From Cupriavidus sp. (lineage in GTDB: Bacteria > Pseudomonadota > Gammaproteobacteria > Burkholderiales > Burkholderiaceae), in the NCBI GenBank assembly GCA_031180665.1, contig JAPSLP010000018.1, positions 1 through 64,000 of the forward strand: a stretch of 64,000 nt of DNA, in the 5' to 3' direction. Below, piece by piece: positions 1-64,000 of this stretch; position 1 is the stretch's first letter, and each line of letters opens with the position of its first letter. The position numbers were made by a program, and so were the translations under genes. The notes beneath the pieces are model-generated. The model did not search any database. It was not told where the DNA came from and saw nothing but the letters and a program-made list of their open reading frames with translations.

Positions 1-2
1 AC

Positions 3-1241
<1,239 letters not shown>

Positions 1242-1328
1242 GCCTCGCCAGGCGACGGCGCGCCGGCATGCTCTGCGTGCGCGGGCGCGCCGCTGCTCGA
1301 AACGAAGCGACTGGACAAAGGAATTCAC

Positions 1329-1745
1329 ATGGCAACCATTCTTGTAGACGTCGTCAGCGCGGAAGCCTCGATCTTCTCCGGCCAGGCGAAGTTCGTGGCG
1401 CTGCCGGGCGAGTCGGGTGAACTGGGCATCCTGCCCGGGCACACGCCGCTGATCACGCGCATCCATCCGGGTGCGGTGCGGATCGAGAAGGAAGACGGCA
1501 GCGAAGAGTTCGTGTTCGTCGCCGGCGGCATTCTGGAAGTCCAGCCCAAGCACGTCACCGTGCTGGCCGACACCGCCATCCGGGGCACCGACCTCGACGA
1601 GGCCAAGGCGCAGGAAGCAAAGCGCGCCGCCGAAGAGCTGCTGCAGAACCAGAGCAGCGAGTTCGATCTGGCGCGTGCGCAGAGCGAGCTGGCGGTCGCC
1701 GCCGCCCAGCTGGCGGCCATTGCCCGTCTGCGTCGGAAGAAATAA
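1329..1745 (+). CDS. atpC: ATP synthase F1 subunit epsilon
   Basis: Epsilon subunit of the F1 central stalk; in the family it couples rotation to the Fo ring and inhibits ATP hydrolysis. The 138 residues have the usual two-part structure: an N-terminal beta-sandwich with the typical [17 protein letters not shown] motif (about residues 27-43) and a C-terminal helical hairpin rich in Ala, Glu and Gln. The start is fixed by an AAAGGA ribosome-binding site a few bases upstream and by the usual family length. Last gene of the atp operon; a strong terminator follows 41 bases after the stop. Confidence 0.98.
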
Positions 1746-1785
1746 GCAGGGCCCGTCCGGGCGTTGCTTTTTCGTCAGCGCGAAG

Positions 1786-1815
1786 GAAAAAGGCAGCCGC
1801 GAGGCTGCCTTTTTT
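1786..1815 (+). terminator. Intrinsic terminator of the atp operon
   Basis: A near-perfect hairpin has arms AAAAAGGCAGCC and GGCTGCCTTTTT with a 4-base loop and runs directly into a T tract. It lies 41 bases downstream of the atpC stop codon and reads in the same direction. Confidence 0.9.
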
Positions 1816-2437
1816 CATGATGCGAGCTATGCTGTTGGCTGAAGTCAGACAAACACTGACAAAAAACTAAAAAGACAAAAAAAAGCGCGCGGGCCGGGGA
1901 GGCTCCGCGCGGACGGGAAAATCCCTTCGAGGGGTCAATTCGAAGGAACGGGTTCGGTCGGGCGACGTGTAGCGTGTCCTGTTGCATGGACAGCCTGTCT
2001 AGCAGGCTTCGCTACCGTTCGCTACAGCACCGGCATCCGACGGGCGCTGATTTCACTACTATTCGCGCCGTTTATCGGGACACCGGTAAAACATTCAGCT
2101 GACGGGCTTTCTTCAGGGCGCTTGCGGCTCTCTGGCTTGCTGCGCCGTCACAAAGTTCACATTGTGTCAAAGCATTGTGGGGGAAACTTCCCGTGATGGC
2201 AGTAACAAAGTGTATCGGTTTGCAAGTAGTTGAAAGCGAAAAGACGGCAAATTGGCCGCAATAGCCACAAAAATTGGCACACTCTGTTGGCTACCGCACG
2301 CTGGCATCGTTGTGGTGCATGACTATTTCCGTTTCGGCACTGCTCGTCGCGTCACTCTGCCGGGGTTGACGCGCGGTGCGTGCACCGGCAGTGTTCCATC
2401 GCAACGGGTGTCTCGCCCGCCTCCCGAGGAGCACTCA
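1816..2437. other. Long gene-free interval after atpC
   Basis: No protein-coding frame in these 620 bases has good support. The interval holds the A-rich stretch 1859-1884, the structured minus-strand RNA candidate described separately (1877-2012), and a T/A-richer region from about 2150 to 2300 that probably includes the promoter of the CoA-binding protein gene. I could not pick out a convincing promoter pair. Confidence 0.6.
1877..2012 (-). ncRNA. Candidate structured small RNA ending in an intrinsic terminator
   Basis: Read on the minus strand, this stretch has a series of hairpins: AGCCTG/CAGGCT with a 5-base loop (2008-1992), CCTTCGA/TCGAAGG with a 9-base loop holding GACCCC (1946-1924), and a GC-rich helix of about 10 bp (1911-1886, one bulge) followed by eight U residues (1884-1877). 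The U tract exists only on the minus strand and no minus-strand protein gene lies upstream, so the terminator has no other visible client. The 5' end is unknown because I see no clear promoter. I do not recognise a known RNA family. It could also be only a barrier against antisense transcription into the atp operon. Confidence 0.4.
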
Positions 2438-2863
2438 ATGGATACCATGCAGGCCGATATCGAAGGCATGCTGAAGCTGCATACCGTCGCCGTGGTCGGC
2501 CTGTCCGACAAGTCCGAGCGCGCCAGCCACGAGGTGGCCGCCTTCCTGCAGCGGCGCGGTCACCGGATCGTGCCGGTCAACCCGAACCACGCCGGCGAGT
2601 TCATCCTGGGCGAGCGCTGCCATGCCTCGCTGCGCGGTGCCGCGCAAGCGTTGGCGTCGGAGGGCGCGTCCATCGAGTGGGTCGATGTCTTCCGGCGCTC
2701 GCCTGATGTGCCGCCGGTCGTGGACGAGGCGATTGCAATCGGCGCACGCGGCGTCTGGCTGCAACTGGGCATCGTCAACGACGAGGCGTTGGTTCGCGCC
2801 AAGCGCGCCGGCCTGATGGCGGTGCAGGATCGCTGCAGCAAGATCGAGTCGATGCGCGGTTGA
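2438..2863 (+). CDS. CoA-binding (YccU-type) protein
   Basis: A 141-residue protein made of a single Rossmann-like CoA-binding domain of the succinyl-CoA synthetase alpha type. Visible marks are the N-terminal VAVVGLSDKSERASHEVAAF stretch (nucleotide-binding loop), VPVNPNH after the second strand, and the C-terminal VWLQLGIVNDEA and DRCSKIE segments typical of the YccU/YneT group. The ATG is chosen because GAGGAG lies six bases upstream; the frame is open further upstream but without a ribosome-binding site. The cellular role of these stand-alone CoA-binding proteins is not well established. Neighbours are the atp operon and an esterase, a common order in Burkholderiales. Confidence 0.9.
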   Translation: MDTMQADIEGMLKLHTVAVVGLSDKSERASHEVAAFLQRRGHRIVPVNPNHAGEFILGERCHASLRGAAQALASEGASIEWVDVFRRSPDVPPVVDEAIAIGARGVWLQLGIVNDEALVRAKRAGLMAVQDRCSKIESMRG

Positions 2864-2942
2864 GCGGCGTCGCCGCGTATCATTCGGCCCTTTCGCTTTC
2901 CGCGTTTCACCCTTCACCTCCACGTTTTCGCTCAGGCGCGCC

Positions 2943-3905
2943 ATGGCCATCGACCCAGACCTGCTTGCTTACTACCGCGGACTCGCCGAGCGCTATGCCG
3001 GCGCGCCGGTGCCCGCGGATGCGGTGGAGCGGCGCGCCCGCTTCCGCGAGGTCGCGGCGCTGTCGCATCGTCCCGATCCTGATGGCGTCACCGTGTCCGA
3101 GCTGCCGATGGCGCTGGACGGCAGGACGCTGAACGCGCGCCTGTTCCGGCCTACCGCGGTGGCCAGGCCGCGTCTGCTGGTCTATTTCCACGGCGGCGGC
3201 TGGGTTGTCGGCTCGCACGAGACTCACCACGGCGTGGCCGCCGCGCTGGCGCTCGATACCGGCTGTGCGGTCGTCAGTGTCGACTACCGGCTCGCGCCCG
3301 AGCATCCCTATCCCGCGCCCTGTGACGACGCGCTCGACGCGGTGCGGTGGCTGGCGGCGCGACGCGACGCGCTCGAGGCCGATCCGCACTTCCTCGCTGT
3401 CGCCGGCGATAGTGCCGGCGGACACCTCGCGGCGCAGGCGGCGGCGCTCGCCAATGCCGATACGCCGGGCCTGGTGCGCGCCCAATTCCTGATCTATCCC
3501 GTCACCGCGCCCCGCTTCGCCAGCGAGAGCTATCGCGCCTTTGCCTCCGGGCCTGGCCTGACCCGCGACGAAATGGCGTGGTTCTGGGCCCAGTTCCTCG
3601 GCCAAGCGCGGCTGGCCGACGGCACCGCGATGGACGACCCCCGGCTGCATCTGATGGCGCCGGTCTCGGGCGGCTTCAGGGCGGTCCCCCCGGCGACGGT
3701 GGTGCTGGTCGCGGCCCACGACGTGCTGCGCGACGACGGGCTGGCGTACGCCGATCATCTGGTGCGCGATGGCGCCGCGGTGATCACCATCGAGGCAAGC
3801 GGCATGACCCATGGCTTCGCCCGCCTTCAGGGCGAGTCGCCTCGGGCACGGGAATGGATGCGGCGCGGCGCCCAGGCCTTCGCCCAGTTGCTCGACGAGG
3901 AATGA
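2943..3905 (+). CDS. Alpha/beta hydrolase (hormone-sensitive-lipase-like esterase)
   Basis: A 320-residue cytoplasmic esterase of the bacterial HSL family. It shows the oxyanion-hole motif HGGGW (about residues 86-90) and the nucleophile elbow GDSAGG (about residues 157-162). An acidic residue and a late histidine in the MTHGF segment (about residue 288) complete a Ser-Asp-His triad. No signal peptide. The natural substrate cannot be read from sequence; small acyl esters are usual for the family. It starts 79 bases after the CoA-binding protein and ends just before a 12-bp tandem repeat. No clear Shine-Dalgarno sequence is seen before the ATG. Confidence 0.9.
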   Translation: MAIDPDLLAYYRGLAERYAGAPVPADAVERRARFREVAALSHRPDPDGVTVSELPMALDGRTLNARLFRPTAVARPRLLVYFHGGGWVVGSHETHHGVAAALALDTGCAVVSVDYRLAPEHPYPAPCDDALDAVRWLAARRDALEADPHFLAVAGDSAGGHLAAQAAALANADTPGLVRAQFLIYPVTAPRFASESYRAFASGPGLTRDEMAWFWAQFLGQARLADGTAMDDPRLHLMAPVSGGFRAVPPATVVLVAAHDVLRDDGLAYADHLVRDGAAVITIEASGMTHGFARLQGESPRAREWMRRGAQAFAQLLDEE

Positions 3906-3912
3906 GTCCGGG

Positions 3913-4092
3913 CACAACCGGGGTACAACCGGGGGCATAACCGGGGGGCACAACCGGTGGCAGAAGCGGTGGCACAACCGGTGGCAGAAGCGGTGGCAGA
4001 AGCGGTGGCAGAAGCGGTGGCAGAACCGGGGGCAGAACCGGGGGCAGAACCGGGGGCAGAACCGGGGGCAGAACCGGGGGCAGAACCGGGGG
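3913..4092. repeat. 12-bp minisatellite array
   Basis: Fifteen units in tandem. From 3949 the period is exactly 12 bases for 12 units, in two sequence classes: CAGAAGCGGTGG-like units first, then six copies of CAGAACCGGGGG. Three diverged units with 11-13 base spacing precede them (3913-3948). The array starts right after the esterase stop and ends about 95 bases before the hemE start. A unit length divisible by three keeps spurious frames open on both strands. Confidence 0.95.
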
Positions 4093-4188
4093 CGCGGCGG
4101 GGGGCCGGAATCACGCGAGCGCCATACCGGTAATACTGGCGGCGGCGGTGTGGCGATCCCGTAGAATGGCGGGCTGACGAGGACCACC

Positions 4189-5289
4189 ATGACCGCACTG
4201 CAGAACGACATCTTCCTGCGCGCGCTGCGCCGCCAGCCGACCGAATACACGCCGCTATGGCTGATGCGCCAGGCCGGGCGCTATCTGCCCGAGTACAACG
4301 CCACGCGCGCACGGGCCGGCAGCTTTCTGGGCCTGGCCAAGAACCCCGCGTTTGCCACCGAAGTCACCCTGCAGCCGCTCGAGCGCTTTGCGCTCGACGC
4401 CGCGATCCTGTTCTCTGACATCCTGACCGTACCCGACGCGATGGGCCTCGGCCTGTCCTTCGCCCAGGGCGAGGGCCCGCGCTTCGCGCGGCCGCTGCGC
4501 ACCGAAGCTGACGTCGCCAGGCTGGCCGTACCCGACATGGGGGAACTGCAGTACGTCTTCGACGCCGTCGCCTCGATCCGCAAAGCGCTGATGCAGGACG
4601 GCCGCCAACGCGTGCCGCTGATCGGCTTCTCCGGCAGCCCGTGGACGCTGGCCTGCTACATGGTCGAAGGGGGCGGCTCGGACGACTTCCGGCTGGTCAA
4701 GGGCATGATGTACGCCCGTCCGGACCTGATGCACCGGATCCTGGAGATCAATGCACAGGCCGTGTCGGCCTATCTGAACGCGCAGATCGAGGCCGGCGCC
4801 CAGGCCGTGATGTTGTTCGATACCTGGGGCGGCACGCTGGCCGACGGCATGTACCAACGCTTCTCGCTGGACTACATGCGCAAGGTCATCGCCGGCCTGC
4901 GCCGCGAGTACCAGGGCGAGAGCGTGCCGGTGATCGTCTTTACCAAGGGCGGCGGCCTGTGGCTGGAGCAGCTGGCCGACAGCGGCGCCGACGCCATCGG
5001 CCTGGACTGGACCGTGAACCTGGCCGCCGCACGCCGGCGCACCGGCGGTCGCGTGGCCCTGCAGGGCAATCTGGATCCGACCGTGCTGTTCGCGGACGAG
5101 GCCGGCATCCGCGAACAGGCCCGCCGCGTGCTGGACGATTACGCCGCCGGCGGCGGCAGCGACGGCCATGTCTTCAACCTCGGACATGGCATCTCGCAAT
5201 TCACGCCGCCCGAGAGCGTGTCGGTACTGGTCGACGAAGTGCATCGCCACAGCCGCGCGCTGCGGCAGCGCGAGGGCGCTCCGGCATAG
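4189..5289 (+). CDS. hemE: Uroporphyrinogen III decarboxylase
   Basis: Converts uroporphyrinogen III to coproporphyrinogen III by four decarboxylations, in the cytoplasmic haem pathway. The 366-residue length is typical. The signature [11 protein letters not shown] (residues 26-36) carries the substrate-binding arginines, and [14 protein letters not shown] carries the catalytic aspartate. [23 protein letters not shown] and the C-terminal FNLGHGI follow in the family order. The ATG is preceded by GAGGA. It lies between a minisatellite and priA and appears to be transcribed on its own. Confidence 0.98.
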
Positions 5290-5798
5290 GAGCGGACGGC
5301 GCATGCCGCCCCGTCTGCACTGCCGATCGTGCGCCTCCGGGGCGCCATCATGGCGCTTCGGCGGTGAATCGGTGCCTGTCAAGGCTTGACTTATGCACAC
5401 AAATGGGCTTTCCGCAGTGCACGACCGGGTTATCACTTAACACAATCGGGGGATATTGCTAAGCCATTGATTTTTAATGACTTGACAGCAGCCGCCCGAG
5501 CATGGTCACGGTCCTGAAAGCCTTGTTTCGCGCGCCTTTACGGCAAGTTGGCCCGAGTTTTCAACAAAGTTATCCACAGGCGATGTGGAGAGAGGGGAAA
5601 ACTGGTCATCTATCATCGACTTAGCCCCACATTTGAAGTTTTACTTTAAGTTGATGTTGCACCGCACACAACGACCGGCACGCCACCTCCATGCCGCCGC
5701 CGCGCGCTGCCGATGCACAGCCTTAGCAACAGGGTGTCGTGTATGGTGCACACTCTGATGCCATCCGAATTCGCCGGTCGTCCCCGCCTCGCCTGATC
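5290..5798. other. Intergenic region between hemE and priA
   Basis: About 510 bases with no supported gene, clearly richer in A+T than the flanks between 5380 and 5650. It contains one perfect DnaA-box match (listed separately). The upstream signals of priA must lie here, but I find no convincing -35/-10 pair. Confidence 0.6.
5570..5578 (+). promoter_or_regulatory. DnaA-box consensus upstream of priA
   Basis: TTATCCACA is an exact match to the DnaA box consensus. It sits in the AT-rich gap about 230 bases before the priA start, in the context AACAAAGTTATCCACAGG. Only one perfect box is present, so this is not an origin; a regulatory role at priA is possible. One 9-mer can also occur by chance. 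Confidence 0.4.
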
Positions 5799-8198
<2,400 letters not shown>

Positions 8199-8245
8199 TC
8201 CCGGAGGCGGGAAAGCCCGGCCATCGCGATGCCTCCAGTCCACGG

Positions 8246-8304
8246 TGCAACCCGGCGACACCGGCCAATCGGATGCGGTTGCTAGTGGGTTATACCAAGT
8301 TGCA
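8246..8304. promoter_or_regulatory. Candidate PutA operator sites
   Basis: Two GTTGCA hexamers in opposite orientation, at 8246-8251 (minus strand) and 8299-8304 (plus strand), lie in the 240-base gap before putA. A one-mismatch GTTGCT is at 8279. GTTGCA is the published core recognition sequence of the E. coli PutA ribbon-helix-helix domain. The putA product here has that domain, so autorepression is a reasonable inference. Confidence 0.45.
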
Positions 8305-8439
8305 CCCCGGCTTTCTTCGGGAGTATGATCGCGCCAATTTGCGTCACATCGCGCGACTTCCGCACGACCGTCCGGACCCGTTTTCAGGACCATTCGGGCC
8401 ATCCAGGGCGGCAAGCGCGTTCCTCGGAGATCTCCTCGC

Positions 8440-11400
8440 ATGGCCACCACCACTCTCGGCGTCAAGCTCGACGACGCCTCCCGCGACCGCCTCAAGCGCG
8501 TTGCCCAGTCGATCGACCGCACGCCGCACTGGCTGATCAAGCAGGCGATCTTCTCCTACCTGGAGCAGATCGAGCGCGGACAGGCACCGCACGAGGCCAA
8601 CGGCAGCGGCCAGCCCGAGGCCGACGGCGCCGACACGCTGGACGCGGTGGCGGGCGAGGGCGCGCCGCAGCCCTTCCTCGAGTTCGCCCAGAGCATCCAG
8701 CCGCAGTCGGTGCTGCGCGCGGCCATTACCTCCGCCTACCGGCGGCCCGAGCCCGAATGTGTGCCGGTGCTGCTGGAACAGGCCCGGCTGCCGCAGCAGC
8801 AGGCCGACGCCGCGCTGGCGATGGCCAAGAAGCTGGCCCTGAACCTGCGCCAGCAGAAGGTCGGCAGCGGCCGCGAAGGGCTGGTACAGGGGCTGATCCA
8901 GGAGTTCTCGCTGTCGTCGCAGGAGGGCGTGGCGCTGATGTGCCTGGCCGAGGCGCTGCTGCGCATTCCCGACAAGGCCACCCGCGACGCGCTGATCCGC
9001 GACAAGATCAGCGGCGCCAACTGGCAGTCGCACCTGGGCCAGAGCCCGTCGCTGTTCGTCAATGCCGCCACCTGGGGCCTGCTGGTCACCGGCAAGCTGG
9101 TCTCGACCCACAACGAGGCGGGCCTGACCCGCGCGCTGACCCGCATCATCGGCAAGGGGGGCGAGCCGCTGATCCGCAAGGGCGTCGACATGGCGATGCG
9201 GCTGATGGGCGAGCAGTTCGTCACCGGCGAGACGATCTCCGAGGCGCTGGCCAACGCGCGCAAGTACGAGGCCGAGGGCTTCCGCTATTCGTACGACATG
9301 CTGGGCGAGGCGGCGATGACCGAGGCTGACGCGCAGCGCTATCTGGCCTCCTACGAGCAGGCGATCCATGCGATCGGCCAGGCCTCGCGCGGTCGCGGCA
9401 TCTACGAAGGCCCGGGTATCTCGATCAAGCTGTCGGCGCTGCATCCGCGCTACAGCCGCGCGCAGCACGAGCGCGTGCTCGGCGAGCTGTACGGCCGGCT
9501 CAAGTCGCTGACGCTGCTGGCGCGCCAGTACGACATCGGCATCAACATCGACGCCGAGGAAGCCGACCGGCTGGAGATCTCGCTGGACCTGCTGGAACGG
9601 CTCTGTTTCGAGCCCGAACTGGCCGGCTGGAACGGCATCGGCTTCGTCGTGCAGGGCTACCAGAAGCGCTGCCCGTTCGTGATCGACTACCTGATCGACC
9701 TGGCCCGCCGCAGCCGTCACCGCCTGATGATCCGGCTGGTCAAGGGCGCCTACTGGGACAGCGAGATCAAGCGCGCGCAGGTCGACGGCCTGGAGGGCTA
9801 TCCGGTCTACACGCGCAAGGTCTACACCGATGTGTCGTACCTCGCCTGCGCCCGCAAGCTGCTGTCGGTGCCCGACGCGATCTATCCGCAGTTCGCCACC
9901 CATAACGCGCACACGCTGGCCGCGATCTACCAGATCGCCGGCCATAGCTACTACCCCGGCCAGTACGAGTTCCAGTGCCTGCACGGCATGGGCGAACCGC
10001 TGTACGACCAGGTGGTCGGCCCGGTCGCCGAGGGCAAGCTGAACCGGCCGTGCCGGATCTACGCGCCGGTCGGCACCCACGAGACGCTGCTGGCCTACCT
10101 GGTGCGGCGCCTGCTGGAGAACGGCGCCAATACTTCGTTCGTCAACCGCATTGCCGACGACACCATCTCGCTGGACGAGCTGGTGGCCGACCCGGTCGCG
10201 CAGGTCGAGCGGATGCACAAGGAAGAAGGCACGCTGGGCCTGCCGCATCCGCGCATTCCGATGCCGCGCAGCCTGTACGGCAAGGCGCGCGCCAATTCCG
10301 CGGGCCTGGACCTGTCGAACGAGCATCGCCTCGCCTCGCTGTCGTCGGCGTTGCTGCATGGCGCGACCGAACGGCTCAGCGCCGAGCCGCTGTTGGGCGT
10401 CAGTGGCGCCGATGGCGTCGGCGGCGGCGCGACCGCGCCGGTGCTCAATCCTTCGGACCATCGCGATGTGGTCGGCCAGGTCACCGAGGCCAGCGCGGCC
10501 GACGTCGAGGCGGCGCTGCAGGCCGCCGTCAATGCCGCGCCGATCTGGCAGGCGACCCCGCCCGAGGTCCGCGCCGCCGCGCTGGAGCGGGCCGCCGACC
10601 TGATGGAAGCGCAGATGCAGGCGCTGATGGGCGTGATCATGCGCGAGGCCGGCAAGACGTTCTCGAACGCCATCGCCGAAGTGCGCGAGGCGGTCGACTT
10701 CCTGCGCTACTACGCGGTGCAGGTGCGCGAGCATTTCTCCAACGACACGCACCGCCCGCTCGGTCCGGTGGTCTGCATCAGCCCGTGGAATTTCCCGCTG
10801 GCGATCTTCACCGGCCAGGTCGCCGCGGCGCTGGCCGCCGGCAATACGGTGCTGGCCAAGCCCGCCGAGCAGACGCCGCTGATCGCGGCGCAGGCGGTGC
10901 GACTGCTGCGCGAGGCCGGTGTGCCGGCCGGCGCGGTGCAGCTGCTGCCGGGCCGCGGGGAGACCGTCGGCGCGGCACTGGTTGGCGATGCGCGCGTCAA
11001 GGGCGTGATGTTCACCGGCTCGACCGAAGTCGCCCGCCTGCTGCAGCGCAATCTCGCCGGCCGCCTCGATGCCGCCGGCCGCCCGGTGCCGCTGATCGCC
11101 GAGACCGGCGGCCAGAACGCGATGATCGTCGATTCGTCGGCGCTGGCCGAGCAGGTCGTCGCCGACGTCGTGTCCTCGGCCTTCGATTCGGCGGGTCAGC
11201 GCTGCTCCGCGCTGCGCGTGCTGTGCCTGCAGGAGGATGTGGCCGACCGCGTGCTGGAGATGCTCAAGGGCGCGATGGCCGAGCTGACCATGGGCAACCC
11301 GGATCGCCTGTCGACCGACGTCGGCCCGGTGATCGACGAGGAGGCGCGCGCCGGCATCGTCAAGCATATCGAGGCGATGCGCGCCAAGGGCCGGCGCGTG

Positions 11401-12435
11401 CATCAGGCCGATGCCAACGCGGCGCTGTCGGCCTCGTGCCGGCATGGCACCTTCGTGCCGCCGACGCTGATCGAACTGAACAGCATCGGCGAGCTGCAGC
11501 GCGAGGTGTTCGGCCCGGTGCTGCACGTGGTGCGCTACCAGCGTTCGCGCCTGGACGCGCTGCTCGAGCAGATCAATGCCACCGGCTACGGCCTGACCAT
11601 GGGCGTGCACACCCGCATCGACGAAACCATCGAGCACATCGTGTCGCGCGCCCATGTCGGCAACCTCTACGTCAACCGCAATATCGTCGGCGCGGTGGTC
11701 GGCGTGCAGCCGTTCGGCGGCGAAGGGCTGTCGGGCACCGGTCCGAAGGCCGGCGGCCCGCTCTATCTGCACCGACTGCTGTCGACCTGCCCGCAGGACG
11801 CGTTCGTCGCGGTCGCCCGCGCGGCGGCAGCGGACGCGCCAGCCGCGCAGCCGCATGCGGCCCTGCGGCCAGAGGCCCAGGCCGCCTTCGATGCCTACCG
11901 CCAGTGGGCGGCCACGGTGCCCGCCCCGGCGCCGGAGTTGGTGCAGCAGTGCGAGCGCTTTGCCGCCGCCTCGACCTCGGGCATGACGGTGACGCTGCCG
12001 GGCCCGACCGGCGAGCGCAATACCTACACGCTGCTGCCGCGCGACACCGTGCTGTGCCTGGCGCCGAACGAGGCCGATCTGGCCACGCAGCTGGCCGCGG
12101 TGCTGGCGGTCGGTGCCGGAGCGTTGTGCCCGGACGCCGAGCCCGCGCGGAGCCTGTATGCGCGGCTGCCGAAGGCAGTACAATCGCGCGTCCGCCTGGT
12201 TGCCGACTGGAGCGCGGCCGACGTGGCCTTCGATGCGGTGCTGCACCACGGCGACTCGGACCAGCTGCGCGCGGTCTGCGAACAGGTCGCGCAGCGGCCC
12301 GGACCGATCGTCGGCGTGCAGGGGCTGGGCCATGGCGACACCGGCATCGCGCTGGAGCGTCTGCTGATGGAGCGCTCGCTGTCGGTCAATACCGCGGCGG
12401 CCGGCGGCAACGCGAGCCTGATGACGATCGGCTGA
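8440..12435 (+). CDS. putA: Trifunctional PutA: repressor, proline dehydrogenase and P5C dehydrogenase
   Basis: Oxidises proline to glutamate in two steps (FAD-dependent proline dehydrogenase, then NAD-dependent glutamate-semialdehyde dehydrogenase), peripherally associated with the inner membrane. At 1331 residues it matches the long PutA class. Residues 1-45 form a ribbon-helix-helix DNA-binding domain (TTTLGVKLDDASRDRLK), so it should also repress its own gene. The proline dehydrogenase barrel spans about 230-560 with RLVKGAYWDSEIKRAQ. The aldehyde dehydrogenase domain spans about 640-1140, with AETGGQN and catalytic Cys922 in GQRCSALR. The last 150 residues are the conserved C-terminal domain of long PutAs. 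GTTGCA operator-like sites lie upstream. Confidence 0.97.
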   Translation: MATTTLGVKLDDASRDRLKRVAQSIDRTPHWLIKQAIFSYLEQIERGQAPHEANGSGQPEADGADTLDAVAGEGAPQPFLEFAQSIQPQSVLRAAITSAYRRPEPECVPVLLEQARLPQQQADAALAMAKKLALNLRQQKVGSGREGLVQGLIQEFSLSSQEGVALMCLAEALLRIPDKATRDALIRDKISGANWQSHLGQSPSLFVNAATWGLLVTGKLVSTHNEAGLTRALTRIIGKGGEPLIRKGVDMAMRLMGEQFVTGETISEALANARKYEAEGFRYSYDMLGEAAMTEADAQRYLASYEQAIHAIGQASRGRGIYEGPGISIKLSALHPRYSRAQHERVLGELYGRLKSLTLLARQYDIGINIDAEEADRLEISLDLLERLCFEPELAGWNGIGFVVQGYQKRCPFVIDYLIDLARRSRHRLMIRLVKGAYWDSEIKRAQVDGLEGYPVYTRKVYTDVSYLACARKLLSVPDAIYPQFATHNAHTLAAIYQIAGHSYYPGQYEFQCLHGMGEPLYDQVVGPVAEGKLNRPCRIYAPVGTHETLLAYLVRRLLENGANTSFVNRIADDTISLDELVADPVAQVERMHKEEGTLGLPHPRIPMPRSLYGKARANSAGLDLSNEHRLASLSSALLHGATERLSAEPLLGVSGADGVGGGATAPVLNPSDHRDVVGQVTEASAADVEAALQAAVNAAPIWQATPPEVRAAALERAADLMEAQMQALMGVIMREAGKTFSNAIAEVREAVDFLRYYAVQVREHFSNDTHRPLGPVVCISPWNFPLAIFTGQVAAALAAGNTVLAKPAEQTPLIAAQAVRLLREAGVPAGAVQLLPGRGETVGAALVGDARVKGVMFTGSTEVARLLQRNLAGRLDAAGRPVPLIAETGGQNAMIVDSSALAEQVVADVVSSAFDSAGQRCSALRVLCLQEDVADRVLEMLKGAMAELTMGNPDRLSTDVGPVIDEEARAGIVKHIEAMRAKGRRVHQADANAALSASCRHGTFVPPTLIELNSIGELQREVFGPVLHVVRYQRSRLDALLEQINATGYGLTMGVHTRIDETIEHIVSRAHVGNLYVNRNIVGAVVGVQPFGGEGLSGTGPKAGGPLYLHRLLSTCPQDAFVAVARAAAADAPAAQPHAALRPEAQAAFDAYRQWAATVPAPAPELVQQCERFAAASTSGMTVTLPGPTGERNTYTLLPRDTVLCLAPNEADLATQLAAVLAVGAGALCPDAEPARSLYARLPKAVQSRVRLVADWSAADVAFDAVLHHGDSDQLRAVCEQVAQRPGPIVGVQGLGHGDTGIALERLLMERSLSVNTAAAGGNASLMTIG

Positions 12436-12635
12436 CCGCAACGACTGAACGCCCGACCCGGGCCGACGTAGCGGTCGGGACGTCCGGTCGGATGTCGGGG
12501 TCGGGCGCCAGACAGGCGCAGGTGCGGCGGCGATCCCGCCCGCGCTGCGCCACCAAGAAGGCGTGGTCCGCAGGGGCGGACCGAACGCTTCCGAGAGTGC
12601 AGTGAACCGGCCTACAGGCTACCCAAGGAGAACGG

Positions 12636-13787
12636 ATGAACACGACCTTCCACAAGACGGCGCTGACCGTCGCACTGACCATCGCCGGCCTGACCGCGGC
12701 ATCCGCCGCCTTCGCGCAGGCGCAGGAGATCAAGCTCGGTTTCGCCGCGCCGATGACCGGCGGGCAGGCGCAGTACGGCAAGGACATGCAGAACGGCGTG
12801 GTGCTGGCGATCGAGCAGATGAATGCCACCAAGCCCAAGATCGGCGGCAAGGAAGTCAAGTTCGTGCTGCTGTCCGAGGACGACCAGGCCGATCCCAAGA
12901 CCGGCTCGGTGGTGGCGCAGAAGCTGGTCGACAACGGCATCCAGGGCATGCTCGGCCATTTCAACTCGGGCACCAGCATCCCGGCCTCGACGGTCTACAA
13001 CCGCGCCGGCATCGCGCAGATCGCGATGGCGACCGCGCCCGAGTACACCCGCCAGGGCTTCAAGACCACCTTCCGCATGATGACCTCCGACACCCAGCAG
13101 GGTTCGGTGCTCGGCAACTACGTGGTCAAGAAGCTCGGCGCGAAGAACATCGCCATCGTCGATGACCGTACCGCCTACGGCCAGGGCCTGGCCGACGAGT
13201 TCGAAAAGGCCGCCAAGGCCGCCGGCGGCAAGATCGTGCGCCGCGAGTACACCAACGACAAGGCGGTGGACTTCAAGGCCGTGCTGACCAACATCAAGCG
13301 CAGCAACCCGGACATCATCTTCTTCGGCGGCGCCGAGACGCAATCTGCCCCGATGGCCAAGCAGATCAAGGAACTGGGCCTGAAGTCGCCACTGGTGTCG
13401 GGCGAGATGTCGAAGACCGACAACTTCCTGAAGCTGGCCGGTCCGGCCGCGGAAGGCACGGTGGTGTCGCTGGCCGGCCTGCCGCTGGAGCAGATGCCGG
13501 GCGGCGCCAAGTATGCGCAGGACTACGAGAAGCGTTTCAAGGGCAAGGTCCAGACCTATTCGCCGTACGCCTACGACGGCGCCACCGCGCTGATGACCGC
13601 GATGGTCAAGGCCGGCTCGGCCGACCCGGCGCGTTACCTGCCGGTGCTGGCTGCGACCAACATGCCGGGCGTCACCACCAAGACGCTGGCCTACGACGCG
13701 CGCGGCGACCTGAAGGACGGTGGCATCACCGTCTACAAGGTCGTGGGCGGCAAGTGGACCGTGCTGGAGACGCTGGGCGGCAAGTAA
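12636..13787 (+). CDS. Branched-chain amino acid-type ABC transporter substrate-binding protein
   Basis: A periplasmic binding protein of the LivJ/LivK family, 383 residues. Residues 1-28 are a Sec signal peptide (two lysine/arginine-flanked residues, hydrophobic core, cleavage after AFA or AQA). The mature start QEIKLGFAAPMTGGQAQYG and the later DDRTAYGQGLADEFEK and SPYAYDGATALMTAM segments are typical Peripla_BP_6 features. AAGGAG lies just upstream of the ATG. No permease or ATPase genes follow, so it must work with a transporter encoded elsewhere. The position next to putA suggests an amino acid ligand, but which one is not visible. Confidence 0.93.
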   Translation: MNTTFHKTALTVALTIAGLTAASAAFAQAQEIKLGFAAPMTGGQAQYGKDMQNGVVLAIEQMNATKPKIGGKEVKFVLLSEDDQADPKTGSVVAQKLVDNGIQGMLGHFNSGTSIPASTVYNRAGIAQIAMATAPEYTRQGFKTTFRMMTSDTQQGSVLGNYVVKKLGAKNIAIVDDRTAYGQGLADEFEKAAKAAGGKIVRREYTNDKAVDFKAVLTNIKRSNPDIIFFGGAETQSAPMAKQIKELGLKSPLVSGEMSKTDNFLKLAGPAAEGTVVSLAGLPLEQMPGGAKYAQDYEKRFKGKVQTYSPYAYDGATALMTAMVKAGSADPARYLPVLAATNMPGVTTKTLAYDARGDLKDGGITVYKVVGGKWTVLETLGGK

Positions 13788-13809
13788 GCCCGTGTTCGGC
13801 CCCGCTATC

Positions 13810-13880
13810 GTCGTCGTTCCCGCGGATGCGGGAATCCTGCGACGTTGAACGCCACTGGGTCCCCGCATCCGCGGGGACGA
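13810..13880. repeat. Dispersed palindromic element, copy 1
   Basis: Two hairpins separated by about 20 bases. The left one is GTTCCCGCGGATGCGGGAATCC; the right one is GGGTCCCCGCATCCGCGGGGAC. The same arrangement recurs at 29970 and 45648, always outside genes. It resembles the REP/BIME-type elements widespread in GC-rich proteobacteria. Confidence 0.85.
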
Positions 13881-13900
13881 TGCTGTTTGTCAGCGGATTC

Positions 13901-13928
13901 ACGCCACCCCTCGGGGTGGCGTTGTTTT
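13901..13928 (+). terminator. Intrinsic terminator after the substrate-binding protein gene
   Basis: A perfect 10-bp stem, ACGCCACCCC with GGGGTGGCGT, a 2-base apex and a following T-rich tract (TGTTTTTG). It lies about 115 bases after the stop codon, beyond the palindromic element. Confidence 0.85.
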
Positions 13929-14054
13929 TGGGGCGCGATACTCGCGCGCACGGCCTTCCGCGGCCTTGCCTCGCCGGTGGCGCATAATCGCGGTCTTGCC
14001 TTTTCCTGGCTATCCCAGTTGTCTCTCTTTGCCCATCACCCTGAAGGAGTACCC

Positions 14055-15983
14055 GTGTCCGCGCAGCCAGTCAGCTACGACCACGCCATCGAGCTAGCCA
14101 CGCAGGAGCGCTACGACGAAGCGCTGGCGGTGATCGACGCGTTGGCGCGCCAGCGGCCCGAGGTCGTCGATTACGAGGCGCTGCGCGCCCGCCTGCTGTT
14201 CGACAAGGGCGAGCCGGAGCAGGCGCTGGCCGCGCTTGACGCGGCGCTGGCCCGTTTGCCCGATCTGCCGCTGCATCCCGCGCACCGCTGGGCCTCGCGC
14301 GGCGTGCTGGCACATCGCTACGGCATGCTGCTGATGAACCAGCAGCGTTTCGCCGAGGCGGTGCCCTGGCTGGAGGAGGCTGCCCGGCGCAACGGGCTGG
14401 CCACCGGCGAATGGAGCGCGCAGTTGCACGCGGGACTGGCGCACTACCGGCTGGGCCGGTTCGCCGAGGCTGGCCGTTATTGGTACGACCTGCTGTATCG
14501 CGCGCCGGATCTGGGCGCGCACGACATCCTGAGCCTGGCGGCCGCCCACGTGCAGGGTGCGGAGGCCGAGGGCCAGCGCGCCGAACCGATGCTGCGGCTG
14601 TGCCTGGCCCGCATCGGCCTGGACAATGCCGACCTGCTCGAGATGAGCGAGGAGCAGGGCGATGCGCTGGCCGCGCAGCAGGCGCAGATGGTGCTGGCCG
14701 AGACGCCGGACCACCCGCACGCGCGGCGCATCCTGGCGCCGCTGCGCCTGCGGGCCGGCGATCTTGCCGGTGCGCGCGACGATCTGGCGGTCTACCAGAG
14801 CCAGCTGCCGGACCCGAAGGCCCAGGTACGCGAGCTCGAGTGGCGCCATCAGGGGGGCGAGGCCGAGCCCTGGCGCGATTTCGTGCTGACCGGGGCCGCC
14901 ACCGACGCGCATGGCTATTACCTTGCCGGACTGGCGCTGGCCGACTTCATCGAACGCGTACCGGCCTCGGCGGACGCGCTGCAGCCGCAGCTGCTGCGCG
15001 CCTGGCAGACGGGGCTGGCCCGCTTCGAGCAGTATTTCGCCACGGGCGAGGGCGGCTACGATGACGCCGATCCGCACATCTATTCGCTGCTGTGCGATCG
15101 CCTCGCGCGCCGCCTCGATCTCGACGATCCGGCGCAGCGCGACGAGCGCATCGCGCTGCATGAGAAGGGCATCGCGGTCAGCGATTTCATCGAGCACTGG
15201 CTCGATCTGCTGGCCTGCCACGACGCCGCCGGACGCCATCCACGCGTGGTGGAGATCGCCGGCGAGGTGCTGAACCGCTATCCGCTGGACCGCCATGCCG
15301 GCCACGTGACCTGGGTGTTCAGCCGGCTGATCCATGCCTGGAAGGCGATCGGCGGCACCGAGGCGATCGGCGCGGCGCGGGCCGCGATCGCGCATATGGA
15401 GACCCGGCTCGACGCGCTGCCGGTCGAGGAGCGCAGCGAGGCGGCGCTGTCGATGGCGCATGCGCGCACGCATTTCGCCACACTGCTGGCGAACTCGGCC
15501 GGCTCGATGGAAGCGCGCGAACGCGCGCTGGCGCTGGACGAGATCGAGGCGCTGCAGGCGCGTGCGGTGGTGGTCGAGGACGCCTGGGTCTACGACGCCT
15601 TCGGGCGCATCTGGCGGGGCCTGGCCGACAACGAGCGCGCGTTGCCCCTGTTCGAGCGCGCCATTGCACTGACCGAGGGCGACGCCGAGGACCAGGCGGC
15701 GGCGCGTTTGCAGCGCGGGCTGATCCGGCTCGACGCGCAGCAGTACGCCGAGGCATTGACCGACTTCCACGCCGCCTTTGCCGTGCGCGACGATTGGGAG
15801 GCCGACGTGCATCTGCATGCGGCGCAGGCCGCGCTGGGTCTGGCCCGGCGCGAGGAGGCACGCGCGCTGTTCCTGCAGGCGCGTGCACGTGGGGCCGCGC
15901 AGGGCCGCACCCGCGCGTTGTACGCGAAGGTGGAAAACGCACTGAAGGCGACGCGGCCGGCCTGGAAACTGTGGGGCGTGTAA
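14055..15983 (+). CDS. Tetratricopeptide-repeat protein of unknown function
   Basis: A 642-residue, Ala/Leu/Arg-rich helical protein. Helix pairs of about 34 residues with TPR-like spacing appear at the N terminus (AIELATQERYDEALAVIDAL) and at the C terminus (ERALPLFERAIALTEGDAED, then YAEALTDFHAAF). The middle is a less regular helical domain. The GTG start at 14055 has AAGGAG six bases upstream; the frame is open upstream without a signal. No signal peptide or membrane segment, so probably a cytoplasmic scaffold or adaptor. The neighbours give no specific hint about its partner. Confidence 0.8.
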   Translation: MSAQPVSYDHAIELATQERYDEALAVIDALARQRPEVVDYEALRARLLFDKGEPEQALAALDAALARLPDLPLHPAHRWASRGVLAHRYGMLLMNQQRFAEAVPWLEEAARRNGLATGEWSAQLHAGLAHYRLGRFAEAGRYWYDLLYRAPDLGAHDILSLAAAHVQGAEAEGQRAEPMLRLCLARIGLDNADLLEMSEEQGDALAAQQAQMVLAETPDHPHARRILAPLRLRAGDLAGARDDLAVYQSQLPDPKAQVRELEWRHQGGEAEPWRDFVLTGAATDAHGYYLAGLALADFIERVPASADALQPQLLRAWQTGLARFEQYFATGEGGYDDADPHIYSLLCDRLARRLDLDDPAQRDERIALHEKGIAVSDFIEHWLDLLACHDAAGRHPRVVEIAGEVLNRYPLDRHAGHVTWVFSRLIHAWKAIGGTEAIGAARAAIAHMETRLDALPVEERSEAALSMAHARTHFATLLANSAGSMEARERALALDEIEALQARAVVVEDAWVYDAFGRIWRGLADNERALPLFERAIALTEGDAEDQAAARLQRGLIRLDAQQYAEALTDFHAAFAVRDDWEADVHLHAAQAALGLARREEARALFLQARARGAAQGRTRALYAKVENALKATRPAWKLWGV

Positions 15984-16116
15984 GCGTGACGCACAGACGG
16001 CGCGCGCAAGCGCAGACGCCATCCGATCGTGCGTCGGCAGAAACCTCAGCAAAACTCGTGCCTTGTCGGACAAACCCGGACATGGGTTCAAAGGCCCTTC
16101 CGTTAGGATGTCACCC

Positions 16117-17331
16117 ATGAATGGATTGAGCCAACTATTTCCGACCTGGCCGCTCGCACCCAGCGGGCTGTTCTGGGTCGGCCTCGCGCTGGTCGGCGCG
16201 GGCCTTGCCGGCGAAGTGTGCCGGATGTATTTGAGATTGCCGCGTATCGTCGGTTATGCCGCCACCGGTCTTCTGGCCGGCACGCTAGGCCGGCCCATCG
16301 TCGACCAGACGATGATTGCGCAGACCCGCATCCTGATCGACATGGCGTTGGCGCTGGCCCTGTTCGAGCTCGGCCATCGCCTGTCGCTGGTCTGGCTGCG
16401 TGCCAATCGGTGGCTGCTGTTTACCAGTGCCTCCGAGAGCCTGCTGACGTGGGGCCTGGTCACCGCGGTGCTGCAATGGATCGGCGTCAGTCCGACCGTC
16501 GCCATCCTGGCGGGCGGCATCGCGGTCAGCACGTCGCCGTCGATCGTGCTGCAGCTGAAGAACGAATTGCGTGCCGAAGGCCAGGTCACGGAGCGGCTGA
16601 TGGCGATGACCGCGCTCAACAGCATGTATGCCGCGGTGATCGTGCAGCTGGCGACCGGCTGGCTGCACTCCGAATACGGCAATCTCGGCGCGGCGCTGCT
16701 GCATCCGCTGTATCTGCTGGTCGGCTCGTGCCTGCTGGCATGGCTGGTCGGCAAGTTGAGCCAGGCGATCTATGCGCGGATGCCGGCCGACGATCAATAC
16801 AGCTTTCTGGTGCTGGTCGGCATCGTGCTGTTCACGCTGGCGCTGACGCGGCTGCTGAAGCTGTCGATGCCGCTGACGCTGCTGCTGGCTGGCGTCGTGT
16901 TCAAGCATCAGGACAATCAGCCGCGCGTGTGGCCCGCGCATTTCGGCAGCGCCGGTACGCTGCTGATCATCGTGATGGTGGTGTCGCTGGGCCTGCCGGT
17001 GACCGTGCGGGACTGGTCCATCGCCGGCGTCGCCGCGATCGTGCTGGTGCTGCTGCGGCATCTGGCCAAGCTCGGTGGCGTGGTGTCGCTGGGTTCGTTC
17101 TCGGGCCTGAGCATCCGGCAGTGCGTGGCGCTGGGCCTGGCGCTGGGGCCGATGTCGGGTCTGGCCTACCTGCTGATGAGCGATGTGGCGCGGCTCTATC
17201 CTGAAACCGGGGAAATGCTCAACGCGATCGTGCTGTGCGCGCTGGCGATCGAGCAGATCGCGGCGCCGGTGCTGGCCGCATGGGCACTTCGCTATGCCGG
17301 CGAGGTCAGAGGCAATGGAGGAGGGCGCTGA
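16117..17331 (+). CDS. Cation/proton antiporter (Kef/CPA2-type membrane protein)
   Basis: An integral membrane protein of about 404 residues with around 12 hydrophobic segments in the Na+/H+ exchanger fold. It contains the conserved polar stretch [13 protein letters not shown] in an early helix and [18 protein letters not shown] where CPA2 antiporters carry their ion-binding unwound helix. It has no C-terminal TrkA-N/RCK domain, so it is shorter than KefB or KefC. I chose the ATG at 16117 because AGGA lies eight bases upstream; an ATG nine bases earlier is possible. Its stop overlaps the next start by one base, so the two genes are probably co-translated. The ion (K+ or Na+) is not determined. 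Confidence 0.85.
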
Positions 17332-18446
17332 TGTCACTCGAACCGTTCAAGCAATCCGAGGCGCTGACCTTCGGCGTCGAGCTGGAAATGCAGCTGGTCA
17401 ATCGCCACGATTACGATCTGGCGCCGTTTGCGCCCGACCTGCTGAGGCTGCTCAAGGGCGCCCAGCATGCCGGCGACATCAAGCCGGAGATCAGTCCGTC
17501 GATGATCGAGATCAGCACCGGCATCTGCCACGACTACGCGCAGGCGTTGTCGGAACTGACGACGATGCGCGACCTGATGGTCGAGGCCTCGCATTCGCTG
17601 AACCTCGGCATCTGCGGCGGTGGCACCCACCCGTTCCAGCAGTGGGCCGACCGCACCATCTCGGACTCGCCACGCTATCAGTACATCTCCGAGCTGTACG
17701 GCTACCTGGCCAAGCAGTTCACCGTGTTCGGCCAGCACGTGCATATCGGTTGCCCGACCGCCGACGATTCGCTGTTTCTGCTGCATGCGATCGGCCGCTA
17801 TGTGCCGCACTTCATCGCGCTGGCGGCGTCCTCGCCGTATGTGCAGGGCGTCGATACCGGCTTCGCGTCCGCGCGACTGAATTCGGTGGCAGCGTTCCCG
17901 ATGAGCGGCCGCGCACCCTTCATGCTGACCTGGGACGCCTTCACCGCGTACTTCGAGAAGATGCGCAAGACGGGCGTGATCGAGAGCATGAAGGACTTCT
18001 ACTGGGATATCCGTCCCAAGCCGGAATTCGGCACCATCGAAGTCCGGGTCATGGACACGCCGCTGACGGTTTCGCGCGCCTGCGATATCGCCGCCTATAT
18101 CCAGGCACTGGCGCGCTATCTGTTGCTGTCGCGCCCTTTCATGCCGGAAGAGGACGACTACCTGGTCTACACGTTCAACCGCTTCCAGGCCTGCCGCTTC
18201 GGACTCGACGGCGAGTACGTGCATCCGAACGAACTGACGCGGATGCCGATCGCCGACCATATCCTGTCGATCTGCGACGTGCTGGTGCCGCACGCCGAAG
18301 CGCTGGGTTCGCTCGAGGCGCTGGCCAATATTCGCATGCTGGCCGCCAGCCGCAGCGGCGACGCCGAATGGGCGCGCCAGGTCGATGCCGATACGCGCAG
18401 TCTGCGCGAGGCAGTGCGGCAGAGCTGCGACCGCTGGGCAGGCTGA
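17331..18446 (+). CDS. YbdK-type carboxylate-amine ligase (glutamate-cysteine ligase 2 family)
   Basis: A 371-residue enzyme of the GCS2 family. The N terminus [12 protein letters not shown] is the family signature with metal- and ATP-binding acidic residues. [34 protein letters not shown] and the C-terminal [12 protein letters not shown] follow in order. E. coli YbdK has weak gamma-glutamylcysteine synthetase activity in vitro, but the true substrate of most members is unknown. The ATG overlaps the stop of the antiporter gene (TGATG), with GGAGGA just upstream. This coupling suggests a shared role, perhaps glutathione-linked regulation as with Kef systems, which is inference only. Confidence 0.9.
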
Positions 18447-18492
18447 GCGTCGCCGTGCGCCGCTGCGAACTCCGTGTTCGAAGGCGCGGCGG

Positions 18493-19233
18493 TCAAACCC
18501 CGTGCGGGATGTTGTCGCCGTCGCCGAGGCCGAGCCGCTGATTGGCCGGCACGGCAACCGCCAGCAGCTTGGGCGGCGGCAGGTTCAGCCCCTTCATCAT
18601 GTCGATGAATTCTTCGCGCGTGCGGCCGCACAGCCGGCTGTTGGTGGCCCGTTCGTGACCGATGGTCGAATGGGTACGGCCCTTGTAGTCATGGGCCGGA
18701 TACACCAGCGTGTCGTCGGGCAGCGCGAACAGCTTGCGCGTCAGGCTGTCGTACAGCGTGCCGGCGTCGCCGGACTGAAAGTCGGTGCGTCCGCAGCCGT
18801 CGATCAGCAGCGCATCGCCGGTAAAGACCCGGCGCACCACGCCGCCGTCCGGCTGCGGCTCTTCCCACAGATAGCTCATGCTGCCGGCGGTATGTCCTGG
18901 CGTATGGATGGCACGCAGCGTCTGCGCGCCGAACGCGATGGTGTCGCCGTCGATCAGCTGCTTCAGCGCGGGCCGGATATCGCAGCCCGACGGCGCGGCG
19001 GTATGCGCGCCGGTACGTTGCGCAAGATGGCCGGCCGAGGTGATGTGGTCGGCGTGCGCATGCGTCTCGATGACCCAGGCTAGGCGTACCCCGGTCTGCT
19101 GCACCAGCGCCAGATCGCGCTCGAGCTGACGGTCGACCGGATCGATCAGCACGGCGTCGCGCGTCGCTGCGTCGATCAGCAGATAGGTATAGGTGCTGGA
19201 CTCGGGGTCGAACAGTTGATGGAAGGTTTGCAT
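18493..19233 (-). CDS. ETHE1-like metallo-beta-lactamase-fold hydrolase (persulfide dioxygenase type)
   Basis: A 246-residue MBL-fold protein. The metal motif THAHADHI (HxHxDH at residues 58-63), HTPGHTAGSMSY and the late GDALLIDGCGRTDFQ segment are the pattern of ETHE1 persulfide dioxygenases, which use a single iron to oxidise glutathione persulfide to sulfite. Members are often annotated as glyoxalase II-like. The C-terminal half lacks the helical domain of true glyoxalase II, which favours ETHE1. The gene is convergent with the YbdK-type ligase and lies 33 bases downstream of the Rpn nuclease gene on the same strand. Confidence 0.85.
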   Translation of the reverse strand: MQTFHQLFDPESSTYTYLLIDAATRDAVLIDPVDRQLERDLALVQQTGVRLAWVIETHAHADHITSAGHLAQRTGAHTAAPSGCDIRPALKQLIDGDTIAFGAQTLRAIHTPGHTAGSMSYLWEEPQPDGGVVRRVFTGDALLIDGCGRTDFQSGDAGTLYDSLTRKLFALPDDTLVYPAHDYKGRTHSTIGHERATNSRLCGRTREEFIDMMKGLNLPPPKLLAVAVPANQRLGLGDGDNIPHGV

Positions 19234-19266
19234 CTGCGGGAATACGAACGGTGAGCCGCCTCGCGC

Positions 19267-20235
19267 TCAAACTTCGAATACGTCGGCGAGGTGTTCGGCG
19301 CTCAGCAGCCGCTCTCCCCAGGCCTGCAACTGTTCGGGAGAGGCTTGGTTCAGCCGCGTTTCTACTTCAGTAGGCAGAGGGCCGAAGCGTTTGGTAAGCA
19401 GGTTCTGGAAAAACAAGGCTTGACCCTGCTGCAGCCCTTCCTGCCGGCCCTCTTGCCGCCCTTCCATCAGACCCTCCCGTTTGTAGTTGGCCTTCCACTG
19501 CGCAATATTTGTCGACAGCGACATTTCCGCCTCCATCAGGTTGTGTACATCCGTGAAATCCAAACCGGCATGGCGATGCCGTGAGCCTACATCCTTCAGC
19601 CAACGTACGAAAGTGTTCGACAAGACCGGGTTATCCGCCACGCGCTGTCTGAGCCAGCGGACCGCATCCAGCAGCGTTTCCTCGCTGGCCGCATTTTCGA
19701 AGCGGAACACCGCGGCGACCAGATTGTCGAGCTTGGCGAGTGCTTCGTCCGTGTATCGGCTGGCGTCTACCAGCAGATACTCGCAGCGCGGCTGGTAGCG
19801 AGAGAGTTCGCCGGGCAGGCGCGGTGACAAGTCGGCGATGTCGGTCGTGGCCGTCCACTTCCCCTCGCCGTTGTAGATCACGATAGGCAGGACCGGGGGC
19901 AGGCGACCACCTGCGAGCATATTCTGACCACGGATGAGCTCCAGATCCAAGCACGTGATGTAATTCGTCATGCGAATCGCCATATGACGATCGACGGTGC
20001 TCTGAAACTCGATCAGCAAATAGAGATAGACCCACTCACCGCCGGCCTGGATGCGCCATACCATGTCGCTCGCATGTTGGCGGAAACCGTCGGTGACATA
20101 CGCTCCGGATCTGCGTTCGAGGGTGTCGAAGTTCAGGGTTCGAACCCAGTCGCCGGGCACGAAATCGCGCAGCAGATCACGGACGAGGTCCGGCGTGGAG
20201 AACAAGCTCTTGTAGCAGGCATCGTGGTTTGGCAT
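19267..20235 (-). CDS. Rpn-family recombination-promoting nuclease (PD-(D/E)XK)
   Basis: A 322-residue protein of the Rpn/YhgA-like family, formerly called transposase_31. The N terminus HDACYKSLFSTPDLVRDLL is the family signature. The nuclease core shows Asp57 in SDMVWRI and the EFQS box (Glu76, Gln78) after the GGEWVYLYLLI strand. The C terminus has QEGRQEGRQEG repeats, a mark of the family linked to copy-number variation. E. coli Rpn proteins are Ca2+-stimulated endonucleases that raise RecA-independent recombination. It is noticeably less GC-rich than its neighbours, which suggests acquisition by transfer. Confidence 0.9.
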   Translation of the reverse strand: MPNHDACYKSLFSTPDLVRDLLRDFVPGDWVRTLNFDTLERRSGAYVTDGFRQHASDMVWRIQAGGEWVYLYLLIEFQSTVDRHMAIRMTNYITCLDLELIRGQNMLAGGRLPPVLPIVIYNGEGKWTATTDIADLSPRLPGELSRYQPRCEYLLVDASRYTDEALAKLDNLVAAVFRFENAASEETLLDAVRWLRQRVADNPVLSNTFVRWLKDVGSRHRHAGLDFTDVHNLMEAEMSLSTNIAQWKANYKREGLMEGRQEGRQEGLQQGQALFFQNLLTKRFGPLPTEVETRLNQASPEQLQAWGERLLSAEHLADVFEV

Positions 20236-20342
20236 GGCTCGCGCATCGCAGTTGCGGAGCCGAGAGAATGCCGCGCCAAAAAGCGGCGGGATTCCACAAA
20301 AGTGCGTGCTACTTTAGTGTTCGAACGAGAGGGGGCCGAACC

Positions 20343-21719
20343 TCAGCATTCGACGATATTGACCGCCAGCCCCCCGCGCGCCGTTTCCTTGTACTTGGTC
20401 TTCATGTCGGCGCCGGTCTCGCGCATGGTCTTGATCACCGAATCGAGCGAGACATAGTGATTGCCGTCGCCGCGCAGCGCCATGCGGGCCGCGTTGACCG
20501 CCTTGACCGAGGCCATCGCATTGCGCTCGATGCAGGGAATCTGCACCAGCCCGCCGACCGGATCGCAGGTCAGGCCGAGGTTGTGTTCCATGCCGATCTC
20601 CGCGGCATTCTCTACCTGCTCCGGCGTGCCGCCGAGCACGGCCGCCAGCGCGCCGGCCGCCATCGAGCAGGCCACGCCGACTTCGCCCTGGCAACCGACT
20701 TCGGCGCCGGAGATCGACGCATTGAGTTTGTACAGCAGGCCGATCGCGCCGGCCGTCAGCAGGAAGTCGATCACCCCGCGCTCGTTGGCGCCGGGCACGA
20801 AGCGATCGTAGTAGTGCAGCACGGCCGGGATGATGCCTGCCGCGCCGTTGGTCGGCGCGGTCACCACGCGGCCGCCGGCGGCGTTTTCCTCGTTCACCGC
20901 CATTGCATAGAGATTGACCCAGTCCATTACCGACAGCGGGTCGGACAACGTCCGTTCGGCGCGCTCGGTCAGATTGCGGTACAGCTCCGGGGCGCGCCGT
21001 TTGACCTTGAACGGGCCAGGCAGCTCGCCATCGGTACGGCAGCCGCGCGCGACGCACGCCTGCATCACCTGCCAGATATGCAACAGGCCGGCGCGCACAT
21101 CCGCTTCGCTGCGCCAGGTGCACTCGTTCTCGAGCATCAGCTGCGCGATCGACTTGCCGCTGCTGCTGGCCATGTCGAGCATCGCGCGTCCGCTGCGGAA
21201 GGGATGCGGCAGTTGCCGGTCGGCCTCGAGCACCTGCGTATTGGCCGCACCGGCGCTGACGACGAAGCCGCCGCCGACCGACAGATAGCGGCCTTCGCGC
21301 AGCGTCGCGCCGGCGGCATCGAAGGCATGGAACTTCATGCCGTTCGGATGCTCGGCCAGCGCCTCGCGCCGGTAGAACGCGATATGTTCCTTCTCGACGA
21401 AGGGGATCGGATGCTTGCCGAGCACGGCCAGCGTGCGCGAGGCGCGCAGCTCGGCCAGCCTGGCATCGATGGTGTCCGGATCGATGGTGTCGGGCGCCTC
21501 GCCGAGCAGCCCCAGAATCACGCCCTTGTCGGTGCCGTGCCCCTTGCCGGTGGCGCCGAGCGAGCCGTACAGCTCGACCCGCACGCTGGCCACCTGCGCC
21601 AGCAGGCCGTCGCGCTCGAGCCCATGCGCGAACATGCCGGCCGCGCGCATCGGTCCCACCGTATGCGAGCTGGACGGTCCGATGCCGACCTTGAACAGGT
21701 CAAATACACTGACAGCCAC
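20343..21719 (-). CDS. sdaA: L-serine ammonia-lyase (iron-sulfur serine deaminase)
   Basis: Deaminates L-serine to pyruvate and ammonia with an oxygen-sensitive 4Fe-4S cluster. The N-terminal beta domain ([20 protein letters not shown]) and the C-terminal alpha domain with the cluster cysteines are fused, as in single-chain SdaA enzymes, and the length of 458 residues is standard. The last residue is Cys458, matching the tail-in-mouth cysteine known from Legionella serine deaminase. The start is GTG with GGAGA upstream. It lies downstream of gcvTHP on the same strand, so glycine made into serine by GlyA could be drained to pyruvate here. Confidence 0.96.
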
Positions 21720-21790
21720 GTTGGTCTCCTATCGTTTGCCGGGGGGGCGGCTCCCACCGTCGCGGGCCCTCCGGCCAGGCGCGATGCGGG

Positions 21791-22324
21791 TCAGACCGGC
21801 CGGTCGTCCTCGGGGCGTTCCCACAACGAAACGCCGGGCCCGGGCGGTTCCTCCGGCAGTTCCTTGCGCTTGAGCACGCTGATGGCGCCGTCGTTCTCCA
21901 GGATCGCGATATAGACGTCGTCCAGGCTCGCGCAACCCTCGCGCCGCAATACCTTCATCAGATCGTCGCTGGTCAGCCGCGCGCCGTGCATGACCTTGTC
22001 GATGACCTTGCCATGGCGGATCAGCAACTGGGGGTGGCCTTCCACCGCGTACTCGAACTTGCGGCTGCGCCAGCTGAGCCAGCTGACCAGCACGTTGATG
22101 CCGATCAGCGTCGCGGCGAGGATCAGGCCCGCGGATACCGATTTGTCATCGCCGACCATGGCGTTCTGCACGCCCTCGGACAGGATCAGCAGCAGGATCA
22201 GATCGAACGGTGTCATCTGGCCGATCTGCCGTTTGCCGCCGAGTCGCATCATGACCAGCAGCGCAAAATAGACGATCAGCCCTCGGACGATGAATTCCCA
22301 CCACGGTGCGCTCAGCTCCCACAT
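21791..22324 (-). CDS. DUF421 (YetF-type) membrane protein
   Basis: A 177-residue membrane protein. Three hydrophobic segments fill the first 95 residues, including the family motif RLGGKRQIGQMTPFDLILL with its charged residues inside the membrane region. A soluble domain follows (GHPQLLIRHGKVIDKVMHG, then LRREGCASLDDVYIAILENDG). The ATG at 22324 is chosen because homologues begin just before the first membrane helix. It sits between gcvP and sdaA and may be co-transcribed with them. The function of the family is poorly defined; some members affect spore germination or stress in Bacillus. Confidence 0.88.
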   Translation of the reverse strand: MWELSAPWWEFIVRGLIVYFALLVMMRLGGKRQIGQMTPFDLILLLILSEGVQNAMVGDDKSVSAGLILAATLIGINVLVSWLSWRSRKFEYAVEGHPQLLIRHGKVIDKVMHGARLTSDDLMKVLRREGCASLDDVYIAILENDGAISVLKRKELPEEPPGPGVSLWERPEDDRPV

Positions 22325-22455
22325 CGACAGTCTCCTTACCGATGACAGCCCCGGCGCGAAGGCCGGGAGCCACAGGCCCGAACGCGGAACCGCGTCCGGG
22401 CGGCGATGGAGCCGCCGTGCCGGATCGCCTGCCGGCGTCCGCTGGCTGCGCTGGC

Positions 22456-25419
<2,964 letters not shown>

Positions 25420-25449
25420 GGTCCCGGCGCCGCGGGCGGGGCGCCGGGC

Positions 25450-25830
25450 TCAGGCGCCGACGCTGGCCTTGTAGGCGTCGGCCGTCATCAGGCCGTTGAC
25501 GTCGTCGCTGTTGGCGGGCTTGATCTTGAACAGCCAGGCCTCGAAGGCGTTGGCGTTGACGCTTTCCGGCGCGTCCTTGGCGGCGTCGTTGACGGCGACC
25601 ACTTCGCCGGCCACCGGTGCGTAGATGTCCGATGCGGCCTTGACCGATTCGACCACGGCCAGCGCGTCGCCGGCGCCGACCGTCTTGCCGACCTCGGGCA
25701 GTTCCAGGAAGACGATGTCGCCGAGCGCATCCTGCGCGTGATCGGTGATGCCGATCGTCAGCGTGCCGTCGGTTTCGACGCGCACCCATTCGTGCGACTC
25801 GGTGTACTTAAGGTCAGCGGGGAAATTCAT
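25450..25830 (-). CDS. gcvH: Glycine cleavage system H protein
   Basis: Lipoyl carrier of the glycine cleavage complex, 126 residues. The lipoylation site is Lys64 in [15 protein letters not shown], on the hairpin of a standard biotinyl/lipoyl fold. The N terminus [16 protein letters not shown] is typical. GGAG lies just upstream of the ATG. It sits between gcvT and gcvP, the usual order. Confidence 0.98.
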
Positions 25831-25936
25831 CGAGATTCTCCAATTTCAGATTCTTGTGTCGCGCCGCCGCGTGCCATCGGGATGAAGGGGCCGCAGGGCG
25901 CAGCGTGACCGGGTGGACGATGTCCGAAGCGAGCCG

Positions 25937-27064
25937 TCAGCTCACGAGTGCCTTGCCATTGCGCACAAACGGCAGTTTAACCACAGTCGCATTCAGTTTG
26001 CGGTCGCGGATCAGCACCTGGACTTCGCTGCCGAGCGCCACATCCTTGGGCAGGCGCGCGAAGGCGATCGATTGGGACAGGGTCGGGCTGAAGGTGCCCG
26101 AGGTGATTTCGCCCTCGCCGGCGGCAGTCAGCACGGTCTGATGCGCGCGCAGCACGCCGCCCTTGTCCCGCAGGATCAGGCCGGCGAACTGCTGGCGCTG
26201 GCCGCCGGCCAACAGCGCGGCCTTGCCGACGAAATCGCGCTCGCTCTGCAGATCGACGGTCCAGGCCAGGCCCGCGTCGAGCGGCGAGGTATGGATATCC
26301 ATGTCCTGGCCGTACAGGTTCATGCCGGCTTCCAGGCGCAGGGTGTCGCGTGCGCCGAGTCCGGCCGGACGCACGCCGGCGGCATGCAGCTTTTCCCAGA
26401 CCGCGGCGACGTTGTCGGCCGGCACCACCAGCTCGAAGCCGTCCTCGCCGGTGTAGCCGGTGCGGGCCACCATGATCTCGCCGATCGCCGGGTCCCGGAT
26501 CACCATCGCGTTGAAGGGCTTGAGCGCTTCGCTGGGCTGCGTCGACGGGAATGCGCTCCAGACCTTGGCGCGCGCGTTCGGCCCCTGCACGGCGACGATG
26601 GCGAGCGGCGCTGCACCATCGGCGGCGTTATCGGTACGGCGCGGGGTGATCGCCACGCCGGCGCCGGTGTCGGCATTGCGCTGGCGCATCCAGTCGATAT
26701 CGCCGGTCGCGGTGCTGGCGTTGACTACCAGGCGGAAGCGGTCTTCGGCGAAGAAGTAGACGATCAGGTCGTCGATCACGCCGCCGTTCGGGTCGAGCAT
26801 GCAGGAATACAGCGCCTTGCCCGGCGTTTGCAGCTTGTCGACGTTGTTGGCGAGCAGTTCGCGCAGGAAGGCGCGGGTATTGGGGCCGGCGAGATCGACG
26901 ACGCACATGTGCGAGACGTCGAACATGCCCGCATCGCTGCGCACCGCGTGGTGTTCCTCGATCTGCGAGCCGTAATTGACCGGCATGTCCCAACCGCCGA
27001 AATCGACCATGCGGGCGCCGAGGGCGCGATGGATGGCGTTGAGGGGCGTGGCCTGGAGCGTCAT
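25937..27064 (-). CDS. gcvT: Aminomethyltransferase, glycine cleavage T protein
   Basis: Tetrahydrofolate-dependent T protein. It releases ammonia from the aminomethyl-lipoyl group and makes 5,10-methylene-THF. It has 375 residues with the N-terminal [19 protein letters not shown] and the tetrahydrofolate-binding GCV_T barrel, and ends in the C-terminal GCV_T_C domain ([18 protein letters not shown]). GAGGAA precedes the ATG at 27064; the open frame upstream runs through riboswitch sequence and is not coding. First gene of the gcvTHP block, whose expression should be set by the glycine riboswitch and terminator in its leader. Confidence 0.97.
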
Positions 27065-27116
27065 GGATTCCTCGGAGCGTGGCATCGTTCGGTCCGGCGC
27101 GCGCGGCGCGCCAAAC

Positions 27117-27171
27117 AAAAAAAGGGTCATCCGTCGCGCGGCTCGGTAAGAACCGTCGCGACGGATGACCC
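27117..27171 (-). terminator. Riboswitch-controlled intrinsic terminator before gcvT
   Basis: Read on the minus strand, two perfectly complementary 15-base arms (GGGTCATCCGTCGCG and CGCGACGGATGACCC, at 27171-27157 and 27138-27124) are followed at once by a run of seven T residues. The hairpin lies between the glycine aptamers and gcvT, so it is very probably the expression platform: transcription stops unless glycine binding prevents the hairpin. Confidence 0.88.
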
Positions 27172-27180
27172 CCTCTGTCC

Positions 27181-27437
27181 TCGATACCTGAGAGATTACG
27201 GCCGGCCTTGCTGCCCTTGTCGGACTCGCTGGCCACACCGTGCGCCCCTTCGGTGGACACGCTCATCATCCAATTGATGAATGACGGGTGTCGCTCTCCA
27301 GAGTTCGGCATACATCGTGTGCATGCTGCGAGTACACGAAATGCGCGATCCGCCCGGTCCATGGTGCCTGAGAGTTTTCGGGTGATTCCCCTTCGGCGGC
27401 GCGAATGACGATACAGTCGCGCGCTCTCCCGGACGGA
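27181..27437 (-). ncRNA. Tandem glycine riboswitch
   Basis: Two glycine aptamers in series on the minus strand. Aptamer I (about 27437-27360) starts with GGGAGAGC, contains CCGAAGGGG and closes with ACTCTCAGGCACC. Aptamer II (about 27304-27183) starts with CTGGAGAGC, contains CACCGAAGGGGC and closes with ATCTCTCAGGTATC. These are the conserved blocks of the glycine riboswitch family. It precedes gcvT and a terminator hairpin, the classical arrangement for turning on glycine cleavage when glycine is abundant. Confidence 0.95.
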
Positions 27438-27444
27438 TGGCGCG

Positions 27445-27473
27445 ACTCTAACCGCAGGCTTGGCGGCTGTCAA
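27445..27473 (-). promoter_or_regulatory. Sigma-70 promoter of the riboswitch-gcvTHP transcript
   Basis: On the minus strand a perfect -35 box TTGACA (27473-27468) is followed after 17 bases by TAGAGT (27450-27445). The predicted transcription start, about 27438, coincides with the first base of aptamer I, which strongly supports the assignment. Confidence 0.75.
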
Positions 27474-27649
27474 CGCGAGAGCGGCGCGTTGCAGAACACG
27501 GTCCCGGGACCTCGGCCGGACCTGCCTCCGTGTTAACATCGCCGGCTTCGACCCATTCGCGACCCGTCCCCGAACGCGTCGCCCTGCGGCCCGCGCCCCA
27601 CGCGATGCGGTCCGACCTCCCGCTGTACCCGACCTCCGATCCCCGACCG

Positions 27650-29734
<2,085 letters not shown>

Positions 29735-29908
29735 AGCCGCTGCAGCGGCTGCAGCGCAGCGCCGGGTACGCCTGGCGCCGAGGCTCCGGGCGACCGCTGA
29801 ATCGTCAGCCCTTGATGTCGATCCAGTCCGGCGCGCCCCTGCCTTGCCAGCATCGAAGCGGTTTCGTCAGAAGGCCGCGCGTAGTCTGGCGTGGCCGAAC
29901 GCGGAACG

Positions 29909-29936
29909 TAAAAAAGCCAGCGGCATGCCGCTGGCT
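29909..29936 (-). terminator. Intrinsic terminator of the cytochrome c gene
   Basis: A 12-bp perfect stem, AAAGCCAGCGGC with GCCGCTGGCTTT, has a 2-base apex and on the minus strand runs into TTTTTTAC. It lies about 165 bases after the cytochrome stop codon, beyond palindromic element copy 2. The tail on the plus strand is weaker, so it may also act partly on rep transcripts. Confidence 0.75.
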
Positions 29937-29969
29937 TTGGCTTGCTGAAAAGGCCTGAACGGCCATCCT

Positions 29970-30037
29970 GTCGTTCCCGCGAAAGCGGGAATCCAGCGTC
30001 TCTGAAAGCCACTGGGTCCCCGCATCCGCGGGGACGG
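29970..30037. repeat. Dispersed palindromic element, copy 2
   Basis: The same two-hairpin design as the element at 13810: left arm TCGTTCCCGCGAAAGCGGGA, right arm GGGTCCCCGCATCCGCGGGG, spaced by about 20 bases. The right hairpin is identical to that of copy 1 over more than 20 bases. Confidence 0.85.
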
Positions 30038-30101
30038 GTTTGTCGGCAAACCGGGTTTCTGGTCCTGCAGAGGCGAGCGCCGCGCTGGCGCCCTCCGGTT
30101 C

Positions 30102-31016
30102 TTACTTCGACGCGTTGACCATGTAGTCGGCCGCGGCAATCACGTCGGCGTCCGGACCGGCGTAACCACCCTTCGGCGGCATCACGCCCTTGCCCTTCAG
30201 CGCGAAATTGTGGACTGCGTCCATGCCTTCCTTGATGCGCGGCGCCCAGGCGGCCTTGTCGCCGACCTTCGGCGCACCGGCGACGCCGGCGGCGTGGCAC
30301 GCGGCGCAGACCTGATCGTAGACACGCTTGCCGACCTCGGCTGAAGCCGCGGCGGGAGCTGCAGCCGTGGTTTGCGCCGGAGCCGCAGCGGCCGGAGCGG
30401 GAGCGGCCGGTGCCGCCGGGGCAGCGGCGGCAGGAGCCGGAGCAGCCGCCGCAGCGTCAGCCGCCGGTGCGGCGGGTTCCGAAGCAGCAGCGGTGGTCGC
30501 TGCGGCCGGTGCGGGCGCGGCAGGCTCCTGCAGCTTGCCGCCGGCCGAGTTGACCAGATGCACCATCGCACGGTCCAGTTCGTAATCGGAGAAGTCGTCC
30601 GGCGAGGTACCGGCGCGCGGGGGCATCGCTCCCTTGCCGGCGATCACCGATTTCAGCAGGCCGTCGTGGCCCTGGCCGAGGCGGGCGCTCCAGTCGCCCG
30701 CGGCGCCGAACTTCGGCGCACCGGCCGCGCCGGTGGCGTGGCAGGCCGCGCAGACCGCGGTATAGACCTGTTCGCCGGTCTTGAAGACACGCGGCGCATT
30801 GGGGTCGCGCAGTTCGAGCGAGGCAACCGGCTTGATGCGGTCAACCACCGCTTCGGCCGTATCGGTGGAGCCGGCGCCTTCCGGGCCACCGTAGCCGACG
30901 AAGCTGACCAGCAGAATGATCACGGTGATCGGCACCACAAAGGCGGCGATCACCACAGCGATCAGCTGCTTCGGGGTCTTGATGGGAGACTCGTGTTCGT
31001 TATGGACGTCGCTCAT
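30102..31016 (-). CDS. Membrane-anchored di-heme cytochrome c (two c5-type domains)
   Basis: A 304-residue c-type cytochrome. Residues 17-41 form one N-terminal membrane anchor, placing the rest in the periplasm. Two c5-like domains each carry CAACH (residues 89-93 and 237-241) with a later axial methionine in GAMPPRAG and GVMPPKGG. They are joined by a disordered linker of about 60 residues made almost only of Ala and Pro (165-226). The ATG at 31016 is chosen because MSDVHNEHES fits homologues. Probable role: electron carrier between the bc1 complex or other donors and a terminal oxidase. It has its own terminator. Confidence 0.92.
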   Translation of the reverse strand: MSDVHNEHESPIKTPKQLIAVVIAAFVVPITVIILLVSFVGYGGPEGAGSTDTAEAVVDRIKPVASLELRDPNAPRVFKTGEQVYTAVCAACHATGAAGAPKFGAAGDWSARLGQGHDGLLKSVIAGKGAMPPRAGTSPDDFSDYELDRAMVHLVNSAGGKLQEPAAPAPAAATTAAASEPAAPAADAAAAAPAPAAAAPAAPAAPAPAAAAPAQTTAAAPAAASAEVGKRVYDQVCAACHAAGVAGAPKVGDKAAWAPRIKEGMDAVHNFALKGKGVMPPKGGYAGPDADVIAAADYMVNASK

Positions 31017-31380
31017 GCTGAACTCTCGATTTTGCAGGAAACCCGTGACCGCTCCGCTTGGCGGCCTTTCGTTGGTCCGTGTCTTGGGCCTGACTGCCGC
31101 CCCCTCCGCGCCTTCGAGTCTGCCGAGCCTGACAGCCACACCCCATGCCGCCTGGCGCGCCGTCCGTGTGGACGAGACGCAGCCCCGCTTTTGCGCAAAT
31201 AACGGGCGATTATAGCCGTAAAGCCCCTCCCGATGGCGCGAAAAGCGCTTCGGACGAAACCCGTAGGCCCGGGGAAAACTTGCATCGGCATGGACGCGCT
31301 ACGGCAAACGCGGTATCCTATGCGACTTTCCGACGGCGGCGTTCGCCGCAGTCGACCGCGCGGCTCCCGCCGCATCTCGT
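31017..31380. other. Divergent upstream region of the cytochrome and tRNA-Arg genes
   Basis: No gene is seen in these 364 bases. For the tRNA, TGGACG (31291-31296) and TATCCT (31314-31319) are 17 bases apart and form a plausible, weak promoter about 60 bases before the mature 5' end. For the cytochrome I could not assign a promoter. Confidence 0.4.
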
Positions 31381-31456
31381 GCGCCCGTAGCTCAATGGAT
31401 AGAGTACTGCCCTCCGAAGGCAGGGGTTGCTGGTTCGATCCCAGCCGGGCGCGCCA
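31381..31456 (+). tRNA. tRNA-Arg (anticodon CCG)
   Basis: A 76-base cloverleaf. The acceptor stem is GCGCCCG/CGGGCGC with discriminator G and an encoded CCA. The anticodon arm is CTGCC-CTCCGAA-GGCAG, giving anticodon CCG, which reads CGG. The T arm is GCTGG-TTCGATC-CCAGC. All invariant positions are present. Confidence 0.97.
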
Positions 31457-31960
31457 AGTCCCACAACGGTTTCCGGCTTTTGCCCATCCTGCCTGGAAGG
31501 CGTACTGCACCCCGATTGCACCTGCGCCCGGGCGCGGGCTCCTACCGGCGGACTTCCCTCAGAGGCTTCACTCACCCTTGGCTTCGGCCAGATACGCCAT
31601 GGCGTTCCCCTAGCGTCTTTCCCTTCAGCGCTTGCCTGTTCGTGCGATTGCGAATGCGTCCGGTCTCGATATGTCGGTGCCGTCTGGTTCGATCACAGCT
31701 GTCGCCAATGGCCCAGCTTGGAACCCTTTTCGGACAACCGGCGCACGGGTTATTCGAGCGGAGAGATGATGTGCGGCCGAATCGATTGGCATTGCCCAAC
31801 TCAAGCCGCCGGCCGAGTGATATAGAAGGTGCGGAATCGGTCGATATGTTGCGCGTGGAGACTGTGACCGGGGCTCAAATTACCGGTGAGGTATGCCGTA
31901 AAGGTTAGAGATAGACCACCTCGACGCACCGCTTGCGGATACAAGATTGGAGCAACTCCA
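31457..31960. other. tRNA-flanking region without an intact gene
   Basis: About 500 bases with mixed, lower GC and no frame I can support. It includes CTGGTTCGATCACAGC at 31684-31699, a 15-of-16 match to the T arm of the adjacent tRNA-Arg (31430-31445). This looks like a scar of integration at the tRNA 3' end or a degraded tRNA fragment. Short coding-looking fragments on the minus strand are broken by stops. Confidence 0.45.
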
Positions 31961-32368
31961 GTGAAAATCGAAGCCAAGAATCGCCTCTCCAGGGGAAGCA
32001 TCGGCTCGAAGCTGACCGACTTCCTCGATCCACCCGATAAGCTCGATTTCAAATTTTGGTCAGAGCACTTGCGCAATTTGGCGATTATTTCGCTCCTCTC
32101 GGCTTTGGGTATCACCTTGGCGAGGCACAGTGAACAGTATGACCCGAATTTTCCGTGGTTTGGTAATGCCAGTGGGGTATTAGCATCGCTCGTCGCCTTC
32201 GCCTTCGGGACGATGAATTTGATACGCCCGCTAATAGCGATAGTCCGTCGGCCGGCGCCAGGTGGCAAACGGGTAGCAGTGTTGCTGGCAGCTATTTTTA
32301 TGATTGCTGAAACCATGATTGTCGTTGGTTTTTTAGGGGCCCCCGCACTTCACGCAATGGGCCGCTAG
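31961..32368 (+). CDS. Small hypothetical membrane protein next to tRNA-Arg
   Basis: A 135-residue protein I do not recognise. A basic, polar N terminus of about 45 residues (KIEAKNRLSRGSIGSKLTDF) is followed by three hydrophobic segments at about residues 42-58, 70-88 and 105-130, so it should sit in the inner membrane. The GTG at 31961 has GGAG eight bases upstream. Base composition is well below the window average, with many A/T-ending codons, which suggests recent acquisition beside the tRNA. Confidence 0.6.
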   Translation: MKIEAKNRLSRGSIGSKLTDFLDPPDKLDFKFWSEHLRNLAIISLLSALGITLARHSEQYDPNFPWFGNASGVLASLVAFAFGTMNLIRPLIAIVRRPAPGGKRVAVLLAAIFMIAETMIVVGFLGAPALHAMGR

Positions 32369-32555
32369 TTCGCTGCCCATTCTTGCGCAACCAACGACTT
32401 CTCGAACGAAGCCGCGGGACATCGTTGAATGCTGAGCCGGCATTCGGACCCCGATGTTGGCCACGAACTCCCGATCATCGATTCCTCCTGACACCACGCT
32501 GTCAGCAGCCCCCTCGCAAACTGCGGTCTCCTTCAACGACCGCCGAGGTGGCATC

Positions 32556-32930
32556 ATGCAAAACGTTCTGATCAACTGGCTGGAAATCCCCGTCGTCGAC
32601 ATGGCGCGGGCCGTGCAGTTCTACGAGCGGGTGTTCGAGACGCAGTTGCGCCGCGAGACGATGAGCGAGATCGATATGGCAATCTTTCCGCATTCTCATT
32701 CCGGTGGCGCGTTGGTGGCCGGCGAGGGCTTCAAGCCGAGTACCGAGGGCAGCCTGCCTTATCTGCATACGCCGGAGCTCAATGACTTGCTGGGGCGGGT
32801 GGCCTCAGCCGGTGGCAAGACGGTCTTTGGCCCGATGGAGCTGCCGGACGAGATCGGCCGGATCGCCCATATCATCGACAGCGAAGGCAACAAGATCGGC
32901 CTGCACGAGCCCGTGCCGGCCAACCGCTGA
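32556..32930 (+). CDS. VOC-family (glyoxalase/bleomycin-resistance fold) protein
   Basis: A 124-residue single-domain vicinal oxygen chelate protein: NWLEIPVVDMARAVQFYERV at the N terminus, then a second half with GGKTVFGPMELPDEIGRIA and the closing DSEGNKIGLHEP. These are the paired beta-alpha-beta-beta-beta units of the fold. Substrate unknown. GAGGTG lies upstream of the ATG. The next gene, a WYL-type regulator, starts only 50 bases later; such VOC/YafY pairs are common, and the regulator may control this gene. Confidence 0.87.
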   Translation: MQNVLINWLEIPVVDMARAVQFYERVFETQLRRETMSEIDMAIFPHSHSGGALVAGEGFKPSTEGSLPYLHTPELNDLLGRVASAGGKTVFGPMELPDEIGRIAHIIDSEGNKIGLHEPVPANR

Positions 32931-32979
32931 CCCTGGCCTGACTGGCCTGATTGACCTACTCGCTCACTCACTCACGCCA

Positions 32980-33669
32980 ATGAGCCGCCGCGCCGACCGA
33001 CTGTTCCAGATCGTCCAGGTCCTGCGCGGCCGCCGCCTGACCACGGCGGCGCTGCTGGCGCAGCGGCTCGGCGTGTCGGAGCGAACCGTCTATCGGGATA
33101 TCCAGGCGCTGTCGATATCCGGCGTGCCGATCGAGGGCGAGGCGGGGATCGGCTATCGGCTGCGGGCGGACTTCGATGTGCCGCCGTTGATGTTCTCCGG
33201 CATCGAAGTCGAGGCGCTGGTCGCTGGCCTGCGGATGCTGAAGGCCTGGGGCGGCGGCGCGCTTGCCGCCGCGGCCGATCCGGCGCTGGAGAAGCTGGTG
33301 GCGGCGTTGCCGCCGACGCGCCGGCTGTCGGCGCAGCAGAGCCGCGTCTTCGCACCTGTCTATATGCACGACAGCAAGGTCCGTGAGGCCTTCGACGTCG
33401 TCCACACCGCCATGGGCGCGCAGCGGCTGCTGCGGCTCGATTATTGCGATGCGCAGCAGCGCCTGACAGAACGCGTGGTGCAGCCGCTGGGCCTGTTCTT
33501 CTGGGGCAATGTCTGGCTGCTGGCGGCGTGGTGTACCGCGCGCGAGGACTATCGCAGCTTCCGCCTGGATCGCTGCCGGGCGATCCGCATGCTGGAGGAC
33601 CATTTCCACGAGACGCCGGACCGTTCGCTGAACGGTTTCCTGAAGGCGGTGAAGGCGACCGGCTACTGA
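32980..33669 (+). CDS. YafY-type HTH/WYL transcriptional regulator
   Basis: A 229-residue regulator. The N-terminal HTH_11 domain (RRADRLFQIVQVLRGRRLTT, then GVSERTVYRDIQALSISGVP) is followed by a WYL ligand-sensing domain (about residues 135-210, ending SFRLDRCRAIRML). WYL domains sense small ligands or nucleic acids. No ribosome-binding site is obvious. Probably co-transcribed with the VOC protein gene upstream. Confidence 0.88.
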   Translation: MSRRADRLFQIVQVLRGRRLTTAALLAQRLGVSERTVYRDIQALSISGVPIEGEAGIGYRLRADFDVPPLMFSGIEVEALVAGLRMLKAWGGGALAAAADPALEKLVAALPPTRRLSAQQSRVFAPVYMHDSKVREAFDVVHTAMGAQRLLRLDYCDAQQRLTERVVQPLGLFFWGNVWLLAAWCTAREDYRSFRLDRCRAIRMLEDHFHETPDRSLNGFLKAVKATGY

Positions 33670-33784
33670 AGAGCGCGCTGCGCCGCGCCAGCGTTCCGGT
33701 GTTCGGCGCTACACTTGCCGGCTCGATGCACGCCGGTGCCCCACCGGCGTCGCCCCCTATCCATCCCGTCCAGGAGACTCCGCC

Positions 33785-34471
33785 GTGAGCCCGTCCCAGG
33801 TCACGATCCGCGAGGTGTTGACCGGCACCGCAAAACCGTATGGAAAGCCCGGCAAGCAGAGCGCGATCGACAAGCATCCCGTCGGCGCACCCGTCGCCGT
33901 GGATACGCTTGGACTGCACGGCGACGAGCAGGGCGACCGCCGCATCCACGGCGGGCCGGAGAAGGCCGTCCATTGCTATCCGTGGCAGCACTACGCGAAC
34001 TGGCGGCACGACATCGGCCCCTTGCCGGTGCTGGAGCGTGCCGGCGCGTTCGGCGAGAACCTGAGCTGGGCTGGCGGCGACGAGCATGGCGTCTGCCTGG
34101 GCGACATCTGGCGGATCGGCTCGGTGACCTTGCAGCTGTCGCAGCCGCGGCAGCCGTGCTGGAAGCTGAACGTGCGTTTCGGCCGCGACGACATGTCTGC
34201 GCTGGTACAGCAGAGCCTGCGCATCGGCTGGTATTTCCGCGTGTTGGAACCGGGCAAGCTGCAGGCCGGCGACGAAGCGGTGCTGCTGGAACGGCCGCAC
34301 GCCGATTGGTCGGTGGCGCGCCTGGCCGGCTTGGTACGCGACCGCGAGACCGATCCCGAACTGCTCGATGCGGTGCTGGCGTTGCCGCTGGTCGATTCGT
34401 GGCGGCGGCTGTTCGAGCGCCGTCGCCAGAGCGGCGCGGTCGAGGACTGGACCGCGAGGATGCGGGGATAG
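33785..34471 (+). CDS. MOSC-domain protein (YiiM type)
   Basis: A 228-residue molybdenum-cofactor sulfurase C-terminal domain protein. GEQGDRRIHGGPEKAVHCYP-like residues 47-66, GAFGENLSW (about 88-95) and the conserved Cys125 in SQPRQPCWKL are the MOSC marks. The C-terminal three-alpha domain (about 165-228) matches YiiM, which takes part in reduction of 6-hydroxylaminopurine and similar N-hydroxylated bases. GTG start, no strong Shine-Dalgarno. Confidence 0.9.
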   Translation: MSPSQVTIREVLTGTAKPYGKPGKQSAIDKHPVGAPVAVDTLGLHGDEQGDRRIHGGPEKAVHCYPWQHYANWRHDIGPLPVLERAGAFGENLSWAGGDEHGVCLGDIWRIGSVTLQLSQPRQPCWKLNVRFGRDDMSALVQQSLRIGWYFRVLEPGKLQAGDEAVLLERPHADWSVARLAGLVRDRETDPELLDAVLALPLVDSWRRLFERRRQSGAVEDWTARMRG

Positions 34472-34571
34472 CGGGCGCATCGCCAAGGTCAGCTTCCGCA
34501 CCGCCGGAACTTTGCCCAACGCGCACCGCACTGACCTTGAAGCCTGCCGTCACGCCCCCAGTTGACCGACC

Positions 34572-34970
34572 ATGCCCGTCGCCATCCCCCACCACGAGTA
34601 CCAGATCACCGCGATCCGCGCCCAGGGGGCGGGCGGGCAGAACATCAACAAGGTGTCGAACGCGGTGCATCTGCGTTTCGACATCCGCGCGTCCTCGCTG
34701 GCGGAGGACCACAAGCAGCGGCTGCTCCAATTGCACGACCACCGCATCACGCGCGACGGCGTCATCGTGATCAAGGCGCAGCAGCATCGCAGCCTCGAGC
34801 TCAATCGCGACGAAGCGGTGCGGCGCCTGCATGAGCTCGTCGACAGCGTCGCCGTGCCGCCGGCGGTACGGCGTCCGACGCGGCCGACGTTCGCGTCGAA
34901 GCTGCGACGGCTGGAGGGCAAGACCCAGCGCAGCCAGATCAAGGCATTGCGCGGGCGGGTGGCGGAGTAG
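34572..34970 (+). CDS. arfB: Alternative ribosome-rescue factor / peptidyl-tRNA hydrolase ArfB
   Basis: A 132-residue release-factor-like protein that frees stalled ribosomes. The GGQ motif is at residues 21-23 ([20 protein letters not shown]), the hallmark of class I release-factor catalysis. There is no stop-codon-reading domain. The C terminus is a basic tail ([20 protein letters not shown]) that enters the empty mRNA channel in ArfB. Length and tail distinguish it from RF1/RF2. Confidence 0.95.
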
Positions 34971-34993
34971 GGTGGCGGCACGCCCCCCTGGCC

Positions 34994-35262
34994 ACTCGCC
35001 CCTCGCTCCCACGCCTCTCGTCCCTTCGCCCCTCTCGCCCCTCGCCCCTCGCCCCTCGCCCCTCTCGCCCCTCGCCCCTCGCCCCTCGCCACTCGCCCCT
35101 CGCCCCTCGCCCCTCGCCCCTCGCCCCTCGCCCCTCGCCCCTCGCCCCTCGACCCGTCGCCCCTCGGCCCCTCGGCCCCTCGGCCCCTCGGCCCCTCACC
35201 CCTCACCCCTCACTCCTCACCCCTCACCCCTCACCCCTCACCCCTCACCCCTCACCCCTCCG
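34994..35262. repeat. Heptanucleotide tandem array (CCCCTCG/CCCCTCA)
   Basis: Roughly 35 short units in tandem over about 270 bases. Most are 7 bases, CCCCTCG first and CCCCTCA later, with a patch of 8-base units (CCCCTCGG) around 35160-35200. One strand is almost purely pyrimidine. It fills the gap between arfB and the MFS gene and ends about 100 bases before the latter's start. Confidence 0.95.
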
Positions 35263-35364
35263 CTTGGCAGAAATCCACGGATCGTTGTCCGAAGGCCAGG
35301 CGGCGGGACTTTTAAGCTCGGTGCCATCCCTGCGAATGGCCAGGGAATCCCGAGGAAAGTCCCG

Positions 35365-36567
35365 ATGAAGCCGATGTCCCCGATGACCCATGCCCGCGTG
35401 CTGGCGATCTGCCAGGCGCTATTCACGTCCGCACTGTCGGTCGACCTGACGCTGACCGGCCTGGTCGGCTACACACTGGCGCCCGACAAGGCGCTGGCCA
35501 CCGTGCCGTTCGCGCTGATCACGGTGGCATCGGCGGTGACCGCGATCGCCGCGGCCTTCCTGATCGAGCGGCTCGGGCGGCGGCTGGCCTTCTGCCTGGG
35601 CGGGATCGCCTGCACCGCGGGCGGGCTGATCTCGGTCTGGGCCATCGCCCATCACGATTTCCTGGCTTTCTGCGCCGGCACGGCACTGGTCGGCGTGTTC
35701 CAGGCGTTTGCGCGCTTCTATCGGCTGGCCGCCGCCGATGCCGCGCCGACCGCCGACAAGCCGCGCGCGATCTCGGCCGTGCTGACCGGCGGCGTGGTCG
35801 CCGCGGTCTGCGGTCCGGCCATCGCCGCCTGGTCCACCGACCTGATGAGCCCGCTGCCATTCGCCGGTTCCTATGCCGTGGTCGCGGCCTTCGGTGTGGC
35901 GACGGTGCTGCTGCTGGCGTTTGCCTATCGCGAGCCGCCTGCGCCGCCGGCCGGCAGCCACCCCGAGTCGCAATTGCCGGCGCGCCCCTTGGGCGAGATC
36001 GTGCGCCAGCCGGTGTTCCTGGCCGCCTTCGCCAACAACGGCATCGGCAACGCGGTGATGATGTTCGTGATGACCGCCACGCCGATCGCTGCGGTCGCTT
36101 GCAACCACACCATCGCGCAGGGCGCGCAGATCATCGAATGGCATCTGGTCGGCATGTATGCGCCGTCCTTCGTGTCGGGCTGGCTGCTGCAGCGCTTTGG
36201 CAATCCGGCGATGCTGATGGCCGGGATCGGGCTGTCGGCGCTGTCCAGCGTGATCGCGCTGGCCTCGACCTCGCTGCCCGCGTTTTATGCCGCCCTGCTT
36301 TGCCTGGGCGTGGGCTGGAATTTCATGTTCGTCGGCGGCACGACCCTGCTGACCAGCAGCTATCGCGATGCGGAGCGGGCGCGGACGCAGGCGGCGGCGG
36401 AGTTCTCCACCGCGGTGCTGACGGCGGTGGCAACGCTGGCGGCCGGCCAGATCCTGCACCACTACGGCTGGGATGCGGTGAACCTGGCGGCCTTGCCGGC
36501 GCTGGCGGTGGCGCTGCTGATCACGCTGGGCTGGCAGCGGCGCAGCCGGGCGCTGGCGCCGGTATGA
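35365..36567 (+). CDS. MFS transporter
   Basis: A 400-residue inner-membrane protein with about 12 hydrophobic helices in the major facilitator fold. The loop between helices 2 and 3 has ERLGRRLAFCLGG in place of the usual motif A. A central polar loop (YREPPAPPAGSHPESQLPAR) separates the two halves. GAGGAAA precedes the ATG at 35365; the open frame upstream is only the tandem repeat. The substrate is unknown. Its stop overlaps a start codon of the next frame (ATGA), so it may be co-transcribed with the following regulator gene. Confidence 0.88.
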   Translation: MKPMSPMTHARVLAICQALFTSALSVDLTLTGLVGYTLAPDKALATVPFALITVASAVTAIAAAFLIERLGRRLAFCLGGIACTAGGLISVWAIAHHDFLAFCAGTALVGVFQAFARFYRLAAADAAPTADKPRAISAVLTGGVVAAVCGPAIAAWSTDLMSPLPFAGSYAVVAAFGVATVLLLAFAYREPPAPPAGSHPESQLPARPLGEIVRQPVFLAAFANNGIGNAVMMFVMTATPIAAVACNHTIAQGAQIIEWHLVGMYAPSFVSGWLLQRFGNPAMLMAGIGLSALSSVIALASTSLPAFYAALLCLGVGWNFMFVGGTTLLTSSYRDAERARTQAAAEFSTAVLTAVATLAAGQILHHYGWDAVNLAALPALAVALLITLGWQRRSRALAPV

Positions 36568-36668
36568 TCGGCCGCATCCCGGCCTTCACGCTCGCGCTGG
36601 CGAGAACCTTGCCGCGTTCGCCGCCTTCGCCGCCTTTGTCCTTTTCGTCACCTGCGCCAACCAAGCCC

Positions 36669-37751
36669 ATGCCCAGCCATCTGCATTCCGTCCCCGACAC
36701 GCCGCGCGTGGTGCTGATCGTCGCACCGGACCCGGCGCAGGAACTCGACGTGACCGGTCCCACCGCCGTGTTCGGGCAGGCCAACCGGCTGTCGGGGCGT
36801 GCGGGTCCGGCCTATCACATCCGCATCGCCAGCGTCAGCGACGATGCCGTGATCCGTACCGAGAGCGGCATCCGGCTGCTTGCCGACGCGCCGTTCCACC
36901 GCATCGCCGAGTCGCTGCCCGGTCCGGTCGACACGCTGCTGCTGGCCGGGGGCTCGGGGCACGCGGCCGCCGCCGACAACGCCGCGCTGATCCACTGGCT
37001 GCGCGAGATGGCGCCGCGCGTGCGGCGGCTGGGCGCGGTCTGCACCGGCGCCTTCGTGCTGGCGGGCACCGGGCTGCTCGATACACAGCGCGCCACCACG
37101 CACTGGCGCCATGCCGAGAAACTGGCGCGGCGGCATCCGCGCGTGACGGTCGATGCCGATCCGATCTGGATCCAGGCCGGGCGCCTGTACACGTCGGCCG
37201 GCGTCACCGCGGGCATGGACCTGTCACTGGCGCTGGTCGAGGACGATCTGGGGCATGCCACCTCGCTGGCGGTGGCGCGGGAGCTGGTGCTGTTCCTGCG
37301 GCGGCCGGGCAGCCAGGCGCAATTCTCCAGCGCGCTGCAGGCGCAGGCGGCGCAGAGTCCGGAACTGAGGGAGTTGCAGGGGTGGATCGCCGACCATCTC
37401 GACGCGGACCTGTCGGTCGGTGCGCTGGCCGAGCGCGTGGCGATGAGCCCGCGCAACTTCGCGCGGGTGTTCGCACGGCAAGTGGGGCAGACACCGGCCC
37501 GCTATGTCGAGACGCAGCGGGTCGAGGCGGCGCGGCGGATGCTGGAACAGAGCGACCGCCGGCTCGAGACGGTGGCGCGCATGGCGGGGTTCGGCAGCGC
37601 CGACGGCATGCGCCAGGCCTTCCTGCGCCATCTGCGCACCACGCCGGAACGCTATCGCGCCGCGTTCCGCGCGCAGTCGACGCAAATGCAGACGCAAACG
37701 CAGACGCAGACCCCGGCGCCGCGACAGCAACCGGTCAACGCGGCCGCCTGA
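36669..37751 (+). CDS. GlxA-family transcriptional regulator (DJ-1/PfpI plus AraC HTH)
   Basis: A 360-residue regulator. The N-terminal class-I glutamine-amidotransferase-like domain (VVLIVAPDPAQELDVTGP through GAVCTGAFVLAGTGLLD) resembles a ligand sensor. The C-terminal AraC domain has two helix-turn-helix units (SVGALAERVAMSPRNFARVF and LETVARMAGFGSADGMRQAF). The extreme C terminus is a low-complexity MQTQTQTQTQTP tail. The ATG at 36669 best fits homologues; an ATG at 36564 overlapping the MFS stop is possible but adds a non-conserved proline/serine-rich leader. It may regulate the upstream transporter. Confidence 0.9.
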   Translation: MPSHLHSVPDTPRVVLIVAPDPAQELDVTGPTAVFGQANRLSGRAGPAYHIRIASVSDDAVIRTESGIRLLADAPFHRIAESLPGPVDTLLLAGGSGHAAAADNAALIHWLREMAPRVRRLGAVCTGAFVLAGTGLLDTQRATTHWRHAEKLARRHPRVTVDADPIWIQAGRLYTSAGVTAGMDLSLALVEDDLGHATSLAVARELVLFLRRPGSQAQFSSALQAQAAQSPELRELQGWIADHLDADLSVGALAERVAMSPRNFARVFARQVGQTPARYVETQRVEAARRMLEQSDRRLETVARMAGFGSADGMRQAFLRHLRTTPERYRAAFRAQSTQMQTQTQTQTPAPRQQPVNAAA

Positions 37752-37781
37752 AGCGGCCGCCGCCGGCACTGCCGGTCAATC

Positions 37782-38660
37782 TCAGCGCGTGCCCTGCAGC
37801 GCCGCGATGCGGGCCTCGATCGGCGGATGGCTGGAGAACAGCGCCAGCCACGACTTGCCGCCCGAGATGCCCATCGCCTGCATGTTCTGCGGCAGGCCAT
37901 CGGCTTGCATGCCGCCGAGGCGGCGCAGCGCGGCCACCATCGGCGAGGGCGTGCCCATCAGCCGCGAAGCGCCCGCGTCGGCGCGGAATTCGCGATGGCG
38001 CGAGAACGCGGCGACGATGATGCTGGCGAGGATGCCGAACACGATTTCGCAGACGATCACCGTGACGATGTAGCCGATGCCGGGGCCGCTCGATTCCTCG
38101 TCGTTACGGCGCAGCATCGAGTCGACGAAGTAGCCGACGATGCGGGCAAGGAAGATCACGAAAGTGTTCACCACGCCCTGGATCAGCGTCAGCGTCACCA
38201 TGTCGCCGTTGGCCACGTGTGCGACCTCGTGCGCCAGCACGGCCTCGACCTCGTCGCGGGACATGCTCTGCAACAGGCCGGTCGACACCGCGACCAGCGA
38301 GCTCTTCTTGGTGGCGCCGGTGGCGAAGGCATTGGGCTCGCCCTCGTAGATGGCGACCTCGGGCATCGGCAGGCCGGCGCGCTGCGCCAGCTTCTCGACG
38401 GTCTGCATCAGCCACAGCTCGGTGCTGGTGCTTGGATGGGTAATGACCTGCGCGCCGGTCGACCATTTGGCGATGGTCTTGGACATCAGCAGCGAAATGA
38501 AGGCGCCGCCGAAGCCCATCAGCGCGGCGAACGCGAGCAGCGTGCCGAGGTTCAGGCCGTTGGCGGTCAGGAAGCGATTCACGCCGAGCAGGCTCGCGGT
38601 GATGCTCAGCACGATCATGACGGCGAGGTTGGTCGCCAGGAAAAGCAGGACGCGTTTCAT
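37782..38660 (-). CDS. htpX: Membrane protease HtpX
   Basis: A zinc metalloprotease (M48) of the inner membrane that degrades damaged membrane proteins alongside FtsH. It has 292 residues. Two N-terminal hydrophobic helices are followed by the catalytic HEVAH (residues 144-148), then two more hydrophobic stretches, and [18 protein letters not shown] with the third zinc ligand. It is convergent with the GlxA-type regulator. Confidence 0.97.
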
Positions 38661-38763
38661 CTTGGTTCAGTCAACAGGGAAAAAGGCGCGGACAGGGCCG
38701 CATGGCGAAGGCCCGTGAGCGATCACGGGGCTTCGGGTTCGGAAACGGCGCGCAGGGCCGGGA

Positions 38764-39216
38764 TCAGCCGCGCGGCGGGCGCGGCAGCAGGGGCAGGTCG
38801 GGTTCGGGCAGCCGCAGCGCGGCGTAGGCAGGCGGGCCGGTACGGCCGCCGGCGTCCGTCATCGCGGGCGCCGAGGGGAGCAGCAGCTGTTCGGCCAGAT
38901 CGGCGCCGGACGGCGCGGCTTCGCCGGCGTCGGCGAGCGGGGTCGAGCCGGGCGCGTTGGAGTCCGATGCCGGATCGCCGATCGCGCTCAACGGATCGGA
39001 TGCGCTGGCGGCGCTGGCCCGGACCGTGTCGATGATGCCGGCGACGCCGATCGCTTCGGCGAACTCGACGGATTCGATTCCGTGCACCGCCGCGTCGCCC
39101 GTGGGCATGCCGGCGCCTGCCCAGCCATGCAGGGGCAGCAGGGCAAGCAGCAGCGGCAGCAGCGACAGCCGGAGCAGCCGCTGCAGCGATCGCACGAAGG
39201 TGGCGGGGCGCAGCAC
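38764..39216 (-). CDS. Hypothetical exported protein divergent from a CadR-type regulator
   Basis: An unrecognised protein of about 150 residues. An N-terminal basic-hydrophobic segment (RSLQRLLRLSLLPLLLALLP, cleavage likely after HGWA) indicates a signal peptide. The mature part is Ala/Pro/Asp-rich, probably disordered, and ends LPLLPRPPRG. The start is uncertain: GTG at 39216 places the signal peptide at the N terminus, while an ATG at 39327 would add 37 residues. It is read away from the metal-responsive regulator and could belong to its regulon, which is inference. Confidence 0.5.
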   Translation of the reverse strand: MLRPATFVRSLQRLLRLSLLPLLLALLPLHGWAGAGMPTGDAAVHGIESVEFAEAIGVAGIIDTVRASAASASDPLSAIGDPASDSNAPGSTPLADAGEAAPSGADLAEQLLLPSAPAMTDAGGRTGPPAYAALRLPEPDLPLLPRPPRG

Positions 39217-39428
39217 GAGGTTCGAGTGGGGTATCGAAAAAGTACCGGGCGGGTACGCTGGCCCACCCGGTTGCGGCGATTCTACCTGAGATGCGAACGC
39301 GCCATTCGCCATGGGAGATCGCCCCAAATTGTGTGCCCCCGGGAAGACAGGGAGCCCGCGGCCCCGGGCATCGAAGCGAGCCCGTCACCGGCAGGCGGCT
39401 CCGCGCTGGACTACACTGCCCCTTGAAA

Positions 39429-39449
39429 ACCCTGTAATCGCTACAAGGT
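39429..39449. promoter_or_regulatory. MerR-type operator dyad at the cadR start
   Basis: ACCCTGTA-N5-TACAAGGT is an imperfect palindrome (7 of 8 pairs), the spacing and sequence class bound by CadR/PbrR/ZntR-type regulators. It is preceded by TTGAAA (39423-39428) and overlaps the ribosome-binding site of the regulator gene, which suggests autoregulation. Confidence 0.65.
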
Positions 39450-39456
39450 GAGTGTC

Positions 39457-39900
39457 ATGAGAATCGGAGAACTGGCCCGCCAGTCGGGCTGCGACGTGGA
39501 GACGATCCGCTACTACGAGCGCGAAGGCCTGCTCGATGCGCCCCAGCGCGAGGACAACGGCTATCGCCGCTACGGCGAGGCCCATCTGGTGCAACTGAAC
39601 TTCGTCCGCCATTGCCGCTCGCTGGGCATGAGCCTGTCCGACGTGCGCCGGCTGCGCGATTTCGCGCGCGACCCGAGCGCGGCCTGCGACGGCATCAATT
39701 CGCTGCTGGACCGGCAGATCGAGCAGATCCACGCGCAGCGTCTTGCGCTGGAGGCGCTGGAGAGCCAATTGCGGGCGCTGCGGCATACCTGCGAGGAGGG
39801 CCACCGGGCCAGCGAATGCGGCATCCTGCAGAACCTGCAGCAGGCGGCCGGCGGCGGACCGTGCGAGTGCCACCGCACCGAAGCCGCGCCCCCGCACTGA
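39457..39900 (+). CDS. cadR: Cd(II)/Pb(II)-responsive MerR-family regulator
   Basis: A 147-residue MerR-family metal sensor. The N-terminal winged helix-turn-helix (IGELARQSGCDVETIRYYER) is followed by a dimerisation helix. Cys77, Cys112 and Cys121, the last two in the TCEEGHRASECGIL metal loop, match the ligands of CadR/PbrR. The short C-terminal tail has CECH. ATG at 39457 is preferred over a GTG nine bases earlier because AAGGTGAG lies just before it. No cadmium or lead efflux ATPase gene is adjacent, so its main target must be elsewhere. Confidence 0.9.
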   Translation: MRIGELARQSGCDVETIRYYEREGLLDAPQREDNGYRRYGEAHLVQLNFVRHCRSLGMSLSDVRRLRDFARDPSAACDGINSLLDRQIEQIHAQRLALEALESQLRALRHTCEEGHRASECGILQNLQQAAGGGPCECHRTEAAPPH

Positions 39901-40495
39901 CCGGCGGCGGTCCGGGGCCACGCCGCTTTGCCGGTGCTGTGCTAGCATCCCGCTAACCGGTCACGCGATTCGTCGCGCCCGCTTTTTTTTTGAGGCCCCG
40001 GTTTTCGTTTCCGGATTCCGATGTTCGGGCCACATGGCCTGCCGGACCGCCGGGGCCGAATTCCAACCGATACCTTTGCCGATGTTCGCTCGTCGCTTCG
40101 TCTCGTTCGCCCAGGCCCGCCGCCTTGCCCGGCTGGCTGGCGCGCGCGTGGCGCGGCAGATCGCGAACGCGGCCCGCATGCGCGCGCCGCTGATGCGCGC
40201 ACCGCGCATGGCGGCGAGCCTTGCCGTCGTCCCTCCCCGCCGGATCACGCGCCGAATCTCCGCCCCGCTTGATCCCGCCCGGTTCCCAGCCTAGCCGCAC
40301 CGCAGTCGCGCCGGGCCAGCCGAACCGGGCCCGAGCCTCCTTTTCCGGATCGTTTTCCCGCCACGCGCGCCGCTCGGAGTTGCCGCACGCGGGACGCCCA
40401 CCGGCACATCGCCGCGCGGACGTCGATCCTGCCGAATCCAACCAGACAAGCAAGACAAGCGCGCCCAGGCGCGCACAAGCCATACAGGAGCCGCC
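39901..40495. other. Intergenic region before rnk
   Basis: About 595 bases. It contains a T-rich run at 39983-39992 and one small frame with strong third-position GC (listed separately at 40082). I see no terminator with a clear stem or any RNA gene. Confidence 0.5.
40082..40294 (+). CDS. Possible small basic protein (doubtful)
   Basis: A 70-residue frame from ATG 40082 with very high third-position GC, as expected of real genes here. The product would be strongly basic with Arg/Ala-rich amphipathic helices (ARRLARLAGARVARQIANAA). There is no ribosome-binding site and I recognise no homologue, so it may be chance in GC-rich DNA. Confidence 0.22.
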   Translation: MFARRFVSFAQARRLARLAGARVARQIANAARMRAPLMRAPRMAASLAVVPPRRITRRISAPLDPARFPA

Positions 40496-40915
40496 ATGAC
40501 CGCATCCGCTTCGCAGCAGCCCACGCTGTACCTGACCGAACTCGACGTGACCCGACTGGAGCGCATCGCCAGCCGCGCCCCCGCCAACGGCATCGCCGAG
40601 ATGCTGGACGACCTGCTGGCGCGCGCGGCAATCGTGCCGCCCGACGCGATCCCGCAGGACGTGGTGACGATGAACTCGACGGTGCGCTGCGCGCTGGAAG
40701 GCGACCCCGCGCCGCGCGAGTGGACGCTGGTGTACCCGGACAACGCGGACTTCGAGGCGGGCCGGATCTCGGTGTTTTCGCCGGTCGGCCAGGCGCTGCT
40801 GGGTGCCCGGGCCGGGGAGTCGGTCAGCTACCGGCTGCCGGACGGTCGCGAGCAGCGGGTGACGGTGCTCGAGCTGTCCTATCAGCCCGAGGCCAACGGC
40901 CAGTTCACGCTGTAG
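40496..40915 (+). CDS. rnk: Rnk-type nucleoside diphosphate kinase regulator (GreA/GreB C-terminal fold)
   Basis: A 139-residue protein of the Rnk family, which binds RNA polymerase near the secondary channel but lacks the long coiled coil of GreA. An N-terminal short helical domain (ELDVTRLERIASRAP) precedes the GreA/GreB C-terminal domain (VYPDNADFEAGRISVFSPVG to QRVTVLELSYQPEA). AGGAG precedes the ATG. Named for its effect on nucleoside diphosphate kinase in E. coli. Confidence 0.92.
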   Translation: MTASASQQPTLYLTELDVTRLERIASRAPANGIAEMLDDLLARAAIVPPDAIPQDVVTMNSTVRCALEGDPAPREWTLVYPDNADFEAGRISVFSPVGQALLGARAGESVSYRLPDGREQRVTVLELSYQPEANGQFTL

Positions 40916-41141
40916 TTCACGCTGTAAAGGGTCGGCCGCCCGGCCCGCGGCGCCTCGTTGGGGGCGCCGCTTGTTCCGCCACGTTGTCGTTTCACGGCGC
41001 ACAACTCACCGTTCGTCGCAGCCCCATTTGTGGCCGCAAGGCCAGGGACTAACCTTCAACCCGTGCTCACATGGCGACATAGATCGCCCAGGGGCAGCAG
41101 GTAGCTGACACATAAATAAAGCTCAGTTGAAGGAGTCCCAA

Positions 41142-41495
41142 ATGATCACCAGCCGTATCATCGGCGGCGCGTTGGCCGTCATCGTGGCTGCGACCTCGGC
41201 CGTTGCCGTGGCCGCGCCCGCTACCTCGAGCAAGGTCGGCAAGTTCGACGTCTATGCCGATGCGCTGCGCTCCGGCAAGTTCAACACCTTCACGGACGGC
41301 GCCCGCCAGGGCAAGTTCGATACCTTCAGCGAAGGCGCGCGCCAGGGCCAGTTCGATCCCTATAGCGAAGGCAGCCGCCAGGGCCAGTTCGACACTTTCA
41401 GCGAAGGCGCCCGTGCGCCGAGCGGCGAAATTGCCGCCTCCTCGCTGGACAATGCCCGCAGCGGCGACGGCACGCTGTACGGCTATCGCGTCTGA
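41142..41495 (+). CDS. Small exported protein with five 12-residue repeats
   Basis: A 117-residue protein with a clear Sec signal peptide (MITSRIIGGALAVIVAATSA, cleavage after AVA-A near residue 30). The mature part is five tandem 12-residue units of consensus KFDTFSEGARQG, from KFDVYADALRSG to QFDTFSEGARAP (about residues 34-93), followed by a short tail ending YGYRV. The DNA repeats with a 36-base period. AAGGAG lies upstream of the ATG at 41142. I do not recognise the family; location should be periplasmic or extracellular. It stands alone between rnk and the zinc peptidase and has its own terminator. Confidence 0.8.
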   Translation: MITSRIIGGALAVIVAATSAVAVAAPATSSKVGKFDVYADALRSGKFNTFTDGARQGKFDTFSEGARQGQFDPYSEGSRQGQFDTFSEGARAPSGEIAASSLDNARSGDGTLYGYRV

Positions 41496-41569
41496 CGTCG
41501 CGCCGGCGCCGCGTCCCGCGTGGCCCCGCCGGGCCACCGCCACGCAAGCGCGCCGGCCGCACCGGTTTA

Positions 41570-41634
41570 TCTCCCACCTGCCCGGTTGACCTCCTTTCCT
41601 CCTTCTCTCTCTCTCCGGGTGGGTGTTTTTTATT
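41570..41634 (+). terminator. Probable terminator of the repeat-protein gene
   Basis: CCCACCTGCCCGG pairs imperfectly with CCGGGTGGGTG across a pyrimidine-rich loop of about 33 bases, and is followed by a T run (GTTTTTTATT). The long loop makes it less certain than the others. Confidence 0.6.
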
Positions 41635-41668
41635 CCACAGGTCCGCGGCCGATCGAGCGCGCCGGTCG

Positions 41669-42538
41669 TTACAGCTGGCGCGCCGCGAAGGCGTCGCAGC
41701 GGCCGATATCCGCCGATTCGAGCCCGCGCCGCAGCCAGCGGACCCGCTGCTCGCTGGTGCCGTGCGTGAAGGCTTCGGGCACGACATAGCCTTGCGACTG
41801 GCGCTGCAGCCGGTCGTCGCCGATCGCGGCAGCGGCCTGCAGCCCCTCTTCGATATCCCCGGGTTCGAGCAACTGCTGATTCGCCCGTTGCGCGGCCGCG
41901 GCCCACACTCCGGCCAGGCAATCGGCCTGCAGCTCCATCCGCACCGACAGCTGATTGGCCTGCGCCTCGCCCATGCGGCGGCGCGCGCTGTCGACCTTGT
42001 CGGCCACGCCGAGCAGGTGCTGCACATGGTGGCCGACCTCGTGCGCGATCACATAGGCCTGGGCGAAGTCGCCAGCCGCGCCGAAGCGCTTGCGCAGTTC
42101 GTCGTAGAACGCCAGGTCGATATAGACCTTCTGGTCGGCCGGGCAATAGAACGGTCCCATCGCGGACTGGCCCATGCCGCAGGCGGTCTGCGTCGCGCCG
42201 GTGAACAGCACCAGCGTCGGCGGCTCGTAGCGCCGGTTCAGCTCGGTTTCGAACAGCCGCGACCAGGTGCGCTCGGTGCTGCCGAGCACCTTGCGCACGA
42301 ACACGGACATGGGATCGTTGGCGGGCGGGCCCTGGGTGGCCTGCTGCTGCGGGGCCTCGGACTGCTGCAGCACCGAGGCGCCCTGCATGATCACGGTGGG
42401 ATCGATGCCGAAGAAGTACGAGGCGGCGAGGGCGATCAGGATCGTGCCGATGCCGATCGTCTTGCGACCGGCTCCGAAGCCCCTGCCACCTCGCCGGTCT
42501 TCCACATGTTGGCTTTCGGCTTCGTCGTCAAGGCGCAT
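41669..42538 (-). CDS. YpfJ-type neutral zinc metallopeptidase
   Basis: A 289-residue member of the Zn_peptidase (PF04228) family. One membrane helix near the N terminus (residues 28-45) places the catalytic domain in the periplasm. The catalytic HEVGHH is at residues 166-171, preceded by CGMGQSAMGPFYCPADQKVY with two cysteines likely to form a disulfide, and followed by ELQADCLAGVWA with the third ligand. Physiological substrate unknown. Downstream of pyk on the same strand. Confidence 0.92.
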   Translation of the reverse strand: MRLDDEAESQHVEDRRGGRGFGAGRKTIGIGTILIALAASYFFGIDPTVIMQGASVLQQSEAPQQQATQGPPANDPMSVFVRKVLGSTERTWSRLFETELNRRYEPPTLVLFTGATQTACGMGQSAMGPFYCPADQKVYIDLAFYDELRKRFGAAGDFAQAYVIAHEVGHHVQHLLGVADKVDSARRRMGEAQANQLSVRMELQADCLAGVWAAAAQRANQQLLEPGDIEEGLQAAAAIGDDRLQRQSQGYVVPEAFTHGTSEQRVRWLRRGLESADIGRCDAFAARQL

Positions 42539-42659
42539 GGTGGCTCCGCTGGTTCAGGGACGCGGCCACGGGAGACGGGCGAAGGAAGCCCGGCCGCGAA
42601 GTGCCGCCAAGTATAGCAATGGCGGCACTGGCGCGGGCTTGCGGGAAGCGCGCCCCGGC

Positions 42660-44129
42660 TTATGCGGGCACGGCGCTGGCACTCTCGAGCGCGACGGCGG
42701 CCGGCACCTTCGTGCCGCCGACCTCGGCGACCCGCAGCAGATTGGTCGTGCCGCCCTGGCCGAACGGCATGCCTGCCGCGATGGTGATCTGGTCGCCGGG
42801 CTCGGCATAGCCTTCGGCCAGCGCCGCGCGGGTCGCCGCGTCGACCATCTCGTCGACGCTCTGCACGTCCGGGCTGACGGTCGAATGCACGCCCCAGGCC
42901 AGCGCCAGCCGCCGCGCGATCTCGACGTGCGGCGTGATGCTGACGATCGGCGCGCACGGTCGCTCGCGTGCGGCGCGCAAGGCGGTGGCGCCCGACGAGG
43001 TGTAGGTCACCGTCGCAGCCGCGCCGATGATGTGCGTGACCTCGCGCAGCGCGGCGCAGATCGCGTCCTGCCGCGTCGACAGCGGCGCCTCGTGCTGGGC
43101 GTCGAGCAGATTGCGATAGAGCGGGTCGCGCTCGACCTCGGTGATGATGCGGTTCATCATCGCGACCGCGGGCACCGGGTGGCGGCCGTTGGCCGATTCG
43201 GCCGACAGCATCACCGCGTCGGCGCCGTCGTAGATCGCGCTGGCGACATCGGACGCCTCGGCGCGCGTCGGCACCGGCGAGTCGATCATCGATTCGAGCA
43301 TCTGCGTGGCGATCACGATCGGTTTGCCCAGCTGCCGGCATACGCGCAGGATGCGCTTCTGCACGCCGGGCACGCGCTCCGGGGGCAGTTCCACGCCGAG
43401 GTCGCCGCGCGCGACCATCACCGCGTCCGATACACGCACGATCTCGTCGAGCTGCTGCAGCGCGGCCGGCTTCTCGATCTTCGACAGCACGCCGGCGCGC
43501 GTGCCGATCAGCTCGCGGGCCTCGACAATGTCCGACGGACGCTGCACGAACGACAGCGCGATCCAGTCCGCGCCGAGCGACAGCGCGAACTCGAGATCGC
43601 GGCGGTCCTTGTCGGTCAGCGCGGGAATCGGGATCACCGCGTCCGGCACGTTGACGCCCTTGCGATCCGACAGCGTGCCGTGATTGACCACGCGCGTGGC
43701 AATGCTGCCCGCGGACACCGATTCGATCCGCAGCTGCACCTTGCCGTCGTCGATCAGCAGCGACTGGCCCGGCGCGGCGACGCGGAACAGTTCGGGATGG
43801 GGCAGATGCACGCGCGTCGCATCGCCCGGGGTCGGATCGCTGTCGAGCACAAAAGGATCGCCGGCCTTGACCGCGACCTTGCCGACCGCGAAGGTGCCGA
43901 TGCGCAGCTTCGGTCCCTGCAGATCGGCCAGCACCGCGATCGGACGGCCGGTCTCGGCCTCGACCTGGCGCACGGCCTGATAGCGCTGCCGATGGTCCTC
44001 GTGCGTGCCGTGGCTGAAGTTCAGCCGGAACACGTCGGCGCCGGCCTCGAACAGCTGCCGGATCACCGCGATATCGGTGCTCGCCGGTCCCAGCGTGGCA
44101 ACGATCTTGGCTTTGCGCTGGCGTCTCAT
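42660..44129 (-). CDS. pyk: Pyruvate kinase
   Basis: Converts phosphoenolpyruvate and ADP to pyruvate and ATP. It has 489 residues, normal for the family: KAKIVATLGPAS at the N terminus, KGDLG-type MVARGDLGVELPPERVP, KPVIVATQ-type KPIVIATQMLESMI, and the C-terminal regulatory domain. The ATG is preceded by AGGAG. It lies downstream of gcl-hyi-glxR-ttuD on the same strand, so it is well placed to finish carbon flow from glyoxylate to pyruvate. It is probably a second isozyme specific to this pathway, which is inference. Confidence 0.96.
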   Translation of the reverse strand: MRRQRKAKIVATLGPASTDIAVIRQLFEAGADVFRLNFSHGTHEDHRQRYQAVRQVEAETGRPIAVLADLQGPKLRIGTFAVGKVAVKAGDPFVLDSDPTPGDATRVHLPHPELFRVAAPGQSLLIDDGKVQLRIESVSAGSIATRVVNHGTLSDRKGVNVPDAVIPIPALTDKDRRDLEFALSLGADWIALSFVQRPSDIVEARELIGTRAGVLSKIEKPAALQQLDEIVRVSDAVMVARGDLGVELPPERVPGVQKRILRVCRQLGKPIVIATQMLESMIDSPVPTRAEASDVASAIYDGADAVMLSAESANGRHPVPAVAMMNRIITEVERDPLYRNLLDAQHEAPLSTRQDAICAALREVTHIIGAAATVTYTSSGATALRAARERPCAPIVSITPHVEIARRLALAWGVHSTVSPDVQSVDEMVDAATRAALAEGYAEPGDQITIAAGMPFGQGGTTNLLRVAEVGGTKVPAAVALESASAVPA

Positions 44130-44275
44130 GGTGTCTCCTGTTGCGGTGTTTGCAGTGGTGCGGTGTTGCGGTATGGCGGATGTGGTGCGGCACGTTGCCG
44201 TGCCGGGGGCGGCTCGATGCCGCTGTTGCGTGCGTTGCCGATGTCGACAGGCGTGGCGACGTCGCGCGGCCATCG

Positions 44276-45586
44276 TCAGAGAATCAGCATCGCGCGGAAG
44301 TCGTTGACATTGGTGCGCGTCGGTCCGGTGACGATCAGATCGTCCAGCGCGGCGAAGAAGCCGTAACCGTCGTTGTCGGCCAGTCGCGCGCGCGCCGACA
44401 CCCCGCGCGCGGCGGCGCGCTGCAGCGTGTCGGGCGAGAGCAGCGCGCCGGCGTTGTCCTCGGAGCCGTCGATGCCGTCCGTGTCGGCGGCGATCGCGTG
44501 AACGCCGGGCAGGCCGTCGAGCGCGACCGCCAGCGACAGCAGAAATTCGGCATTGCGTCCGCCGCGGCCATTGCCGCGCACCGTCACGGTGGTCTCCCCG
44601 CCCGAGAGCAGCACGCAGGGCTTGCGCCAAGGCTGGCCGCGCTGCGCGACCTGGCGCGCCAATGCCGCATGCACCAGCGCGACCTCGCGGGCCTCGCCCT
44701 CGATGCAATCCGAAAGAATGTGGGCCTCGATGCCAAGGGCGCGCGCGCGCGCCGCCGCCGCTTCGAGCGCCTGCTGCGCGGTGGCCAGCGTCACGCTGCG
44801 ATGGCCTTCGAAGCGCGCATCGCCGGGCTTGGGCGTTTCGCCGGCCCCGCTCTGCAGATGCGCGCGCACGGCGGCCGGCACCTCGATGCCGTATTTGTCG
44901 ATCACCGCCAGCGCATCGGCGCAGGTGGTGGCGTCAGGCAAGGTCGGACCGCTGGCGATCAGCGTCGGATCGTCGCCCGGAATGTCGGAGATCAAGAGCG
45001 TCTCGACCCGCGCCGGCGCGCATTGCAGCGCGAGCCGGCCGCCCTTGAGCGCGGACAGATGCTTGCGCACGCAGTTCATCTCGCCGATGTTGGCGCCGCT
45101 GCGCAGCAGCGCCTTGTTGACGGCCTGCTTGTCGGCCAGCGTCAGCCCCGGTGCGGGCGCGGCCAGCAGCGCCGAGCCGCCGCCCGAGATCAGGCACAGC
45201 ACCAGGTCGTCGGCACTCAGTCCCTTGACCATCTCGACCATGCGCTGCGCGGCCTGCTGCCCCGCTGCATCGGGCACCGGATGCGCGGCCTCCACGACTT
45301 CGATGCGCGCGCACGGCGCGCCATGGCCGTAGCGCGTCACCACCAGTCCCGACAGCTCGCCCCGCCAGTGCGCCTCGACCGCCTGCGCCATCGACGCGGC
45401 AGCCTTGCCCGCGCCGATCACCACGGTGCGGCCCTGCGGCGGCGCCGGCAGTTGCGGCGGCAGGCACTGGCCGGGACTGACCGCGGCAACCGCGGTGTCG
45501 AACAGCTCGCGCAGCAGCGCGCGCGGATCGGCAAGACTGTCGCGACGCGGCGGCGTCAGCAGGGCGGCGTGGGAATCGGAATACAT
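44276..45586 (-). CDS. ttuD: Glycerate 2-kinase (MOFRL family, TtuD type)
   Basis: Phosphorylates D-glycerate, very probably to 2-phosphoglycerate as in other MOFRL kinases. It has 436 residues: the N-terminal DUF4147 domain (ALLRELFDTAVAAVSPGQCL, VIGAGKAAASMAQAVE, SGGGSALLAAPAPG) and the C-terminal MOFRL domain (SGGETTVTVRGNGRGGRNAE, ADTDGIDGSEDNAGA). The ATG at 45586 is used; the open frame upstream is only palindromic element copy 3. It accepts the product of the reductase encoded just upstream. Confidence 0.94.
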   Translation of the reverse strand: MYSDSHAALLTPPRRDSLADPRALLRELFDTAVAAVSPGQCLPPQLPAPPQGRTVVIGAGKAAASMAQAVEAHWRGELSGLVVTRYGHGAPCARIEVVEAAHPVPDAAGQQAAQRMVEMVKGLSADDLVLCLISGGGSALLAAPAPGLTLADKQAVNKALLRSGANIGEMNCVRKHLSALKGGRLALQCAPARVETLLISDIPGDDPTLIASGPTLPDATTCADALAVIDKYGIEVPAAVRAHLQSGAGETPKPGDARFEGHRSVTLATAQQALEAAAARARALGIEAHILSDCIEGEAREVALVHAALARQVAQRGQPWRKPCVLLSGGETTVTVRGNGRGGRNAEFLLSLAVALDGLPGVHAIAADTDGIDGSEDNAGALLSPDTLQRAAARGVSARARLADNDGYGFFAALDDLIVTGPTRTNVNDFRAMLIL

Positions 45587-45647
45587 GGCGGTGCGGGATG
45601 AATGTAGGCGGAGCGGGCTCGCGGGTCGCCCTTCGGCAACCAACACG

Positions 45648-45714
45648 TTGTTTCCGCGCAAGGCGGAATGCGGCGTCTTCGGGAGCCGCTGGGTCCCCGC
45701 TTTCGCGGGGACGA
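45648..45714. repeat. Dispersed palindromic element, copy 3 (diverged)
   Basis: Same design as the elements at 13810 and 29970, with a degenerate left hairpin (TTTCCGCGCAAGGCGGAA) and an intact right hairpin (GGGTCCCCGCTTTCGCGGGG). It lies between glxR and ttuD, inside a likely operon. Confidence 0.75.
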
Positions 45715-45762
45715 CGGATCGGTCGGCAAATTCCCGGGGCGCCTCGCGGGCGCCCCGGCGGC

Positions 45763-46677
45763 TTACTTCGCGATCGTATGGTTCGACATCAGCTCGATCG
45801 CGCGGCACAGCGCCGAGTGATCCTGCTTGCCGAAGCCATTGGCGGCGCAGGTGTTGAACAGCTCCTGCGCGGTCGCGGTGTTGGGCAGCGCCACGCCCAG
45901 CGCCTTGGCGCCCTGCAGCGCGAGGTTCAGGTCCTTCTGGTGCAGCTCGATGCGGAAGCCCGGATCGAAGGTGCGCTTGACCATGCGTTCGCCGTGCACT
46001 TCCAGGATGCGCGACGAAGCGAAGCCGCCCATCAGCGCCTGGCGCACCTTGGCCGGATCGGCGCCGGCCTTCGAGGCAAACAGCAGTGCCTCGGCGACGG
46101 CCTGGATGTTCAGCGCGACGATGATCTGGTTGGCAACCTTGGTGGTCTGGCCATCGCCGTTGCCGCCGACCAGCGTGATGTTCTTGCCCATCAGCTCGAA
46201 CAGCGGCTTGACCTGCTCGAAGGCCTCGGCCGGGCCGCCGACCATGATGGTCAGCGTGGCCGCCTTCGCGCCCACTTCGCCGCCCGACACCGGCGCGTCG
46301 AGGTAGGCCGCGCCCAGCTTGTTGATGCGCGCGGCGAAGTCCTTGGTGGCGATCGGCGAGATCGAGCTCATGTCGACCACGATCTTGCTGTGCGAGGCTT
46401 CCTTGCCGGCCGCCTTCAGCGCGGCGGCCACGCCCTTCTCGCTGAACAGCACGCTTTCCACATGCGGGGTGTCCGGCACCATGATGATCACGATGTCGGC
46501 GCGCTTGGCGACCTCCTCGGCGCTGGTGCAGACCGTGACGCCAGCGTCGACCAGGGCCTGCGGCGCGGGATTGACGTCATGGACGAACAGCGTGTGGCCG
46601 GCCGCGCGCAGGTGGCCGGCCATCGGCGCGCCCATGATGCCCAGGCCGATGAAGCCGACGTTGCGTTGGTTTGCCAT
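45763..46677 (-). CDS. glxR: 2-hydroxy-3-oxopropionate (tartronate semialdehyde) reductase
   Basis: Reduces tartronate semialdehyde to D-glycerate with NAD(P)H. It has 304 residues of the 3-hydroxyisobutyrate dehydrogenase family: dinucleotide motif GFIGLGIMGAPMA near the N terminus, substrate-binding DAPVSGGEVGAKAATLTIMV, and KVANQIIVALNIQAVAE with the catalytic lysine. AAGGAG precedes the ATG. Between hyi and ttuD, as in glyoxylate/allantoin operons. Confidence 0.95.
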   Translation of the reverse strand: MANQRNVGFIGLGIMGAPMAGHLRAAGHTLFVHDVNPAPQALVDAGVTVCTSAEEVAKRADIVIIMVPDTPHVESVLFSEKGVAAALKAAGKEASHSKIVVDMSSISPIATKDFAARINKLGAAYLDAPVSGGEVGAKAATLTIMVGGPAEAFEQVKPLFELMGKNITLVGGNGDGQTTKVANQIIVALNIQAVAEALLFASKAGADPAKVRQALMGGFASSRILEVHGERMVKRTFDPGFRIELHQKDLNLALQGAKALGVALPNTATAQELFNTCAANGFGKQDHSALCRAIELMSNHTIAK

Positions 46678-46768
46678 GGTGAGTCTCCTTGGAATGGTGA
46701 TGAATGAAGTCTGTTGTGCCGTGTCTGTGCTGGGCTGTTCTGTGCTGTTCTGTCGTGGTCCGGCGCGA

Positions 46769-47551
46769 TCACTGCACGCCGAACTGCGCGCGCCAGCCCA
46801 GGCCCGCCTCGGTGGTCGTGCGCGGCTTGTATTCGCAGCCGACCCAGCCGCTGTAGCCGATCTGGTCGAGCCACTGGAACAGGAAGCCGTAGTTCAGCTC
46901 GCCGGTGCCCGGTTCGTTGCGGCCCGGATTGTCGGCCAGCTGCACATGCCGGATGCGCGGCAGGTTGGCCTTCAGCGTCGCGGCGATTTCGCCTTCCATC
47001 CGCTGCATGTGATAGATGTCGTACTGCACGAACAGATTGGGCTCGCCGACCTGATCGATCAGATCGAGCGCCTGTTGCGTGCGCGACAGGAAGAAGCCCG
47101 GAATGTCGAAGGTGTTGATCGGCTCGATCAGCAGGGCGATCTTCTCGGCGGCCAGCTTGCGCGCAGCAAAGCGCAGGTTCTCGACCAGCGTCTCCTGCGC
47201 CTGCTCGCGCCTGACGTTCTGCGGCAGGATGCCGACCAGGCAGTTCAGTTGCTGCACGCCCAGCACCTTGGCGTACTGGATCGCATCGCCGACGCCGTCC
47301 TGGAATTCGCCGACGCGATCGGGATGGCAGGCGATGCCGCGCTCGCCCGCCTCCCACTTGCCGGCCGGCAGGTTGTGCAGCACCAGGTCGAGCTGGAAGC
47401 GGTTGAGCCGATCGGCGATCTGATCGGCGTGGAAGGCATAGGGGAACAGGAACTCGACGCCGCGAAAGCCCGCGCGCGCGGCGGCTTCGAAGCGTTCGAG
47501 GAAGCCGACCTCGTTGAACAGCATGGTCAGGTTGGCAGCCAGTTTCGGCAT
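46769..47551 (-). CDS. hyi: Hydroxypyruvate isomerase
   Basis: Interconverts hydroxypyruvate and tartronate semialdehyde. It has 260 residues with a TIM-barrel xylose-isomerase-like fold: KLAANLTMLFNEVGFLERFE at the N terminus, FRGVEFLFPYAF, LLIEPINTFDIPGFFLS with the metal-binding glutamate, and the C-terminal GWVGCEYKP. GGAG lies upstream of the ATG. Directly downstream of gcl. Confidence 0.95.
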   Translation of the reverse strand: MPKLAANLTMLFNEVGFLERFEAAARAGFRGVEFLFPYAFHADQIADRLNRFQLDLVLHNLPAGKWEAGERGIACHPDRVGEFQDGVGDAIQYAKVLGVQQLNCLVGILPQNVRREQAQETLVENLRFAARKLAAEKIALLIEPINTFDIPGFFLSRTQQALDLIDQVGEPNLFVQYDIYHMQRMEGEIAATLKANLPRIRHVQLADNPGRNEPGTGELNYGFLFQWLDQIGYSGWVGCEYKPRTTTEAGLGWRAQFGVQ

Positions 47552-47644
47552 GGATGTCTCCAGGGTCTGGGTGGGTTTGTCGGTCGGGCCATCGGGGCGG
47601 CGGACGCGTGCCGGTCCAGCGGCCGGCGCCCGCCTGCGCGCGCG

Positions 47645-49435
<1,791 letters not shown>

Positions 49436-49681
49436 GTCTGTCTCCAAGGGTGATCCAATCCGTTGGAGTCGATGCTATTACCGCCTTGGCACTGCGATAA
49501 AGGGAAGAGAGATCAGTTGATTCCATACCTCAGGTTTGGAATGATGTCGTCTGGCGCGTGCGCCGGCGCACCGTCCGCATTCATCGGCGTCATGCGTTCC
49601 GGCGCATTGCCGGCATAGCGCGCGGCGGATGCCGCGGTCGGGCGGCGCGGCGCACAATCCGTGCGCGGGAGGAGACAAAGG

Positions 49682-50602
49682 TTGGACAAACTCAAGCAGA
49701 TCGAAGCCTTCATCTCGGTGGTGGAGCAGGGCAGCATGGCCGCCGCCGCGCTGACCCAGGGCGTCACGCCGGTGATGATCGGCCGGCGCATCAACGCGCT
49801 GGAGGCGCGCATCGGCGTCAAATTGCTGCACCGCTCCACGCGGCGCATCGTGGTGACAGAGCAGGGCGCCGCCTTCATGGAGCAGTGCAAGAAGGCGCTG
49901 GCCGACCTGGACCGCGCCGAGATGCTGATCGCCGAAGGCCGCCACAAGGCGACCGGCCATCTGATCGTCTCGGCGCCGGCCGCGTTCGGCCGCAAGCATG
50001 TGGCGCCGCACGCGCCGGCTTTTCTCGCCAACAATCCCGAGGTGCAGATCTCCTTCAACCTGACCGACCGCGTGGTCGACCTGGTGCGTGAGGGCTACGA
50101 TGTCGGCATCCGCATCGGCGGCGCGATCGATCCGAACTTCGTCGCGATCAAGCTGGCGACCAACAAGCGCGTGGTGTGCGGCACGCCGGCCTACTTCGCG
50201 CAGCATGGCGTACCGCGCACGCTCGACGACCTGTCGCAGCACAACTGCCTGGCGTTCAACCTGCAGGGCGGGCAGCAGCGCGGCTGGTACTTCCGCCAGA
50301 ACGGCAAGGCCGTCAGCGTGCGCGTGACCGGCAATCTCGACTGCAACGACGGCGAACTGCTGCACCGCTGGACCTGCGAAGGGCTGGGGCTGGGCTGGCG
50401 CTCGACGTGGGAGATCCTGCCGCAGCTCGAGAGCGGGGAACTGATCACGGTGCTGGACGAATACGCCTTGCCCGATTACGACATCCTGGCGGTGTACCCG
50501 CAGCAGCGTCCGGTGCCGGCGAAGATCCGCTTCTTCATCGAACACCTGAAGACCGAGTACAACCGCCCCGGCTACTGGACCGCGCGTACCGGCTGCGCGT
50601 AA
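49682..50602 (+). CDS. LysR-family regulator, probably of the glyoxylate operon
   Basis: A 306-residue LysR-type regulator. The N-terminal winged HTH (LKQIEAFISVVEQGSMAAAA) is followed by a substrate-binding domain (LIVSAPAAFGRKHVAPHAPA). The start is most likely TTG at 49682: GGAGGAG lies seven bases upstream and the family N terminus begins there; a GTG at 49661 is the alternative. It is divergent from gcl with about 250 bases between, the typical arrangement for a LysR activator of the neighbouring operon. The inducer is not known. Confidence 0.9.
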   Translation: MDKLKQIEAFISVVEQGSMAAAALTQGVTPVMIGRRINALEARIGVKLLHRSTRRIVVTEQGAAFMEQCKKALADLDRAEMLIAEGRHKATGHLIVSAPAAFGRKHVAPHAPAFLANNPEVQISFNLTDRVVDLVREGYDVGIRIGGAIDPNFVAIKLATNKRVVCGTPAYFAQHGVPRTLDDLSQHNCLAFNLQGGQQRGWYFRQNGKAVSVRVTGNLDCNDGELLHRWTCEGLGLGWRSTWEILPQLESGELITVLDEYALPDYDILAVYPQQRPVPAKIRFFIEHLKTEYNRPGYWTARTGCA

Positions 50603-50636
50603 GTACCCGAAGCGCCTGCTTTGTGAAGGAGGGCCG

Positions 50637-51008
50637 ATGGCTGCCTGGCTGGCCGACGCCGTGGTGCTGCTGCACCTGCTGTTCGTCGCCTTCGTGGTCG
50701 CGGGCGGCGTGCTGCTGTGGCGCTGGCCCCGCGTCGCATGGCTGCATCTGCCGGCCGCGCTGTGGGGCGCCACCGTCGAATGGACCGGCTGGATCTGCCC
50801 GCTGACGCCGCTGGAGAACCGGCTGCGGCATGCCGCCGGCGAACAGGGCTATGCCGGCGGCTTCGTCGAGCAGTACCTGCTGCCGCTGCTGTACCCGCAG
50901 GCACTGACGCGCGAGACGCAGCTGTGGCTGGGCGCGGTGGTGGTCGGGATCAATGTCGCGGTGTACGCGCTGTGGTGGTGGTCGGGCCGGCGCCGGCGCC
51001 GGCGTTGA
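50637..51008 (+). CDS. DUF2784 membrane protein
   Basis: A 123-residue membrane protein with three to four hydrophobic helices: LADAVVLLHLLFVAFVVAGG at the N terminus, a central segment with the conserved WTGWICPLTPLENRLR, and a last helix ending in a basic tail (SGRRRRRR). The central motif is the DUF2784 signature. Function unknown. It starts 34 bases after the LysR gene, with GGAGGG upstream. Confidence 0.88.
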   Translation: MAAWLADAVVLLHLLFVAFVVAGGVLLWRWPRVAWLHLPAALWGATVEWTGWICPLTPLENRLRHAAGEQGYAGGFVEQYLLPLLYPQALTRETQLWLGAVVVGINVAVYALWWWSGRRRRRR

Positions 51009-51032
51009 CGGCGCGCACCGCCGAAGGAGAAC

Positions 51033-51722
51033 TCAGGCCAGCAGCGCCGTGACCAGGTCCTTGCCGGCCGGCGCCGGTACCTCGTCGAAGTGCAGCGCGC
51101 CTTCGACATGGCTCAGGTGGCCGACCATCAGTTCGACCGCGCGATCGGCATCGCCGGCGCGTGCCGCTTCGATGAATTCGCGGTGCTCGTCCGACGAGCA
51201 CGCCGCGTCCCGGCGCGACTGGTACAGCATGGTGATCACCGCGCTGCGCATCGACAGCTCGTGCAGCATCTCGGTGAGCACCTTGTTGCCGACCACCTCG
51301 GCCAGCAGGATATGGAAGTCGCTGAGCAGGCGGGTCCGGGTCTGGGCGTCGTTGCCGGCCAGCGCCTTCTTCTCCGCCGCCAGATGCCTGTCGATGCGCT
51401 TGTAGTCGGCGGCGGTCGCGCGGGCGACGAACTCGCGGGCCAGCGCGGCCTCGAGGATGCGCCGCACGGCAAAGACCTCGCGGGCCTCCTCGGCGCTGGG
51501 CTTGGCGACGAAGGCGCCCTTGTCGGGCACGATCTGGATCACCTTGTCCTTGGACAGCATCAGCAGCGCGGCGCGCACCTTGGTACGGCTGACCCGGTAG
51601 ACCGCCGCCAGAGCCTCTTCGCGCAGCTTGGTGCCGGGCGGCAGGCGGTGCGAGACGATCGCCGCGACGATGTCGTCGGCGATCGCTTCGGCGGTCATGG
51701 CGGGGTCGATATGCTCGGGCAT
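51033..51722 (-). CDS. GntR-family (FCD-domain) transcriptional regulator
   Basis: A 229-residue regulator. The N-terminal GntR winged HTH (IADDIVAAIVSHRLPPGTKL, then YRVSRTKVRAALLMLSKDK) is followed by an all-helical FCD ligand-binding domain (about residues 85-210), with His and Asp residues that often bind a metal and a carboxylate. FCD regulators usually sense organic acids. It lies 42 bases downstream of dctA on the same strand, so it probably controls the transporter and the divergent amidohydrolase genes. Confidence 0.9.
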   Translation of the reverse strand: MPEHIDPAMTAEAIADDIVAAIVSHRLPPGTKLREEALAAVYRVSRTKVRAALLMLSKDKVIQIVPDKGAFVAKPSAEEAREVFAVRRILEAALAREFVARATAADYKRIDRHLAAEKKALAGNDAQTRTRLLSDFHILLAEVVGNKVLTEMLHELSMRSAVITMLYQSRRDAACSSDEHREFIEAARAGDADRAVELMVGHLSHVEGALHFDEVPAPAGKDLVTALLA

Positions 51723-51764
51723 GGGGCGCAGCGCGGGCGGCGCGCTTGGGGGAAATGCCGAATT

Positions 51765-53219
51765 CTATCGTCCCGTGGCTTTACCCGGCACCGGCGCATA
51801 CCCGGGGGCCGCGGCGTGGCCACCCTCCAGACCGTCCAGCGCATCGAGCACCGGCGCGCTCAGACCCTCGTCCAGTTCGGCGGCCGGGATCTTGCCGTTC
51901 AGCACGGCATGCGCGCGTTCGCGATCGATGTCCTTTTCCCAGGCCGCGACCACCACGGTGGCCACACAGTTGCCGATCAGGTTGCCCAGCGCCCGGGCGA
52001 TGCCGATGAACCAGTCCACCGACAGCACCAGCACCAGGCCGATCGCCGGGATCGCCGGATGCGCGGACAGCGTCGCGGCCAGGATCACGATGGCGGAACC
52101 GGGGATGCCGTGCGCGCCCTTGGAGGTCACCAGCGCGACTGCCAGGATGCCGAGCAGGTCGGCCGTCGACAGCGCCGTGTTGGTGGCCTGCGCGATGAAC
52201 ACCGCGGCCAGCGTCAGGTAGATCGAGAAGGCGTCGAGGTTGAACGAGTAGCCGGTCGGAATCACCAGGCCCACCACCGACTTGCGGATGCCCATGAATT
52301 CCAGCTTGCGCATGACCTGCGGCAGCACGCTGTCCGACGAGGCCGTACCCAGCACCACCAGCAACTCGGCGCGCAGGTACTTGATCAGCTTGAACACCGA
52401 GAAGCCCGACAGCCGCATCACGGTGCCAAGCACCACGGCCACGAACACGAACACCGCGCCGTAGAACAGCACCACCAGGAAGCCCAGCTGCTTGAGCGAG
52501 CCGATGCCGTACTTGCCGACGGTGAAGGCCACCGCGCCGAGCACGCCGAGCGGCGCCAGCTTGATGATGAACCCCATCATCTTGAACAGCGTCTGCGAGA
52601 AGGTGTCGATCAGCCGGACCAGCGGCCGGCCCGGCTCGCCGATCAGCGACAGGGCGCAGCCGAACAGCACGGAGACCAGCAGCACCTGCAGCACGTCGCC
52701 CGACGAGAACGCGCCGATCACGGTCGACGGAATCAGCTTGAGCAGGAAGTCGACGGTGCCGCCGCTGGCCACCTTGGCCGCGTTGTCGACATAGGCGCTC
52801 ATCGCCGAGGCGTCGAGCGAGGCCGGGTTGACGTTCATGCCGGCGCCGGGCTGGAACACGTACGCCAGCAGGATGCCGAGCGCGAGCGCGATGGTGGTGA
52901 CGATCTCGAAATAGACTACCGCCTTGATGCCGACGCGGCCGACCTTCTTGAGCTCGCCGGCGCCGCAGATGCCGGCCACCACCACGCAGAACACGATGGG
53001 GGCGATCAGCATCTTGATCAGCTTGATGAAGGCGTCGCCGAGCGGCTTGAGCTTGGCGGCGAACTCCGGGAAAGCCAGCCCGAGCACGGTGCCCAGCACC
53101 AGCGCGATCAGCACCTGGCCGAACAGCGAGCGCGTGAAGCGGTGGATCGGATGGCGGGGGAGGGGATTGGGGGTAGGCGTGGGCGACCGGCCGGCGCCGG
53201 GCTGGGCTGCTTGCTGCAT
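51765..53219 (-). CDS. dctA: DctA-type dicarboxylate/amino acid:cation symporter
   Basis: A 484-residue inner-membrane symporter of the DAACS family. About eight membrane helices and two re-entrant loops are visible, with FIKLIKMLIAPIVFCVVVAG, GTASSDSVLPQVMRKLE (first loop), VIPTGYSFNLDAFSIYLTLA with the NMDGT-like site, and TSKGAHGIPGSAIVILAATL. DctA proteins import succinate, fumarate, malate and in some cases orotate. ATG at 53219 has GGAGAC upstream. It is divergent from the amidohydrolase gene, so its substrate here may be an N-substituted amino acid such as a ureido acid; that is inference. Confidence 0.92.
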   Translation of the reverse strand: MQQAAQPGAGRSPTPTPNPLPRHPIHRFTRSLFGQVLIALVLGTVLGLAFPEFAAKLKPLGDAFIKLIKMLIAPIVFCVVVAGICGAGELKKVGRVGIKAVVYFEIVTTIALALGILLAYVFQPGAGMNVNPASLDASAMSAYVDNAAKVASGGTVDFLLKLIPSTVIGAFSSGDVLQVLLVSVLFGCALSLIGEPGRPLVRLIDTFSQTLFKMMGFIIKLAPLGVLGAVAFTVGKYGIGSLKQLGFLVVLFYGAVFVFVAVVLGTVMRLSGFSVFKLIKYLRAELLVVLGTASSDSVLPQVMRKLEFMGIRKSVVGLVIPTGYSFNLDAFSIYLTLAAVFIAQATNTALSTADLLGILAVALVTSKGAHGIPGSAIVILAATLSAHPAIPAIGLVLVLSVDWFIGIARALGNLIGNCVATVVVAAWEKDIDRERAHAVLNGKIPAAELDEGLSAPVLDALDGLEGGHAAAPGYAPVPGKATGR

Positions 53220-53699
53220 CGTTTGTCTCCAGACGGGCAAGTCCTTACCCGGTCGATGCGGGTCAACGGCTCGCCCTGTTCGATTCAGGACTGCCACCGG
53301 CGCCGATCGAGGGCGACGGTGTCTCGGGTTCGGCACACCCGGTGCGTCGGATGTGGGCCTGCGCGAAAGGCCCCCCTGTTGGGGCGGATTTCACGCCGAC
53401 GACTGTCTGGACCGGATTGTCCGCAGCGCTTTGTCGGAACCTGGACCGGAATATAGTGCATATCTTTTTTGTATGCAATTTTTGAATTCACTGTGCTAAC
53501 ATGGCTTGCATCGATGCTCCCGGGGCGCGCCTGCGCGCCGGGCCAACCGCGCACCAGACAAGCACAACAGCAACGCGCCAGGCGGGCAGCCCAACCGGCT
53601 CGCCAAGCCGCAGGCGAGCGCGCTACAGTCATCGCATCCCCGTCCGGGGGCCCGGGTGCCGGCGCACAGCCGGCACGATCCGTTCAGCAGGAGACACGC
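53220..53699. other. Divergent promoter region between dctA and the amidohydrolase
   Basis: A 480-base gap. Around 53430-53500 it becomes strikingly A+T-rich compared with its surroundings and holds a candidate promoter and palindrome (listed separately). The stretch 53500-53690 is GC-rich leader. I see no gene in it. Confidence 0.6.
53431..53477 (+). promoter_or_regulatory. Promoter and candidate GntR operator before the amidohydrolase
   Basis: TATAGT (53452-53457) is a good -10 box, with TTTGTC/TTGTCG about 15-16 bases upstream. Immediately downstream is a perfect dyad TGCATA-N9-TATGCA (53457-53477), overlapping the -10 box by one base. That is a classic position for a repressor site, and the FCD-type GntR protein encoded beside dctA is the obvious candidate to bind. 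Confidence 0.5.
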
Positions 53700-54965
53700 A
53701 TGGCAGCATCCACAACGCCCTCCCCGGTGTCCGGCACCGAAGTTGGCGCGCGCATCATGGCCTGGGCCGACGCCCTTGCCGTCCACACCGAGCAGCCGGG
53801 CATGCTGACTCGCACCTATCTGACCGAAGCGCACCACGGCGCCGCCGCGCAACTCGCGGCGTGGATGGAAGCGGCCGGCATGACGGTGTGCCGCGATGCC
53901 GCCGGCAACGTGATCGGCCGCTATGAAGGCACCGAGCCGGGCGCGCCGGCGCTGCTGACGGGGTCGCATTTCGACACCGTGCGCGATGCCGGCCGTTACG
54001 ACGGCAATCTGGGCGTGATCCTGCCGATCGCGTGCGTCGCCGAATGGCACCGCCAGGGCAAGCGCTTTCCGTTCGCGATCGAGGTGGTGGGCTTTGCGGA
54101 GGAAGAGGGCGTGCGCTTCAAGGCGACGCTGCTGGGCAGCCGCGCGATCGCCGGCACCTTCGACCAGAACGTGCTCGAGAACGTCGACGACAGCGGCAAG
54201 ACCATGCGCGAGGTGATGCGCGCGGCCGGCTTCGACCCGGCGGGCCTGCCTGCCGCGGCCCATCCGCGCGACAAGGTGCTGGCCTTCGTCGAAGTGCATA
54301 TCGAACAGGGTCCGGTGCTGCTGAACGAGAACCTGCCCGTCGGCGTGGTGACCGCCATTTCCGGCGCCACCCGCTTCATCGTCGAGCTCGACGGCCTGGC
54401 AGGCCATGCCGGCACGGTACCGATGGACATGCGCCGCGACGCGGCGATGGCCGGTGCCGAGATCGGGCTGTTCATCGAGCGACGCTGCGGCGGCACGCCC
54501 GGCCTGGTCGGCACCGTCGGCCAGTTCAACGTGCCCAACGGCGCCGCCAACGTGGTGCCGGGTCGCGCGGTGTTCTCGATCGATATCCGCGCCGGCGAGG
54601 ATGCCGTGCGGCAGGCTGCCGTCGCCGACGTGCTGGCCGAGATCGAACGCGTCTGCGCGCGCCGCCAGGTGCGCGCTCAGGTACGCAAGACGCACGAGGC
54701 CGTCAGCGTGCCGTGCGCGCCGTGGCTGCAGCAGCAATGGGCCGCGGCAATCGAGCGCCAGGGCGCGCCGGTACGGCTGCTGCCGTCCGGCGCCGGGCAC
54801 GACGCGATGGCCATCGCCGCGATCGCCGACGTGGCGATGTTGTTCGTGCGCTGCGGCAACGGCGGCATCAGCCACCATCCGACCGAGACCATGACGGTCG
54901 AGGACGCCGCGCTCGCCGCGCGCGTGTTCACCGATTTCGTCGAACACTTCAGCGCCCGTCGTTGA
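53700..54965 (+). CDS. Zn-dependent N-carbamoyl-amino acid / allantoate-type amidohydrolase (M20 family)
   Basis: A 421-residue hydrolase of the AllC/HyuC/beta-ureidopropionase group. Metal ligands are His90 and Asp101 in TGSHFDTVRDAGRYDG, Glu135/Glu136 in FAEEEGVRF, and a late histidine in NGGISHHPTE. The bridging segment FVEVHIEQGPVL and the dimerisation-domain GLAGHAGTVPMDMRRDA are hallmarks of this group. The family releases CO2 and ammonia from ureido groups. GGAGAC precedes the ATG. With DctA and a second M20 enzyme beside it, import and hydrolysis of an N-carbamoyl or N-acyl dicarboxylic amino acid is possible, but substrate cannot be read from sequence. Confidence 0.9.
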   Translation: MAASTTPSPVSGTEVGARIMAWADALAVHTEQPGMLTRTYLTEAHHGAAAQLAAWMEAAGMTVCRDAAGNVIGRYEGTEPGAPALLTGSHFDTVRDAGRYDGNLGVILPIACVAEWHRQGKRFPFAIEVVGFAEEEGVRFKATLLGSRAIAGTFDQNVLENVDDSGKTMREVMRAAGFDPAGLPAAAHPRDKVLAFVEVHIEQGPVLLNENLPVGVVTAISGATRFIVELDGLAGHAGTVPMDMRRDAAMAGAEIGLFIERRCGGTPGLVGTVGQFNVPNGAANVVPGRAVFSIDIRAGEDAVRQAAVADVLAEIERVCARRQVRAQVRKTHEAVSVPCAPWLQQQWAAAIERQGAPVRLLPSGAGHDAMAIAAIADVAMLFVRCGNGGISHHPTETMTVEDAALAARVFTDFVEHFSARR

Positions 54966-55042
54966 TTTGGGCGGCTTGCCGGCCGCCTTCATCCCGAACA
55001 AACTCCGCGCCAAGCGCGCCCTCAGCCAACCAGCGAAGAGCC

Positions 55043-56311
55043 ATGACCGCACGAGACAATATGAACCCCACGCAAACCACGTTGACCAACTTCATCGACG
55101 CGCACCGTCCCGCGCAGGAGGCCTTCCTCGCCGAGCTGGTCAAGGTGCCGTCGGACAATCCCCCGGGCGACTGCGATGCCCACGGCGCGCGCGCGCGGCA
55201 ATTGCTAGAGGGCCTGGGCTTCCAGGTCGAGGCGCACAAGGTGCCCGACGAACTGGTCAAGGCGGCCGGCATGATCAGCGCCACCAACCTGGTCGTGCGC
55301 AAGACCTTCGGCAGCGGCGGTCCGACCATCGCGATGAACGCGCACGGCGACGTGGTGCCGCCGGGACTGGGCTGGACCAAGGACCCCTACGGCGGCGAGA
55401 TCGCCGACAGCGAGCACGGCCCGGTGATGTACGGCCGGGGCGTGGCGGTGTCGAAGTCGGATTTCGCCACCTACACCTACGCGGTGCTGGCGCTGATGGA
55501 AGCCGAAAAGCAGGGCGCCAAGCTCAACGGCACGGTCGAGCTGCAATTCACCTACGACGAGGAAACCGGCGGCGACATCGGCCCGAAGTTCCTGCTGGAC
55601 CAGGGCCTGACCAAGCCGGATTACGCGATCTCGGCGGGCTTTTCGTACGGCATCACGTCGGCGCATAACGGCTGCCTGCACGTCGAGGTCACGGTCAAGG
55701 GCAAGCAGGGTCATGCCGCGATGCCGCATACCGGCGTCGATGCGATCGAAGCGGCGACCCACATCCTGCAGGCCGTCTACGGCCTGCGCGCCGAACTGGC
55801 GACGCGCAAATCCAAGGTGCCGGGCATCGACACCGCGACGCTGAACGTCGGCCTGATCAAGGGCGGCATCAACACCAATGTGGTGCCCGACCTGGTGACG
55901 TTCCGTATCGACCGCCGGATGATCCCGGAAGAGATCGGCTTCGACGCGGAAGGCGAGATCCGCGCGGTGGTCGAGAAGGCCGCCAAGGACCGCCCGGGCA
56001 TCGAGGTCAAGGTCGAGCGCATCATCCTGGCCGAGCCGCTGTCCGAACTGCCGGGCGTGGAAAAGCTGATCGGCGCGCTGAAGAGCCGCGCCGAGGAAGT
56101 GTTCGGCGTCGACATCCCGGTGCACGGCGTGCCGCTGTACACCGACGCCCGCCACTACACCAGCCGCGGCATCCCGACCGTGCTGTACGGCGCCGGCCCG
56201 CGCACGCTGATGGAAGCGCGCGGCCACAACTCGGACGAAAACCTGCGGCTGAACGACCTGAACCGGGCCACCAAGGTGGTGGCGCTGGCGTTGTCGGATT
56301 TGATGGGCTGA
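55043..56311 (+). CDS. M20-family metallopeptidase/deacylase (variant)
   Basis: A 422-residue ArgE/DapE-like enzyme. Metal ligand His101 and Asp103 sit in NAHGDVVPPG, the catalytic pair Glu173-Glu174 in FTYDEETGGDIGP, and a late histidine in EARGHNSDENL. The usual GRGxxDxKG box reads GRGVAVSKSD (131-140): the normally metal-bridging aspartate position is Val136, with Asp140 nearby. The dimerisation domain contains GKQGHAAMPHTGVDAI. GAAGAG precedes the ATG. It begins 77 bases after the amidohydrolase stop and is probably co-transcribed with it. A deacylase for an amino acid derivative is likely. Confidence 0.88.
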   Translation: MTARDNMNPTQTTLTNFIDAHRPAQEAFLAELVKVPSDNPPGDCDAHGARARQLLEGLGFQVEAHKVPDELVKAAGMISATNLVVRKTFGSGGPTIAMNAHGDVVPPGLGWTKDPYGGEIADSEHGPVMYGRGVAVSKSDFATYTYAVLALMEAEKQGAKLNGTVELQFTYDEETGGDIGPKFLLDQGLTKPDYAISAGFSYGITSAHNGCLHVEVTVKGKQGHAAMPHTGVDAIEAATHILQAVYGLRAELATRKSKVPGIDTATLNVGLIKGGINTNVVPDLVTFRIDRRMIPEEIGFDAEGEIRAVVEKAAKDRPGIEVKVERIILAEPLSELPGVEKLIGALKSRAEEVFGVDIPVHGVPLYTDARHYTSRGIPTVLYGAGPRTLMEARGHNSDENLRLNDLNRATKVVALALSDLMG

Positions 56312-56371
56312 TCGAGTCCATTTGCCGAGGTACCGATGCAACGCGGATCAGAGACTGATTCCGGCGAACTC

Positions 56372-56412
56372 CACCCCAATGCTGGCTGCGTTCCACATTG
56401 GGGTGTTTTTTT
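56372..56412 (+). terminator. Intrinsic terminator after the M20 gene
   Basis: Perfect 10-bp arms CACCCCAATG and CATTGGGGTG, a 14-base loop and seven T residues, 60 bases after the M20 stop codon. It closes the amidohydrolase-M20 transcript. Confidence 0.9.
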
Positions 56413-56589
56413 GACGCACACCACGGGCGCCGGCATGTGTCGGTCGCGCGCCGTCCCATGGAACGGAAGTCCGCGCGTCAAATGACCATCAAATGACGCT
56501 TGCCCCCGTATGTCACTGATTTTTTTGGGAAACGTTGTCCGCGAGCGCTGCGGCGGCGCCCCCTGGGTCAAACAGCCATCAAATAGGCG

Positions 56590-58053
56590 TTACGCCCAGA
56601 AAGGCACATACTTCATGTACTTGCGCCCGGCGGATTCGTCATAGGCGCGAATCATTCCCGCTTCGACGGCTTCCTTGATGAGCCGCGACGCGACTGCGCT
56701 GTTATGCACCTGGATGGCGAAGCGTTCGCGCACCGAGGCGTTGGTCATTGCGTCGCGCTGCACGTATCGAAGGCAGGCATGCAGGTAGCAGGCGCGTATC
56801 CGATCGCTCCGTTCCATGCCCGACAGCTCCCGATGGGCAAAGAGGGTGGCGCGCGTGTGGTCGGACACGATGGCAAACTCTGGCGCCGGCAATTGGTACA
56901 GCTCGGATTGCTGCACGACCTTGTCGACGCCACTGCCCCGTTCCTCGCAAATGCCGAAGCGGCGCATCATCGATGCAAGCCTTTCGTTTCGTGAGCGCGG
57001 CGGGGTATCCAGAAAGCGTTGCACATCGACCAGCGGCGTACCGGGGTTCGTAATCTCGATACGGTCGCGAAAGATCTCGACCATCGGCCCCGCGCCGCCG
57101 ACCGCAAAATCCTGGTGAATCAGTGCATTGACCAGCAGCTCCCGGACAGCAAGTTCCGGATACGTCGGTATGTCCTTTCGCAGCGCCCTGCCGATGACCT
57201 CACTGCCCGGCAGCAGGGCACCGATATAGCCGATCAGGGTTTGGAAGCCCGCCGCATAGCCCTTCTCGCCGATCTGCTCGCGCAACGTGGCGATACGGTC
57301 ATTGTCACGATATGCGATCACACGCACGGCTTTGCGGCGCAGGCTGTGAAAGTCATCCATTCGCCTGGCAAACAGCAGACCCCCCAAGTGAGTGATATCC
57401 CATCGTCCATTGTTTCGCCGAATCAGATCCTCCGCTCTCAAGCGCTCCAGAATCGGGGCTCTGCCATCGGGTAGCGGTGTACCGGTCAATTCGAAATAGC
57501 TGGAATAGTCCAGCAGGGTAAGGACATCCTCATCTGTCGCGCCGACATGCGCGACCATGGCTTCGAAGTGCGTATTGTCGAAGATGCGCCAGAGCGCGCG
57601 CTCCTTCTCGGGGAACTCCTTGAGCTTCTTCTTCAGCGAACCGATCCTGATGTACTCGTTATGCCGAAACTGAACGGGATGGCGATATGCCCTCCCGACT
57701 TCCAGGAGGACGACGCGTTTTCCGTCGATTTCGACCTCCAGAAACCGGAACGATATTTTGGGGTTGAGCATCCGGAGCAACCAGCTCTCGAGCTCTTCGT
57801 TTCCTACTTTTGCTTCCCGGGGGCAAAAATCGGTTCCGACGAGGCAGTGCGTTTCGTTGTCGACACCCCATATCAGATAGGCGTGCTGTTTGTCAGCCAG
57901 CGCAGCGGAGTTCGACAACGCGGACAAATACTCGCCGATCTGCTCCTCGTCCGCGCGGTTGCGCTTGAATTCGAGCCATTCCGTTTCGACCGGCAAGGAG
58001 CAAAGCTCGCGAACAAGGGCAATGAAATTGTCTGAGTGATACGGTGGCTTCAT
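56590..58053 (-). CDS. Schlafen-like AlbA_2 / HATPase_c_4 protein
   Basis: A 487-residue protein. The N-terminal AlbA_2 (Schlafen-like) domain shows PVETEWLEFKRN (residues 21-32) and AYLIWGVDNETH. A central HATPase_c_4-type part has ELLVNALIHQDFAV and GICEERGSGVDKV, and a C-terminal winged-helix follows (about 405-487). Such proteins are usually called ATP-dependent DNA helicase-like or putative transcriptional regulators, and some occur in defence islands. Base composition is distinctly lower in GC than its neighbours, suggesting transfer. It is a stand-alone gene, convergent with the M20 operon. Confidence 0.87.
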   Translation of the reverse strand: MKPPYHSDNFIALVRELCSLPVETEWLEFKRNRADEEQIGEYLSALSNSAALADKQHAYLIWGVDNETHCLVGTDFCPREAKVGNEELESWLLRMLNPKISFRFLEVEIDGKRVVLLEVGRAYRHPVQFRHNEYIRIGSLKKKLKEFPEKERALWRIFDNTHFEAMVAHVGATDEDVLTLLDYSSYFELTGTPLPDGRAPILERLRAEDLIRRNNGRWDITHLGGLLFARRMDDFHSLRRKAVRVIAYRDNDRIATLREQIGEKGYAAGFQTLIGYIGALLPGSEVIGRALRKDIPTYPELAVRELLVNALIHQDFAVGGAGPMVEIFRDRIEITNPGTPLVDVQRFLDTPPRSRNERLASMMRRFGICEERGSGVDKVVQQSELYQLPAPEFAIVSDHTRATLFAHRELSGMERSDRIRACYLHACLRYVQRDAMTNASVRERFAIQVHNSAVASRLIKEAVEAGMIRAYDESAGRKYMKYVPFWA

Positions 58054-58226
58054 GGCGATGCGAGGGGAGGGGCCGCCTTGGGCCTGACAGTTGGCCCGCC
58101 GAAGCCTATCGAACCATGCCCCTCCCTTCTGTCGCCAATGGACAGATTCTGATGCCGCGAGTCAGAACGAAAGGAAACGTCCCGATCCGGTCGGCAGCGG
58201 ATGCCGGCAGACGACTACTGAGCGGG

Positions 58227-58814
58227 CTAACCGCAGGCCGTTTCCCCATCTGGCAACGCCGTCGCCCCTGCCCCCAGCGGCCGCTGCATCAGCGCCGTAT
58301 CGATCCACTGTCCATGCTTGAAGCCGACCGCCTCCAGCCGGCCGGCCATGCGGAAGCCCATGCGTTCGTGCAGCGCGATCGAGCCGTTGCCTTCGCCGCC
58401 GGCGGGGCAGGCGATCACGGCGACCATCTGGCGCCACGGGCCGTTTTCGCAGCGGGCGAGCAGCGCGGCGAGCAAAACCGCGCCGATGCCGCGGCCGCGA
58501 TGCCGCTCGTCCAGGTAGATCGAATCCTCGATGGTGTGGCGGTAGGCGCTGCGCGTGCGATAGGAGGACGCGTAGGCGTAACCGGCCACCACCGGGCGGC
58601 CGTCGATCAGCAACTCGGCCACCAGATAGGGCAGGCCCTTGTCCAGCACGGCGGCGCGGCGCTCGCGCATGTCGTCGAGGGTAGGTGGTATTTCCTCGAA
58701 CGAGGCGCGGCCGTGGAGCACGTGGTGGGTGTAGATCGCGTGGATCGCCGGCAGGTCGCCGTCGGTGGCATCGCGCACGGTCGGCGCGGCAAGAGTGACG
58801 TGGTTCGTGGTCAT
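58227..58814 (-). CDS. GNAT N-acetyltransferase (phosphinothricin/methionine sulfoximine acetyltransferase-like)
   Basis: A 195-residue acetyltransferase. VRDATDGDLPAIHAIYTHHV near the N terminus, RTRSAYRHTIEDSIYLDERH and the acetyl-CoA pyrophosphate loop RHRGRGIG (about residues 103-110) are typical of the Pat/Bar/MddA/YncA branch. These enzymes acetylate methionine sulfoximine, methionine sulfone or phosphinothricin. ATG at 58814 matches the family N terminus. It is divergent from arsC. Confidence 0.88.
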   Translation of the reverse strand: MTTNHVTLAAPTVRDATDGDLPAIHAIYTHHVLHGRASFEEIPPTLDDMRERRAAVLDKGLPYLVAELLIDGRPVVAGYAYASSYRTRSAYRHTIEDSIYLDERHRGRGIGAVLLAALLARCENGPWRQMVAVIACPAGGEGNGSIALHERMGFRMAGRLEAVGFKHGQWIDTALMQRPLGAGATALPDGETACG

Positions 58815-58926
58815 GGCGTCTGGCGTGGTAGCGAAGGGAGCGGGCGGCGTACCGGTTCGCCGGCGCTGCTTGTATAGTCCGTCGTGTTCGCAGGTGACAA
58901 CGATTGCGTTTCGAGGTGACGAACCC

Positions 58927-59286
58927 ATGATCAAGATTTACCACAATCCGCGCTGCTCGAAGTCGCGGGACACGCTGGCGCTGGTGCAGCACGCCGCCGA
59001 ACGCCTGGGCGAACCGGTCGAGGTGGTCGAGTATCTGAAGACCCCGCCGACGCTGGCCACGCTCAAGCAACTGCATGCGCTGCTCGATGTGCCGGTGCGG
59101 CAGATGGTGCGCGAGAACGAGGCGATCTACGCCGAGCTCGACCTGGCCGATCCGGGCCTGAGCGAGGCCGAGGTGCTGCAGGCCGTGGCCGATCACCCGA
59201 TCCTGCTGCAGCGGCCCATCGTGGTGCGCGGCCAGCGCGCGGCGATCGGTCGCCCGCCGGAGAACGTCGCCGCGCTGCTTGCCTGA
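58927..59286 (+). CDS. arsC: ArsC-family arsenate reductase (glutaredoxin-dependent type)
   Basis: A 119-residue ArsC/Spx-fold protein. The catalytic Cys10 is in IYHNPRCSKSRDTL, and the three arginines lie downstream, including RPIVVRGQRAAIGRPPE near the C terminus. This matches glutaredoxin-coupled ArsC of E. coli R773 type. GAGGTG precedes the ATG. No arsR or arsB gene is adjacent, so a general thiol-redox role is also possible. Confidence 0.93.
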   Translation: MIKIYHNPRCSKSRDTLALVQHAAERLGEPVEVVEYLKTPPTLATLKQLHALLDVPVRQMVRENEAIYAELDLADPGLSEAEVLQAVADHPILLQRPIVVRGQRAAIGRPPENVAALLA

Positions 59287-59311
59287 GCGCCGGATGGAAC
59301 CGAGCCCCAAA

Positions 59312-59345
59312 TAGAAACCGGCCTCCGTGTGGAGGCCGGCCCGGT
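59312..59345 (-). terminator. Hairpin terminator of the small membrane-protein gene
   Basis: CCGGCCTCC-N4-GGAGGCCGG, followed on the minus strand by TTTCTATTT. It lies between arsC and the small gene at 59376, which it should terminate. The interrupted T tract makes it moderate. Confidence 0.6.
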
Positions 59346-59375
59346 GCTGGAGGCGCGGTAGCTTCAGGCGGGTCG

Positions 59376-59594
59376 TTATTTGACACCCAGCCAGTGCATG
59401 GCCTCCTGACCGAAAGCGATGGCCGCCAGGACGATCAGCAGCAGTACCAGCGCCACGGTGCTGACGTAGACCGTGGCCTTGGCGATGTCGGCCTCATCGT
59501 CGGCGGGGTGGGAGTGGGCGACACTGTGCGCGTGCGGTGGCCGGTGCAGCCGTTCGGCCAGATGCCGCCAGTGAAGATCGGGATGGAAACGCAT
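59376..59594 (-). CDS. Small His-rich single-pass membrane protein
   Basis: A 72-residue protein I do not recognise. The N-terminal 33 residues hold nine histidines (MRFHPDLHWRHL, then HRPPHAHSVAHSHP). One membrane helix of about 21 residues (VYVSTVALVLLLIVLAAIAF) and a short tail (GQEAMHWLGVK) follow. Its composition resembles the small cytochrome-oxidase-associated or aa3-type subunit IV proteins, but that is only a resemblance. GAGGAGGTG precedes the ATG at 59594, which strongly supports translation. Confidence 0.7.
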   Translation of the reverse strand: MRFHPDLHWRHLAERLHRPPHAHSVAHSHPADDEADIAKATVYVSTVALVLLLIVLAAIAFGQEAMHWLGVK

Positions 59595-59774
59595 GATCGA
59601 CACCTCCTCGACAGGAACGCGCGTCAGGCGGTCTTCACCATAGCAACGGACCGCCATGCATGGCGAGGCCGCCGCAGTTGCGCACGGCGCGGCGTCGGAA
59701 CGGCCATGCACGCTTTTACTATAGGCGATGGCGGCATGGCGGACCCGCAGCGTGGCGCGGACGCGACCTAAGGG

Positions 59775-60458
59775 TCAACCCTGCTGTGCAAGGTCGTCGG
59801 GCGGCGCGGACGTTTCGGTGGGTTCGGCCGGGGAGGTAGAGCCTGCAGGGGCCGGCGCGATCGCCGCGAGAGCCGCTTCGCGCTCGCGCAGCGCGGCCAG
59901 CATGTTGCAGAACATCGCCCCCTGTTCGAGCGCGTCGTCCAGCGCGACATGGGTATGCGGCAGCGGATCGATCCATGCTTCCGGCAGCGCAGCCTTGACG
60001 GTGCGGCGATAGCGCAGGCCCGTCAGCGAGAAGCCCAGCGTCTTGATGTCGAGCGCGGCCCAGCCGAACGGGGAGCGGCCGGCGAAACGCATCATGTACC
60101 AGAACATCCAGGTGAAATCGAACCCGGCGGGGAAGGCCACGAACACGGGCTTGCCCGGCAGGGCTTCGACCCATTCGACATAGCGCACCAGCGCCTGCTC
60201 GGGCGGTTGCAGATCGCGCCGGCACGCGGCCCAGGCCTCGGGCTCGGTCTCCCACCATTTCATCTGCACCGGATGGCCGACCGCGCCGGGCAGCGTTTCC
60301 AGATTGGCCGAGAAGGTGCCGAGCACGGTCTTGTCGGCCAGCATCGCCACCGACGCGAACGACAGCATCGAATGCGGCCCCGGGATCGGACCGTCGGTCT
60401 CGACGTCGGTGCTGACGTAGATCTCGGGGCGGGTATCGGGCAGCTGTCGTTTGGCCAT
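59775..60458 (-). CDS. DEDD-type 3'-5' exonuclease-fold protein
   Basis: A 227-residue protein with an RNase H-like exonuclease fold. The first motif is [12 protein letters not shown] (Asp18, Glu20), the second [11 protein letters not shown], and the third [13 protein letters not shown] (DEDDh signature). The C-terminal 30 residues are low-complexity Pro/Ser/Ala. Probably a nuclease acting on nucleic acid ends, but no DNA polymerase or other partner domain is present. It is followed on the same strand by the His-rich small gene about 180 bases away. Confidence 0.83.
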
Positions 60459-60476
60459 GGTCGAGGGCGGGGCGCG

Positions 60477-61127
60477 TCAGGCCACGTCGATCAGATGATC
60501 GGCGACGAAGGGGTTGTCGCGCCGCTCGTCGCCGAAGGTGGACACCGGTCCGTGCCCGGGCACGAAGGTCACGTCGTCGCCCAGCGGCCAGAGCCGGGTG
60601 CGGATCGAGCGGATCAGGTCGGCGTGGTTGCCGCGCGGGAAATCGGTACGTCCGATCGAGCCGGCGAACAGCACGTCGCCGACGATGGCCAGGCGGTGCG
60701 TCCGCGAGAAGAACACCACGTGACCGGGCGTATGGCCGGGGCAGTGGTAGACCTCGAGCGTTTCGTCGCCGAACTGCACCGTATCGCCCTGATCCAGCCA
60801 GCGATCGGGCTCGAACGCCTCGGCGTGGCCGAAGCCGAAGCGCTTGGTCTGCTCCGGCAGCTGGTCGATCCAGAACCGCTCGTCACGATGCGGCCCCTCG
60901 ATCGGCACGCCGAACTCGCGCGAGAGCGCCGCGGCGCCCGCGCAGTGGTCCAGATGGCCGTGCGTCAGCAGGATCTTCTCCAGCGTCACGCCCTGTTCCT
61001 TCAGCGCGGCCTGGATCCGCTCGAGATCGCCGCCGGGATCGCAGACCGCGGCGCGCCCGGTGTGCTCGTCGATCAGCAGCGAGCAATTCTGTTGGAACGG
61101 CGTGACGGGAATCAGCAGGACTTTCAT
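60477..61127 (-). CDS. MBL-fold metallohydrolase (YcbL/glyoxalase II-like)
   Basis: A 216-residue metallo-beta-lactamase-fold protein. LLTHGHLDHCAG holds HxHxDH at residues 56-61, with further ligands in CPGHTPGHVVFF and GDVLFAGSIGRTDFPRG. It is shorter than GloB because it lacks the C-terminal helical domain, which matches the YcbL subgroup with weak glyoxalase II activity. ATG at 61127 matches the family start (MKVLLIPVTPFQQNCSLL). It ends 18 bases before the exonuclease gene, suggesting one transcript. Confidence 0.9.
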   Translation of the reverse strand: MKVLLIPVTPFQQNCSLLIDEHTGRAAVCDPGGDLERIQAALKEQGVTLEKILLTHGHLDHCAGAAALSREFGVPIEGPHRDERFWIDQLPEQTKRFGFGHAEAFEPDRWLDQGDTVQFGDETLEVYHCPGHTPGHVVFFSRTHRLAIVGDVLFAGSIGRTDFPRGNHADLIRSIRTRLWPLGDDVTFVPGHGPVSTFGDERRDNPFVADHLIDVA

Positions 61128-61424
61128 CGTGAGGGGTTCGGACGGCCGCGCGGCAGGCGCGGCAATGTGAGTGGATCGGTGTTCTGGCCGATGTACCAGC
61201 CTATGTCGTCGCATTGTAGCGTCGGCCTTTGATAGACAGGGCAGGGCACGCATATGTGCCGCATGAGTAATTTTCGTTGTATCGATGCCGACTGCAGGGG
61301 CTGACCGGAGAATCGCCGCAATCCGTTGTCAGTTCGGGGATTGCGAGCAATTGCACGCCGTAGCCAGACAATTCGTAACAAAATCGCTGTAAATCGCGCG
61401 GACGACCGATGTTAGACTCGCGCG

Positions 61425-62243
61425 ATGCTTTGGCCGACCTACCTCCTCACCCATGCTCGCCGCGCGCTCCGCTACGGCTTTCACGCCGTCTGTGCGTTGA
61501 CGCTGGCCGCCTGTGCGGTGTCGCCGAACGACGATCCCAACGGTGCCGCTGCCGACCCGGATGCGGCGCCGACGGCTGCCACGCCCGCCGCGAAACAGGC
61601 GCAGGCGCGCAAGTCCCGATCCCAGAACAACGAGTCGCCGGCCGCCGCCAGCACCGAGACGCCGGCCCCGACGGGCTCCTGGCGCCTGTTCAGCTGGGGC
61701 GACGACGACAGCAGCGACAGTGAGTCCGCCTCCCGCGGCACGCCGCGCGGCTCGTCGCTGGAAGGCCTGCGCGCGGATATCGGCACGTTCGAGCAGCGCG
61801 GTACGGCGTCGTGGTACGGCAAGCAGTTCCACGGCCGCAAGACCGCCAACGGCGAGCGCTTCGACATGGGCGCAATGACCGCCGCGCACCCGTCGCTGCC
61901 GCTGGATAGCTGGGTGCTGGTGCGCAATCTGCGCAACGACAAGGTGGCGGTGCTGCGCATCAACGACCGCGGCCCGTATCACGGCAACCGCGTGCTCGAC
62001 GTGTCGTATCGCGCCGCCAAGCGGCTGGGCTTTGTCGACCGCGGCCACACCCAGGTCGAAATCCGCCGGCTGTCGCGCACAGAACTGGCCGCGCTGGCAC
62101 CGCTGCGCGAGCCCGGCATGGACGATGGCGCCACCGACGGCGGCGGCGACGGTATGGACGACGACACCGTCGCCAAGACGGTCAAGCCCAAGCGCGTGGT
62201 GCTCAAGACCCGCAAGTCGGCCAGCAAGGCGAATGCGCGCTGA
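61425..62243 (+). CDS. rlpA: RlpA-family septal-ring lytic transglycosylase lipoprotein
   Basis: A 272-residue lipoprotein. A signal peptide with lipobox LAAC (cysteine at about residue 30) anchors it in the outer membrane. A disordered Ala/Asp/Ser-rich stretch follows to about residue 120. The double-psi beta-barrel (RGTASWYGKQFHGRKTANGE to LRINDRGPYHGNRVLDVS) with the catalytic aspartate in NDRGPY is the RlpA domain. No SPOR domain is present at the C terminus, which instead has a basic tail, so septal targeting may differ from E. coli. Confidence 0.9.
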   Translation: MLWPTYLLTHARRALRYGFHAVCALTLAACAVSPNDDPNGAAADPDAAPTAATPAAKQAQARKSRSQNNESPAAASTETPAPTGSWRLFSWGDDDSSDSESASRGTPRGSSLEGLRADIGTFEQRGTASWYGKQFHGRKTANGERFDMGAMTAAHPSLPLDSWVLVRNLRNDKVAVLRINDRGPYHGNRVLDVSYRAAKRLGFVDRGHTQVEIRRLSRTELAALAPLREPGMDDGATDGGGDGMDDDTVAKTVKPKRVVLKTRKSASKANAR

Positions 62244-62430
62244 GGCCGGTTTCCCCTTTCTCGCCTCCATCCTCGCGCATCGGCGCGGTTCCGACTGCGC
62301 TACCGCCACAGCGGCGGACTACGCGACCCGCTGCCCCGGTCTGGGTTCCACCCGGCTTCCCCGCCGGAGCGCCTGAGCGGCGCCGACCACGATGCCGGCG
62401 CGCACGGCTTCGCCTCGCATCTTCCCTGTC

Positions 62431-63330
62431 TTATTGCTGCTCGCGGCGCGCCAGCGCCATTGCATAGAGCGCCGCGGTATCGGCCCCGGTGATCGCCGCG
62501 GCCAGCTTGGCGGCGCGCTTGGCCGGCAACTCCTCCAGCAGCAGCCCCAGTACCCGCTGCGCGTTCGCGTCCAGCGCCGCCTCGCCCTTGGCCGGTGCGC
62601 CCGCACCTTCGATCACCAGGACGAACTCGCCCTTGGCCCGCGCCGGATCCGCGGCCAGCCAGGCCGGCGCGTCGGCGACCGCCATCGTCTCGGCCTGCTC
62701 GAACAGCTTGGTCAGTTCCCGGCCGATCAGCAGCCGGCGCGTCGGCGGCAACTGCTGCGCGAGCGCGGCGAGCGTGTCGGCAATGCGGTGCGGCGCTTCG
62801 TAGACGACCCAGGCGTGCTCGAGCGCCGCCAGCGCTGCGATCGCCTCGTTGCGCGCCTTGGCCTTGTTCGGCAGGAAGCCGGCGAAGGTGAAGCGGCCCG
62901 CGCCGGTATCGAGCATCTCGCCGGCCACCGACAGCGCGGTCACCGCGGCGCTCGGGCCGGGCAACGGCACCACGCGATGTCCCGCGGCGCGCACCGCTTC
63001 CACCAGTCGCGCGCCCGGGTCGGAGATGCCCGGCGTGCCGGCGTCGGACACATAGGCGATGCGCTCGCCGGCGGCCAGCCGCTCGGCCACGCGCACGCCG
63101 GCCTCCCGCTCGTTGTGCTCGTGCACCGCCAGCAGCGGCCGCTGCAGCCCCAGGCGCGACAGCAACTGGCCGGTATTGCGGGTGTCCTCGCACGCGATGG
63201 CATCGGCAAGGCCCAGCAGATGCAGCGCCCGCAGCGTCAGGTCGGCGAGGTTGCCGATCGGCGTGGCGACGACGTACAGCGTGCCGGTGGGATAGGACTG
63301 GCCGATTGCCAGCGAAATCCAGTCAGTCAT
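62431..63330 (-). CDS. rsmI: 16S rRNA (cytidine(1402)-2'-O)-methyltransferase
   Basis: 2'-O-methylates C1402 of 16S rRNA. It has 299 residues of the tetrapyrrole methylase fold: the N-terminal TLYVVATPIGNLADLTLRAL, DAIACEDTRNTGQLLSRLGL, and the SAM-binding YVSDAGTPGISDPGARLV. A C-terminal helical domain follows. ATG at 63330 corresponds to the family start; the open frame upstream is not coding. It is divergent from yraN, the common genome arrangement. Confidence 0.95.
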   Translation of the reverse strand: MTDWISLAIGQSYPTGTLYVVATPIGNLADLTLRALHLLGLADAIACEDTRNTGQLLSRLGLQRPLLAVHEHNEREAGVRVAERLAAGERIAYVSDAGTPGISDPGARLVEAVRAAGHRVVPLPGPSAAVTALSVAGEMLDTGAGRFTFAGFLPNKAKARNEAIAALAALEHAWVVYEAPHRIADTLAALAQQLPPTRRLLIGRELTKLFEQAETMAVADAPAWLAADPARAKGEFVLVIEGAGAPAKGEAALDANAQRVLGLLLEELPAKRAAKLAAAITGADTAALYAMALARREQQ

Positions 63331-63348
63331 GCTTGAGAACTTCCGTTG

Positions 63349-63744
63349 ATGCGCACATTCAAAACCACGGCAAGAGACGGGGCGAAGGACACGTCCAAAG
63401 CGCGCGGCGAACGCGCCGAGGCGCGGGCGCTGGCCTATCTGCAGGGCCAGGGCCTGGCGCTGGTGGTGCGCAATTATCGCTGCAAAGGCGGCGAGCTGGA
63501 CCTGGTGATGCGCGGGCCCGACGGCACGCTGGTCTTCGTCGAGGTCCGTTCGCGCAGCAGCGACGCGTTCGGCGGCGCCTTGGCCAGCATCACGACGACC
63601 AAGCGCCAGCGCATCCTGCAGGCCGCCAATCACTATCTGGCGACGCTGGACCACGCGCCGCGCTGCCGGCTCGATGTGGTGGCGATCGGACCGCGGCGGC
63701 TCGAATGGCTGCGCGACGCCTTCGGCGCGGGCGAGTCGGAATGA
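63349..63744 (+). CDS. YraN (UPF0102) nuclease-fold protein
   Basis: A 131-residue protein of the UPF0102 family with a PD-(D/E)XK-like fold: RGERAEARALAYLQGQGL near the N terminus, KGGELDLVMRGPDGTLVFVE with Glu/Asp/Glu metal candidates, and RSDAFGGALASI. Function is not firmly known; homologues bind DNA-like substrates. ATG at 63349 is preferred to the TTG one codon earlier. Divergent from rsmI. Confidence 0.9.
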   Translation: MRTFKTTARDGAKDTSKARGERAEARALAYLQGQGLALVVRNYRCKGGELDLVMRGPDGTLVFVEVRSRSSDAFGGALASITTTKRQRILQAANHYLATLDHAPRCRLDVVAIGPRRLEWLRDAFGAGESE

Positions 63745-63916
63745 CCGGGCGGTGCCATCGCCATCGAACGTACGCATTGCCCGGCGCCGCGGCCGCCGGG
63801 CTGTCCGTCATAATGCGCGTTGCGGCGCATGGCCGGCCGGGATTGCCCCAAGCGCGGCGCTGCGGCCCTGCCGGCTGCCGATCCTCTTTCGCATTACCCG
63901 CTACAGCAAGGAACGC

Positions 63917-64000
63917 ATGAAGACTTCGCTTTTTTCGCGCGACGCGCTCGCTGAACCGACGCCGGTCCGCGCCTCCGCCCAGGCCGCTCGCCGCGGCAGT
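63917..64000 (+). CDS. Start of an unidentified gene, cut by the window edge
   Basis: An ATG with AAGGA upstream opens a frame that runs to the window end (28 codons: MKTSLFSRDALAEPT and on). The part visible is too short for identification. In many Betaproteobacteria the gene after yraN encodes a SIS-domain phosphoheptose isomerase-like protein, but the visible residues do not show that. Confidence 0.5.
   Translation, partial: MKTSLFSRDALAEPTPVRASAQAARRGS

Follow-up and report, generated by a model that had tools for sequence, protein, structure and literature searches.

The closest described relatives of the gene studied here are the CopQ-like proteins of Cupriavidus metallidurans, among them CopQ, CzcJ, MmrQ, MmmQ and PrsQ. 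According to the accessible text of the 2010 description, CzcJ, MmrQ and CopQ have both a signal sequence and RDXXTDG motifs set apart by defined spacers, worded there as a unit repeated 3–4 times with fixed spacers, and MmmQ, MmtQ and MmsQ have domains similar to those of CzcJ, MmrQ and CopQ (PMC2864759). The same text reports that CopQ-like genes are metal-induced in C. metallidurans, that induction within the family varies and overlaps instead of being specific to single metals, and that BLAST at that time placed these proteins in Cupriavidus and Ralstonia only (PMC2864759). Some CopQ-like genes rank among those that metals induce most strongly in C. metallidurans. A 2020 publication, in the part that is accessible, counted 21 copQ homologs in strain CH34 and called the family poorly characterised (PMC7563307). 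In strain NA4, the silver resistance of mutant NA4S depends on PrsQ1 and PrsQ2, labelled "CopQ-like", and prsQ2 is up 507-fold in that mutant (PMC7380067, available text).

The gene lies in the window, by which we mean the whole 64,000-nucleotide stretch of Cupriavidus DNA that was analysed. By sequence, it is a further member of this little-understood family. Like CzcJ (Rmet_5975, on CH34 plasmid pMOL30) and CopQ (Rmet_6121), its product is small, Cys-free and probably exported, and contains units of roughly 12 residues in tandem, patterned on D-x-[FY]-[ST]-[DE]-G. The czcJ and copQ genes are plasmid-borne beside the czc and cop genes and encode RD-x-[FY]-TDG units, whereas the window gene is core chromosomal, encodes FD units and, unlike them, has its own conserved upstream region, an LYGYxV tail and a 3' hairpin (Table 1). 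PrsQ1 and PrsQ2 are set beside it by description, through the label given in their publication. The original prediction knew of no named family with this repeat, a view overturned by the homology to CzcJ and by a family in print since 2010 (PMC2864759, accessible text). A search for the ancestral function, apart from the plasmid metal clusters, could naturally begin with a core copy that has a conserved control region of its own, and the conserved 3' hairpin makes the locus worth an experiment.

Table 1. Features of the repeat-protein locus and its neighbours, in window coordinates
Feature	Position	Strand	Basis
rnk-like upstream neighbour	40496..40915	+	GreA/GreB C-terminal domain; Rnk_N 21.2 bits, just under the cut-off of 23.7
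Upstream conserved block	40988..41021	+	93% mean identity, 35 orthologs
Second conserved upstream block	41048..41082	+	Ortholog upstream alignment
15-mer CAGTTGAAGGAGTCC with Shine-Dalgarno AAGGAG (41130-41135)	41124..41138	+	Invariant in 35/35 orthologs
CDS, CopQ-like repeat protein, 117 aa + stop	41142..41495	+	ATG start; ortholog alignment, purifying selection
Probable export signal, residues 1 to ~25	41142..41216	+	By reading; AAPA conserved, 30 orthologs
Repeat unit 1, GKFDVYADALRS	41238..41273	+	Degenerate as repeat
Repeat units 2-5, 12 residues each	41274..41417	+	Tandem Repeats Finder, unit comparison
C-terminal tail, roughly DNxRxG(D/E)...LYGYxV among orthologs	41418..41492	+	Ortholog alignment
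3' hairpin and U6, preceded by UUUAUCUCCC	41564..41631	+	Folding, covariation, covariance model
Hairpin arms	41575-41585 and 41615-41625	+	Folding, alignment
CU-rich hairpin loop	41586-41614	+	Folding, alignment
Convergent downstream neighbour, putative neutral zinc metallopeptidase	41669..42538	-	PF04228

Family membership and range of the locus

A search with the window protein gave 14 matching places in the genome it comes from and 21 in C. metallidurans CH34 (G031), counted up to an E-value of 1 and with some places being parts of one gene. The CH34 matches include czcJ at E 7e-11. One of them lies at pMOL30 85567–85845, near czcE, and is czcJ, because the published czcJ transcription starts at 85892 and 85937, which are 47 and 92 bp upstream of Rmet_5975, fit that gene (PMC9045368, available text). 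Profile A2 recovers the window gene at 6.4e-27, the query itself being a row of A2. Neither the window protein, which has five 12-residue units, nor a near-identical pair in CH34 (L045 and L046) contains RDXXTDG as a literal string; from the near-identity and replicon of this pair we infer that it is mmsQ and mmsQ1, members named in the accessible text of PMC2864759. A Pfam search of the window protein returned no family, and a Pfam search of the 32 members of alignment A6 returned only chance-like matches, in 3, 1 and 1 members. Three NCBIfam models for FliH scored 13–17 bits against cut-offs of 180–293 and were rejected as repeat composition; a sequence search of the PDB gave nothing credible, with one match at E 0.52.

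In a first sample (E up to 0.01), all 36 genomes of the genus match and none of 24 others of the order. Matches were found in 57 of 299 genomes of the taxonomic family, comprising 40 Cupriavidus, 16 Ralstonia and 1 of another genus, the last a weak exception at E 6e-5. A search of 399 genomes of the order with the family profile gave matches in 3, all Cupriavidus. The best 80 of 170 named relatives come from Cupriavidus, Ralstonia or records titled only Burkholderiaceae, and the plasmid matches by tblastn came from 19 records, every one of them Cupriavidus.

An ortholog of the window gene itself is present in all 35 near-complete genus genomes examined (30 in alignment A1 and 5 more); in the 36th, G012, which is 54% complete, only another family member was found. 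The window gene is the genus-core chromosomal copy, at a Cupriavidus core locus rather than in a plasmid metal cluster. It is flanked by an rnk-like gene and by a convergent peptidase gene that we take to be ypfJ. The rnk locus was obtained from 15 of 16 Ralstonia genomes; by pattern, all 15 are without the gene, the upstream block and the hairpin loop in the sequence covered, which in three of them extends less than 700 bases downstream. In the literature covered by our search we found no publication on an ortholog of the window gene or on the sRNA considered below; under the prefix Rmet_342x–344x the search returned the sox cluster only. At the end of the rnk-like gene, the sequence around the stop codon is duplicated in tandem (window 40902–40926, AGTTCACGCTGT twice), and the same spot in locus L009 looks further expanded.

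Repeat units and predicted properties of the protein

The repeat frame described in the original prediction is real, with N-terminus, units and tail all present. The ratios of computed dN and dS among the three closest orthologs are about 0.15, 0.18 and 0.06, low values which indicate that the frame is under purifying selection as a protein. The window protein is 95–97% identical to the orthologs of G202, G033 and G020. Its N-terminus is hydrophobic and, by reading, ends in ...VAVAAPA; the conservation of AAPA in the orthologs agrees with the signal peptide that had been proposed. The 12-residue units are, in order, GKFDVYADALRS, GKFNTFTDGARQ, GKFDTFSEGARQ, GQFDPYSEGSRQ and GQFDTFSEGARA. Units 2–5 have 5–10 of 12 positions in common with one another, and unit 1 has 4–5 of 12 in common with the others. 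The earlier description of five near-identical units was therefore slightly generous: the 12-residue repeat stands and units 2–5 are alike, but unit 1 is degenerate. Identities at lag 12 number 31 of 80, whereas 10,000 shuffles averaged 5.9 and never exceeded 18, and Tandem Repeats Finder reports 36 bp × 3.9 at 41274–41413. The GKF-VYADA stretch of unit 1 is almost invariant among 30 orthologs. A comparison of unit number, which had been suggested as a check, found about four to six units depending on the species (alignment A1, the same 30 orthologs).

The mature part contains neither Cys nor Trp in 27 of 27 members from the window's own genome, CH34, pHG1 and Ralstonia, with the mature start guessed by rule. 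Among 75 further relatives, counted from 80 loci of which 5 gave no usable frame, 73 have no Cys and 2 have Trp; both Cys-bearing relatives carry the residue in odd C-terminal tails, in one case after a masked run. His is present in 33 of these 75, and their mean net charge per residue is 0.02. The mature window protein has no Cys, His or Met, and its basic residues are nearly as many as its acidic ones; 16 of the 30 orthologs are without His. AlphaFold2 gave a mean pLDDT of 51.1 with the ortholog alignment and 49.4 with a diverse alignment, both inputs being shallow and repetitive. A charge-hydropathy plot places the window protein at the border (0.412 vs 0.417) and 21 of 30 orthologs on the disordered side. 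From these predictions we infer a disordered polyampholyte in the periplasm, and a disordered periplasmic stress protein appears likeliest. Hydrophilins and LEA-like proteins are Gly-rich, hydrophilic, predicted to be unfolded and linked to stress. The window protein is like them by description in all four respects, and differs from them in its probable export and in its regular repeats with aromatic residues.

Conserved upstream region and 3' hairpin

The upstream alignment is conserved in blocks, with 93% identity in columns 1–34, 47% in 45–60, 86% in 61–96 and 49% in 100–150. Mean pairwise identity reaches 99% around the ribosome-binding site (35 distinct upstream regions), where the AAGGAG inside the invariant 15-mer bears out the strong site that had been claimed; from this site the protein may be abundant, as had been proposed. 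A second 15-mer, CACCRTTCGTCGCAG, taken from the first block, occurs in 35 of 36 genus genomes (G012 being the exception) at one place per genome, apart from two in G019; the pattern read backwards, as a control, gave 4 places in the 36 genomes. The conservation of the block and the distribution of CACCRTTCGTCGCAG indicate that the gene has a private, conserved control region. The first block is likely an operator or activator site, and the second is likely the core promoter or the start of the leader. No consensus sigma-70 promoter scores in the upstream region. PrsQ2 is activated by AgrR (PMC7380067, available text); the window gene has no match to the AgrR box at <=3 mismatches in 40916–41141, and the whole window has 9 such matches vs 14.6 expected. 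A coding reading of the upstream region is ruled out by one-base indels in the second block of L017, L019 and L028. RNAalifold proposes 11 pairs in the upstream region, none changed on both sides, and we do not claim a leader structure.

Downstream of the frame, the sequence is variable until the hairpin block. Folding gives an 11-pair stem, a 29-base loop and then T6, so the terminator of the original prediction is indeed there; a simple terminator scan, which permits loops of 3–8 bases only, found none. When 34 orthologs (22 distinct rows) are aligned, 96.6% of stem cells pair in a stem of 12 pairs, and slid registers collapse to 27–51% paired. Five of the 12 pairs change on both sides (3.1 in shuffles, 4 of 500 reaching 5), and cells with a both-side change number 22 vs 6.6 (0 of 500), these shuffles ignoring the relatedness of the rows; further pair types show no excess, at 8 vs 9.0. 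RNAalifold recovers 10 of the stem pairs on its own. The loop is 99.5% identical vs 86% and 78% for the two arms, measured in 34 of the 35 orthologs over columns 25–47 with gaps left out. Rows were selected by the bases before and at the stem start, not by the loop; G016 did not pass this selection and is not among the rows; its loop has diverged but remains CU-rich. The CH34 loop differs by one base. These differences in CH34 and G016 indicate that the exact loop sequence is not essential. Loop length is 21–27 bases; in the window the 12th pair stays open and the loop has 29. Of the 36 genus genomes, 33 carry the 14-mer TCCTCCTTCTCTCT, which G012, G016 and, by one change, CH34 lack; G017 has it at two places, and the backward pattern gave 1 place. 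Upstream of the conserved element, at 41497–41561 after the stop codon, the transcript has another strong, GC-rich hairpin, whose sequence is not conserved among orthologs.

We searched a 200-genome sample of the taxonomic family with a covariance model of the hairpin, R1, under stricter filters. Exactly one place matched in each of 22 Cupriavidus genomes at E 3e-12 or better, 9 of these genomes not having been used in the model. Eight Ralstonia genomes matched more weakly (E 1e-6 to 2e-3), and there were three weak other matches (E 0.008–0.05). R1 matches 9 of the 16 Ralstonia genomes, the weakest with E 0.59. The other eight hairpins (L102–L109) have the common loop GTTACCTCCGTTCTCTCTCGAC, and the frame before the hairpin encodes an AcrB-type RND pump in 8 of 8 (PF00873, E 8e-58 or better), ending 0–80 bases before it in six loci, 425 bases in L102 and 311 bases in L105. 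In these loci the loop core has thus been retained, while the repeat gene is missing or degraded. By reading, the interval between RND gene and hairpin holds a short CopQ-like stretch in L102 and a possible CopQ-like remnant in L105.

Among 39 other stretches, mostly paralog loci, R1 found no match apart from L074, which is the G016 ortholog. Of 80 named loci, 79 gave no match, the exception being L161, an ortholog whose protein is 70% identical to that of the window. Rfam at the gathering score matched neither the window hairpin nor six related loci; the best weak match over 41535–41654, to the alphaproteobacterial sRNA ar7 (RF02342), has 16.7 bits vs a cut-off of 60 (E 0.78), far too low for membership. 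Paralog flanks have features of other kinds. On pHG1 of C. necator H16 (L039, about 4145–4235), the 3' flank of a CopQ-like paralog carries several C-rich stretches of the ACCTCCCC type ahead of a terminator and may be another C-rich 3' UTR, unrelated to this one. In CH34, a long simple AGTAGC-type repeat lies directly downstream of another paralog (L059).

Roles proposed for the protein and the hairpin

The best explanation, which we hold tentatively and put a little short of an even chance, is that one mRNA gives an exported disordered shield protein and an sRNA derived from its 3' UTR. The product would be exported and would act, disordered, as a periplasmic "shield" under envelope or metal stress, being neither a folded enzyme nor a thiolate metal trap; a Cys-free, charge-balanced product that is unfolded in prediction points to such a role. 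Metal induction is known for paralogs rather than for the window gene (PMC2864759, accessible text). The 35 putative sRNAs reported in CH34 may include the hairpin sRNA (PMC7563307, accessible part). On the RNA side, the terminator hairpin would present a conserved CU-rich loop of anti-Shine-Dalgarno character, the 3' UTR would be processed into an sRNA fragment, and, during synthesis of the protein, the loop of that fragment would base-pair with ribosome-binding sites on other mRNAs and reduce the translation of those mRNAs. Within the window loop is ACCUCCUUUC, which we take to correspond to the anti-Shine-Dalgarno tail of 16S rRNA, and the core ACCUCC is common to the window and Ralstonia loops. 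The hairpin could be an unrecognised regulatory RNA; if so, it would constitute a Cupriavidus sRNA family not in Rfam and would link CopQ-like proteins to translational control. The fullest form of this reading is possible but rather doubtful: a single transcript would supply, as two products for stress, an exported and disordered protein of the CopQ-like family and a genus-wide sRNA of anti-Shine-Dalgarno type that is absent from Rfam. Were it true, envelope or metal stress would both shield the periplasm and retune translation.

The CcsR sRNAs of Rhodobacter carry a CU-rich motif. In the CcaF1-CcsR1-4 system, RNase E releases stress sRNAs from the 3' UTR of an mRNA for a small protein (PMC8307010, accessible text). 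CcaF1 is a DUF1127 RNA-binding protein, whereas the window protein appears to be exported and its locus has one hairpin. Bordetella S17S is an RNase-E-processed, terminator-bearing sRNA that is complementary to ribosome-binding-site regions and anneals near such sites, and the long form, S17, may encode a small protein (PMC11722255, accessible text). Like the candidate described here, S17/S17S and the Burkholderia "toxic sRNA" bdhR1 (RF02278) are betaproteobacterial and terminator-bearing (PMC11722255, accessible text). S17 is likened to the window hairpin by description, not by sequence, and RF02278 matched neither the window nor six related loci at the gathering score, nor 40900–41700 at E up to 5.

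For the protein, a periplasmic metal-ion buffer, acting as a low-affinity sponge through the repeated Asp/Glu and aromatic residues, would fit a metal-induced family with members in the czc and cop clusters (PMC2864759, accessible text). The acidic residues, the aromatic residue and Gly are the most constant positions of the unit, a constancy that is partly by construction since the units were picked with a pattern fixing them, and the units of the pMOL30 protein that gene order points to as CopQ include His and Met. We nevertheless consider a buffer unlikely, given the lack of Cys, His and Met after the signal in the window protein, its near balance of basic and acidic residues, and the varied, overlapping induction of the family noted above. 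Similar units with basic residues at their borders also bring to mind a precursor cut into identical secreted 12-mer peptides. This is hardly credible: the units vary both between and within orthologs, neither adjacent gene is an exporter, though one encodes a putative zinc peptidase, and no family member is so described in the literature covered, in its accessible parts.

For the hairpin, the main rival of the sRNA reading is a terminator with an oddly conserved loop, kept for a reason unrelated to a trans-acting RNA, for example interaction with RNA polymerase, Rho or an RNase, or mRNA stability. The stem and T6 lie exactly at the expected mRNA end, and the eight Ralstonia hairpins stand behind an AcrB-type gene as a reused terminator might; we regard this as quite possible, at clearly less than an even chance. 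Terminator loops are normally short and free to vary, whereas this long loop is more conserved than its stem, and of 13 terminator-like places found by a crude scan of 26 paralog 3' flanks, 10 have final loops of 3–6 bases. Autoregulation is improbable: the CUCCUUC of the loop is complementary to GAAGGAG of the invariant 15-mer, so that the loop might pair with the gene's own ribosome-binding-site region and limit its own translation, but this amounts to only 7 pairs at -11.3 kcal/mol, a value reached by 20% of 300 shuffled loops, and the match is lost in CH34 and G016 with the ribosome-binding site unchanged. Still less probable is an antisense element: it would lie in the 3' UTR of the mRNA from the convergent peptidase gene, and its loop could bind CsrA-type proteins. 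The antisense loop does read AGGAGG, with GGA motifs in it, and 41669 is where the peptidase gene ends, but a T-run follows the stem only on the + strand, and G-U cells weakly favour that strand (5 on + and 3 on -).

Elsewhere in the window, two adjacent glycine riboswitch aptamers (Rfam RF00504) lie at 27165–27441 on the - strand, a tandem arrangement that is usual for these aptamers. At 3910–4093, a 12-bp repeat, GGGCAGAACCGG, is present in about 15 copies between two ORFs that are presumably alpha/beta-hydrolase-like and hemE-like. A heptamer array of about 38 copies of CCCCTCG, drifting to CCCCTCA, occupies 34985–35260, inside the 5' part of a long transporter-like frame.
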